A DNA stretch of 41,804 nucleotides. It comes from Candidatus Coprousia avicola (GTDB lineage: Bacteria; Actinomycetota; Coriobacteriia; Coriobacteriales; Coriobacteriaceae). Below, piece by piece: positions 1 to 41,804 of the stretch. The stretch spans positions 1 to 41,804 of the forward strand of contig DVMF01000047.1 in assembly GCA_018715125.1 (NCBI GenBank). The letters run 5' to 3'. Below the pieces are notes generated by a model. It ran no database searches. It had not been told where the DNA came from and saw nothing but the letters and a program-made list of their open reading frames with translations. A program made the position numbers and the translations under genes. The stretch's first letter is position 1. Every line of letters starts with the position of its first letter.

Positions 1-525
1 GGGGTCGACGATGGCGACGTCAGGGGTGATGTTGAAGTCGGCCAGCGGGTACTTGATGCCCTTCTCGTAATCGGTGATGACGGAGAAGGCGGTCACCTCG
101 GTCGCCGTGCCGGACGTGGAGGCGATGGCGCAGAACTTGGCCTTGGTGCGGAGCTCGGGGAAGCTGAAGGGGACGATGGCCTCCTCGAACGTCTCGTTGG
201 GGTACTCGTAGAACAGCCACATGGCCTTGGCCGCGTCGATGGGCGAGCCGCCGCCGATGCCGATGATCCAGTCGGGCTGGAACTCCTCCATGGCCTTCGC
301 GCCGCGCATCACCGTGTCGACGGACGGGTCGGACTCGACGCCCTCGAAGATCTCGACCTCGAAGCCCGCCTCCTTAAGATCCGCCTCGACGTCCTGCAGG
401 AAGCCGCCGCGGCGCATGGAGCCGCCGCCGGTGACGATCATGGCGCGCTCGCCCTTGAGGTTTTTCACCTCGTGGCGGGCGCCCTCGCCAAAGTACAGGT
501 CTCGCGGATTGGTAAAGCGTCCCAT
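1..525 (-). CDS. Iron-containing alcohol dehydrogenase, 3' end cut by the window
   Basis: Translating the minus strand from the ATG at 525 gives 175 residues running off the left edge. The start has a clear AGGAGG site six bases upstream. The opening MGRFTNPRDLYFGEGA and the nucleotide-binding motif GIGGGSPIDAAK, followed by a TSGTATEVT stretch, are hallmarks of the iron (group III) alcohol dehydrogenases, NAD(P)H-dependent cytoplasmic enzymes that interconvert alcohols and aldehydes or ketones. The metal-binding histidines lie in the missing C-terminal half, so the metal and substrate cannot be judged. A TACAAT -10-like hexamer sits at 635-640 on the minus strand inside the small dyad GAAGG-N7-CCTTC, a possible promoter. 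Family assignment is firm; substrate is unknown. Confidence 0.9.
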   Translation of the reverse strand, partial: MGRFTNPRDLYFGEGARHEVKNLKGERAMIVTGGGSMRRGGFLQDVEADLKEAGFEVEIFEGVESDPSVDTVMRGAKAMEEFQPDWIIGIGGGSPIDAAKAMWLFYEYPNETFEEAIVPFSFPELRTKAKFCAIASTSGTATEVTAFSVITDYEKGIKYPLADFNITPDVAIVDP

Positions 526-741
526 GGGAACCTCCTGTCTGGCGCCCGGCTGCAGGGGCGCCGCATCACGGCCGAGGGCACTGGGCCCCACTGCCTTGCA
601 AGCGTCCGCGCCATCTGCGCGAACATCTGAAGGAATTGTACCTTCCGCGCGGGCATCTTATACGCCCGCCGCCCGAGGCGCCGCGATGCCCTTACTATGG
701 ATGGGCCTATCCCCCATCCGTTCCCCGCCCCGGAGGCTCAC

Positions 742-1125
742 GTGCCCCATCTTAAAACCGGAGACCGCGCTCTCATCGCCATCATCGCCCTCATCGCAGC
801 AGGTGGGCTCCTATGGTTCGGCGCGCAAGCGCTCACCGGTAAATCCGACGCCGCAGGCTCCGTCGTCGTCTGCCAGACGCGCGAGGGCTTCTACCGCGTC
901 GACCCTCTCGATGGGGACGCCGCCTACACCGTCACCACCGCCGAGGGCGAGAACCGCGTCTCCATCGCGCACGGCACCGTCGACGTCACCTGGGCGGATT
1001 GCTCCAACCAAGTGTGCGTCGACCACGATCCCATCAGCGCGGTGGGCGACCAGATCGTCTGCCTGCCGCACGGCATGGTGCTCGAAATCGTCGCCGACGA
1101 GGCGGACGCCGCGCAGCTTATGTGA
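742..1125 (+). CDS. NusG domain II-containing membrane-anchored protein
   Basis: A 127-residue protein is read from GTG 742, chosen because GGAGG lies five bases upstream; a longer ATG frame from 697 has no such site. Residues about 8-28 form one hydrophobic helix (ALIAIIALIAAGGLLWFGAQAL), so it is probably an N-terminally anchored extracytoplasmic protein. The rest matches the stand-alone NusG domain II family, small beta-barrel proteins unrelated in role to transcription factor NusG. The family cysteine pattern is visible: CSNQVCVDH followed by IVCLPHGMV. In some other genomes such proteins sit next to heptaprenyl diphosphate synthase or electron-transfer genes, which are absent here. Function unknown. 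Confidence 0.82.
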   Translation: MPHLKTGDRALIAIIALIAAGGLLWFGAQALTGKSDAAGSVVVCQTREGFYRVDPLDGDAAYTVTTAEGENRVSIAHGTVDVTWADCSNQVCVDHDPISAVGDQIVCLPHGMVLEIVADEADAAQLM

Positions 1126-1251
1126 TATACAGAGGTCCCGCCCGCGCGCCGCGGGCTATCCATTGGGTGTGATAACCTATCATGTTTACCAAAGGTGCCC
1201 TGAGCCCCTTTGGCCCATCGTCGAGTATCATCCAACGCGAAGGGAGGCGCC

Positions 1252-2331
1252 GTGGCGTTCGACCCCATACAAGAAGACTGCCTGCGCCTTACCCTGGAGG
1301 CGCTCCGGCGCGAGCACATCTTCCCCTTGGAGAACGCGCCGTTCATCCAGACGTGCATGGACCGCTATCAGGAAGACCCCGCACAGCTCATCGTGCATGA
1401 CCGCGACCGCTCGTTCCATCTGGTCGCGCTGGCGTGCGAAGCCGTCGATTACCGCGTGCCGTTTGTGACCGACGAGGCAGAGGCCGAGCGCCTCACCGAC
1501 CGCGCCGAGCACCAGCTCAAAGAGGCATGCGACCTCGACGCCGAGAATTGGGACGCCCGGCGCATGCTCGTCGCGCTCACCGCGCCCACCAACGATGCCT
1601 ACGTCTCCTACCTGATCGACCGTCGCCCCGAGGTCGCCGAGAGCGTCCGCACCCGCACCTCCCAGGCAACGGACCCCTACGACCAAGAGTTTATGAGGGA
1701 CCTTGGGCGACGCCCCTACCTGCGCTGGCTCGGCGCGCTCGCCGCACAGGCCCTCATCGCCGGCAAGTACCGCCTTGCCCTGAGCACCGCCGAGGACGCC
1801 CTCGAGCTCGCGCCCGAGGATCCCGGCGACGTGCGCCACACCGCCATGCTCGCCCTCGCCAAACTCGAGGCGACGCGCGACGAGCTCGCTGCGTTCCGGC
1901 GCCGCAATGCGACCGCATACCTGCCACCGGCTCCCTTCCGGCGCCGGCACACCAAGCAGGAGCGCCCCGCAGATGCCTGGACGCTCATCGCCGAGCTCGC
2001 CTGCGCCTATCACGAACTCGACTTCTCGGGCGCCACGCGCGCGCTGCGCACCCTCATGCGCGCCTATCCCCGCACGGCCGAGGCGCTGTACTACCAAGCG
2101 GAGTTTCCCGAGGGCCTGTTTGCCCGCGTGCACGTCATACCGGGCAGCGAAGACGAGCTCATCCTCGCCCTCTCCGAGTCGACGCCGCTTCTGCAAGAGG
2201 GGCTCGGCGCGCCGGAGAATGCCTGTCTCGCCAGCTGGATCGCCACCCATCCGCTCGTAACCGACGCGCTCTCCGAGCGGCGGCGCGACGCCGGGGCGGT
2301 ACGCCGAGGCGGCGCCGGGGGTGACAACTAA
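1252..2331 (+). CDS. Helical repeat (TPR-like) protein of unknown function, first of a tandem pair
   Basis: Start taken as GTG 1252, with AGGGAGG four bases before it; the frame is open from 1210 but without a ribosome site. The 359-residue product is soluble, rich in Ala/Leu/Glu helices, and contains a TPR-like stretch around residues 150-190 (YRLALSTAEDALELAPEDPG). No catalytic motif is visible. Its stop overlaps the start of the next gene by one base (TAATG), implying translational coupling. The two proteins share a C-terminal pattern, here RALRTLMRAYP followed by a proline/tyrosine segment, and look like old duplicates. A protein-interaction role is inference from repeat content only. Confidence 0.7.
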   Translation: MAFDPIQEDCLRLTLEALRREHIFPLENAPFIQTCMDRYQEDPAQLIVHDRDRSFHLVALACEAVDYRVPFVTDEAEAERLTDRAEHQLKEACDLDAENWDARRMLVALTAPTNDAYVSYLIDRRPEVAESVRTRTSQATDPYDQEFMRDLGRRPYLRWLGALAAQALIAGKYRLALSTAEDALELAPEDPGDVRHTAMLALAKLEATRDELAAFRRRNATAYLPPAPFRRRHTKQERPADAWTLIAELACAYHELDFSGATRALRTLMRAYPRTAEALYYQAEFPEGLFARVHVIPGSEDELILALSESTPLLQEGLGAPENACLASWIATHPLVTDALSERRRDAGAVRRGGAGGDN

Positions 2332-3389
2332 TGGACCCCCGCGCGTACGTGTGCGCCTATCTTGAGCGCCGCTATCTCGACGAGCACCCCGGTCTCACGC
2401 CCGCCGCGCGCGAACTCGTGCACGCCGAGGTGCTCGCCCGCCCCGCAAAGTACGCCGCCTCCCCCCACGACCAAGCGCTGCTTGCCTACATGGAGGCACA
2501 TGAGCGCCTGATGGCAGGGCTCGCCGGCATGGATGACCTTTCCGACGAGGAGTTCGACGAGCGCCGCGCCCAGCTCTTCAACGAAGTGCGCCAGGTGCTC
2601 GCCCGCATCGCCCAAGAAGACCAGCTCTGCGTCGACGCACGGCTGGTGGCGATTCTTCTGGCCGATGTTCCGCTCGACAGCGCCCTTGCCGACCTCCTCA
2701 AACTCGAGGAGGAGGTCCGCGGTCACCTGACGGGGGCCGTTGACGGCTTCGACCTCGACGCACCCGGCTACTGGGACGCGGACGCGCTCGCGCGCCGCGG
2801 CATCACCGCGGCGGAGCGCACGGTAAGCGAACCGGCCTGCATAGGCTGGCTGCACACGCTCGAGGCGATCTCGAGCCTCTGCCTCGCCAGCGCCCGGTAC
2901 CGCGCGGCCATCACCTACGCACGGCGCGTCCATGCGGCGGCGGGTTACCCCAACCATGCCGAGGGCACGGTTCTTCTCGCGCTCGCCCGCTTGGAGAACG
3001 AAGAGGATTTCTTCGCGTTTGCCCACGAGCTGAGCGAGGATGCCGGGGCCGACGGGGCCGACGGCCTCGCGCTCGACGATTCGCCCTGGTACCTCCTCGC
3101 GCGTACCATTCTGCTCTACAAGCTCGACAAGCGCCGGGCCGCCCAGCGCGCGCTGCGCACCTTTGCCGAGCGCTGCGACGGCGGGGCGTTCTTCATCCTC
3201 AACCCCACCTACCTCGACCCCTACCTGCCCGTGCGCCCGGCTCCCCATAATTCGTGGGACCTCGCCCACGAGGCGGTATGGGAGGCCGACGGCATCATCG
3301 CCGACACGCCCGACTTCGCCACCTGGGCAGAGGGCGTCGACGGCGTGCTCGCCGCCTCTGAGGCTTTTGCCGCACGCAACGGGTTCTAG
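2331..3389 (+). CDS. Helical repeat (TPR-like) protein of unknown function, second of a tandem pair
   Basis: 352 residues from the ATG inside the upstream stop TAATG. Like its neighbour it is soluble and mostly helical, with TPR-like pairs around residues 185-225 (ASARYRAAITYARRVH) and 255-290 (KLDKRRAAQRALRTFAER). The segment LDKRRAAQRALRTF aligns with the LDFSGATRALRTL region of the upstream product, and both are followed by a short Tyr/Pro segment and another helix, which supports tandem duplication followed by divergence. An acidic patch (MDDLSDEEFDERR) lies near residue 68. No signal peptide, membrane helix or enzymatic motif is seen. The two probably act together; the role is unknown. 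Confidence 0.7.
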   Translation: MDPRAYVCAYLERRYLDEHPGLTPAARELVHAEVLARPAKYAASPHDQALLAYMEAHERLMAGLAGMDDLSDEEFDERRAQLFNEVRQVLARIAQEDQLCVDARLVAILLADVPLDSALADLLKLEEEVRGHLTGAVDGFDLDAPGYWDADALARRGITAAERTVSEPACIGWLHTLEAISSLCLASARYRAAITYARRVHAAAGYPNHAEGTVLLALARLENEEDFFAFAHELSEDAGADGADGLALDDSPWYLLARTILLYKLDKRRAAQRALRTFAERCDGGAFFILNPTYLDPYLPVRPAPHNSWDLAHEAVWEADGIIADTPDFATWAEGVDGVLAASEAFAARNGF

Positions 3390-3483
3390 GAAAGATGGAC
3401 CCGTGCGCGATGGGCTATAGTTATGCGCGGGCGCGCAAACACCAGCCATGCCCGCGCCCCCATGTTTGACCACAAGGAGCACC

Positions 3484-3951
3484 ATGCCCAACTTCTCGCT
3501 GACCAACAAGGTAACCGTGCATTACACGGGCAAGTTTGAAGACGGCGGCGTCTTCGACACCACCGAGGGACGCGCGCCGCTCACCTATATCGAGGGCGCG
3601 CACGAGGTCGTGCCCGGGTTTGAGGCCGCCGTCGCCGGCATGCGGCCAGGCGAGCGCAAGACGGTGACGCTCGAGCCACGCGAGGCATACGGCGAGCGTC
3701 GGCCGGAGCTCCTCTACACCATGCCCACCGAGCAGATCCCCAACTACGACGACCTCATTGTGGGGCAGCTCATCTATCTGATGAACGACGAGGGCTACCA
3801 GCAGCTCGCCCGCGTCGTGCGCGTGCAGGACGACGGCGAGACCGTCTTCGACTTCAACCACCCCATGGCGGGATGCCGGCTCACGTTTGACCTCGAGCTC
3901 ATCTCGCGCGAACCGGTGGACCAGGCAAAGGAGGACGATTCCCATGCGTAA
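3484..3951 (+). CDS. FKBP-type (SlyD-like) peptidyl-prolyl isomerase
   Basis: 155 residues from ATG 3484, with AAGGAG four bases upstream. The N-terminal half is a standard FKBP core (VTVHYTGKFEDGGVFDTT, then VVPGFEAAVAGMRPGERKTV, then the EAYGER segment), interrupted after about residue 72 by an insert-in-flap region (ELLYTMPTEQIPNYDDLIVGQ), and it resumes with VFDFNHPMAGCRLTFDLELI. That layout is the SlyD-like cytoplasmic class, which combines proline isomerase and chaperone activity. The histidine-rich metal tail of E. coli SlyD is absent; the protein ends with acidic EDDSHA. The last eight bases overlap the start of the iron-sulfur protein gene, so the two are translationally coupled. Confidence 0.93.
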   Translation: MPNFSLTNKVTVHYTGKFEDGGVFDTTEGRAPLTYIEGAHEVVPGFEAAVAGMRPGERKTVTLEPREAYGERRPELLYTMPTEQIPNYDDLIVGQLIYLMNDEGYQQLARVVRVQDDGETVFDFNHPMAGCRLTFDLELISREPVDQAKEDDSHA

Positions 3952-4726
3952 GCCCCAAACCGGTATCGCCTGCGCAGGGTGCCCGCACCGCGCGGCGTTT
4001 GTCGTCGTGAAAGATGCCGTCGGACGCGGTCGGGGGCGCGTGTTCTGCGGCGATGCCGGCTGCTCCGCCATCGGCCGCCTGCATCCTGCCGCAACTACCT
4101 GCCCGGGCGGCGAGGCGGCGCTCATGCCCCGCTACCGTCAGGCCGTGCCTGCGGGCGATGAGGAGGCGCCGGCGACCGTCTGCGCCCACTTTGTGCCCGA
4201 CCGGGCGCTCCTCGACCCCGCACGCGCGCCCGAGCTCGACCATCTCGCCCGCGAGGGAGCCACGGTCCTGCTCTGCGTGCTCGCCTCGCGCAAGGACTCC
4301 CAGCGCGCCGAGGGCCAAGCCGCCCTGGTCGCACGCGCCCGGGAGCTGGGTTGCACCGACGTGGCCGTGCTCGACCCGTTCGATACGCTCGCCAGCTCGG
4401 GCGCCGTCTTTTCCGCCCTAGAGGCGCCCGGCGTGCACGGCCTCGTCTTCGCCTCGCCGTGCGCCCAGCTCATGGCGGGCGTCTTCGAGCCCGCCGAGGT
4501 CAATGCCTTCGCGTGCATGGGGTGCCAGCGCTGCAACCAAATCACCGGCTGCCCCGCCCTCGCCTTCGTGCCCCCCACCTGCCAGATCGACCCCGACGTG
4601 TGCGCCGGGTGCGATCTGTGCGCCGACTTCTGCCGCACGCACACCATCCTCTCGCCGCGCGAGCGCCTCTCGCCTGCGGAGAAGCATGCGATGCGCGTCG
4701 CGCGGGCCCTCGGCGAGGTCGCATAG
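3944..4726 (+). CDS. IorA-like iron-sulfur protein with a vestigial thiamine-diphosphate region
   Basis: 260 residues from ATG 3944, with AAAGGAGG nine bases upstream, overlapping the FKBP gene. The N-terminus CAGCPHRAAF followed by a GDAGCSAIG-type segment resembles the start of the C-terminal catalytic half of indolepyruvate:ferredoxin oxidoreductase alpha (IorA), but only about 60 residues of it, without the usual thiamine-diphosphate/Mg signature. Residues 100-180 form a small alpha/beta unit. The C-terminus carries two ferredoxin-type clusters, Cys191/194/197/203 and Cys220/223/226/230, as in the IorA tail. It is probably a redox protein with two 4Fe-4S clusters. Whether it has any oxidoreductase activity is doubtful; full IorA is over twice this length and IorB is not nearby. 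Confidence 0.7.
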   Translation: MRKPQTGIACAGCPHRAAFVVVKDAVGRGRGRVFCGDAGCSAIGRLHPAATTCPGGEAALMPRYRQAVPAGDEEAPATVCAHFVPDRALLDPARAPELDHLAREGATVLLCVLASRKDSQRAEGQAALVARARELGCTDVAVLDPFDTLASSGAVFSALEAPGVHGLVFASPCAQLMAGVFEPAEVNAFACMGCQRCNQITGCPALAFVPPTCQIDPDVCAGCDLCADFCRTHTILSPRERLSPAEKHAMRVARALGEVA

Positions 4727-4824
4727 CCCATCTCCATCCCGCCCGTGGTATCAAGCTGCGGTGAACGGAGCGGGCGGCTGCGCGGTGGCGCGATGGCAAA
4801 TCCTGCGAAAAGGGGCGGCGACCC

Positions 4825-4852
4825 TTGTCCCGCTCGCCCGCTCTGCTATACT
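4825..4852 (+). promoter_or_regulatory. Sigma-70-type promoter of tRNA-Glu
   Basis: TTGTCC at 4825-4830 and a consensus-like TATACT at 4847-4852 are separated by 16 bases. Transcription would begin near 4859, just before the mature tRNA 5' end at 4863. Confidence 0.75.
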
Positions 4853-4862
4853 CAGAGCTCCT

Positions 4863-4936
4863 GTCCCCATCGTCTAGCGGCCTAGGACGCCACCCTTTCA
4901 AGGTGGATATCGCGGGTTCGAATCCCGCTGGGGGCA
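4863..4936 (+). tRNA. tRNA-Glu (anticodon TTC)
   Basis: Full cloverleaf by eye. The acceptor arm GTCCCCA pairs with TGGGGGC (one T-G wobble), the anticodon stem CCACC pairs with GGTGG around the loop CTTTCAA with anticodon TTC, and the T arm CGGGTTCGAATCCCG is canonical. The discriminator is A. The following bases are CCCA rather than CCA, so the 3' CCA is probably added after transcription. It has its own promoter and terminator, so it is a single-gene unit. Confidence 0.97.
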
Positions 4937-4950
4937 CCCACGTCAACGCT

Positions 4951-4986
4951 AACCCGGCCTCCTCTCCTTGGGGGAGGCCGGGTTTT
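4951..4986 (+). terminator. Rho-independent terminator of tRNA-Glu
   Basis: A perfect 10-bp stem CCCGGCCTCC (4953-4962) / GGAGGCCGGG (4973-4982) with a 10-base loop is followed by TTTT. Confidence 0.9.
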
Positions 4987-5163
4987 CTGCTACGTCAGAC
5001 CCCCAAATCCCCTTTTCCCGAAATCCCGGCTAAACCGTCATGGATGTGATAGGGCCACCGAAGACGCCTGCGGCCCTCTCCGTGATGGGGTCGCCGGCCA
5101 TGCTCTGCCGAGAGGGGCGCATGCGCGGCGCTGCGCCCGCGGGCGGACGTCTATACCACAGCA

Positions 5164-6816
5164 CTACGCGCCATCGCCCGTGCGCAACCGAAGCGCTGCA
5201 AACACCTCGCCATCTCCCGTGACGACATGGGCGAGAATCTCTGTCGAACGCACGCCCTGGGACGGCACCTCGCCAGCCAGGCGAACCGAGAAGGTTACGA
5301 TGGCGTTGGAACCCGGCGCGTACGATCCGATGTTCGCACCGTGCAGCACCCACGCGTCGGCAACCGACGCACCTGAGGGGTTGCCTGCGTTATAGAGTCT
5401 TGTCGTTCCCGATACCAGCTGCAACGCGGGCGGCAGAGAGACCGAGAGGACAACATCTTGGTCTGTCTTTATACCGGTATTCCGATAGTCGATGCGGACG
5501 AGCGTCGTCTCACCCGGGCCGATCGCGGCCCTCGCGCCCCAATCGGCATCCTTCTCGCCTTTTGCGCGGATACCCAAAGAGCGCCGCGTCTTCTCAGCCT
5601 TCACCATGATCAGAAACGTCGCGTATCCGGAGTAGGCGAAGCACCCGGGAATCCGTCCGTCAAGCCGCTTATAACCCAGCAAGGCCCCTTTATTCGAGAC
5701 AATGTCGTCCGGCAGCTCGAAGGGCTCACTTTCAAGACCACGTACGGCATTGTAGTAACGGCCGGATCCTGAGATATACGCGACCTTGAACGAACAATCC
5801 TCCGGGCAGGTCAGGTAGGCTTCGTCCCACACCGCGCCCGGCTTACCCTCGGGATCATCTTTCGTGGCGCCCAGATTACTCGCCTGTATCGTCACTTGAA
5901 CCATAGCGTCCTTAACGGAGCCGGGTGCTATGTACGCCATCAGACGCACATCCTCAGCAGTGAGTTTGAGATTTGAGGCAGAACAGTGGTGCACAAACGA
6001 TTTGACCATGTAGACGTGGCGGTCGATCGCTTGGGCGACCTCGACAAAATCGCCGGCCGACGCCGTCTCCATCGTGTTGGGCATGCCCGTGACGTCCTTG
6101 ATGAGGGTGAAACCCCGCTCGTCGCCCCATGACGGATCGTCGGTGATCGCATTGAAGACCACGCACGGGGCGGGAGACCTCATGGTAAACGTCGAGCGGT
6201 CTTTGGAGCCGACGCACGAGTATTGATGCGCCCGCCCCGCTTTCGCCGCATCGGCATCTGAAGGGGAGGCGCCCGTAGCCGAAAGGTCCTCCGCAACCCA
6301 CCGGGCAGCCCGCTCGAGCGCGCTCGCAAGATCCGCCACGAGCTCCTCCTCCATAAGGTCGCGCGAGGATGTCCGGCGCATGACGAGCGACGTCACATCG
6401 ATACCGTTGATGGCGCGCGCCGCGTCGAGGATGTCTCGCCGAAAGCTCTGTATCTCGAAGTATTCCGACGGAATATCCTCCCAAAAGAGGGGAACGCAGA
6501 CGCGCCCGATCCCATCGCAGCGGCGCAGTTCCTCGAAGCGCCTGTACTCGTAGGCGCACTCCGAGCTCAAACAGTAGTTGGGCGTGATACACGGGAGAAA
6601 GATCTGCGTATCCGCAAGGCTGTCATTGATGGCGGTGCGCCACGCATCACCCGGAAGGATGCCGCTGTCGTCAACAAATAGATGCAGCGGGGGCGTCGTC
6701 CCCCTCTTGTTGCAGGCGTCCACGGCACGCTGAACAAACGATACGAGACCTCCCGCCATGCCGTCGCGATGAGAGTAGCTGAAGAATACCGAAATGGACG
6801 ACTCGCACGGCATCAT
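5164..6816 (-). CDS. TIR-domain protein fused to surface-protein-type and DUF11-like modules
   Basis: 550 residues from ATG 6816, chosen because AAAGGAG lies six bases upstream; the frame runs further upstream without a ribosome site. Residues 8-115 are a bacterial TIR domain: SVFFSYSHRD, a box-2-like LFVDDSGILPGDAW, and PNYCLSSECAYE, where Glu90 sits at the position of the NADase catalytic glutamate. Residues 217-405 resemble a module known from secreted actinobacterial surface proteins (FNAITDDPSWGDERGF, a VHHCSASNL-like segment, VWDEAYL, LGYKRLDGRIPGCFAYSGY). Residues 427-545 look like a DUF11/Ig-like beta domain. No signal peptide or membrane helix is seen, so the sensor-like half would be cytoplasmic. 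Possible role: a single-protein NAD-depleting defence effector. GC appears lower than in the neighbours. Confidence 0.82.
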   Translation of the reverse strand: MMPCESSISVFFSYSHRDGMAGGLVSFVQRAVDACNKRGTTPPLHLFVDDSGILPGDAWRTAINDSLADTQIFLPCITPNYCLSSECAYEYRRFEELRRCDGIGRVCVPLFWEDIPSEYFEIQSFRRDILDAARAINGIDVTSLVMRRTSSRDLMEEELVADLASALERAARWVAEDLSATGASPSDADAAKAGRAHQYSCVGSKDRSTFTMRSPAPCVVFNAITDDPSWGDERGFTLIKDVTGMPNTMETASAGDFVEVAQAIDRHVYMVKSFVHHCSASNLKLTAEDVRLMAYIAPGSVKDAMVQVTIQASNLGATKDDPEGKPGAVWDEAYLTCPEDCSFKVAYISGSGRYYNAVRGLESEPFELPDDIVSNKGALLGYKRLDGRIPGCFAYSGYATFLIMVKAEKTRRSLGIRAKGEKDADWGARAAIGPGETTLVRIDYRNTGIKTDQDVVLSVSLPPALQLVSGTTRLYNAGNPSGASVADAWVLHGANIGSYAPGSNAIVTFSVRLAGEVPSQGVRSTEILAHVVTGDGEVFAALRLRTGDGA

Positions 6817-7102
6817 GATTCGCTCCTTTGGTATCGTAACGTCACTCCACGGCCATATTCTGGGCTCTGTAGCTATGGTAGCCGCAAAGAAGCGGGCTGG
6901 CGATGCCGATTCTCGGCGCGGTGCCTTACCGCCCATTAGCGGTAGCCCCCAGGACGCCCCGGCGATAGCGCCCCGAAAAATCGGGCCGCCTCGTTACCGA
7001 TGGGCACGCGCAAACGCGTAAGATAGAGCCATCCAACCGCACGGAGTGCAGCGGCGCAGGGCTTCGGCGCAACCGCACCCCCACCGGGACGAGGAGTTCT
7101 CC
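6817..7102. other. Divergent intergenic region between the TIR and RyR-like genes
   Basis: 286 bases serve as the shared upstream region of two divergent genes. Visible structure: a small hairpin TACCGC-CCATTA-GCGGTA near 6930-6950 and CCCGA-AAAA-TCGGG near 6974-6987. A TAAGAT -10-like hexamer around 7019-7024 precedes the rightward gene, but no good -35 was found, and the leftward promoter is unclear. Confidence 0.35.
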
Positions 7103-9400
7103 ATGGGATATCTGCCGATTATCGGGACCGCACTGGGCACCGTCGCCGCGCTCGCAGTGGTCGCTGGGGCGGTGTACCTCCTGCACGATAGACTCGACCG
7201 AGGGCGGCGCCCGCTCGTCTTCGTCGCCACGTTCGCCGCCGTCGCGACCATCAGCTTCGCGCAGCAAATGCTCTTTGAGGCTGACGCCGGTGGCGGTGAC
7301 CCCGTCTCGTACTTCGCCACGGCGGCGACCGCGGCGCTCGCCTCGCTCGGCCAAGCCGGCGCGGCGTTTCTCGGCGGCAACGGCTTCTCCCTCTTCCCAG
7401 ATGCAGCGGGCGACGCCGCAGGGCTCGCCTGGATCGCGGCGAACCCGGGCGCTTTCGGGCTGCACGCCCTCTTCGAGCTTGGCAACCTCCTCTCGCTCGC
7501 GCTCACCGCGGAGTTCGCCCTCACGCTCTTCACGGGATTCTCCACCCACCTGAGCCTCATCCAGGGGCATTTCGACGACGTGCTCATCGTGCGGGCGAGC
7601 ACGTCCATGGCGGAACACGCCCGACGCTTCATCGAGGGTGCGGTCGCACAGGCCCCGCACCACGGCCCCGCCGTCATCTCGCTCGTGCGCGACGCCGACA
7701 CCGCCGCAGAGGCCTGGCACATCGCCGCGGCAGGCCATGTCGAGACCGTCGATGGCGACCGTGCTCTCCGGGAGGCCGCCTGCATCGCACGGCACCTCAA
7801 GGGCCCTCGACGCGCTGAGGGCCGCACCGCGCCGACAGGCAGGGCCGGCGCCCCGGGGAAGGCGCGGCAGGGCAATCGCTCGCTCTACGTCGCGGCGTTT
7901 CGCAACGGGCGCGTCACCGTTGCCCTCTACCGGCCCGACCGCGTCCGGGCGTGGGGCGCCGCCGACTGGGCGCGCGCCCTTGACGGGTCCGACCCCGGTG
8001 CGGGCGGCGAGCCGCGCGCGGCGACCGGCATAGACGCCCCCTCGGACCTCTACTCCTACAGCATCGAGGAGATTAAGGTGCGCCAGCTCATGCGCCGGCT
8101 GCTCCCCGCCCACGGGCCAGGGGTCGGGCTCGGCCTGCGTCCGCTTACTGCCATGGTCATGGGCGATAACATCGAGCGCATGGTCCTCACCATCGTCTAC
8201 CTCATACGTAACGGGCAGGCGCTCTGCGTGGATGACACGGATGCGGTGCGGCCCCTGGTACCGCACGTCGCAATCGCCAGCGCCGCGTCCGACCGCATCG
8301 AGCGGCGCCTCAGGCGCGCTTACCCGGCGCTGTTCCCGGCGGCGGCCGCAACAGGGGCCGCCGCCACCGGCGCTACGGCCGGCGGCGCCACAGGCGCGGG
8401 CGCACCCGCCCCGCTCACTCCGCCCGCGACGCTTGCCTTCTTCACCAGCAAACTCGATATGATCGAGCAAACGCCCCTTGACCCCGCAGGGGTCGCACTC
8501 GTGGTGAACACCGAACCCGACGAGGGTCGCGCACCGTCGCAGCGCGAGGTCTGGCACCGCGCGCTCGAGCGCCGCTGCCCCACCATCGACCCCCTCTACA
8601 TCCAGTACGACGCATCCGAGCGACCCGCCTTCATCTGGGAGAACGGGTATGGCGGTCGAGAGCGGTCGCGCGCCGAGGAACTCAAACGCGTCCTCGTCTA
8701 CGGCAGCACGGCAGACTGCATGCAGGCGAGTCTCGTGCTCCACCGCTCGATCGACCGCCGCGCCATGATGGTGAACCTGCGCTATGCCGATGCCGACGCT
8801 CGGCCCGACCTCTTCGACGAAGAGCGCAACGAACGCTACCTCGGCCGCGCCGTCGCCGCCTGGGACGACCCGTCGCTGACCCTCTACGACCGCGAGTCGA
8901 GCAGGGCCACGGCCGACTTCATCAGCGCCGAGCGGCTGTTCTGGGAGGAGCAGGCGAATGCTCTCAGGGCGCGAAGCGGCCGCGCAGAGCTCACTGCGCA
9001 AGACCGCGCGCACCTTTGTGACCTCGTAGGCAGGCTCGAGCATCTGCGCTGGTGCGCCTATATGGTCACGTCAGGTTATATCGCAAGGCCATGGGACGAC
9101 CTCGCAGAGGCTTTTGCGAACAGCTACCGTACCTACCGGCAGCAGGGCGGCGACCCCACCGACCGTGGCGCCGTGCGGGCGCTTGTGAAGAACGTGCTCC
9201 GCGACAAGCACCTCAAACGGCACGTGGCGCTCGTCGACTGGGAGAGCCTCCCCGAGGTCGATGCCGCCATCGCGCGCATCGCGGACACGCCCGAGAACGA
9301 GCGAGCGCTCGCGCAGGCGGATGTGCTCGGCTGGGTACGCTCGCGCTGCAACCAGCAGGCAGATCGCGCAATCGCCGATCAGTTCATCGATCCCGTCTGA
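7103..9400 (+). CDS. Membrane protein with Rossmann-like region and RyR-like segment
   Basis: 765 residues from ATG 7103, with GAGGAG six bases upstream. The N-terminus has hydrophobic helices at about 4-27, 37-55 and 121-146, with a weaker one near 70-90. After the last helix, FDDVLIVRAS (157-166) and later VLVYGSTADCM (530-540) each look like the start of a Rossmann-type strand-loop. An Ala/Gly/Pro-rich linker lies at 421-455. Near 644-662, LEHLRWCAYMVTSGYI resembles the E-H-x-RW helix of ryanodine-receptor (RyR) domains, which in some bacteria are attached to TrkA/RCK-like channel proteins. It is divergent from the TIR gene. A nucleotide- or ligand-gated membrane effector is possible but is inference. 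Confidence 0.6.
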   Translation: MGYLPIIGTALGTVAALAVVAGAVYLLHDRLDRGRRPLVFVATFAAVATISFAQQMLFEADAGGGDPVSYFATAATAALASLGQAGAAFLGGNGFSLFPDAAGDAAGLAWIAANPGAFGLHALFELGNLLSLALTAEFALTLFTGFSTHLSLIQGHFDDVLIVRASTSMAEHARRFIEGAVAQAPHHGPAVISLVRDADTAAEAWHIAAAGHVETVDGDRALREAACIARHLKGPRRAEGRTAPTGRAGAPGKARQGNRSLYVAAFRNGRVTVALYRPDRVRAWGAADWARALDGSDPGAGGEPRAATGIDAPSDLYSYSIEEIKVRQLMRRLLPAHGPGVGLGLRPLTAMVMGDNIERMVLTIVYLIRNGQALCVDDTDAVRPLVPHVAIASAASDRIERRLRRAYPALFPAAAATGAAATGATAGGATGAGAPAPLTPPATLAFFTSKLDMIEQTPLDPAGVALVVNTEPDEGRAPSQREVWHRALERRCPTIDPLYIQYDASERPAFIWENGYGGRERSRAEELKRVLVYGSTADCMQASLVLHRSIDRRAMMVNLRYADADARPDLFDEERNERYLGRAVAAWDDPSLTLYDRESSRATADFISAERLFWEEQANALRARSGRAELTAQDRAHLCDLVGRLEHLRWCAYMVTSGYIARPWDDLAEAFANSYRTYRQQGGDPTDRGAVRALVKNVLRDKHLKRHVALVDWESLPEVDAAIARIADTPENERALAQADVLGWVRSRCNQQADRAIADQFIDPV

Positions 9401-9492
9401 TAACAGCCCCTTTGGTTCAGCCGCCGAATATGCCCTACGTGCTGTGACCCAGTCGCTCCGACGCGCCGCACAGCGGCGACAGGCCGGCAGAG

Positions 9493-10857
9493 CTAGTTCT
9501 TGAGCGAGTTAAGCGGTGCCGGGAAGCGCCCGCCGCGATGCGCGAACACGGTGCCCGCATGCGGGTTGACGGGCATGATGGGCGCGCGGCCAAACAGGCC
9601 GCCGTACTCGACGGCGTCGCCCACGCCCTTGCCGATGGCGGGGATGATGCGCACCGCCGTCGTCTTGTTGTTGATGACGCCGATGGCCATCTCGTCGGCG
9701 ATGATGCCGGCGATGGTCTCCACGCTCGTGTCACCGGGGATGGCGATCATGTCGAGGCCGACGGAGCACACGCAGGTCATGGCCTCGAGCTTCTCGAGCG
9801 TGAGCGCGCCCGCCTCGGCCGCCGCGATCATGCCGGCGTCCTCGGATACCGGGATGAACGCGCCCGACAGCCCGCCGACGCTCGAGGTGGCCATGACGCC
9901 GCCCTTCTTGACGCAGTCGTTGAGCAGCGCGAGCGCCGCCGTGGTCCCCGGGCCGCCGCACGTGCCGACGCCGATGATCTCCAAGATGCGCGCCACCGAA
10001 TCTCCGATGGCGGGCGTGGGCGCGAGCGACAGGTCGACGATGCCCTTCTCGACGCCAAGACGATGCGCGGCCTCGCGGCTCATGAGCTCGCCTGCGCGCG
10101 TGATCTTGAAGGCGGTCTGCTTGATCTTCTCGGCGACCTCCATCATGCTCGCGGTCTCGGGCAGCTCCTCGAGCGCCGCCGCCATGACGCCGGGGCCGGA
10201 AACGCCCACGTTGATGACGGCGTCCGCCTCGCCCGAACCGTGAACGGCGCCCGCCATGAACGGCGAGTCCTCAACCATGTTGGCGAAGACCACGAACTTG
10301 GACGCGCCGACAGAATCCTGATCGGCCGTAAGCTCGGCCGAGCGGCGGACGAGCTCGGCGACCTTGAGCACAGCATCCATGTTGATGCCGGCGCGCAAAC
10401 TCGCCACGTTGACGCTCGAGCAGACGCGGCTCGTGGCCGCAAGCGCCTCGGGGATGCAGTTCATAAGACGGCGGTCGGCGTCGCCAATGCCCTTGTGAAC
10501 GAGCGCCGAGAATCCGCCGAGGTAGTCGATGCCGAGCGTCTCGGCGGCACGGTCGAGCGCGTGGGCGAGCGGCGTCAGGTCCTCATCGTGGCAGGCGGCG
10601 GCGATCTGCGCCACCGGGGTGACGGCGATGCGCTTGTTGACAATGGGGATACCGTACTCGCGCTCGAGGTTCTCGGCGGTCTCGACCAGGTGCTCTGCCG
10701 TATGAGTCACATGGTCGTACACCTTGGTCGCCATGCGCTCGAGGTCCTCGTCGGCGCAGCTCATAAGCGAGATGCCCATGGTGATGGTGCGGATGTCGAG
10801 GTTCTGCTCCGCGACCATGCCACGGGTTTCGGCGATTTCTTGCGGGGTGATGGCCAT
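9493..10857 (-). CDS. UPF0210/PFL family protein (DUF711)
   Basis: 454 residues from ATG 10857, preceded by AGGAG. The whole length matches the conserved PFL/UPF0210 family (length about 450): [20 protein letters not shown], an [10 protein letters not shown] strand, a central [14 protein letters not shown] segment, and [17 protein letters not shown] then [17 protein letters not shown]. These Gly-rich segments recall the glycyl-radical/formate-lyase-like fold that gave the family its name, but no biochemical role is established. In many Firmicutes and Actinobacteria an ACT-domain UPF0237 gene accompanies it; none is next to it here. The gene is convergent with the RyR-like gene, and the gap holds a CGCCGC-ACA-GCGGCG hairpin without a T-run. 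Confidence 0.92.
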
Positions 10858-11073
10858 GCGCGCTCCTAACGCTCGGGTGATGGGTTGCTCCGGCGGCTCC
10901 ATGTTTTTGGTTATTGTAGCCTGTCGCGCCCGTCTGGCGGGACAAGGGCGCGGCGTCCGCGCGTTTCACATGAGTCGCGGAGGGGGTGCGCGAATCTGCC
11001 CATACCGCGAATCTGGCCAAACCAGCCTGTGGCGCCGCCTGCAAAGGGGGACAATGGGGCAAAGGAGGTTACC

Positions 11074-12036
11074 GTGACCGCATACAACCCACCCCCCGCA
11101 CACCCCCGGCAGACAGCCCCCGCGGATAACCGGAAAGAGCCCAGCGGGGCCGCCCCCAGCGTCCCCGCCGCCCCTACGCTCATCACCACCGACTGGAACG
11201 AGGAGTGGAAGGCGCTGCAGAAAGCGCGCCGCAACCCCGACGATCCCCGCTTCTGGGACCAGCGCGCCAAGCACTTTCGACCGCGCGAAACGCACCCGTA
11301 TGCGCGCGCCTTTATCGAGCTCGCCGCCCTCGAGCCCGGTGAGCGGGTGCTGGATATGGGCTGCGGCGGCGGCACCCTCGCCATCCCCCTCGCCCGCGGT
11401 GGGCACCCTGTGGTCGCCTGCGACTTCTCGAGCGCCATGCTCGACGCGCTCGCCGAGGGCTGCGCCTACTATCAGGTCGAGCATCTGGTGGAGCCCCACC
11501 TGCTCGCATGGGACGAGGACTGGGAGCGGGCGGGCATCGCGCCGCAGTCGGTCGATGTCGCCTTTGCGAGCCGCTCCATCGCCACCGCCGACCTCGAGGC
11601 GGCGCTCGTCAAGCTCGATCGCACGGCGCGGCGACGCTGCTGCATCACCCTCGTGACCGGCGCGAGCCCCCGTGTCGACACCACCGTTATGGCGGCCATC
11701 GGCGCCTCGGTAACGGAGAGCCGCGACTATATCTACGCCTTCAACATTCTCGTGGGGCTCGGGCGCTACCCCGAGGTGCGCTACATCGCCTCGCCCAGAC
11801 GCGACACCTTTGACAGCCTCGAGGACGGCATCGCCGACTTTGCCCGCATGCTCGAAGGTGGAAACGAGGGGCGCATCGACGAGCTCGCCGCCTACCTTTC
11901 CGCCCATATGGTGGAAAACCCCCACGCCGGGGAGCCCGGCGAGAAGGGCCGTCCGCAGGGACGCTACACCCTTGACCATAACCGCATCGTCCGCTGGGCA
12001 TTCATTGCCTGGGAGACCGAAGGGAACCGCTCATGA
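11074..12036 (+). CDS. Class I SAM-dependent methyltransferase
   Basis: 320 residues from GTG 11074, chosen for the strong AAAGGAGG seven bases upstream. After a 35-residue Pro/Ala-rich lead, a WDQRAKHF segment precedes motif I VLDMGCGGGTLAIPLA and an acidic post-I strand VVACDFSSAMLDAL, the SAM-binding signature of Rossmann methyltransferases. The downstream segment VDVAFASRSI occupies the motif IV position. The substrate cannot be read from the sequence; small-molecule or corrinoid-linked methylation would be guesses. The stop overlaps the next ATG by four bases (ATGA), so it is coupled to the single-pass membrane protein downstream. Confidence 0.88.
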   Translation: MTAYNPPPAHPRQTAPADNRKEPSGAAPSVPAAPTLITTDWNEEWKALQKARRNPDDPRFWDQRAKHFRPRETHPYARAFIELAALEPGERVLDMGCGGGTLAIPLARGGHPVVACDFSSAMLDALAEGCAYYQVEHLVEPHLLAWDEDWERAGIAPQSVDVAFASRSIATADLEAALVKLDRTARRRCCITLVTGASPRVDTTVMAAIGASVTESRDYIYAFNILVGLGRYPEVRYIASPRRDTFDSLEDGIADFARMLEGGNEGRIDELAAYLSAHMVENPHAGEPGEKGRPQGRYTLDHNRIVRWAFIAWETEGNRS

Positions 12037-12845
12037 CCGCACGCATGCCCCAAAACGAGGCGCCTCGGCACGCCCGGACTGCCCCCGGCCGCCGCGGTGC
12101 GCGCTCGCACGCCGCCTCGTCGACGACACCCGCCGCCGAGGCCGGGCACACCGTCCGTCCCGCCGCCTCGAACGGGGTCAGGCGACCGCTCAACGCGACG
12201 ACCGCCGCGCACCGCGCCGCGCGCACCGCGACCGATAGCGAGCGCACCCGCTACCGGCAGGCGGCCGCCGGCGTCAGCCGCGAGCGCGCCGCCCAGCTGG
12301 GGGCACGCACACGGCGCAGCCACGCCCCCGCCATCATCGGCGCCGTCATCGGCATCGCGCTCGCCTGCCTGCTCGTCTGGTGGATCGGCAGCGCGGCCCT
12401 CGCCGTCTTTATGGACGACGGCACCGGGAAGACGGTAACCGCCACCGATGCCGGCACCGGCACGGAGACGCCTGCCGAGGACACCGCACGGGCCGTCGAC
12501 GCAACGGGCACCCTCGATGTGGGAGGCTTCACGTACTCCCTTGTCGATGCGGGCGACGGCACCTACACGCTGTCACGCCAGAACATCGGCTCGGACGCCG
12601 CGCCCAACCCCCGCTTCACCGTGACCGGGACGCCCGTCGGCATGGCCGTCTACAACCACTACCTCTACGTCGTCTCCAACCGCGACGGGCGCTTCTATAT
12701 CCAGAGCTACCTGCCGGGCGACGGGTCGACCCCCTATGACCTGCGAGAGGGTGAGGGAACGGTCACGGCCGTATCGCTCTCGGGCTCGGTGCTCGAGCTC
12801 ACCGAGGAGGGCGGCCGTACCTACACCCTGGATCTCGCCAGCTAG
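12033..12845 (+). CDS. Single-pass membrane protein with extracytoplasmic beta domain, unknown function
   Basis: 270 residues in an ATGA overlap with the methyltransferase gene. The N-terminal 100 residues are Arg/Ala-rich and basic, hence cytoplasmic. Residues about 102-127 (IIGAVIGIALACLLVWWIGSAALAVF) form one transmembrane helix. A Thr/Ala/Glu linker follows, and the C-terminal 110 residues alternate strands and turns (FTYSLVDAGDGTYTLSRQNIG, YNHYLYVVSNRDGRFYIQSYL, VTAVSLSGSVLELTEEGG), suggesting a small extracytoplasmic beta domain. No family is recognised. Confidence 0.75.
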   Translation: MTARMPQNEAPRHARTAPGRRGARSHAASSTTPAAEAGHTVRPAASNGVRRPLNATTAAHRAARTATDSERTRYRQAAAGVSRERAAQLGARTRRSHAPAIIGAVIGIALACLLVWWIGSAALAVFMDDGTGKTVTATDAGTGTETPAEDTARAVDATGTLDVGGFTYSLVDAGDGTYTLSRQNIGSDAAPNPRFTVTGTPVGMAVYNHYLYVVSNRDGRFYIQSYLPGDGSTPYDLREGEGTVTAVSLSGSVLELTEEGGRTYTLDLAS

Positions 12846-12899
12846 ACCTCGCGCGTGGCCGAGGGTACGCGGCTCCTCGGCCCTGCGGGTCCTCGGCGG

Positions 12900-12930
12900 G
12901 CACCGCTCGCAGCGGCGCCGCGAGCGGTGC
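12900..12930. terminator. Perfect GC-rich hairpin between convergent genes
   Basis: The 11-bp arms GCACCGCTCGC (12900-12910) and GCGAGCGGTGC (12920-12930) enclose nine bases, located between the convergent membrane-protein and nrdJ stops. No T-run follows on either strand, so it is a terminator-like hairpin rather than a classic one. Confidence 0.5.
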
Positions 12931-12939
12931 GACCTCCCC

Positions 12940-15900
12940 TCAGCTGCAGCCTGTGGTGGTACCGCAGTCCATGCACACCTTGCACGTTCCGTTTTGCACC
13001 ATGCGCGAGCTCCCGCAGGTAGGGCAGACGCTGCCGTCGTACAGCCGCTCGCCATGGATGGCCGTGTCGTGCACCGCCTCGCTCACAAACGCTGCCGTAA
13101 AGAAGTCCCCCGTATCGACGGCACCCGTCTCCTCCTCGAGCTCCTGCTCCTTGGCCGCCGTGAGGCGGACGAGCTCCTCCTCGGTTGCCACCGGCTCCTC
13201 GTCAAAGGCGGGCTCGACCGGCGCGGGCACCGGAGATGCCGAGGCGGGGGCGCCCCATCCCTCGGGCTTCACCTGCACACGCGAGTAGTCGCCCAGCTCG
13301 ATATCGATGACCTTGGAGATGAGGTCGGAGATGGACGTGACGTACTTGATGTTGGGATGGCTCTGCACGAAGCCGTAGGGCTCGTACATCTGGCCGCGCA
13401 GCATCTTGGAGATGCGCTCGGCGGGAATCCCGTACTGCAGCATGACCGAGATGGTCTTGGAGAGCGAGTTGAGCAGGCCCATGATCGTGGTGCCCTCGCG
13501 GTCGGTCGTCACAAAGAGCTCGGCGATCTCGCCCTCCTCGTTGCGGTTGACTGTGGTGTAGATCTTCACCCCGTCGATCTGCGCCAGATGCGTGTGGCCG
13601 TTGCGGATGCCGATGATCCGCCTGCGCTCCGCGGTGCGACCCGGCTGGGCGAGCCTCACCTGCGCATCGCGCGCATATGCCAGAAGCTCGGCGTACGAGA
13701 GGTCGCCCAAATCGCCCTCATCCGCACCGTCGGCAAGCGAGGTGTTGAGCGGCTGCGCGTTTTTGGAGCCGTCGCGGTAGAGCGTGATGCCCTTGCAACC
13801 CGTCTGCCAAGCGAGCATGACGACATCCTTGAAGTCATCCACCGTCGCCGCGTTGGGCAGGTTGACCGTCTTCGAAATGGCGCCGGATACGAGCGGCGTC
13901 AGCGCCGCGACCATGAGCACGTGGCCTCTGGGGTCGATGTAGCGCTCGCCTGTACCGCACGTGTTGGCCGTATCGAAGATGGCCAGGTGCTCGTCTTTCA
14001 GGTGCGGCGCGCCCTCGATCTTGCCGTCGACGATCATGCCCGCATCATCGGTCGCCTGCACGTAGGCGAGGATGTCTTCCACCTCGTCCTCGGTATAGCC
14101 CAGATGCCTGAGCGCGTCGCCGATGACGGGGTTGGCGAGCGTCATGAACCCGCCGCCCGAGAGCTTCTTGTAGATCATATGGCTGAAGAACGGCTCGATG
14201 GAGGTGGCGCCGCAATCCATGGCGAACGAGATGGTGCCGGTAGGAGCCATGACGCTCACCTGGGCGTTGCGGTAGCCGTAGCGCTCGCCGAGCTCCTCGG
14301 CAAACGTCCAGCTCTCGATGAGCGCTTGGGCGAGCGCACCCTCACCGGCCGCCACCAAAAGATCGAAGTCGACGATGGGCGGCTCGATGGTAAGGTCCTC
14401 AAACGGGTCGTTGCGCGCACCGGCGACCCGCGCATGGTTGCGGATAACGCGCATCATATGGCGCTTGTTGATGCCGAAGCAATCGAAGGGGCCGACCTTG
14501 CGCGCCATGATGGCGGAGGCGGCGTAGCTACGGCCGGTGAGCGTGCCCACGAGCGCCGAGGCGAGGGCGCGCGCCTCGGGCGAGTCGTACGGCATACCCT
14601 TCGCCATCAGCAGGCTCGCGAGGTTGGAGATGCCAAGGCCCGTGGCGCGGAAGCGGTAGGTCTTGCGCGCGATATCCTTGGTGGGGAACTGGCCCCATGC
14701 GATGGATGCCTCCAGCGCGAGCTGGATCAGATCGATGGCGTGCTCGTACCCCTCGACGTCGAAGCGGTCCGTCGCCGGATCGTAGAACCGATAGACGTTG
14801 ATGGAGGCGAGGTTGCAGCTTGAGTCGTCGAGGAAGGCGTACTCGCCGCAGGGATTCGTTGAGTTCAGACGGTTATAGCTCGCGCCCACGACGCCGTCCT
14901 CGCCACCCGGACAGGTATGCCACTCGTTGAAGGTGTCGGAAAACTGCGGGGCGGGGTCGGCGCAGCGCCACGCGCTCTCGTTGAAGACATCCCAGATATG
15001 GGAGACCGAGACCTCGCGGTCGAGCGCGCGGTCCACACGGCCGCGCAGCGTGTAGGTCGCCTCGGGCTCCTCGTCGAGATGGGCGACCTTGGCCATGAAC
15101 TCGTTATCGATGCGCAGGCTGTTGTTGGAGTTCTGGCCCGATACCGTCGCGTACGCCTCGCCGTTGATGTCGCCGTCGTACCCCATCTTCATGAGGGCGA
15201 GCGCCTTATCCTCCTCGCGCGCCTTCCACGTGATGAACTGCTCGATATCGGGATGGTCGATGTCGAGGCAGACCATCTTGGCGGCGCGGCGCGTGGTGCC
15301 GCCGCTCTTGATGGCGTCGGCATTGCGGTCGAGCCCGCGCAGGAAGCTCATGACACCGCTCGAGACCCCGCCCCCGGAGAGCTTCTCGCCCTCGGCGCGC
15401 AGGGCGCTGAAGTTAGAACCCGTGCCCGATCCGCCTTTGAAGAGCTTGGTCTCGGTCACGAACTCATCAGAGATGGAATGCTCGCCCAGGAGCTTGTCCT
15501 CCACCGACACGATGAAGCACGCGCTCGCCTGCGTGCGCGTGTACTGGTCGATCGACTCTACCACCTCGCCGGTGGTGGGCTCGACGTAGTACATGCCCTG
15601 CGGCTCGCCGGCGATGCCGTACGCCCGCTTGAGCCCGGTGTTGAACCACTGGGGAGAATTGGGGGCGAAGCGCTGGTCGAGGATCATATAGACGAGCTCG
15701 TCATAGAGAACCTGCGCTTGGCGGCCCTCCTCGACGAGCCCCTCGTCCACGAGTGCCGCGACCCAGAAGTCGGCCATGCGGTGCGCCACCTGCTTGAGCG
15801 ACGCCTCGCTTCCCGTTTCCGGCACGCCCGCGCGCCGGAAATACTTCGAGGCGATGATGTCGACCGCATTCTGGGAGTAACCCGCGGGGAACTCGAGACC

Positions 15901-16059
15901 CTCCATATCACAGAGCGTCTTGCCCGTCTTGTAATCCGTGAGGTGCACGGCGCGCTCCGACCATTCAAACAGGTCGTACACGGTCTTTCCCGCATACGCG
16001 GGTTCGTCGAGCGCGGCGGTGAAGCGCCTGGCGATCAGCTCGTCAACGGTAGTGGCCAT
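12940..16059 (-). CDS. nrdJ: Adenosylcobalamin-dependent (class II) ribonucleoside-diphosphate reductase
   Basis: 1039 residues from ATG 16059. It reduces ribonucleotides to deoxyribonucleotides using coenzyme B12, without oxygen or a radical-storing subunit. The family landmarks are present in order: RFAPNSPQWFN, SACFIVSVEDKL (first redox cysteine), FKGGSGTGSNFSALR, AAKMVCLDIDHPDIEQF, STNPCGEYAF with the radical cysteine, MAPTGTISFAMDC, and a C-terminal TSCPD-like domain (KIYTTVNRNEEGEIAELFV). The end carries a four-cysteine zinc-ribbon-like tail (CPTCG then CKVCMDCG). The length fits the long NrdJ form of Actinobacteria. The upstream region has a paired NrdR operator, so it is probably repressed when dATP is abundant. 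Confidence 0.97.
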   Translation of the reverse strand: MATTVDELIARRFTAALDEPAYAGKTVYDLFEWSERAVHLTDYKTGKTLCDMEGLEFPAGYSQNAVDIIASKYFRRAGVPETGSEASLKQVAHRMADFWVAALVDEGLVEEGRQAQVLYDELVYMILDQRFAPNSPQWFNTGLKRAYGIAGEPQGMYYVEPTTGEVVESIDQYTRTQASACFIVSVEDKLLGEHSISDEFVTETKLFKGGSGTGSNFSALRAEGEKLSGGGVSSGVMSFLRGLDRNADAIKSGGTTRRAAKMVCLDIDHPDIEQFITWKAREEDKALALMKMGYDGDINGEAYATVSGQNSNNSLRIDNEFMAKVAHLDEEPEATYTLRGRVDRALDREVSVSHIWDVFNESAWRCADPAPQFSDTFNEWHTCPGGEDGVVGASYNRLNSTNPCGEYAFLDDSSCNLASINVYRFYDPATDRFDVEGYEHAIDLIQLALEASIAWGQFPTKDIARKTYRFRATGLGISNLASLLMAKGMPYDSPEARALASALVGTLTGRSYAASAIMARKVGPFDCFGINKRHMMRVIRNHARVAGARNDPFEDLTIEPPIVDFDLLVAAGEGALAQALIESWTFAEELGERYGYRNAQVSVMAPTGTISFAMDCGATSIEPFFSHMIYKKLSGGGFMTLANPVIGDALRHLGYTEDEVEDILAYVQATDDAGMIVDGKIEGAPHLKDEHLAIFDTANTCGTGERYIDPRGHVLMVAALTPLVSGAISKTVNLPNAATVDDFKDVVMLAWQTGCKGITLYRDGSKNAQPLNTSLADGADEGDLGDLSYAELLAYARDAQVRLAQPGRTAERRRIIGIRNGHTHLAQIDGVKIYTTVNRNEEGEIAELFVTTDREGTTIMGLLNSLSKTISVMLQYGIPAERISKMLRGQMYEPYGFVQSHPNIKYVTSISDLISKVIDIELGDYSRVQVKPEGWGAPASASPVPAPVEPAFDEEPVATEEELVRLTAAKEQELEEETGAVDTGDFFTAAFVSEAVHDTAIHGERLYDGSVCPTCGSSRMVQNGTCKVCMDCGTTTGCS

Positions 16060-16202
16060 AGTCCCTCGCTCTCTTCGCGGTGTCGCGGGACACCTCGGTC
16101 GATGCAATCAGTATGGCGGCTCGTGCGGACAGAAAAGGTGCGCCCGCAGACGGCAGAGCGGCCAACCGACTTTGAGTGTAACAAGTGGGCTTGGAATCCC
16201 GT

Positions 16203-16249
16203 CACCAATATCTAGTGTTTTAGGTGAATGGACTCACCATATATAGCTT
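16203..16249 (-). promoter_or_regulatory. Paired NrdR boxes upstream of nrdJ
   Basis: Box 1 at 16203-16218 (CACCAATATCTAGTGT) and box 2 at 16234-16249 (TCACCATATATAGCTT) both fit the NrdR consensus acaCwAtATaTwgtgt at the core. Their cores start 31 bp apart, three helical turns, the usual NrdR pair geometry. They lie 144-190 bases upstream of the nrdJ start. Further towards the gene, a TGTTACACT extended -10-like element lies near 16175 on the minus strand. No NrdR gene is in the window. Confidence 0.75.
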
Positions 16250-16357
16250 TTCTTAGGTAACTTTCCTTGACCTGCCCACATACGGCCGCACGGCTGCCGG
16301 CGCGCCGCCGTTCGCCGAATTCGGCACGAGCGGCCACCGCGCGGGCGCGCGAAAGCC

Positions 16358-16395
16358 GCATGCCGCGCCACAACATCTTGTGCGGCGCGGCATGC
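16358..16395 (-). terminator. Long hairpin after the membrane protein gene
   Basis: The 12-bp arms GCATGCCGCGCC (16358-16369) and GGCGCGGCATGC (16384-16395) continue inward as ACAA/TTGT after a two-base bulge, closing on CATC. It lies just downstream of the leftward gene ending at 16435. Only a TTT follows, so efficient intrinsic termination is uncertain. Confidence 0.5.
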
Positions 16396-16434
16396 ATCCC
16401 AAGCCGCAGGGCCCCTCGCCCCGCGCAGCGGCGC

Positions 16435-17589
16435 TTACTCTACGTCAAACAGGTAATCGAGCTCAGACGTCCAGGCGTTCTCGTCGACGACCCAGCCGTC
16501 ACCCTCGGCGCGCAGCACGATATCCATCGCGTAGCCGTCGTTGAGAGGGGCGCGGCGCGCAGCCTCCATCAGCATGATGCCCACGCGCTCGGCATCCTCC
16601 TCCATGGTCGCAAGCTGGAACTCGTCGGAGGAGGTGTAGGCATCCATCATGGCGTTGAACTCGTCGATGACCGCGTAGATATCGCGGCAGGTGACCGTGG
16701 CGTGCACCAGGGCGGAATCCCCCGCCTGCCCGACGTAGACGCTATCGATGGTGTAGGTCATGCCCTCGACCATAACGCGCGCGTACTCCGTCGCATCCAC
16801 CCCGCAGTCGGCAAGAGTGAAGACCTCCATCTGATGGGCGAAACCCTCGGAGACCAGAGAGCCGATGAGATCCATCTCGACGGAATCGGCCGCCGCGAGC
16901 GCGGCGAGGCGGGCGTCGGCGATGTCGTAGACCGCCCGGTCCGCGGCGTCGAGGGTGGCCGGGTCGACCGGCCCGCCGGTGAGGAGGTCCTCGATGTCCT
17001 CTTCGGAAAGACCCTCGGGAAGGTCGGGGTCGGGCACATCGTGATCGAGGGGGTCGATGTTCTCCACCAGCACCTCGTCTGCGGGATCGTCTTCGGCGGG
17101 GGCCAGAAGGTGCGGTCCCACGAGGGCAAAGACCACTGCGAGCGCCACGACGGCCGCCGCGACGACCGCCACCACCGCGCCGTTCACGCCGCGCCGAGGC
17201 GCCGAGGCGACGGGAGACGCCTCGCCGTACGAGGGACTGACCGGGCCGTTCCACGGATTCACCTCGGGCTCGGAATGCACCGGCGAGGCGGCGGGCTCCC
17301 CTGCGGTACGCACCGGCTGCCCGGCAGGCGCCGCATCGCCCCCAGGGGCCGCCGAGCGATCTGCACCCGCCGCATCGGCGAGGGAGGGCGCATCGGCGCC
17401 GGAGTCCGCCTCGGACGCCCGATCCGGCGCCGCATCGGGGGCCGCTTCCGCCCCAAACGCGACCTTGGCCCCCTGCGCCCCACCGGAGGGGAGGGGTGCA
17501 TCCGGCGCGGCGGGCACCGCGGGCGCGGCTCCCGGGAAGCACTCCAGGTCGTTCAAGGTGCCTTCGTCTCGCTCGTCGTGCTCATCCAT
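16435..17589 (-). CDS. Single-pass membrane protein with long Ala/Pro-rich cytoplasmic tail
   Basis: 384 residues from ATG 17589. Residues 1-133 are low-complexity, rich in Ala, Pro, Gly and Asp. Residues about 135-160 (GAVVAVVAAAVVALAVVFALVG) are one transmembrane helix. An acidic stretch (DPADEVLVENIDPLDHDVPDPDLPE, given here in part) leads into a 200-residue extracytoplasmic domain with helix-strand character (DSVEMDLIGSLVSEGFAHQ, YTIDSVYVGQAGDSALVHAT, GWVVDENAWTSELDYLF). The C-terminal domain recalls the DUF5105/DUF4878-type domains found on lipoproteins and zinc-ribbon membrane proteins, but the match is loose. Function unknown. Confidence 0.7.
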   Translation of the reverse strand: MDEHDERDEGTLNDLECFPGAAPAVPAAPDAPLPSGGAQGAKVAFGAEAAPDAAPDRASEADSGADAPSLADAAGADRSAAPGGDAAPAGQPVRTAGEPAASPVHSEPEVNPWNGPVSPSYGEASPVASAPRRGVNGAVVAVVAAAVVALAVVFALVGPHLLAPAEDDPADEVLVENIDPLDHDVPDPDLPEGLSEEDIEDLLTGGPVDPATLDAADRAVYDIADARLAALAAADSVEMDLIGSLVSEGFAHQMEVFTLADCGVDATEYARVMVEGMTYTIDSVYVGQAGDSALVHATVTCRDIYAVIDEFNAMMDAYTSSDEFQLATMEEDAERVGIMLMEAARRAPLNDGYAMDIVLRAEGDGWVVDENAWTSELDYLFDVE

Positions 17590-17855
17590 GGTATCCCCGT
17601 TCCCGTCGCAGCGGCCCTCTCCGCCCCAAACGGTATCGGGCCCTCGACACGGTCGACTTCTTGTTTGCTATCGTACCTGAGCGCCGTGCCCGCTTGCGGC
17701 AGATATCGGTATATGGCGCCCACGGCGTCCTTTTTTGCAACACGTGCTCTTTTCACGGGGTTGCGCGATGCGCGCGCCGCAAGGGACCGCATTGCGGTAT
17801 CGTGTGAGCGCTTTGAACCCCCAGCGGCCGCATGCGCCGCAGAAAGTGAGAACCC

Positions 17856-18155
17856 ATGGCACTCACCGGTCGCCAGGTCCGCCAGCTCAGGAGCCTTGTC
17901 CACCACCTCGACCCCGTCGTTATGATCGGCAAGGCCGACATCAACGACGGCATCGTCGCCCAAGCGAACGACAGCCTCGAGGCCCACGAGCTCATCAAGT
18001 GCGCGGTGCTCGACAGCTCCAATCTGACGGCACGCGAGGCGGCCGATGAGCTCGCGGAGCGCTGCGGCGCCGAGGTCGTCCAGGTCATCGGCCGGCGCTT
18101 CGCCCTCTATCGCGCCAGTTCGCGCAAGGACGTCGAGCACATCGCCCTCGCCTAA
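17856..18155 (+). CDS. yhbY: YhbY/CRM-domain RNA-binding protein
   Basis: 99 residues, the full family length. MALTGRQVRQLRSLVHHLDPVVMIGKADIND, then a helix with ELIKCAVLDSS, and VVQVIGRRFALYR make up the compact CRM domain including the GKxGI-type turn (here GKADINDGI). Bacterial YhbY associates with pre-50S ribosomal particles. The ribosome site is weak (GTGAG), which is unusual for this window. The gene is monocistronic or lightly linked to the PHP phosphatase 137 bases downstream. Confidence 0.93.
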   Translation: MALTGRQVRQLRSLVHHLDPVVMIGKADINDGIVAQANDSLEAHELIKCAVLDSSNLTAREAADELAERCGAEVVQVIGRRFALYRASSRKDVEHIALA

Positions 18156-18292
18156 CGGCCGCGCCGCCGTCCTCGCGCCACCGGCTCCGAGATACCATCC
18201 TCCTGATACATTCGTTCCAACCTGAGCGACTTCGCCCGCGTCGGCGCGGCGGCCCACTACCATGGGGCTACCATCACGTTCGAGGAGGCCCC

Positions 18293-19138
18293 ATGCTTGC
18301 CGACTACCATGTCCACTCGGAATTCAGCGACGACTCCTGGTACGCCGTCGACGACGTCTGCCGCGACGCGATCCGGCTCAACCTGAACGAAATCTGCTTC
18401 ACCGACCACGTCGACTACGGCGTGAAACCCGATGCCGACCACGCAGCGCTCGCACGCGTCGTGGACGGCAAGGCCATCGTGAACGTCGATTACCCGCGTT
18501 ACTTCCCCGCCCTCGCCGCGGCGCGCGAGCGCTACGCCGCCGACCTCGCCGTGAAGCGCGGGCTCGAGCTGGGGGTGCAGAGCCACACCATCGCCGAGAA
18601 CCGTGCGGTCATCGACCGCTGGGGGACGGAGATGGATTTCGCCATCCTCTCCATCCACCAAGTGGGCGACGCCGAGTTCTGGACCGGGGACTTTCAACGC
18701 GGGCGCACTCAGCAGGAGTACAACGACGCCTACTACGCCGAGATGCTCAAGGTGGTCGAAGGGTTTTCGGGCTACAGCGTGCTGGGGCATCTCGACCTCA
18801 TCAAGCGCTATGACCCCGAGGGCATCTACCCCTTTGAGCGGAGCCGCGATGTCATCGCCGAGATCCTGACGCGCGTTATCGCCGACGGCAAGGGCATCGA
18901 GGTCAACACGTCGAGCTTCCGCTACCAGCTCCCCGACCTGCAGCCCTCGACCGAGATCCTCAAGCTCTACCGCGACCTGGGAGGTCGCATCATCACCATC
19001 GGCAGCGACTCGCACGAGCCCGGCCACCTCGGTTCCTACATCACCCTCGTCAAACGGCACCTCGCTGCGCTCGGCTACACCGCATACTGCACGTTTGACG
19101 CCTGGGAACCCGTCTTCCACCCCATCGACGAGCAGTAG
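18293..19138 (+). CDS. PHP-domain phosphatase of the histidinol-phosphatase (HisJ/HisK) family
   Basis: 281 residues from ATG 18293, with GAGGAGG four bases upstream. The PHP metal ligands are visible in order: DYHVHSEFSDDS, FTDHVDYG, a GLELGVQ glutamate, AILSIHQV, VLGHLDLIKRY and GSDSHEPGHLG, which fits a trinuclear metal site as in HisK-type L-histidinol phosphate phosphatase. Other histidine biosynthesis genes are not nearby, so the real substrate may be another phosphate ester. The following gene starts seven bases after its stop. Confidence 0.88.
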   Translation: MLADYHVHSEFSDDSWYAVDDVCRDAIRLNLNEICFTDHVDYGVKPDADHAALARVVDGKAIVNVDYPRYFPALAAARERYAADLAVKRGLELGVQSHTIAENRAVIDRWGTEMDFAILSIHQVGDAEFWTGDFQRGRTQQEYNDAYYAEMLKVVEGFSGYSVLGHLDLIKRYDPEGIYPFERSRDVIAEILTRVIADGKGIEVNTSSFRYQLPDLQPSTEILKLYRDLGGRIITIGSDSHEPGHLGSYITLVKRHLAALGYTAYCTFDAWEPVFHPIDEQ

Positions 19139-19145
19139 GGCGCCC

Positions 19146-19889
19146 ATGGGACTGCCGCGCCACATCATCTGCGTCGACGCGGGAGCGTACGCGCGCGCCC
19201 GCGGTGCCGACACCGCGGGTGCGCATGACCTCGCGGACGCCGTCGCCTTCCTGTTGGCGGATTTCGCCGAGGCGCTTAATGTCTACGCCCGCCTCTCCGC
19301 TGCCGGCAAAGGCGGAGCCGATACCCCTATCCCCGAGGTGCGGCAGCATGTGGTTGCGCCCGCCGAATCGCACGCGGACATGGCCGGCTTCGACACCGTC
19401 GTCATCGGATATGCGGCGCGCACCCGCCGAGGGTCCAATGCGCGCGCCGCGGCGCCGGCTGCGGACGCAGAGGTGCTTCCCGCCCTTCTGGCGCAGTTGG
19501 GCGATATACCGGCACCGGGCGCGCGGGTCTACGGCCTCTGCGCCGCCTTTGGCGCGACCGGGTCGGGCGCCAGAGACGGCACCGCGAATCCGCCGCGCGC
19601 CGGCGATACCCCAAGCAGCCTCAGCGTGGCCTGCCGCGCACGGGGGCTCCTCTGGTGCGGCTCGCTTACCGTCGAGCATGCCGACCTGCTCCCCCGCCTC
19701 GCCCTGAGCCCGCGCATGGGCATCTTCCGCCGTCCCGTCTCCGAGGCGACCGACCGACTCATCCTCGCCGTGCGGACGGGCGCCGCCTTTGACCCGGAGA
19801 CGGTAAGGCCCGGCGGGCGGCTCCTAATGCGTGCGGGGGAGTTCTTCCGGACCCCTCGCGCCGGGAGCCGCCGCGCATACGGCGCATAG
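19146..19889 (+). CDS. Flavodoxin-fold-like protein, unknown function
   Basis: 247 residues from ATG 19146, eight bases after the phosphatase gene; the ribosome site is weak. The chain starts with a strand (HIICVDAGAYARARG), then a long helix (LADAVAFLLADFAEALNVYARL), a strand GFDTVVIGYAAR, and a further strand ARVYGLCAAFGATG followed by a GLLWCGSLTVE strand. This alternation and the GFDTVVIG segment recall flavodoxin/NADPH-dependent FMN reductase folds, but the typical phosphate-binding loop S/TxTGxT is not evident. Assignment is tentative; coupling to a PHP phosphatase gives no clear pathway. Confidence 0.5.
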   Translation: MGLPRHIICVDAGAYARARGADTAGAHDLADAVAFLLADFAEALNVYARLSAAGKGGADTPIPEVRQHVVAPAESHADMAGFDTVVIGYAARTRRGSNARAAAPAADAEVLPALLAQLGDIPAPGARVYGLCAAFGATGSGARDGTANPPRAGDTPSSLSVACRARGLLWCGSLTVEHADLLPRLALSPRMGIFRRPVSEATDRLILAVRTGAAFDPETVRPGGRLLMRAGEFFRTPRAGSRRAYGA

Positions 19890-19919
19890 GGGCGCCGCGC
19901 CCTCAAGACCGGTTGCCGC

Positions 19920-21515
19920 CTAGCGCACCGTCATGAAGACCGCGCTCGCCCCGGGCATCGTCAGCACCCCGTCGCATACGGCGGCCTCTTTGCCGAGGGT
20001 GTAGAGGACCTCGTCCACCTCGTACGGGCACGGGCACGTCACCACGCGGTCTGCCGGGTTGAGCGCCACGAGCACGCGCTGGCCACCTGCCTTGGGCGCG
20101 CCGTCGCTTCCGCGCTCGCTGCGCAGGTACACGAGCGGATACGCGTCCTTCTCGCAATACACGAACTCGATGGCCCCCTCCGTGGCAAGAGCCGGGTTCG
20201 CCTGGCGCATCGCGATGAGCCGCTGGACCTCGCGCCACAGCGAGCGCTCGTCTGCCATCTCGGCGGCCACCGTCGGCGCATCGGGCGCCGGATCCTGCGC
20301 GATGTAGAGCCTGTCTGCCGGCGCGCCGGAGAAACCGTGGTTGACACCGTCATCCCACTGCATGGGCGTGCGCGCACCGGTGCGCATATAGCCGCCCTCG
20401 ACCGACGTGACGTCGAGATGCCGCATGCCGATCTCATCGCCGTAGTAGATGAAAGGACAGCCCGGCATCGACAGGATGAAGGCGAAGGCCATCTTCATCT
20501 CCTCGGGGTCGAGATAGCGGCGCAGGCGCTCCATATCATGGTTGCCCGAGGGGATGCACATGAGGCCGCGGCCGTCGGTAAGATCGAGGTTGCGCTGGTA
20601 GGTGGCCACAAACTCGCTCGCGTCGCCTTTGCCCTCGCGGCTGAAGAACGGATGCGGCACAGCGCGGCTGTGCTCCGGGCGCCGGAAGAGGTCCATGTAG
20701 TGAGAGGTGCCGAACTGCAGCAGGAAGTCCATATGGAAGCCCGCGCGGATGGTCTTGTCGGGCTCGCCCCACTCCGAGATCAGCACCGCCTCGGGATAGC
20801 GTTCGTCAAGATAGGCGCGCATGTCCTGCCAGAGGGCGATCGTCGCCTCTTGGTCCGGGTCGTTCTTGACGAGCGAGCCCGCCATATCCACGCGAAAGCC
20901 GTCTGCGCCCCGCTCGAGCCAGAACGCCATAACGTCCTTCATGGCCTGGCGGGTAGCGAGCGCCTCGGGGCTGTCGACCGCGCTCTGCCACGGCTGGTCG
21001 ACTTGGGCGAAGCCATAGTTGAGGGCCGGCTGGAAGGCAAAGAAGTTGACGCCCACCGCACCGTTGCGCTCCGAGATGCCGCGCAGCACGCCGTTGATGC
21101 CGCGCACGTCCATCGGCGCCCAGACGTTATCATTCCACACGTAGCGGCCGGTGAACTCATTCTCGCCGGCACGGCAGGACTCCTTGAACCAGGGATGCTC
21201 GATGGAGGTGTGCCCGGGCACGAGGTCGAGCAGCACGTGCATGCCGCGCCGGTGGCACGCGTCAAACAGGCGGATGAGGTCGTCGTTGGTGCCGTAGCGC
21301 GGGGCCACGCGGCAGTAATCCGCCACATCGTAGCCGGCGTCGCCAAAGGGCGAGACAAAACAGGGGTTGAGCCAGAGGGCGTTTACCCCGAGCTCCTGCA
21401 GATAGTCGAGCTTCTCGATGATGCCGGGGATATCGCCGATGCCGTCGTCGTTGGTGTCGTTGAAGCTCTGCGGATAGATCTCGTAGAAGACGGCACGGTC
21501 AAGCCACGTGTTCAT
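19920..21515 (-). CDS. GH13 family alpha-glucosidase/alpha-amylase
   Basis: 531 residues from ATG 21515, with AAGGAG six bases upstream. A complete (beta/alpha)8 GH13 enzyme: VFYEIYPQSFNDTNDDGIGD, region I DLVPGHTS (Asp97 to His102), region II GFRVDMAG with nucleophile Asp210, region III ISEWGEP with acid/base Glu248, region IV GNHD (Asp327), then GCPFIYYGDEIGM and a C-terminal beta domain. This pattern is typical of cytoplasmic oligo-1,6-glucosidase, trehalose-6-phosphate hydrolase or maltase relatives. Region I has Gly where most members have Asn (VxNHT). No signal peptide, so it acts on imported oligosaccharides. A GntR-type operator lies upstream. Confidence 0.93.
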   Translation of the reverse strand: MNTWLDRAVFYEIYPQSFNDTNDDGIGDIPGIIEKLDYLQELGVNALWLNPCFVSPFGDAGYDVADYCRVAPRYGTNDDLIRLFDACHRRGMHVLLDLVPGHTSIEHPWFKESCRAGENEFTGRYVWNDNVWAPMDVRGINGVLRGISERNGAVGVNFFAFQPALNYGFAQVDQPWQSAVDSPEALATRQAMKDVMAFWLERGADGFRVDMAGSLVKNDPDQEATIALWQDMRAYLDERYPEAVLISEWGEPDKTIRAGFHMDFLLQFGTSHYMDLFRRPEHSRAVPHPFFSREGKGDASEFVATYQRNLDLTDGRGLMCIPSGNHDMERLRRYLDPEEMKMAFAFILSMPGCPFIYYGDEIGMRHLDVTSVEGGYMRTGARTPMQWDDGVNHGFSGAPADRLYIAQDPAPDAPTVAAEMADERSLWREVQRLIAMRQANPALATEGAIEFVYCEKDAYPLVYLRSERGSDGAPKAGGQRVLVALNPADRVVTCPCPYEVDEVLYTLGKEAAVCDGVLTMPGASAVFMTVR

Positions 21516-21618
21516 GTTGTGCTCCTTGTCTCGCCGCCCCCGATGAGGGGCCCGTACTCTGGCATGGTACTGAGCGGCGGCCGTCGCCGGGACGCGCCGT
21601 CGCCATCACCATTATGCA

Positions 21619-21656
21619 CCGTTTGTCTAAGTTGTACGTACAAGTTTTGCAAACGG
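21619..21656 (-). promoter_or_regulatory. 38-bp dyad, probable GntR-family operator for the GH13 gene
   Basis: The perfect 12-bp palindrome TTGTACGTACAA (21632-21643) is centred inside a second, outer inverted repeat CCGTTTG (21619-21625) / CAAACGG (21650-21656), both with the same centre. The inner core equals the centre of the B. subtilis AraR operator and is close to that of TreR, both GntR-family sugar repressors. It lies 104 bases upstream of the GH13 start and 28 upstream of the small divergent gene, so it may serve either. Confidence 0.7.
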
Positions 21657-21683
21657 TCGGTAACGCAGGGCGGGAGGTAGCGC

Positions 21684-21974
21684 ATGGCAAGCCGGAAACC
21701 GTCGGCTCGGGCGAAGCGCCGCGAGGAGTTTCGCGCGGAGCTGGGCGGCTTTGACGACGTCTTTGCCCGTGAGGAGGAGCGGAGCGAGGAGCTCGCCGCG
21801 CGCCGCGAGCACGCCCGGTACGAGAAGGCCTGCGCCTCCAAGATGCGCTACGCCACCAGAGGCGATGCGCTCGACGCCATCGCGGCCTGCGCCGAGCACG
21901 GCCGCCGCGGTCTCACGTGCTACAAATGCTCGTATTGCGGCGGTTGGCATCTCACGTCTCACCCGTGGAGCTAA
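21684..21974 (+). CDS. Small basic protein with Cys/His zinc-finger-like end
   Basis: 96 residues from ATG 21684, with GGGAGG six bases upstream. The first 60 residues are charged and helical (KPSARAKRREEFRAELGGF, EEERSEELAARREHARYEK). The last 20 contain CYKCSYCGGWHLTSHP, a CxxCxxC-x4-H cluster that suggests a small zinc knuckle. Similar short proteins ending in KCxYCGGWHLT are common hypothetical proteins; no function is known to me. Divergent from the GH13 gene, sharing the dyad operator region. Confidence 0.72.
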   Translation: MASRKPSARAKRREEFRAELGGFDDVFAREEERSEELAARREHARYEKACASKMRYATRGDALDAIAACAEHGRRGLTCYKCSYCGGWHLTSHPWS

Positions 21975-22044
21975 TCGCGCCCGTCGGCGCCCGTCGCGAA
22001 GCCGTGCCGGACGGTACCGTCCCACCGCTTTTTTGCGGGGGCAA

Positions 22045-23028
22045 TCAGCCGAGGCAGCTCATGCAGGGCGTGTAACCGAGCGCCTCCGCCTCGGCGATGG
22101 TGCCCGCAAACTCCTCGCGGTTGCGCGGAGACATCTCCTGCGCCCCCTCGCATGCGGGCAGATGGATCTTCTGGGAGCGCGTATTGAGCACATAGGTCCC
22201 CTCGGCGTTTGGGTCGACCGACGAGACCGCACCCGCATCCCCTGTCGCGTGGGGACGCCCAGCCGTGCCCTCCTCGTCGGGCGCGGTGCCGGCATCCTCG
22301 GCGACCGTTGCCGCAGCGTCCTCATCGACCCATGCCTGACCCGTCGCATAGTCGATGGAAACCCCCGGCTGAACATTGGGGCACCACGCGGAGAAGTTGA
22401 TCTCGCGCCCGCCGTCCTCAAGCGAGTACGCCTCCATCCGGACCCCGCGGCACACCAGCTCGTCCCCCTCGAACACCGGCGTCGCGCGGTAGAGCACATG
22501 ATGGTCCGTCTCATAGATGTAATCGGCCACATCCTCCTCAAAGGGGCGCATCGCGTCGGCGTTCATCCATCGCGTTCCCGTCACGAGGTTGCGCTCGTTG
22601 GCGTTTTCCGCCGAGAGCGCCCAGCCGATGAGATGGCTGCGGTTGTAGAGCGACTCGCCCTCCACAAAGTCGTAGCGGATGGCATGCCATCCCGTGGGGC
22701 GCACATCGCTGATGCTCTCACGCTCCTCGCTGCGCGCGGGCAACGTCTCGGGCCCGAGGCACGCCATCGCCTCGCCGCAGCGCCCCAGCTCATCGAGGTC
22801 GCTGTAGTGCTCGTAGCCCGGGTGTTCCTCCGCATAGGCGATCTCGTCGCGCGAGAACGACGCCTCGTCGACCGTGACCTCAGGCGCAGAAGAGACGCCC
22901 GCCACGGACGCATCTGTCGCGCGGGAGGGTGCGCTCCCGAGGGCAGAGCAGCCCGCGAGCCCGAGAGCTGATGCGACCAGCAGTGCTATCCAGAGGGAGC
23001 TCACACGCGTAACGAGGGGTTTTCTCAC
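22045..23028 (-). CDS. DNA/RNA non-specific endonuclease lipoprotein
   Basis: 327 residues from GTG 23028, with AAGGAG six bases upstream. The N-terminus has a lipoprotein signal (VSSLWIALLVASALGLAGC, lipobox LAGC), so it is exported and lipid-anchored. Residues about 115-185 hold the nuclease core: a YNRSHLIGW motif in the place of the DRGHL motif, followed by NERNLVTGT and a DHHVLYRATPVF strand, as in EndA-like nucleases. The C-terminus (VLNTRSQKIHLPACEGA, then GYTPCMSCLG) is the Cys-containing module often attached to bacterial DNA-entry nucleases. It probably degrades external nucleic acid for scavenging or uptake. Confidence 0.88.
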   Translation of the reverse strand: MRKPLVTRVSSLWIALLVASALGLAGCSALGSAPSRATDASVAGVSSAPEVTVDEASFSRDEIAYAEEHPGYEHYSDLDELGRCGEAMACLGPETLPARSEERESISDVRPTGWHAIRYDFVEGESLYNRSHLIGWALSAENANERNLVTGTRWMNADAMRPFEEDVADYIYETDHHVLYRATPVFEGDELVCRGVRMEAYSLEDGGREINFSAWCPNVQPGVSIDYATGQAWVDEDAAATVAEDAGTAPDEEGTAGRPHATGDAGAVSSVDPNAEGTYVLNTRSQKIHLPACEGAQEMSPRNREEFAGTIAEAEALGYTPCMSCLG

Positions 23029-23048
23029 GATTCTCCTTCGGTTGGGTA

Positions 23049-23717
23049 TCACGGGTGCGCCGGCACGATCACGTCGTAGCGCACCGCCTTGCCGACAACT
23101 TGATAGCTCGGCTTGACCTCGGCCAGAAAGGGCCCCTTCACCGGGCGCTTCACCACGATCTTGCGGGGCCTCGCGGAGAGGGCGGCCTCCATAAGGGTGG
23201 CGGCGTCCTCGCAAGGGCGCTCCAGATGGTGCAGGAGCTGGAACTTCTTTTTGACCGCGGCGCTTTTGCGCCGTTCGGGAAACATGGGGTCCAGGTAGAC
23301 CACGTCGGGGCGATGCGTGAGGCGAGCGAGGCCCTCCACGCTATCGGAGCCGGCGAGGCGCATCCGGCACGCGACGGACGCCGTGGCGGGCGCGTCGCGC
23401 GCCCGGTCGAGCGCATCGGAGAGCAGCGCGGCGATGACCGGGTCGCGCTCGAACAGCAGCACCTCAAAACCGGCCGCCGCCAAAAGGAAGGCGTCCTCGC
23501 CCAATCCCGCCGTCGCGTCCACCGCAAGGGGCGGGGCGTCTTGGGCGCCCTTGCATCGGGCGGCGCGCACCAGCAGCTCGCGCTGCAGCGCACCAGGGCG
23601 GACGCGCGGCAGCATATCCTCAAAATCGGGCACGAGCTCCATGACGCCACCGACGAGGGCCAGCCCGCGCGGCGTCTGCCTGAGCTCAAGTCCCTCCGGT
23701 AGCGCTCTTGCCGCCAT
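23049..23717 (-). CDS. rsmJ: 16S rRNA m2G1516 methyltransferase, RsmJ-like
   Basis: 222 residues from ATG 23717, preceded by GGGAGG. The SAM site DATAGLGEDAFLLAAAGFEVLLFERDP and the catalytic segment VVYLDPMFPERRKSAAVKKK match RsmJ, which methylates N2 of G1516 of 16S rRNA in E. coli, over the whole length. It starts inside the 3' end of the PAP2 gene (32-base overlap), so the two are cotranscribed, and the nuclease gene follows 20 bases after its stop. Confidence 0.92.
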   Translation of the reverse strand: MAARALPEGLELRQTPRGLALVGGVMELVPDFEDMLPRVRPGALQRELLVRAARCKGAQDAPPLAVDATAGLGEDAFLLAAAGFEVLLFERDPVIAALLSDALDRARDAPATASVACRMRLAGSDSVEGLARLTHRPDVVYLDPMFPERRKSAAVKKKFQLLHHLERPCEDAATLMEAALSARPRKIVVKRPVKGPFLAEVKPSYQVVGKAVRYDVIVPAHP

Positions 23718-24252
23718 GCCGACCTCCCCCTTCTATGACGCATGCCACCGCACGCGCCGCCAGCCATCCCAGCATAAGGCCGAGCGCCGTGCCGGCAAGC
23801 ACGTCCGTCGGCCAATGGACAAACAGATACAGGCGGGAAAACGCCACCAGGAAGGCCAAGGCGACGGCAGCCAGCCATACGTTCCCCCTACGCGTGCCCC
23901 GCGATGCGGCAAGCGCGCCCGCGCAGGCAAACGCCGTGGTGGCATGGCCGGACGGAAACGACCAGCCGCCGGGCGCCGGTGCAATCAGCGCGACGGACCT
24001 ATCGACCAGGTACGGGCGCGGCCGCATCACCCAACCCTTGATGAGCGGGACGGCGAGCTCCGCCGCCGCGACCGCCGCCAGCACGGCGACGCCCGCCATG
24101 CGCGTCGACCGGCGGGCAAGCAGGAATACGGCGATTGCCAGCCAGATCAGCGCATGCGAGCCGAGCATCGACGCGGCGACCATCACCGCGTCGAGCACGG
24201 GGCAGTGCAAGCCCTGCAGGACATACAGAAGGTTGAGCTCCCAAGCGCCCAT
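23686..24252 (-). CDS. PAP2-family membrane phosphatase
   Basis: 188 residues from ATG 24252. The three lipid phosphate phosphatase motifs are present: K-x6-RP as KGWVMRPRP, PSGH in WSFPSGHATTAFA, and SRLYLFVHWPTDVLAG. About five to six hydrophobic helices surround them, as in undecaprenyl-diphosphate or phosphatidylglycerophosphate phosphatases. The active site would face outside. A GGAGG lies about eleven bases upstream, rather far. The exact lipid substrate is not readable. Confidence 0.92.
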   Translation of the reverse strand: MGAWELNLLYVLQGLHCPVLDAVMVAASMLGSHALIWLAIAVFLLARRSTRMAGVAVLAAVAAAELAVPLIKGWVMRPRPYLVDRSVALIAPAPGGWSFPSGHATTAFACAGALAASRGTRRGNVWLAAVALAFLVAFSRLYLFVHWPTDVLAGTALGLMLGWLAARAVACVIEGGGRHGGKSATGGT

Positions 24253-24430
24253 GCACGCACCGCCTCCTCCCCTTCGCGCGCGCCGAACCGCAAAACCCTA
24301 TTTTCGCAAAAGTCCGGTGGCGGGGCACCCGCTTCCAACAACCTTCACCACCGAGGCGCGGCCCCGCTCGCGCGGCTCCCCCGCACAGCCGGGCCGCGCG
24401 GCCCCGATGCCTCGGATGATGACGCGCGGC

Positions 24431-25299
24431 TCACGCGCGGGGCGCCGCCACCTGGCGCACGCAGGCGGCCGTCGTCAGCGCGTAATACCCCGCTAAGAGC
24501 ATCACGGTGACGGCGACCACGCCCAAGGCGAAGAGGGGAAACCCCTCTGCCCCCATCATGATCGAGATCATGCCGATGAGCGCGAAGCCAAACAGGCAGT
24601 GGAGGAACGCGAACGCGAGAGGCGTCGCAAAATGCACGGCAACCTGGGTGCGCAGCGACGCACGCACCGCGGTCTCGGGCGCGCCCAGCACATGCAGGGT
24701 GGAGTACGAGCGAACCTGCCCGGGCATCTGCGCGAGCTGCTGCAGGGCAAGCACCGCTATCGCGGCCACGAGAAACGCCGCCCCGTAGAACACGCACGCA
24801 AACGCGACCGGGGCAAGCGCCGCGGCGCCCGCAGGCGCCTGCGGGCCGCGCAGCCCCGCGCTGAACGCAAAGCCCACCACCATGAGGCACATCGACGCCG
24901 CCAGAAGCACGCTCTCGGCCGCCATCGCGAGCGCGGCGCTCTCGGCGCGGGCCTCGAGCTGACGGACCGTGAAGGGGGCAAGGCCGCGCCAATAGCGGTC
25001 CGGGCGGGCGCGCAGCCGCTCGGGCGCGCGCTCGGCACCCATAAGCTCGACGAGGGGCCGGCAGCGGATGCTCGCCACCGAGAACCCCGCGGCGATGACG
25101 CAGATGATGAGGAAGGTGAGGGCGGTCTGCAGCGCGGCGGCAGGGGCGATTGCGCATCGGTGAGGGAGAGTGTGAGCAGGTAGTCGCCCGATGCGAGAAA
25201 CGAGTAGAGCAGACAGACGGCGAAGGCGAGCGTGAGGAAGTAGACCGAGAAATCGCGGGCGGCACGGCGGGCGTTGCCCCAGGCGAGCTTGACGAGCAT
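24431..25299 (-). pseudogene. Eroded FtsX-type ABC transporter permease
   Basis: The ATG at 25299 with AGAGGAGG starts a typical FtsX/BceB-type N-terminus (MLVKLAWGNARRAARDFSVYFLTLAF), but that frame degenerates after LSLTDAQ near 25150. The homology resumes in another frame with AALQTALTFLIICVIAA and continues to 24431: a PLVELMGAERAPE segment, the WRGLAPFTVRQLEARAE segment before a helix pair, and AVLALQQLAQMPGQVRSYSTLHVLG before the last two helices. The shift equals a one-base loss or two-base gain near 25130-25160. Several central parts of the usual 600-plus-residue permease are also missing, so this is a true pseudogene rather than only a sequencing error. No matching ATPase gene is adjacent. 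Confidence 0.8.
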
Positions 25300-25408
25300 G
25301 AGCCTCCTCTGACACGAAAGCGGTCGTGCGGCCGCGGCCCCAAGACGGGCGCCGACGGCTCTCGTGCCCATATTCGGCTATCTGCGTCTACCCTGCCATC
25401 GATTTGCC

Positions 25409-26338
25409 TTACCGCGGTCTTACTGTTTTGTAAGGAACGCCCCGTGGAAAGGCGAGCGCGATGGCGAGCACGTCGCCGTCGACGCGCGCCGAGATTGCCG
25501 CGCCCATCGCCCGCGCCAGGTTTGCGGCAACCGCGAGACCGAGGCCGCTGCCCGCCGCACGGCGCGTGGCGTCGACCTGATAGAACCGCTCAAAGAGGCG
25601 CTCCGCGTCGATCGCCTGGGCGCACTCCACGGGATTGGACACCACCAGCTCGATCGCGTCTTCGCTCGCCCGCTCGGCAACCGTCGGCGCCCCGGCCCCA
25701 TGGCGGAGCGCGTTGACCACCAGGTTCTGCAGGATGCGCACGAGCGCCTCGCGATCCGCCATGACGCGCACGTCCTCGTCTTCGAAAGCAAGCGACGGCT
25801 CCCACCCCCGCTCGGCAAAGGTAGGATACTGGTCCAGCAAGGACTCCTCCACCAAGGTTTTGAGCGCGACGGGCTGAAGCTCGAGCGACAGATCGGGGTC
25901 GGTTGACTTGGTGTAGGCGAAGAGCTGGTCCAGAAGCTCGGTTGTCGCATCGATGCGGGCGGCAGCCATATCCAGCTCGTGGGCGCGCCTCTCGGGGTCC
26001 GTCTCATCCGCAGCGAGCTGCAGATAGCCCTTGGCCCCCATGAGCGGCGTGCGGATATCGTGGGAGAGCGCCGAGAGATCGCGCTGGAACTCCTGCTGAT
26101 GCCGCATATCGCGCACATGGGCATCGGCGCCGCGGTCGAGCTCGCCGTTGATAGCGGCGGCGAGCTCGGTCATGCCCGGCATGGTGCCGGCAGCGATCCG
26201 CTCGTTGCTCTCTGGGTCGCGCTCGCGCAGCAGGCGCGCAAGATGGCGCACCTCTATGAGGTAGCCGGCGCCCGCGAGAAGCGCACCCAGGCCGATACCG
26301 AGCGCAAGCAGGATGAGCAAGATAAGCGGGGAATCCAT
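25409..26338 (-). CDS. Sensor histidine kinase with minimal membrane sensor
   Basis: 309 residues from ATG 26338. One hydrophobic segment (5-28) and almost no external loop, a HAMP-less linker, then the H box SALSHDIRTPLMG with phospho-acceptor His93, N box ILQNLVVNALRHG, and a G-rich GSGLGLAVAANLARAMG ATP lid. The short input region fits kinases that read signals through an associated ABC transporter, as in lantibiotic and bacitracin modules. Gene order agrees: it follows the permease by 31 bases, while the probable partner regulator lies upstream of the ATPase gene. Confidence 0.92.
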   Translation of the reverse strand: MDSPLILLILLALGIGLGALLAGAGYLIEVRHLARLLRERDPESNERIAAGTMPGMTELAAAINGELDRGADAHVRDMRHQQEFQRDLSALSHDIRTPLMGAKGYLQLAADETDPERRAHELDMAAARIDATTELLDQLFAYTKSTDPDLSLELQPVALKTLVEESLLDQYPTFAERGWEPSLAFEDEDVRVMADREALVRILQNLVVNALRHGAGAPTVAERASEDAIELVVSNPVECAQAIDAERLFERFYQVDATRRAAGSGLGLAVAANLARAMGAAISARVDGDVLAIALAFPRGVPYKTVRPR

Positions 26339-26369
26339 CAGCGGCTCCGAATACGCGAAACGTTGTCGA

Positions 26370-27248
26370 TCAGATGTCGCGGCGGCGCGCGATGGCGAGG
26401 ACGACCACGGCCGCAGCCGCCATCCAGATGATACCCGTAAGCACCACCTGGGCGCCCGGCGCGATTACGAGCGCCTGCGAGGAGGAGCCCCAGACCTCGG
26501 CCGCGCTCTGGGAAAAGAGCGTCCCGCCCCTCTCCAACAGCGAGAGCGCCGAGGAGGACATCCACGCGGCGAGCGTTTCGAACGCGGGGCGGAGCGGCTG
26601 GAGCACGCTCAACATGCCACCAGACAGCTGTGCCAAGGCCTTGAACCCCGCCGGCACCACGCCCGCATGGATCACGAACGCCCCGAAGTAGCTCAGCGGG
26701 CTCACGCGCGTCGCATAGACGATAACGAGCGAGATGGCAGCCATCGCCCACGTATTGAACCAGAACGCCGCCAGCCACCCCGCGACAACCAGAGGGGAGT
26801 CCGCCTGCGCGTAGCTGAAGCCACAGATCATGCCGCCCAAGGTGATGCAGGCGACGGAGCCGAGCGTTACGACCGCGGATGTCACCCCTGCAAAAAGAAG
26901 CTTCTCGAGGAAATACGAGAGCCGACCCCTGCGCGCGCTGAGCACGCTCTTTACGAACCCGTTTTTGAACTCCTGCAGCGCGTGCTCCACCACCAGAAAG
27001 CTCACGCACAGCTGAACGAAGCCGACCTGCATGCTGCCGAGATAGGCGGTGTACGAGCCGAAGTCCGAAGGGATTTCGACGGCGTCTGTGCCGGAGAGGG
27101 TGGCGTACGCCTGCGTTTTGGCGAACATCATGACACCGATGACGAGCGCATACACCGCGATGAGCGCGATGCCGTACTGCCAGAGGCTCCCGCGAAGCCC
27201 CCGCGGCCGCGTGATGCGGTACCAATCGGCACGAAGAAGATTCAACAT
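26370..27248 (-). CDS. ABC-2 type permease, lantibiotic-immunity-like
   Basis: 292 residues from ATG 27248, with AGGCAGG upstream lying inside the microprotein gene. About six hydrophobic helices are visible (27-44, 73-88, 112-136, 152-180, 183-205, 265-288), a cytoplasmic N-terminus MLNLLRADWYRITRPRG of the type seen in ABC-2 permeases, and the amphipathic EFKNGFVKSVLSARRGRLSYFLEK between helices 2 and 3. With the ATPase it should form an exporter of peptides or lipids, perhaps self-protection against an antimicrobial peptide. The substrate is inference from context. Confidence 0.85.
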   Translation of the reverse strand: MLNLLRADWYRITRPRGLRGSLWQYGIALIAVYALVIGVMMFAKTQAYATLSGTDAVEIPSDFGSYTAYLGSMQVGFVQLCVSFLVVEHALQEFKNGFVKSVLSARRGRLSYFLEKLLFAGVTSAVVTLGSVACITLGGMICGFSYAQADSPLVVAGWLAAFWFNTWAMAAISLVIVYATRVSPLSYFGAFVIHAGVVPAGFKALAQLSGGMLSVLQPLRPAFETLAAWMSSSALSLLERGGTLFSQSAAEVWGSSSQALVIAPGAQVVLTGIIWMAAAAVVVLAIARRRDI

Positions 27249-27252
27249 AGGG

Positions 27253-27330
27253 CTACCTGCCTTTTCTGCCAGAAGAGAGGAGATACACGAGCGCGCCGAT
27301 GATGGCGATGTTGAGCACCAGGTCCATCAT
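27253..27330 (-). CDS. 25-residue single-helix membrane microprotein within the ABC operon
   Basis: The 83-base gap between the ATPase stop (27332-27334) and the permease ATG (27248) is filled by a short reading frame from ATG 27330 (second ATG 27327): MMDLVLNIAIIGALVYLLSS then GRKGR. AGGTG lies three to six bases upstream, overlapping the ATPase stop, so translation would be coupled. The peptide is one predicted transmembrane helix with a positively charged C-terminal end (GRKGR), suggesting N-out or insertion with a cytoplasmic tail. It could be a small accessory subunit or regulator of the transporter or kinase. No homologue is recognised from sequence alone. Confidence 0.6.
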   Translation of the reverse strand: MMDLVLNIAIIGALVYLLSSGRKGR

Positions 27331-27331
27331 G

Positions 27332-28369
27332 TCACCTGCCTTCGCGCCCCGGGCGCGCACCCGCGTCCATAAGCTCGACGAAGTAGTCCTCGATGTCTCG
27401 CTCGAGCACGCTGAGCTCCAGCACGACCTGATCGGCATCGTGCAGCACGCGCGAGACGTCCTCCACCGTAGGGGCGCCAGCATGAGAGGCATCGACCGCG
27501 GACCCGCCGAACGACGCCGCGGCGGCACGCGCACCGCCGCCGATGACGATGGCCTGGTCGGGCTCGACGCGGTAGGTTGCCCGCGGAAGGCGCTCCTCCA
27601 ACAGGGCGAGCGTGCGGGCGGGGTCCGTCGTTCTCACACGGATAGAGCTGCCGCACGCGGCATGCAGCTCCTCATCGGTAAACTCGCGCACCATCCGCCC
27701 GCCGGCGATAACGCCAAAACGAGTGCACACGCGCATGAGCTGATCGAGCACATGGCTTGAGATGAGAATGGTCACGCCGCGCTCGCGGTTGAGCGAGACG
27801 AGCGCACGGCGCAAATCGCGCGTGGTCTCGGGGTCCATACCGTTAAACGGCTCATCAAGCAATAGCACGTCCGGAGAGCCCACCAGCGCCAACGCCAAGC
27901 CGAGGCGCTGCTTCATGCCCTGCGAGAACTTCTTGACCTTGCGCGGGCCCGCCTCGCCCAGCCCCACCAGCTCCAGAAGCTCGGCTACTTGGTCTTTAGG
28001 GTGGATGACGCCCAGGGCGAGCGCCTTCATCATGAGGTTCTCGGCAGCCGAGAAGTTCATGAGCACGCCCGGCTCTTCGATGAGCGCACCGAGGCGCGAG
28101 GGCGCATCCGAGAAGCTGCCCGCGCTCTGCGCGGCATCGACGGCACCGCGTCCGGCTGCATCCGCATACGGACCCGCGCCAAACAGCGTGAGGGTGCCCG
28201 CGCTCGGCGTGGCAAGGCCGGCGATCATCTTCATGGTGGTCGACTTGCCGGCTCCGTTCTTACCCACAAACCCGTAGATATCGCCGGCGCGCACCCACAT
28301 GTCGAGCGCGTCGACCGCAGCAAAGCGACCATAGCGCTTGGTAAGCGCGCGGCATTCAATCACGTTCAC
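27332..28369 (-). CDS. ABC transporter ATPase, lantibiotic-immunity-like
   Basis: 345 residues from GTG 28369, with AGGAG six bases upstream. Walker A GKNGAGKST, a Q-loop region EEPGVLMNFSAAENL, signature FSQGMKQRLGLAL, Walker B VLLLDEPFNG and switch histidine ISSH are all intact. An Ala/Gly insertion (about residues 65-90) sits before the Q loop. The C-terminal 100 residues carry the extra domain seen in ABC-2 ATPases. It energises the permease encoded downstream, with the microprotein gene between them. Confidence 0.93.
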   Translation of the reverse strand: MNVIECRALTKRYGRFAAVDALDMWVRAGDIYGFVGKNGAGKSTTMKMIAGLATPSAGTLTLFGAGPYADAAGRGAVDAAQSAGSFSDAPSRLGALIEEPGVLMNFSAAENLMMKALALGVIHPKDQVAELLELVGLGEAGPRKVKKFSQGMKQRLGLALALVGSPDVLLLDEPFNGMDPETTRDLRRALVSLNRERGVTILISSHVLDQLMRVCTRFGVIAGGRMVREFTDEELHAACGSSIRVRTTDPARTLALLEERLPRATYRVEPDQAIVIGGGARAAAASFGGSAVDASHAGAPTVEDVSRVLHDADQVVLELSVLERDIEDYFVELMDAGARPGREGR

Positions 28370-28421
28370 CGTATCTCCTATCGTCTTGCGGCGACATGCC
28401 GCACCCTACCCGTCACACACG

Positions 28422-28480
28422 AGTATGGGGAGCGGGTTTTCAGAAAGGCTGAATCAAAGATAAAGAAAACTTCAAGATAT
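28422..28480 (-). promoter_or_regulatory. Probable response-regulator-dependent promoter of the ABC operon
   Basis: This is an AT-rich island in GC-rich DNA. On the minus strand, contiguous hexamers TCTTTA (28461-28466) and TCTTTG (28455-28460) form a direct repeat, and a CATACT -10-like hexamer lies at 28422-28427 without a recognisable -35. That layout suits activation by an OmpR-type regulator, whose gene lies immediately upstream. The site call is inference. Confidence 0.4.
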
Positions 28481-28531
28481 GCGCGGGCCGCGCATCATGA
28501 AGCGCTCGACGGCCGGCGGGTGCGGCGGCCC

Positions 28532-29290
28532 TCACGCCTCTGCAAGCTTGAAGCCCATGCCCCACACGGTCTTGAGGTAGCCGTCGGTTCCCGTGGGTTT
28601 GAGCTTGGCGCGGATATTGGAGACGTGCACGTTGATCGTGTTGTAATCCGCAGCGTACGGCTCGCCCCACGCGGCCTCGAAGAGCTCCGCCTTGCCAAAC
28701 ACGTGCTTGGGGTGCGTCATGAGCGCTTCGAGTATGTTGAATTCGATGCGGGTGAGCTCGACGGCCGTGCCCGCCACCCAAAACGCGCGGGCATCTGGAT
28801 CGAGCTCCCAGTCGCGGAAGCGCAGGATGCGTGCGGGGGCGCCGACCTCGCCGTCATCGGCTCCAGCTCGCGCGTCATCCGTATCCGCCGCACCGAAATC
28901 GGACGCGGCGGCCCGGGCGCGGTGCCTGAGCTGCACCTCGATACGCACCGCAAGCTCATCCAGGTCAAATGGCTTGGTGAGGTAGTCGTCCGCCCCGAGC
29001 TTCAGAAGGTCGATGCGGTCCGCCGCCGCCGTGCGGGCCGAGATCACGATAATCGGAACCGTCGCGTCGCGCTTGCGAATAAGGGCGACCAGTTCCTCAC
29101 CCGCAAGCCCGGGCAGCATAAGGTCGGAGACAACGACGTCGAAGGGAAAGGTGTCCGCGCCGATCAGCAAACGGGCCTCGCTCCCCGAGAACGCCTGCGC
29201 GCAGCTCATACCGCAACGCGCCAGATGCGTCGCGACGATCTCGTTGATGTCCGCATCGTCCTCCACGATGAGCACGCGCGTCTCGGCCAT
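28532..29290 (-). CDS. OmpR/PhoB-family response regulator
   Basis: 252 residues from ATG 29290. The receiver domain has the acidic pair in IVEDDADI, phospho-acceptor Asp in VVVSDLMLPG, Thr/Ser in IIVISART and Lys in YLTKPFD. A 35-residue Ala/Asp linker precedes a winged-helix effector domain ending YNTINVHVSNIRAKLKP then YLKTVWGMGFKL. It should be phosphorylated by the kinase encoded at the far end of the block and control the ABC operon directly downstream. Confidence 0.95.
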   Translation of the reverse strand: MAETRVLIVEDDADINEIVATHLARCGMSCAQAFSGSEARLLIGADTFPFDVVVSDLMLPGLAGEELVALIRKRDATVPIIVISARTAAADRIDLLKLGADDYLTKPFDLDELAVRIEVQLRHRARAAASDFGAADTDDARAGADDGEVGAPARILRFRDWELDPDARAFWVAGTAVELTRIEFNILEALMTHPKHVFGKAELFEAAWGEPYAADYNTINVHVSNIRAKLKPTGTDGYLKTVWGMGFKLAEA

Positions 29291-29368
29291 GCCAGCCCCC
29301 TCAAGCGCCCCGGTCCCTGTCGGCGGAAGCATACCAGAAGACACGAGCTGTGGGGTTGCCCGGTGCAG

Positions 29369-30403
29369 CTAGCGCTCGCTGTGCCCGAAGGCCTCCCACA
29401 GCAATGTGACGATGCCGCAGAGCATGCCGCCGACGGGCCAGGCGACCCAGAACCACATGGCAGAGGTGCCCTCGGGTGTCCAGCTATCCATATCGGGCGC
29501 CGTGAGAACCGGAGCGAACAGCAGCGCCAGGGCGATGATGGTCGCCGCGATCATGATGGCCCCGCAGACCGCCTCGAGCTTCCTGCTGCGACGCTTCCGG
29601 TCGAGCAGCGCCGAGCGCATGCTCTCGTCCACCTCCGCCGCCACGATATCTTCCACCTCGAGGTCGTCTGCCACGGACTTGTTGTAGGCGGCGACGTTGG
29701 TGCGTCCGAGCAGCATGCCCGAGCGCACGATCCACCACACGCCGAGAGCGATGAAGAACAGCAGGAAGAACAGGGCGGCGTTCTCCGCCATCGGCTCCAC
29801 CATGACGAGGCAGCCGATGCCCGCAAAGATGAACGCGATGCCCGCAATGAGGCCCGTCGAGAAATCCCGGCGCGCCTTGGCGCGGTCGTCCTCGGTATAG
29901 AAGTCCTCCACGTACGGATGCGCCCTCTGAAACGCCGCATGCTCCATCCCGGCGGGCACGAGAAACGCCAGGCCCACCAGCACGCCCGCGAGCACGATGA
30001 TCACAAAGAGCCCGTCGCGCGCCCCGACCGGGGCGAGGTCGTGCGCCCCCTCAAAAAAGAGGCCTATGGCGATACCCACGAGAATGGCCGCGATACCCGC
30101 GGGAACTTTCAGCGCCATCATGCGCTGATGCTCGTCGTAGCCGCAGACATCGGTAGGCGGGCCCGCCGGGATGGTGGCGGCGGTATCCGGCGCCGCGCGC
30201 CCGGTGAGGTCTCCGGTCACCAGCTCGTCGAGCGAGCATTCGAAGATCTGGCAGATCTTGAGAAGCTTGTCCATCTCTGGCTGGCTCTTTTCCGCCTCCC
30301 ATTTTGTGACGCTCTGGCGGGACACCCCGAGAAGCATCGCTAGCTGTTCCTGGGTCATATGGCGCTCGGCGCGCAGGTGCTGTAAGTTATCGCGGAAGCT
30401 CAT
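29369..30403 (-). CDS. XRE-family regulator with multi-pass membrane C-terminus
   Basis: 344 residues from ATG 30403. Residues 4-62 are an XRE helix-turn-helix (LRAERHMTQEQLAMLLGVSRQSVTKWE, written here as its recognisable core MTQEQLAMLLGVSRQSVTKW). After a 40-residue linker come about six hydrophobic helices (104-118, 130-150, 185-202, 208-226, 283-305, 315-335). Such membrane-tethered XRE proteins are common in Firmicutes and Coriobacteria, and their signals are mostly unknown. It precedes the response regulator by 78 bases in the same direction, so it may belong to the same regulatory block. Confidence 0.85.
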   Translation of the reverse strand: MSFRDNLQHLRAERHMTQEQLAMLLGVSRQSVTKWEAEKSQPEMDKLLKICQIFECSLDELVTGDLTGRAAPDTAATIPAGPPTDVCGYDEHQRMMALKVPAGIAAILVGIAIGLFFEGAHDLAPVGARDGLFVIIVLAGVLVGLAFLVPAGMEHAAFQRAHPYVEDFYTEDDRAKARRDFSTGLIAGIAFIFAGIGCLVMVEPMAENAALFFLLFFIALGVWWIVRSGMLLGRTNVAAYNKSVADDLEVEDIVAAEVDESMRSALLDRKRRSRKLEAVCGAIMIAATIIALALLFAPVLTAPDMDSWTPEGTSAMWFWVAWPVGGMLCGIVTLLWEAFGHSER

Positions 30404-30628
30404 GGCGGAGCCTTTCGGTCGGAGCCGGGCGCGAATCCTCGCAGGAGGGCCCGGCCGGTCGTATCGTCTGCCGGCACCATGTAGTTTAAGGTGTCACAAC
30501 GCCGCGCACCACCAACTGGCGGTGCGCATTTTTGCCCATCTCTTGGCAACCACGAGGCGCCCGCGGGTTGCCTTTCGCAGGTAAACGGTGCTGTCTGCAT
30601 AGGGAGCCAGAGATACGCCACCACGCGG

Positions 30629-31003
30629 TCAGCACTCTGACGAACGAGATGCGGGCGCCCCTTCCCGCGCCTTTTCCCAAGCGCACACAACGCTGCGGTG
30701 GGCAGCCTTTCCTGCCGAGCGCGCAGCTTTGACCGCCTCGCGCCTTACCGCCGCCGCGGCACGCTCCGCGACGGCATCGAGCCTCTGCTCAATCTTGGTC
30801 GCCGGGCGCCCGCTGTAGGTGCGCTGCCCCTTACTCGCCAGCGCGACGCCTCCGGCGATAGCCGCCACGCCCGGCCCGGGCAACACGCAAAGCGGAACAC
30901 CCGCCACGGCGAGCGCCGCACCAGCCGCCATCTGCACGGCACCCTTTGCCTTGACGAGGGGAGAAACAATCCGCTTAGTTCTTCCGTCTTGCGCTTTGGA
31001 CAC
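30629..31003 (-). CDS. Small membrane protein with PGPG motif
   Basis: 124 residues from GTG 31003. A hydrophobic segment around 20-55 contains GVPLCVLPGPGVAAIAGGVAL, resembling the putative transmembrane PGPGW family where a short hairpin surrounds a PGPG turn. The C-terminal half is basic and helical (KIEQRLDAVAERAAAAVRREAVK, in part). Function unknown. It follows tRNA-Gly on the same strand, after the tRNA terminator. Confidence 0.6.
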   Translation of the reverse strand: MSKAQDGRTKRIVSPLVKAKGAVQMAAGAALAVAGVPLCVLPGPGVAAIAGGVALASKGQRTYSGRPATKIEQRLDAVAERAAAAVRREAVKAARSAGKAAHRSVVCAWEKAREGAPASRSSEC

Positions 31004-31078
31004 GCCGCATCACCTCTGAGCGACCTCGTATGCGTACCATGGACTGCCTATACCCCGCACGTACCGGACGCATAACGC

Positions 31079-31106
31079 AAAAAGGGCCGACGTTGCCGCC
31101 GGCCCT
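31079..31106 (-). terminator. Rho-independent terminator of tRNA-Gly
   Basis: On the minus strand a 9-bp stem AGGGCCGGC (31106-31098) / GTCGGCCCT (31091-31083) with loop GGCAAC is followed by TTTTT. It contains one G-T wobble. Confidence 0.9.
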
Positions 31107-31116
31107 GACTTGATGA

Positions 31117-31192
31117 TGGAGCGGACAACGGGGCTCGAACCCGCGACCCCAACCTTGGCAAGGTTGTGCTCTACCAACTGAGCCATGTCCGC
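31117..31192 (-). tRNA. tRNA-Gly (anticodon GCC)
   Basis: Minus strand: acceptor GCGGACA pairs with TGTCCGC, followed by TCCA with encoded CCA. The anticodon stem and loop AACCTTGCCAAGGTT carry GCC. The T arm GCGGGTTCGAGCCCCG is canonical. A TATAGT -10 hexamer lies at 31205-31210, thirteen bases upstream, without a clear -35. Confidence 0.97.
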
Positions 31193-31305
31193 ACGCGAGG
31201 GATTACTATACGCGTTTTTTTGCGGAGCGCTCCCCTCTCCCGAGGTCTCCACAATTGGCACCCTGCCGCCGGCCCGAACCGCCCCTCCCGCCACCCCACC
31301 CTGTA

Positions 31306-31365
31306 GAGGAAGTCGCGTTTAGGCCCCCTAGAAGACAGAAAAACGGGCCTAAGCGCGATTTCCTC
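31306..31365 (+). repeat. 21-bp stem hairpin with two G-U pairs, possible RNA element
   Basis: The arms 31306-31326 and 31345-31365 are complementary over 21 bases with an 18-base loop rich in A. The only two non-Watson-Crick positions become G-U pairs in a rightward transcript but A-C mismatches in the leftward one, favouring a plus-strand RNA. Key sequences: GAGGAAGTCGCG at the outer left arm, CGCGATTTCCTC at the outer right arm. No T-run follows. Within the 290-base gap 31193-31482, nothing else was recognised. Confidence 0.6.
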
Positions 31366-31482
31366 GAGAAGCGGGGAGCAGATGGCGGAAAACTGCGCGC
31401 ACGTCGATGCGCCGGCGGTCGCAAACGAGACCCAGCGCGGTCGCCCTCCGCCGGACGTCAAACGGAGCGCACCGCCGTACCG

Positions 31483-31941
31483 CTACGACGCCTCGCTCTC
31501 GCGCCAACGCTTGAGCGTGGGCAGCACCGCTCCGAGCAGCGACGCGCTCTCGTCGACCGTCCAGCCCATGGCCTCCGCCATGCGGGGCGCGCAGTCCTCG
31601 ATCATGTCTTCCATCGTCGTCTCGTAGGTATAGGCGCCCCCGTCATAGCACCATCGGCAGAAATCCTCGGTCTCGGTGCCGTCCGCCTCATGACCGTGCT
31701 GGTCGGGGGCGGTGAACATCATGCCGCAGCTCTGGCAGTAGTGCTCCGGCATCTCAAGGAGCTCGGTGATGGGGACGTCGAGCTCGCGCGCGATGAGTTT
31801 GGTCATGTCGATACCCGGCGTCGTGGCACCGCTCTCCCAGCGTCCCACCGCCTGACGCGTGATGAACAGGCGCTTCGCCAGCTCTTCCTGTGTTAGCCCG
31901 CGCTCGCGGCGCAACCTGGGCAGTACGTCTTTGATGGCCAT
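31483..31941 (-). CDS. XRE-family regulator with zinc-ribbon C-terminus
   Basis: 152 residues from ATG 31941, with GGAGGA five bases upstream. Residues 5-60 are an XRE domain (LTQEELAKRLFITRQAVGRW). Residues about 66-98 hold the knuckles CQSCGMMF and FCRWCYDGG of the putative zinc-ribbon domain often annotated on small proteins with a following EDMI-type helix (TTMEDMIEDCAPRMAEAMGW). The fusion suggests metal- or redox-sensitive repression; that is inference. The target is unknown. Confidence 0.85.
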   Translation of the reverse strand: MAIKDVLPRLRRERGLTQEELAKRLFITRQAVGRWESGATTPGIDMTKLIARELDVPITELLEMPEHYCQSCGMMFTAPDQHGHEADGTETEDFCRWCYDGGAYTYETTMEDMIEDCAPRMAEAMGWTVDESASLLGAVLPTLKRWRESEAS

Positions 31942-32052
31942 GGATCCTCCTCGCTCTTGGTGTCCGCTGCGACCATTATCGGGTGGGCCCGCGCCACGCG
32001 GCAAGCAACAGGTTGTTGCATCAGCCCCGTCATACCAAGGCGACCGCTCGCC

Positions 32053-32607
32053 TCACCCGATACCTGCGTGCTGAAGGATCGTGGCCACGACCTCCGATTT
32101 GGCGTCGGCGTAGTGCTGAACGTATTTCCACTGCCTGCCGGCAAGGGCGCGCTTGGTCGAAGCGTAGAGTTCCCGATCGTCCGCATGCGCCCTCAGCCAG
32201 TCGCGAAAAGCGACCATCCGCGCCGCTTCGCTGCAGCCCTCCGAGAACACGTGCAGGTTCACCTCGGGGTCCGTGCCCTTGAACATGCAGTGCTCGTGCC
32301 AGTCCGACTCCCGTATCCTCAAAACGTATCCCGCCCGCTCAAGCTGGGGTACATACGACGGCTCGTCGGCGGCGTCATCCACCAGAAGTAGGATGTCGAT
32401 GATCGGCTTGGCGCAGAGCCCCGGGGCGGACGTCGAGCCCACGTGCTCGACGGATCGAGCGCGGCTTCCCAGCGCCAAAGCGATCCGGCGCCTCTCCCCC
32501 TGGAACTGCTCAGGCCAATTTGCATCGTACGCGCTGAGAACGACGCACCCATTCAGCTCCCGCGCACCGCCCACGCTCACTTGACGAAGATAGTCATCCG
32601 AAGGCAT
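32053..32607 (-). CDS. GrpB-family (UPF0157) nucleotidyltransferase-fold protein
   Basis: 184 residues from ATG 32607, preceded by GGGAGAC; an earlier ATG at 32619 lacks a site. Motifs: SAYDANWPEQFQGERRRI, SVEHVGSTSAPGLCAKPIIDILLLV with the nucleotidyltransferase-like GS and D-x-D (here IDILL), then HCMFKG and NLHVFSEG. These match the GrpB family, relatives of nucleotidyltransferases with no settled substrate. It stands alone. Confidence 0.9.
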   Translation of the reverse strand: MPSDDYLRQVSVGGARELNGCVVLSAYDANWPEQFQGERRRIALALGSRARSVEHVGSTSAPGLCAKPIIDILLLVDDAADEPSYVPQLERAGYVLRIRESDWHEHCMFKGTDPEVNLHVFSEGCSEAARMVAFRDWLRAHADDRELYASTKRALAGRQWKYVQHYADAKSEVVATILQHAGIG

Positions 32608-32723
32608 GCCGTCTCCCATCAATGTCCACCGGCATGGTAACGCCATCACGACCTGCGGGCACGCGGGCAGGCGCGCGCCCGCAAGGACTGCAGGCGCCCT
32701 AAACGGCTCCGGGACCTTGAATC

Positions 32724-34490
32724 TCAACCTTGAGATGCATCGCCTGCGCTGCGGCGCGGGCGGACCCACGCGAGAATCCCCTCGGCATCGTTCACAGAAA
32801 CATCGCGCAGGACCAGGTCGCCCAGTGCGGCAGTCCTCGCGACATACGTCGCAACCCGTACCCGGCGCTGAAGCGGGGACTCCGAAGCCGTCACATGTTG
32901 CAAACGGGAGCGGGGTACCACCTCGGTCCAGCGCTTGATGCCGCCTACGACCATCACGAGGCGCGTGCGGTCGTGCCCGATGCGGCTGTCGCGATACCGG
33001 AGCACGGCTCCCACCACCATGCGCAGAGCGATCGCGACGCCCACCACGCCGAACACGACGGCGAGCGCCTGGCGCAGAGTGGCCCACGGCTCCCCCGACG
33101 GCAGAGCGCCTCCCGCAAGCGCGCACGAGCCCGCAAGCGCCGCGGCAAGAAGCACCGCCTTCGCGCTCGTGCGGACCGCCAGCCGCCGCGCCGCCGCTCG
33201 CGGAAGCCGCGCCAGATCCGACGCGCGCGGCGCTCCGGCAAATTCGGGGACGATGGCCTCCAGAAACGCATCGAGCTCGGACATGCGTATAAACGGGTGC
33301 AGGACCATGCCATCTGCCGTCGACGATTCGTCCGATGAGCCGATGCTCCCCACCACCGACGCCCGCACCTCCGCATAGCCCAAAAGTTGGCGCACCAGTC
33401 CCTGTCGGATGCGGAGGGACTGGATGCGCTCGGAGGCCACCGCATGCGACGTGCGGCCGAGCAGCCCGCGCTCGACCGTGATGCGCCCGCCCCGGCGCTC
33501 GGCACGGTACCCCGCGAAGCTGATCAGGCTGATAGCGAACGAGATCGCAAACCCTATGATCAGCGACAGCGCGAGCAGCAAACCCGCTACGGCGGCGAGC
33601 AGTGCTATAGGGAGCGCCGCGATATCCCCGGCCGCCTCCGAGAGGTTAACGAGCCGGCTCTCCTGCAAAAAGTTGATGCCCTGAACGATGAGGATGAGAA
33701 ACGCCGCCGCCTGCGCGATGACGCGCGTCTCGGTGAGCGCGGCGAGCACGAGGCGAGCGGGCGCCAGCGTAACGCAGGCGTCCGGCGCCTTATCGGGCGT
33801 ATCGCAGGCAGGGGTAGGGTCGACTGGCGAATCGCCCGTCGCCTGCCGCGCGGACATTCCCTCGACCGCAGGGGCCAAATCCTGCCCCGCAAGCGCCGCC
33901 GCCTTGCGCCGGAACAGCTCCTCGCGCAACGACTCGGCGACGCCCGCCTGCAGGCCCTTGATGCTCGTCACCTGGCCCTCGGTATCGGCGGCACCCGTGT
34001 CCAGATCGAGCGTCATGATCCCCAACACGCGCTCCATCAGGCTCGAGGACATGTTGACGGTGTGGATGTGCTCGTAGGGGACCTGCAGCCGCCTGGCGTT
34101 CACCAAACCGCTGCACAGCATGATGCCCGCATCGGTCAGCTCCCAGGTGCGCGTGCGCCACGTCACCACCGCGCTCACCACGCTTGCGGCAATGAGCAGC
34201 GCGGCGCCGGCGGCGATACCGGGAAGCTCCTCCACCACGTCGCCGCCGATCACCCTGACGATCGCCACGAGCGACACGCCCAGGGCGACGCCCAGACCGC
34301 TCACGGCACCCGTCACGAGCGAGAGCGGGCTACCGCGGTGCACGCCTTCGAGCGCTGGGTTCGGCGCCTCAAACAACGATCGCCCCGGGTTCGCCATGCG
34401 CTCGACATCGTGCCAGCGTTCGCTCTCGCGATGCCCTCTCGCAACGTCCTCGCGACGGCCTTCCGCTGCATTCTCGCGCTGCGTCCCCAT
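32724..34490 (-). CDS. YdbT-like bacterial PH domain membrane protein
   Basis: 588 residues from ATG 34490, three bases after the YdbS-like stop; ATG 34397 (MANPGRSLFEAP) is a possible alternative start. It contains repeated helix-pair plus bPH2 units: helices 60-80 and 90-110 followed by TWELTDAGIMLCSGLVNARRLQVPYEHIHT (only part quoted as WELTDAGIMLCSGL), helices 250-275 and 285-325 followed by RITVERGLLGRTSHAVASER, and helices near 437-455 and 470-490 with a third RTRLVMVVGGIKRW copy. This triple layout is YdbT. In B. subtilis YdbS and YdbT contribute to resistance to certain bacteriocins; here that is by analogy. Confidence 0.88.
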   Translation of the reverse strand: MGTQRENAAEGRREDVARGHRESERWHDVERMANPGRSLFEAPNPALEGVHRGSPLSLVTGAVSGLGVALGVSLVAIVRVIGGDVVEELPGIAAGAALLIAASVVSAVVTWRTRTWELTDAGIMLCSGLVNARRLQVPYEHIHTVNMSSSLMERVLGIMTLDLDTGAADTEGQVTSIKGLQAGVAESLREELFRRKAAALAGQDLAPAVEGMSARQATGDSPVDPTPACDTPDKAPDACVTLAPARLVLAALTETRVIAQAAAFLILIVQGINFLQESRLVNLSEAAGDIAALPIALLAAVAGLLLALSLIIGFAISFAISLISFAGYRAERRGGRITVERGLLGRTSHAVASERIQSLRIRQGLVRQLLGYAEVRASVVGSIGSSDESSTADGMVLHPFIRMSELDAFLEAIVPEFAGAPRASDLARLPRAAARRLAVRTSAKAVLLAAALAGSCALAGGALPSGEPWATLRQALAVVFGVVGVAIALRMVVGAVLRYRDSRIGHDRTRLVMVVGGIKRWTEVVPRSRLQHVTASESPLQRRVRVATYVARTAALGDLVLRDVSVNDAEGILAWVRPRRSAGDASQG

Positions 34491-34493
34491 AGC

Positions 34494-34970
34494 CTACACG
34501 TCCTCTTGGGCAAGCCGGGCGAGCTCGGCCACGCGGTCGCGCAGACGGCTCGCATCCGCCTCGTCGAGCCCGGGAATCTCAAAGCTCTCGCCCGCCGTAG
34601 AGATGCGCACCGCCGCCAGGCCGTGCGCCTTGAGAAACGGCCCCTGACGGGTTTCGACGTGCTGCACGCGCACGAGCGGCACAATGACGCGCTTTTTGAC
34701 GAAGACGCCGTGGTACAGGTCGACATCGGTGGGCGTCACGTCAAAGCGCCATGTGGCGTACTCCACGCGCGGGCTGATCGCCATGTCAGCAAGTTCGATA
34801 ACGAGCAACACGCCGCACGCGGCAAGCGGGATGACGAGGGGACCGTTGAAGTGGCGCACGATCAGGGTGGCAACGGCGCCCGCCGCCACGGTTCCCGCCA
34901 TGAGCGCGAGCGAGCTCGCATACCAGACGCGCAGCATGCGCGGGTCCAAGCGGTGTGAAGGGTGCTCCAT
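34494..34970 (-). CDS. YdbS-like bacterial PH domain membrane protein
   Basis: 158 residues from ATG 34970, with GGAGG six bases upstream. Two helices (16-36 and 44-62) are followed by one bPH2 domain: ATWRFDVTPTDVDLYHGVFV, then VPLVRVQHVETRQGPFLKAHG and AVRISTAGESFEIPGL. It is the usual single-domain partner of the YdbT-like protein in a two-gene operon. Its promoter region overlaps the divergent XRE control region (34971-35251). Confidence 0.9.
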   Translation of the reverse strand: MEHPSHRLDPRMLRVWYASSLALMAGTVAAGAVATLIVRHFNGPLVIPLAACGVLLVIELADMAISPRVEYATWRFDVTPTDVDLYHGVFVKKRVIVPLVRVQHVETRQGPFLKAHGLAAVRISTAGESFEIPGLDEADASRLRDRVAELARLAQEDV

Positions 34971-35153
34971 GGGCGGCCTCCGCTCCTTGGGGGCATTCGA
35001 GCAGTGCTATTCTTAAGGATGATAGCACCCCCCCCCGAGCGAAAGACAACCGCAGCACCCAAAGGCGCCGCTCCGCCCCTCATGCGCGCCGCCCGCTTGC
35101 AGCGCACGCATCGTTGCCGGATGCCTGCAGTAACGTGAATCACACCGGTATTA

Positions 35154-35217
35154 TGCAAAGTCTGCTTGTCATTAGTTGCAAAGTATACTATGCTTGTCTT
35201 GCAAAGCACGCTTTGCA
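35154..35217 (+). promoter_or_regulatory. Three tandem operators, 23-bp spacing, before a small XRE gene
   Basis: The dyad TGCAAAG-N4-CTTTGCA occurs perfectly at 35200-35217 and in degenerate form (5 of 7 in the right arm) at 35177-35194 and 35154-35171. The left arm TGCAAAG is identical in all three, and they start exactly 23 bp apart. A TATACT -10 hexamer at 35184-35189 lies in the middle copy, so binding would block transcription. Probable autoregulation by the XRE product. Confidence 0.75.
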
Positions 35218-35251
35218 TTGTGCAATCCGGATGCACGGGAAAAGGAGGACT

Positions 35252-35461
35252 ATGAGGAGCCGTATCCGCGAACTCAGGCGAGCGCAGAAACTCAGCCAGG
35301 CAGAACTCGCCGAGGCCGTTGGCACGACGCGTCAGACCATCACCTCCATCGAGGTGGGCAAGTACACCGCGTCGCTCCCGCTCGCCTACAAGATCGCCCG
35401 CTTTTTTGGGCTCACCATCGAAGAGGTCTTCGATTTCTCAGAGATCGACGAGGACCTGTAA
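35252..35461 (+). CDS. Small XRE-family repressor
   Basis: 69 residues from ATG 35252, with AAAGGAGG three bases upstream. A bare helix-turn-helix of the YgzD/plasmid type: MRSRIRELRRAQKLSQAELA, recognition region VGTTRQTITSIEVGKY, ending FFGLTIEEVFDFSE. Such proteins are usually encoded with a downstream membrane protein, as here, and repress their own operon; the three operators upstream agree. The DNA just upstream is AT-richer than the surroundings. Confidence 0.93.
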   Translation: MRSRIRELRRAQKLSQAELAEAVGTTRQTITSIEVGKYTASLPLAYKIARFFGLTIEEVFDFSEIDEDL

Positions 35462-35546
35462 CCGCACGCACAATCATCGCCCGTGCGCGTCGCCTCGCCT
35501 GATTCCATGCGAGGGCGCCCCGACGCGCCGTCAGAGAGGAGCAGAC

Positions 35547-36050
35547 ATGAAAACCACCATCGATACCCTGCGCGAACACGCCAGCACACGCCTCCGGCGC
35601 GAAACCATGTCTGCCGCAGCCATCTGCATCGTACTCGTCATAGGCGGCGCGCTCACCGCGACCGAGAGCCTGCCGGCACTCAGCGGCACCACCAGCACAT
35701 CGGCCTTTCTCTCCGGAGTGGTGATGGGCCTTTGCGCTGTCGCCGCCGTGATCACCATCAAGAATATCGTCAATCTGCGCCGCGCGCTTTCCGACGACCA
35801 GGCGCTGCGTCGTCTCTACGCCAAAGAAAACGACGAGCTCCAAGCCCATATGGAGCGGGAGGTCGCGCGGACGTTCATCCAGATCATGCCCGCGCTCGCC
35901 GTGGTCGCCATCTTTGTCGGAGCGCTCGTGAGCCTCGAAGCCATGGCAGCGGCGGCCGTAACGCTCGTGTTTCTCTCGGTAGCGCTGCTCGTCGTGAAGG
36001 CCGTGTACAAGATGCGTCTGCAAAGCGAGGTCGGTGATGCGGCGGAATAG
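35547..36050 (+). CDS. Multi-pass membrane protein paired with XRE repressor
   Basis: 167 residues from ATG 35547, preceded by AGAGGAG, 85 bases after the repressor gene. Four helices are predicted in two pairs: 22-40 (MSAAAICIVLVIGGALTA), 51-71, 109-130 and 131-152, with a charged cytoplasmic loop (RRALSDDQALRRLYAKENDE). This is the common XRE plus small membrane protein arrangement; the membrane partner's role is not established. The operon ends at the 36092-36133 terminator. Confidence 0.8.
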   Translation: MKTTIDTLREHASTRLRRETMSAAAICIVLVIGGALTATESLPALSGTTSTSAFLSGVVMGLCAVAAVITIKNIVNLRRALSDDQALRRLYAKENDELQAHMEREVARTFIQIMPALAVVAIFVGALVSLEAMAAAAVTLVFLSVALLVVKAVYKMRLQSEVGDAAE

Positions 36051-36091
36051 CGGACAGGTGCCCCTCGAGTCGCAAACCGAGCACCCCATTG

Positions 36092-36133
36092 CGCCCGCCC
36101 CTGTAGGTAGTTCCGTGCAGAGGCGGGCGTTTT
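36092..36133 (+). terminator. Rho-independent terminator of the XRE/membrane operon
   Basis: The stem CGCCCGCC (36092-36099) / GGCGGGCG (36122-36129), extended partly by CTG/CAG inside, is followed by TTTT. Confidence 0.8.
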
Positions 36134-36139
36134 CCCAAG

Positions 36140-36931
36140 CTATACCAGGTACGCCTCGAGCGCTTTGACGAGAAACTCCGTCGCACCCGCGCCGACGGCG
36201 CCGTCGTAGTACGCGCGAAAGCGGTCGTCGGCAAGATACATCCGCGCCAGTCCGCGGTGCGCTTCGGGCGTATAGCGGCCCGCGCCCCAATGACCCTGGA
36301 TCCACCGCGCGTGCATGCGTGCGAGCTCCATCGCCTCCGCACCCGCAGGATCGCCTGTCTCCATGGCGAGGGCGAGCTGCCGGTTAATCTCCTCCCCCAA
36401 TCGCTCCAGCGCATCCCACTCGCCGCGCGATGTGGAGCGCATCCGCTCGTTCGCCGCATCCACCGCATCGTCACCCCAGCGCGCTCGTGCCTCGCGTCCA
36501 AACGCCCGCTCGTTCGCCTCGATCTTCTCGCCCTTTAGCGCCTCAAAGGCGTCGCTCTCGTTCATCTGCTCAATCCTTTCTAAGGAGGCGATCGCCGCTT
36601 TCGTGCGGTCAATCGCCTCGTCCAGTGAATCCCTCTGCGCGCTCAGAGTGAGAAGGTGCGCATGGAGCACGTGACGAAGATCGCCCCCTGCACTAGCCAG
36701 CAAACTATGAATCGTCGCCACCGACAGGCCGCACGCCCGCATGGACAAGATGCTTGCGAGGCGCTTCGCATCGCGCGCGGTGTACAAACGATAGCCATTC
36801 TCCGAGCGTGAAGGACACAGCAGGCCCTCTTCCTCGTAGTACCTGAGCGTCCGAGCACTCACGCCGGCGAGCTCTGCCAGCTGGCCCACAGCATAGTACA
36901 CGTCATCGCGCCCAGCCTTCGCTTTGACCAT
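36140..36931 (-). CDS. MerR-family regulator with TipAS ligand-binding domain
   Basis: 263 residues from ATG 36931, with AAGGAGG six bases upstream. Residues 10-80 are the MerR winged helix (YAVGQLAELAGVSARTLRYY, then NGYRLYTARDAKRL). A coiled coil (90-125) follows, and residues 130-255 match TipAS, an antibiotic-recognition globin-like domain (WGDDAVDAANERM, AMELARMHARWIQGHW, YLADDRFRAYYDG). In Streptomyces TipA, TipAS binds thiopeptides. Here it probably senses a toxic compound and activates its own promoter. No resistance gene is adjacent except perhaps the upstream nucleotidyltransferase-like gene. Confidence 0.92.
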   Translation of the reverse strand: MVKAKAGRDDVYYAVGQLAELAGVSARTLRYYEEEGLLCPSRSENGYRLYTARDAKRLASILSMRACGLSVATIHSLLASAGGDLRHVLHAHLLTLSAQRDSLDEAIDRTKAAIASLERIEQMNESDAFEALKGEKIEANERAFGREARARWGDDAVDAANERMRSTSRGEWDALERLGEEINRQLALAMETGDPAGAEAMELARMHARWIQGHWGAGRYTPEAHRGLARMYLADDRFRAYYDGAVGAGATEFLVKALEAYLV

Positions 36932-36950
36932 GTCGCACCTCCTTGCGAAC

Positions 36951-36981
36951 ATAGTGCACCTTGCCGTGGCGGAAAGGTCAA
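36951..36981 (-). promoter_or_regulatory. MerR-type promoter with 19-bp spacer
   Basis: On the minus strand TTGACC (36981-36976) and CACTAT (36956-36951) are separated by 19 bases, the overlong spacer typical of MerR-activated promoters. The spacer contains ACCTT and AAGGT as an inverted repeat beginning in the -35 region. It fits autoregulation of the TipAS-MerR gene. Confidence 0.5.
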
Positions 36982-36995
36982 GGGGCGATTGCACC

Positions 36996-37709
36996 TTACG
37001 ACGAGTGCCCCGCACAGATCACGTCCATGCGCTCAAAGGCCGCGTTCATACGAGACAGGCGCCCGCAATCGCAACCGAGCCGGTCAAGCTCGGCGATATC
37101 GAGCAGGTCTTTCTCTCGGCCGCTCGCCTGCTTTGCAGCGCGACAGGCCTCAAGCGTTGCCATGCCCGTCATCAAACCGCCGGAGCATGCGCGCCGCTCG
37201 ATGAAATCCTCCTCGGCAACATCGTCCACATGCGCCTCGAACAATGCGTCGAACCCCTCGAGCGCGGCAAACGCGGCGCTCCGCTGGCAGAGCGCACCGC
37301 CCGTAAGAGAAAACGGGCAGAAGCTCACGGGCACCCCGTCGATAACCGCACAGAGACCGTAGTCGACGCGGTCGCCGTTGCACATCAGGTCGAGCGAGTC
37401 GAACACCTCGACGCGGTCTCCCCGCCCGGCAAACCAGGCGCGCACCGCGGGCATATCCTCCGCCCGCACCGAGAAATCGACATCCCCGTGAAGTCGCCCG
37501 GAGTCTCGCCCGGATACCACCCAGGGAACAAGGCCGCCCATCAAAAACACGCTGCCGGCAAGCGATGGCTCGCCCAAGATCCGCAGCGCCACGGCTTTTG
37601 CCTGGCAACAGGTAACGCTGCGCGGCGCATCAGCACCGAGGTGGCTCGAAGTATCGTTGTCCATGGGACCACTGGCGCCATGTAGGCGCGTCACGTCATG
37701 CTGCTGCAC
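36996..37709 (-). CDS. Nucleotidyltransferase-like protein
   Basis: 237 residues if started at GTG 37709, which has GAGAGG about seven bases upstream; ATG 37664 (MDNDTSSHLG) is the alternative but lacks a ribosome site. Motif FLMGGLVPWVVSGR followed by HGDVDFSV is the G-G plus h-D-h-D signature of the polymerase-beta-like nucleotidyltransferase fold, and the C-terminal GREKDLLDIAELDRL is the KDxxDIxxL segment common in that group, which includes aminoglycoside nucleotidyltransferases and AbiEii-type toxins. No antitoxin partner is adjacent on this strand. Function is open. Confidence 0.65.
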   Translation of the reverse strand: MQQHDVTRLHGASGPMDNDTSSHLGADAPRSVTCCQAKAVALRILGEPSLAGSVFLMGGLVPWVVSGRDSGRLHGDVDFSVRAEDMPAVRAWFAGRGDRVEVFDSLDLMCNGDRVDYGLCAVIDGVPVSFCPFSLTGGALCQRSAAFAALEGFDALFEAHVDDVAEEDFIERRACSGGLMTGMATLEACRAAKQASGREKDLLDIAELDRLGCDCGRLSRMNAAFERMDVICAGHSS

Positions 37710-38040
37710 GATGCATCCTCTCTCCGATAAAGGCGCGCGAAACCAGGGGCCCTTGCCCCGCCATGCAGCCTTTTGCGTACAAGCTCGAACCGGATTTAGA
37801 GGATGGTCGTCACAGGTGCCTCCCAACGCAGGGGAACAGTAGCCCCATGCTAACACGAAAACGACGGGACGAAGTCCCCTATAGAGCAGCCGCGCTACTC
37901 GCCAGTGGCAACTCGACGTCGACGCCCGCGTTCTTTCGCGTTCGCATATGCTCTCAAGAACACGCTCTTGATTTATGCGTTCGCATAAATCACACTTACA
38001 TATGCCTGCTCTTTTGCGTTCGCATAAACTGGAGGGATAT
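37710..38040. other. 331-base divergent region between the nucleotidyltransferase and hip genes
   Basis: It contains the three hipB1 operators (37933-38028) and a small GGGAC-GAA-GTCCC hairpin near 37868-37880. Base composition becomes AT-richer from about 37930. No further coding sequence is supported. Confidence 0.5.
37933..38028 (+). promoter_or_regulatory. Three operators of hipB1 at exact 39-bp spacing
   Basis: The element TTTATGCG-TT-CGCATAAA is perfect at 37972-37989; it recurs at 38011-38028 (16 of 18) and 37933-37950 (13 of 18), with the core GCGTTCGCATA identical in all. The cores start at 37938, 37977 and 38016, i.e. 39 bp apart. The last copy ends 12 bases before the hipB1 ATG, just ahead of GGAGG. 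The pattern suits cooperative autorepression by a dimeric HipB. Confidence 0.85.
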
Positions 38041-38256
38041 ATGCCGGCAATTCTCACCTCTCGCGAGCTTGGAAACATCATGAGGACCGAACGGAAACGC
38101 CAAGGGCTGACGCAAGCGGAGCTCGCCGGACTCTGCGGCGTCGGCATCACCTTCCTCTCCCAGCTTGAGAACGGCAAGGAGACCGCCGAGTTAGGAAAAA
38201 CGCTAACGGTGCTCACGACACTTGGACTAGACGTTTTCATAGAAAGGAGGGGCTAA
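38041..38256 (+). CDS. hipB: HipB-type antitoxin/repressor 1
   Basis: 71 residues from ATG 38041, with GGAGG preceding. It is the compact HipB/Y4mF helix-turn-helix: IMRTERKRQGLTQAELAGLC, GVGITFLSQLENGKETAELG, and a C-terminal strand LGLDVFIERRG used for dimerisation in HipB. HipB binds HipA, neutralises it and represses the operon. The stop overlaps (TAATG) the start of a short HipA N-terminal fragment. It is followed only by that fragment and then a second hipB, so its own kinase partner seems lost or replaced. Confidence 0.88.
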   Translation: MPAILTSRELGNIMRTERKRQGLTQAELAGLCGVGITFLSQLENGKETAELGKTLTVLTTLGLDVFIERRG

Positions 38257-38354
38257 TGGGAGACGTTCTCAACGTTTCTTTGCTCTCCTATCGTGAACCG
38301 CATGTCGTGGGAACCATACGCATTCATTCCACACATAATCTTACGTATATGTAA
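38256..38354 (+). pseudogene. HipA N-terminal fragment (32 codons), remnant or mini-protein
   Basis: The ATG overlapping the hipB1 stop, with AAAGGAGG seven bases upstream, opens a 32-codon frame: MGDVLNVSLLSYREPHVVGT, then IRIHSTHNLTYM and TAA. The VVGTIRIHSTHNLTY part matches the HipA N-terminal pattern h-V-G-x-h-x(6-8)-h-x-F/Y and aligns with LVGSLVFSQGELRFTY of the intact HipA 430 bases downstream. The coupled start is exactly where hipA should begin after hipB. It is either the stub of a hipA replaced by the hipB2-hipA module, or a very short HipS-like regulatory peptide. The third, degenerate hipB2 operator overlaps its end. Confidence 0.65.
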
Positions 38355-38435
38355 TCTTTTGGCAGAGCAGCACATTTTCTTACCTATAGGTAAGAATCAC
38401 ATCCCAACTATACTATTCTTACCTATAGGTAAGAA
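38338..38435 (+). promoter_or_regulatory. Three operators of hipB2 at exact 39-bp spacing
   Basis: The perfect 20-bp palindrome TTCTTACCTATAGGTAAGAA occurs at 38377-38396 and 38416-38435. A degenerate copy (14 of 20) lies at 38338-38357, again exactly 39 bp upstream. A TATACT -10 hexamer at 38409-38414 sits between the two perfect copies. The last copy ends 13 bases before the hipB2 ATG, the same geometry as at hipB1 but with an unrelated sequence. Confidence 0.88.
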
Positions 38436-38448
38436 TAGGAGGATTGCC

Positions 38449-38694
38449 ATGGCACGATGCGCACCCATGCAAAGGGCGCCGATTTTTCAAGCAAGCGATC
38501 TTGGCGACCTACTTAGAGCGCGACGAAAATACCTCGGATACACGCAGGAGCAAGTCGCCGCATTCATGGGCTGCAGCCCTCGCCTTATAGGAGAAATAGA
38601 ACACGGCCGTGGTACTGTCGGTATTCAAAAGATCATCGACCTTGCTAACGGCCTCGGTGTCGATATCTTTGCGATACCAAGGGGACAGCGATGA
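38449..38694 (+). CDS. hipB: HipB-type antitoxin/repressor 2
   Basis: 81 residues from ATG 38449, with AGGAGG six bases upstream. After a 17-residue lead, LGDLLRARRKYLGYTQEQVA, then FMGCSPRLIGEIEHGRGTVG and ANGLGVDIFAIPRGQR give the HipB fold; the recognition helix differs fully from that of hipB1, in keeping with its different operator. Its TGA overlaps the hipA ATG by four bases, so this is the direct antitoxin of the kinase encoded downstream. Confidence 0.87.
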   Translation: MARCAPMQRAPIFQASDLGDLLRARRKYLGYTQEQVAAFMGCSPRLIGEIEHGRGTVGIQKIIDLANGLGVDIFAIPRGQR

Positions 38695-39968
38695 ACGTAC
38701 TTTATATCTTTCGAGAATGGGAAAGCGCATACCAGCTCGTCGGTTCGCTTGTGTTTTCGCAAGGTGAGCTTCGGTTCACATATGCGGATAGCTATCTCTC
38801 CTCAGCAGCCGCACGCCCTATTTCCCTCTCCTTACCCCTACAGGATGCGACGTTCTTTTCGAACGAGGCGGCACCCTTCTTTTCGGGCCTTGCGCCCGAA
38901 GGCGATATGAAGCGACTTCTCGCCGAATCGATTCATTCAAGCTCATTTGCCGCCATGCTCAGGCGCCTCAACAACGAATCAATTGGTGGTCTGATTTTCA
39001 ATACGGAACCAGAGGTCGAAGGTGAGCACGCTTCTTACCGGCCCCTCGAAGAACTTGATTTGATTCGCTTGCGCGACGAGCCTCGTACAGCGGCGTTTGA
39101 AATGAGCATGAGCTCTCGCCTGTCACTTTCTGGCGCTCAGAGCAAGGCGGGGCTCTATTGTGCCGAGAGCACGACGGGCCGAACCTGGTATCTTCCCGAC
39201 TCGACTGCCCCCTCCACGCATATTGTGAAAACGCCCCAAAAAGTCTTTCCCGATCAAACGCTTAATGAGGCGCTATGCCTCGAAACAGCAAGGAGATGCG
39301 GTTTTGACACGGCAGATTGGGAGCTTTTGAATCTGGATGGAGGAGAGCCGCTGCTTGCCGTCCGTCGCTTTGACCGAACGTTCCCCGATGATCCGGATAA
39401 GCACATCAGCGGCCTGCCCGCCCCTAGACGGTTGCACCAAGAAGACTTCTGCCAAGCATCGCTTCTCATGCCCGAAATGAAATATGAGCCAACCGGCGGT
39501 AATTACGCAAGTCGTTGCGGGACGATACTTTCCCGTGCTTCGAGCAATCCGTTTGGCGATCGCGCGTTCTTCTTGCAAGCTCTGTATTTCGACTACCTTA
39601 TTGGAAACTGCGACAACCATCTCAAGAATCATGCCATGCTCTGGGACGAGACCTGGAGAACTTGCGAGCTGGCACCGCTGTACGACATCACGTGCACGAC
39701 CATCTATCCGAGCATCGAGGCCGAAATGGGCGTCTCGCTTTGCCCGAGCCGCAAGATCTTCGACGTCACCCCTCATGACATTGTGAGAACCTCACAAGCT
39801 CTAGGTGTTCCTCAAAAACTGGGCGAAAACCTGTATAAAGAGCTCCACGCAGACTTTCCCAAGGCCCTTGACGCGGCTGCGAACCATCTCGCTCAGCTTG
39901 GTTATAACCGTACCGAGTACCTCGTCGAACATATAATAAAAGAGTTCTCCGGCAAAGTGCAGCTATAA
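38691..39968 (+). CDS. hipA: HipA-type serine/threonine kinase toxin
   Basis: 425 residues, start overlapping the hipB2 stop. HipA toxins phosphorylate aminoacyl-tRNA synthetases (GltX in E. coli) and cause growth arrest. The N-terminal subdomain (LVGSLVFSQGELRFTY), the Gly/Ser loop SLSGAQSKAGLY (145-156, including a Ser at the autophosphorylation position), THIVKTP (176-182), VRRFDRT (224-230), catalytic loop NCDNHLKNHAML with Asp308, and APLYDIT with Asp332 are all intact. Near-complete motif agreement suggests an active kinase. GC is clearly lower than in the flanking genes, a sign of transfer. Confidence 0.93.
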   Translation: MNVLYIFREWESAYQLVGSLVFSQGELRFTYADSYLSSAAARPISLSLPLQDATFFSNEAAPFFSGLAPEGDMKRLLAESIHSSSFAAMLRRLNNESIGGLIFNTEPEVEGEHASYRPLEELDLIRLRDEPRTAAFEMSMSSRLSLSGAQSKAGLYCAESTTGRTWYLPDSTAPSTHIVKTPQKVFPDQTLNEALCLETARRCGFDTADWELLNLDGGEPLLAVRRFDRTFPDDPDKHISGLPAPRRLHQEDFCQASLLMPEMKYEPTGGNYASRCGTILSRASSNPFGDRAFFLQALYFDYLIGNCDNHLKNHAMLWDETWRTCELAPLYDITCTTIYPSIEAEMGVSLCPSRKIFDVTPHDIVRTSQALGVPQKLGENLYKELHADFPKALDAAANHLAQLGYNRTEYLVEHIIKEFSGKVQL

Positions 39969-39993
39969 GACATGCCAGCGCTTCATATGCGCA

Positions 39994-40034
39994 GCCGGGG
40001 CATACTGTGTCGAGCATATCCCCGGCCGCGTTTA
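39994..40034 (+). terminator. Possible terminator of the hip operon
   Basis: The stem GCCGGGG (39994-40000) / CCCCGGC (40020-40026) with a 19-base loop (itself bounded by CATA repeats) is followed after GCG by TTTAAAT. The loop is long and the T-run weak. Confidence 0.4.
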
Positions 40035-40040
40035 AATGCG

Positions 40041-40262
40041 CTACTCCCTCTCGAGCAGCTGGCCCATCGCGATGGGATCGTGAGCATCGAGTGGCGTGAC
40101 CACCGGTTTGCCGTCGGCATCGACCAGGACGGTGATGCCGCTGCCGCCCGTCATGTTGGATGACATGAGCAGGTAGTTAACCCCGGTCTCGGTATCGACG
40201 ATGATCTTGCGGACGTTGGTCACGCCCTGGGAGTAGACCTCGACAAAACGCTCGTGTGCCAT
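40041..40262 (-). CDS. DUF6440 family small protein
   Basis: 73 residues from ATG 40262, with AAAGGA upstream. The pattern RFVEVYSQGVTNVRKIIVDT then GVNYLL and ITVLVDADGKPVV is the whole DUF6440 domain, a small beta-rich cytoplasmic protein found widely in gut Firmicutes and Actinobacteria. No function is known. A 14-bp palindrome lies 41 bases upstream of its start. Confidence 0.85.
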   Translation of the reverse strand: MAHERFVEVYSQGVTNVRKIIVDTETGVNYLLMSSNMTGGSGITVLVDADGKPVVTPLDAHDPIAMGQLLERE

Positions 40263-40302
40263 AGCGGTTCCTTTCTGTAAAACGGTAGATGACAGCTATC
40301 GT

Positions 40303-40316
40303 TCAAACATGTTTGA
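40303..40316 (-). promoter_or_regulatory. 14-bp perfect palindrome upstream of the DUF6440 gene
   Basis: TCAAACATGTTTGA is self-complementary and lies in an AT-rich stretch 41 bases before the start codon at 40262, in promoter position. The regulator is unknown, possibly the adjacent XRE protein. Confidence 0.45.
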
Positions 40317-40385
40317 TTGATACCAATTTGCATTCTGAAAACCTCGGCAGTACCAAGACGGCTGTGCGTACGCGCCAGCTGCGGA

Positions 40386-40985
40386 CTAGGCTCCGAGCAG
40401 CCTCGAGATGATGCTCGCCGCTCCCCACCCGCAGCACAGCCCTATGAGCACGGCGACGATGGTCTGCACGACGCGCCGCGCGACCCAGTGCTCACCGGCG
40501 CGCTGGTTGTAGCGGCAGCCGACCTCGGGGTCCTCACCCGCGAGGTACGCCTCCACCGCCTGATAGGCGAACAGCTGGTTATCGTGACGCATCTTGTCAA
40601 CGAGAAACGCCGCGACCATGGCGGGAGTGAGCAGCGCCGCCGCGGGCACTGCAATATGCACCAGGTCAAGATCCAGCACGATGCCCGCGACCACCCACGC
40701 CACGCAGGCGAGCCCGAATGTCGCCATGACGACGCCGAGCCGGCTCATCCTCTTCGCCCCGACCTCGAGCGCCTCGCGTCTATCATGAGCGTCATCCCTG
40801 ACCAGCGCATCGATGCTGACGCCGAAGAGCTCGCTCAGCAGAAGCAGGCTCTGCACATCGGGGTACGTGCGATCGGCCTCCCAGTTGCCGATGGTGTTCC
40901 GCGTCACGAAGACCGCCTTTGCGAGCTCGCCCTGGGACATTCCCAAGCGTTCGCGATGCTCTCTGATGCGCCGCGCGAGTTCCAC
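40386..40985 (-). CDS. XRE-family regulator with two-to-three-helix membrane tail
   Basis: 199 residues from GTG 40985, with GGGAGGGAG upstream. XRE domain at 4-60 (MSQGELAKAVFVTRNTIGNW), a charged linker, helices at about 84-105, 112-132 and 172-194. The middle loop (NQLFAYQAVEAYLAGEDPEVG) is cytoplasmic by charge. Similar to, but shorter than, the membrane-tethered XRE protein at 29369. Target unknown; the DUF6440 gene is 123 bases downstream. Confidence 0.85.
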   Translation of the reverse strand: MELARRIREHRERLGMSQGELAKAVFVTRNTIGNWEADRTYPDVQSLLLLSELFGVSIDALVRDDAHDRREALEVGAKRMSRLGVVMATFGLACVAWVVAGIVLDLDLVHIAVPAAALLTPAMVAAFLVDKMRHDNQLFAYQAVEAYLAGEDPEVGCRYNQRAGEHWVARRVVQTIVAVLIGLCCGWGAASIISRLLGA

Positions 40986-41063
40986 GCGGCTCCCTCCCGT
41001 TCAGGTGGTGTCGGACCGCGCCTACGGTACCATCTTCTTGCTTGGGCAGAAGCGAGGCAGAGT

Positions 41064-41096
41064 AAAAACGCCCTGCCCAATGTTTTGGGCAGGGCG
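41064..41096 (-). terminator. Rho-independent terminator of the DUF5714 gene
   Basis: A perfect 12-bp stem CGCCCTGCCCAA (41069-41080) / TTGGGCAGGGCG (41085-41096) with a four-base loop. On the minus strand it is followed by TTTTT. Confidence 0.93.
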
Positions 41097-41172
41097 CTGA
41101 GCTGGTGCGTTGTACCTTTGATGCCATGCTCCCCGTCTTGGTGCCGCGTACGGCAGCAAGACGCGCGACGGC

Positions 41173-41736
41173 TCAGGCGCCCGGATGATACGGGCAGGCT
41201 CCCTGCAGACAGGCGCTGTTCGCCTCGAAGACTGAACACGAGGGAATCGCATCGCCCTCAGCTAGATGCGTCCCCAACTCCCGGTTGAACCATAGCACCG
41301 CCGCACGGACCGCGATGCGCGCATCGCGCTTGCAGCACCGCGGCGCACCGGCGCGCGCAATCCGCTGCAAGATGTCCGCGACCATGAGCTGGCCCTCGCT
41401 CCACCCCTCACGCCTCAGCGGCGCGCTGCCCGCCATGATGGCGAACGCCATACCGCAGGACGCCGCCGCGCCGCACACGCCCCACTGGGCGCACGCCGCA
41501 CCCGGCACGCAGGTGGCGCGGCGCTCAAGCTCGGCAAGGTCGTTCGCGAGGGAATCCCGCGCAGCCTCTCCGTCTTTGCCCGCACAAGAGCACGTGAGCA
41601 GCGCCGCGCCCACCAGCACGTGGTGCACCGGACCGAAAGCCGGGCACTCGTCGCTACCCATCAGCACCTCTAGCAACGCGGCGGGGTCGTTTCCCTCCCA
41701 TGCGAGGCATGCGCTCTCGATCCACGCAGCTTCCAT
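41173..41736 (-). CDS. DUF5714 family cysteine-rich protein
   Basis: 187 residues from ATG 41736, with AAAGGG five bases upstream; the frame runs to 41793 but that part is promoter-like. The family pattern is complete: PVHHVLVGAALL, CVPGAACAQWGVCGAAASCG, GSAPLRREGWSEGQLM, AGAPRCCKRDARIAVRAAV and a closing SACLQGACPYHP. The many conserved Cys and the RCCKRD motif suggest metal or cluster binding. In other anaerobes the family is linked to radical-SAM or tungsten/molybdenum genes; here it is alone. Function unproven. Confidence 0.85.
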   Translation of the reverse strand: MEAAWIESACLAWEGNDPAALLEVLMGSDECPAFGPVHHVLVGAALLTCSCAGKDGEAARDSLANDLAELERRATCVPGAACAQWGVCGAAASCGMAFAIMAGSAPLRREGWSEGQLMVADILQRIARAGAPRCCKRDARIAVRAAVLWFNRELGTHLAEGDAIPSCSVFEANSACLQGACPYHPGA

Positions 41737-41744
41737 CGGTACCC

Positions 41745-41795
41745 TTTCTCTCGTTCCAAGGCTTGGGCTATAGTATATATCGATATTCGTCAATC
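41745..41795 (-). promoter_or_regulatory. Probable promoter of the DUF5714 gene
   Basis: On the minus strand TTGACG near the right edge is followed after 15 bases by TATAGC, with the palindrome ATATCGATAT in the spacer. The AT-rich block contrasts with the coding DNA. Confidence 0.45.
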
Positions 41796-41804
41796 TACCA
41801 TATT

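Follow-up and report, generated by a model that had tools for sequence, protein, structure and literature searches.

A hipB gene without its toxin directly precedes a complete hipBA pair: very probably canonical hipBA modules from two families, placed head to tail

The hip genes described here lie in a block with a G+C content of 52.9%, against 63-64% in its flanks and 65.9% in the whole window, by which we mean the entire stretch of 41,804 nucleotides that was analysed. All on the + strand, the block contains an operator triplet, hipB1, a 32-codon open reading frame, a second operator triplet, hipB2, and hipA2. The features are given below in window coordinates; the operators (O1 upstream of hipB1, O2 upstream of hipB2) and the gene functions are predicted.

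37823-40038, no strand assigned: low-G+C block of 2.2 kb, present or absent as a unit, distinct in composition and bounded by the junction in a close relative that lacks it (G006)
37935-37948, + strand: HipB1-type operator 1, TTCGCGTTCGCATA; 39-nt repeat, with like sites 5' of hipB1 homologues in relatives
37974-37987, + strand: HipB1-type operator 2, TATGCGTTCGCATA, perfect consensus; 39-nt repeat
38013-38026, + strand: HipB1-type operator 3, TTTGCGTTCGCATA; 39-nt repeat
38041-38256, + strand: hipB1, orphan HTH antitoxin and autorepressor, 71 aa (TIGR03070 couple_hipB, 6.7e-21)
38256-38354, + strand: hipA1 5' stub, 32 codons, like the HipA1 N-terminus
38341-38354, + strand: HipB2-type operator 1, degenerate, TTACGTATATGTAA; two mismatches against the consensus, 39 nt to the next
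38380-38393, + strand: HipB2-type operator 2, TTACCTATAGGTAA; 39-nt repeat
38419-38432, + strand: HipB2-type operator 3, TTACCTATAGGTAA; 39-nt repeat
38449-38694, + strand: hipB2, cognate HTH antitoxin and autorepressor of HipA2, 81 aa (couple_hipB, HTH_31)
38691-39968, + strand: hipA2, intact HipA-family Ser/Thr kinase toxin, 425 aa (HipA_C, Couple_hipA)

The downstream genes have the organisation of a hipBA module. hipB2 lies directly upstream of hipA2 and overlaps it by ATGA. HipB2 matches the couple_hipB profile at 8.2e-15, below the model cutoff, and HTH_31 at 9.1e-12, above the cutoff, and is 82% and 67% identical to the HipBs of canonical hipB2A2 pairs in two relatives, G009 and G061. 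HipA2 is full length, with an N-domain (Couple_hipA, 8.4e-14) and a HipA_C kinase domain (1.1e-43), and residues 15-395 align with E. coli HipA (2wiu) at 3.6e-30. Its catalytic motifs (SLSGAQSK, GNCDNHLKN, and LAPLYD) are present, retaining the SxxGxQxK loop, the DxxxKN catalytic motif, and the YD metal-binding motif, which are invariant in our alignment A1. The nearest named relatives of HipA2 come from Coriobacteriaceae and Collinsella, and the palindromic operators upstream of the pair are common to HipB2-family relatives. On these features, hipB2A2 appears to be the sole complete toxin-antitoxin pair at the locus.

HipB1 matches the couple_hipB/Y4mF antitoxin model TIGR03070 above its curated cutoff and is 57-61% identical to five HipB1s of its family, four of which come from intact hipBA pairs. 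With HipB2 it shares only ~31-34% identity. The open reading frame that follows overlaps the hipB1 stop codon (TAATG), and its first ~24 codons are homologous to HipA1 N-termini (shuffle test, p<=0.001), with no match to N-termini of the HipA2 type; its last codons (LTYM-stop) are translated out of a hipB2 operator. Since this stub resembles HipA1 rather than HipA2 and ends in the hipB2 operator, hipA1 would have been lost, with hipB2A2 abutting its ~24 remaining codons. A tblastn search of window positions 37000-41804 found no remainder of hipA1, including downstream of hipA2. We rejected the possibility that hipB2A2 had inserted within a hipA1 that is otherwise complete, because hipA1 3' sequence is missing downstream of hipA2. 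A cognate full-length HipA for HipB1 is absent, as the sole HipA match in the source genome (G000, 96.6% complete) is HipA2. By these findings the antitoxin gene hipB1 is intact but has been left without its cognate toxin. One intact HipA and a HipA stub had been reported in the preliminary description, and both identifications held.

In both operator arrays successive copies are spaced by exactly 39 nt, and the two sets are unrelated in sequence. Within the window, TATGCGTTCGCATA with up to two mismatches gave five matches against 0.20 expected, four of them (three sites) at the hip locus, and TTACCTATAGGTAA with up to two mismatches gave three against 0.00 expected, so both predicted sets exceed chance. 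The degenerate HipB2-type site at 38341-38354 contains the stop codon of the stub and is identical in the sister species G002; this third, weaker hipB2 operator was absent from the preliminary description, which gives each hipB its own operator set. Between G000 and G002, none of 84 bases in the operator cores differs, against 14 of 145 in the intervening non-coding DNA (Fisher p=0.0026), a contrast that weakens to p=0.057 when the operator is defined as ~20 nt. Across G000, neither the strict HipB1 site pattern TWTGCGNNCGCATA nor O2-like sites were found outside the hip locus, so no wider HipB1 regulon is visible at that stringency. At this stringency, other genomic targets of HipB1 were rejected on the confinement of TWTGCGNNCGCATA to the locus. 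By sequence comparison, the recognition regions of the HipBs co-segregate with the operators, GVGITF-type regions occurring with TATGCGnnCGCATA and GCSPRL-type regions with TTACC-type sites. The earlier description of two different HipBs with separate operator sets is supported. The 39-nt periodicity, common to two unrelated HipB operator families and also seen in relatives, suggests a common geometry of HipB/HipBA packing on promoters, and it offers a handle on that packing. Pairs of TATGCGnnCGCATA palindromes exactly 39 nt apart were also observed in three other genomes, at L187 (G003:C10:14613 and 14652), L189 (G006:C22:62273 and 62312), and L190 (G007:C56:8023 and 8062). All three lie between flavin/pyridoxamine-oxidase-like and ammonium-transporter-like genes, with no hipB or hipA nearby, and would be either leftovers of hipBA operators or sites recognised by a different regulator.

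Homologues of HipB1 occur widely across the order, with matches at 1e-10 or better in 62 of 249 genomes. We examined 33 HipB1-family loci. Most are canonical hipBA pairs in which a full-length HipA1 starts at or near the HipB stop codon, five are orphans without HipA, and only those of G000 and G002 continue into hipB2A2; the hipB-hipB-hipA order, which it had been proposed to look for in relatives, thus recurs once. These loci mostly carry TATGCGnnCGCATA operators, often 39 nt apart. The HipB2 homologues of G009 and G061 belong to a plain canonical hipBA family with an operator spacing of 39-40 nt. Arrays upstream of HipB2-family genes are of the TTACCTATAGGTAA type in the window, G002, and G061, and of the variant TTACTTATATGTAA in G009. 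Both hipBA families are present in G061, as separate loci. We inspected 80 HipA relatives from GTDB genomes and saw no case of two neighbouring HipBs in front of HipA; one (L128) has a second HTH open reading frame ~1.4 kb further upstream, not adjacent. A literature search for tandem hipB did not find a second hipB directly before an intact hipBA.

The sister species G002 (same genus, ~96% DNA identity) has exactly this layout, down to the stub and its stop codon, with scattered substitutions. In G006 (contig C26), flanks 94-96% identical to ours surround an alternative site without the block, where the bases corresponding to window positions 37822 and 40039 are joined by 134 unrelated bp. 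Since the flanks meet there without the block, the whole composite is a single presence/absence unit. The low G+C content of the block favours its acquisition in this lineage, with loss in G006 as the alternative. The preliminary description had called the locus AT-richer than its flanks and probably acquired, and of this the composition stands while the acquisition is only favoured. A collapsed or chimeric contig could be suspected in a draft of 93 contigs, such as that of G000, yet G002 was assembled independently in ~30 contigs and shows the same structure with distributed SNPs; we therefore ruled out an assembly error, whose probability is negligible. An intact hipB1-hipA1 pair in related strains, together with an assembly deletion here, had been named as the outcome that would overturn the earlier interpretation. 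Intact pairs do exist in relatives; an assembly deletion does not account for the locus, the truncation being the same in G002. Beside the block, ~380 bp of a minus-strand open reading frame (window 37045-37430) are absent in G002, where this gene is therefore truncated.

Loss of hipA1 with retention of hipB1 was observed elsewhere in the family. Five other genomes carry an orphan HipB1 without any HipA. In four of them (G034, G044, G056, and G050) hipA1 has one common truncation after a few codons, and G050 has also lost the hipB1 stop codon, which suggests that some orphans decay; in the fifth (G028) hipA1 is lost entirely. Toxin loss with the antitoxin kept has therefore occurred at least three times in the family. 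Among the orphan hipB1s with the shared truncation, pairwise dN/dS values of 0.24-0.36 compare with 0.13 for two hipB1 genes from intact pairs, so that constraint on the orphans, as judged from these ratios, is relaxed without being neutral. Such repeated retention of the antitoxin would fit either a selected immunity against related toxins or gradual decay. In G005 (L188, C6:56404 and 56443), an operator pair is followed only by the last hipA1 codons (LDEFARS-stop) before an mrp-like gene; by its position this is evidently a deletion remnant, since G004 has an intact hipB1A1 upstream of the same following gene. We also observed, beside an intact hipB1, a gene of the HipA1 type interrupted by a single in-frame TAG (L075, G055:C9:130243-131457), which looks like toxin loss at an early stage. 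One family thus offers a natural series of hipBA fates, from the intact pair to the antitoxin-only orphan, the operator-only remnant, and the orphan fused to a second module, and this series makes it testable whether an orphan HipB is selected as immunity against related toxins or is debris.

Altogether, we consider it very probable that the locus consists of two canonical hipBA modules from different families, head to tail, of which the first has no toxin. The single compound hip system put forward in the preliminary description gives way here to a decayed and an intact module side by side. In the order of events that we infer, a hipB1-hipA1 module with three TATGCGnnCGCATA operators came at the start; hipB2-hipA2, with its own TTACCTATAGGTAA operators, would then have been placed directly after codon ~24 of hipA1, the rest of which was deleted, and the composite would now be present or absent as one ~2.2-kb block. 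HipB2 would bind O2, repress its own synthesis, and hold the HipA2 kinase inactive, as is established for hipBA. According to PMC8262856, hipBST is the one exception among the cases investigated; in all others HipB serves both as the antitoxin and as an autoregulator. The orphan HipB1 has most likely kept both its binding to O1 and the repression of its own promoter. No terminator-like site was found on the + strand between the two units, so read-through into hipB2A2 is possible and transcripts begun ahead of hipB1 may contribute to the expression of hipB2A2. A sigma-70 consensus scan found no promoter, this consensus being uninformative for this bacterial group.

How much of this the conservation in G002 supports depends on few substitutions. 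Within the block, conservation is highest in hipB1, which has 98.1% DNA identity to G002 and three synonymous and one non-synonymous codon changes, so that any statement on selection rests on four codon changes in two genomes (binomial p ~0.05). The stub has four non-synonymous and two synonymous changes, and these small numbers suggest that, unlike hipB1, it drifts without visible constraint. Conservation of hipB1 and of its operators, again in small numbers, suggests that HipB1 is still a functional DNA-binding protein, and we lean, with some reserve, towards its retention as a working repressor. The main competitor within the two-module reading, plausible though somewhat improbable to us, is that a dead hipBA left hipB1, the stub, and O1 behind as neutral debris, which there has been too little time to erase. 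It agrees with the free drift of the stub (four of six codon changes non-synonymous) and with the two operators and last hipA1 codons to which G005 is reduced where G004 has an intact pair; together with the stop codon lost from hipB1 in G050, that remnant indicates that decay of the HipB1 family is common in these relatives. Pure decay is harder to reconcile with the high conservation of hipB1, where three of four changes are synonymous, and with the unchanged O1 cores; moreover, orphan hipB1 frames stay open in three independent situations, with the dN/dS of 0.24-0.36 noted above for the orphan clade.

Joint control of HipA2 by both HipBs, through a distal HipB1-repressed promoter reading into hipB2A2 and possibly through binding of HipB1 to HipA2, would fit the lack of a forward terminator between the units, the good ribosome binding sites at the stub and at hipB2, and the conservation of hipB1 and both operator cores along with the arrangement in G002. 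We nevertheless find it unlikely. In relatives, each module stands by itself as an ordinary hipBA and so does not depend on the other; the identities between HipB1 and HipB2 (~31-34%) and between the HipA1 and HipA2 types (~33-36%) are low, so cross-binding is not expected; and the arrangement is confined to two very close species, so its conservation says little. A tripartite hipBST-like system, with the stub as a HipS-like HipA N-subdomain, is highly improbable. A HipA N-terminal fragment does sit between a hipB and the kinase gene, but at 32 aa it compares poorly with the ~100 aa of HipS/HipA N-subdomain 1, it is of the other HipA family and shows no visible constraint on its sequence, and the downstream kinase is complete and includes an N-terminal domain (Couple_hipA 8.4e-14). 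We rejected hipBST for the length of the stub, its HipA family, and the completeness of the kinase. As regards the two-module reading itself, with no cognate HipA1 in the cell HipB1 could neutralise incoming HipA1-type kinases. Anti-addiction is an established model that has rarely been shown (PMC7354431), and its use by HipB1 is doubtful in our judgement. No phage matches to HipB1 were found, nor close HipA1/HipB1 relatives on plasmids, viral contigs, or mobile elements, so the idea comes without a known mobile target. It is a long shot that HipB1 has been kept both as an immunity factor, neutralising HipA1-type kinases of related gut actinobacteria, and as a second repressor layer that ties hipB2A2 to HipB1 via read-through; if true, a two-antitoxin control circuit would have been built from a broken module.

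Compared with canonical hipBA (E. coli K-12 HipBA, PDB 2wiu; C. crescentus), hipB2A2 is alike in having an HTH gene that overlaps the gene of a full-length HipA kinase, upstream palindromic operators, and the HipA kinase motifs. It differs in its three operators at 39-nt spacing, with a sequence of their own, and in the second, toxin-less hipB that precedes it. The hipBST systems and H. influenzae HipB-HipAN-HipAC (PMC6581861, PMC9438503, PMC10627512) likewise have a HipA N-terminal fragment beside hipB, but there a HipS of ~100 aa is followed by a kinase without the N-subdomain, whereas here the fragment has 32 aa, comes from another HipA family, and accompanies a full-length kinase that has an N-domain itself. 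Orphan antitoxins, among them some associated with HipA, occur unpaired in Klebsiella genomes (PMC7192599). hipB1 is like them an intact antitoxin gene that has lost its cognate toxin gene, but it keeps an operator array and directly adjoins a second, intact hipBA; the locus is of moderate interest because the role of orphan HipB antitoxins can be tested on a case provided by nature. Ten Hip gene organisations, among them hipBA, hipEB, hipBST, and monocistronic yjjJ, are distinguished in PMC8262856, whose consulted sections do not mention a hipB-stub-hipB-hipA order. In its scheme, hipB2A2 and the ancestral hipB1A1 would both be hipBA. The hipB-stub-hipB-hipA arrangement is a lineage-specific composite of known parts and not a further basic Hip organisation.
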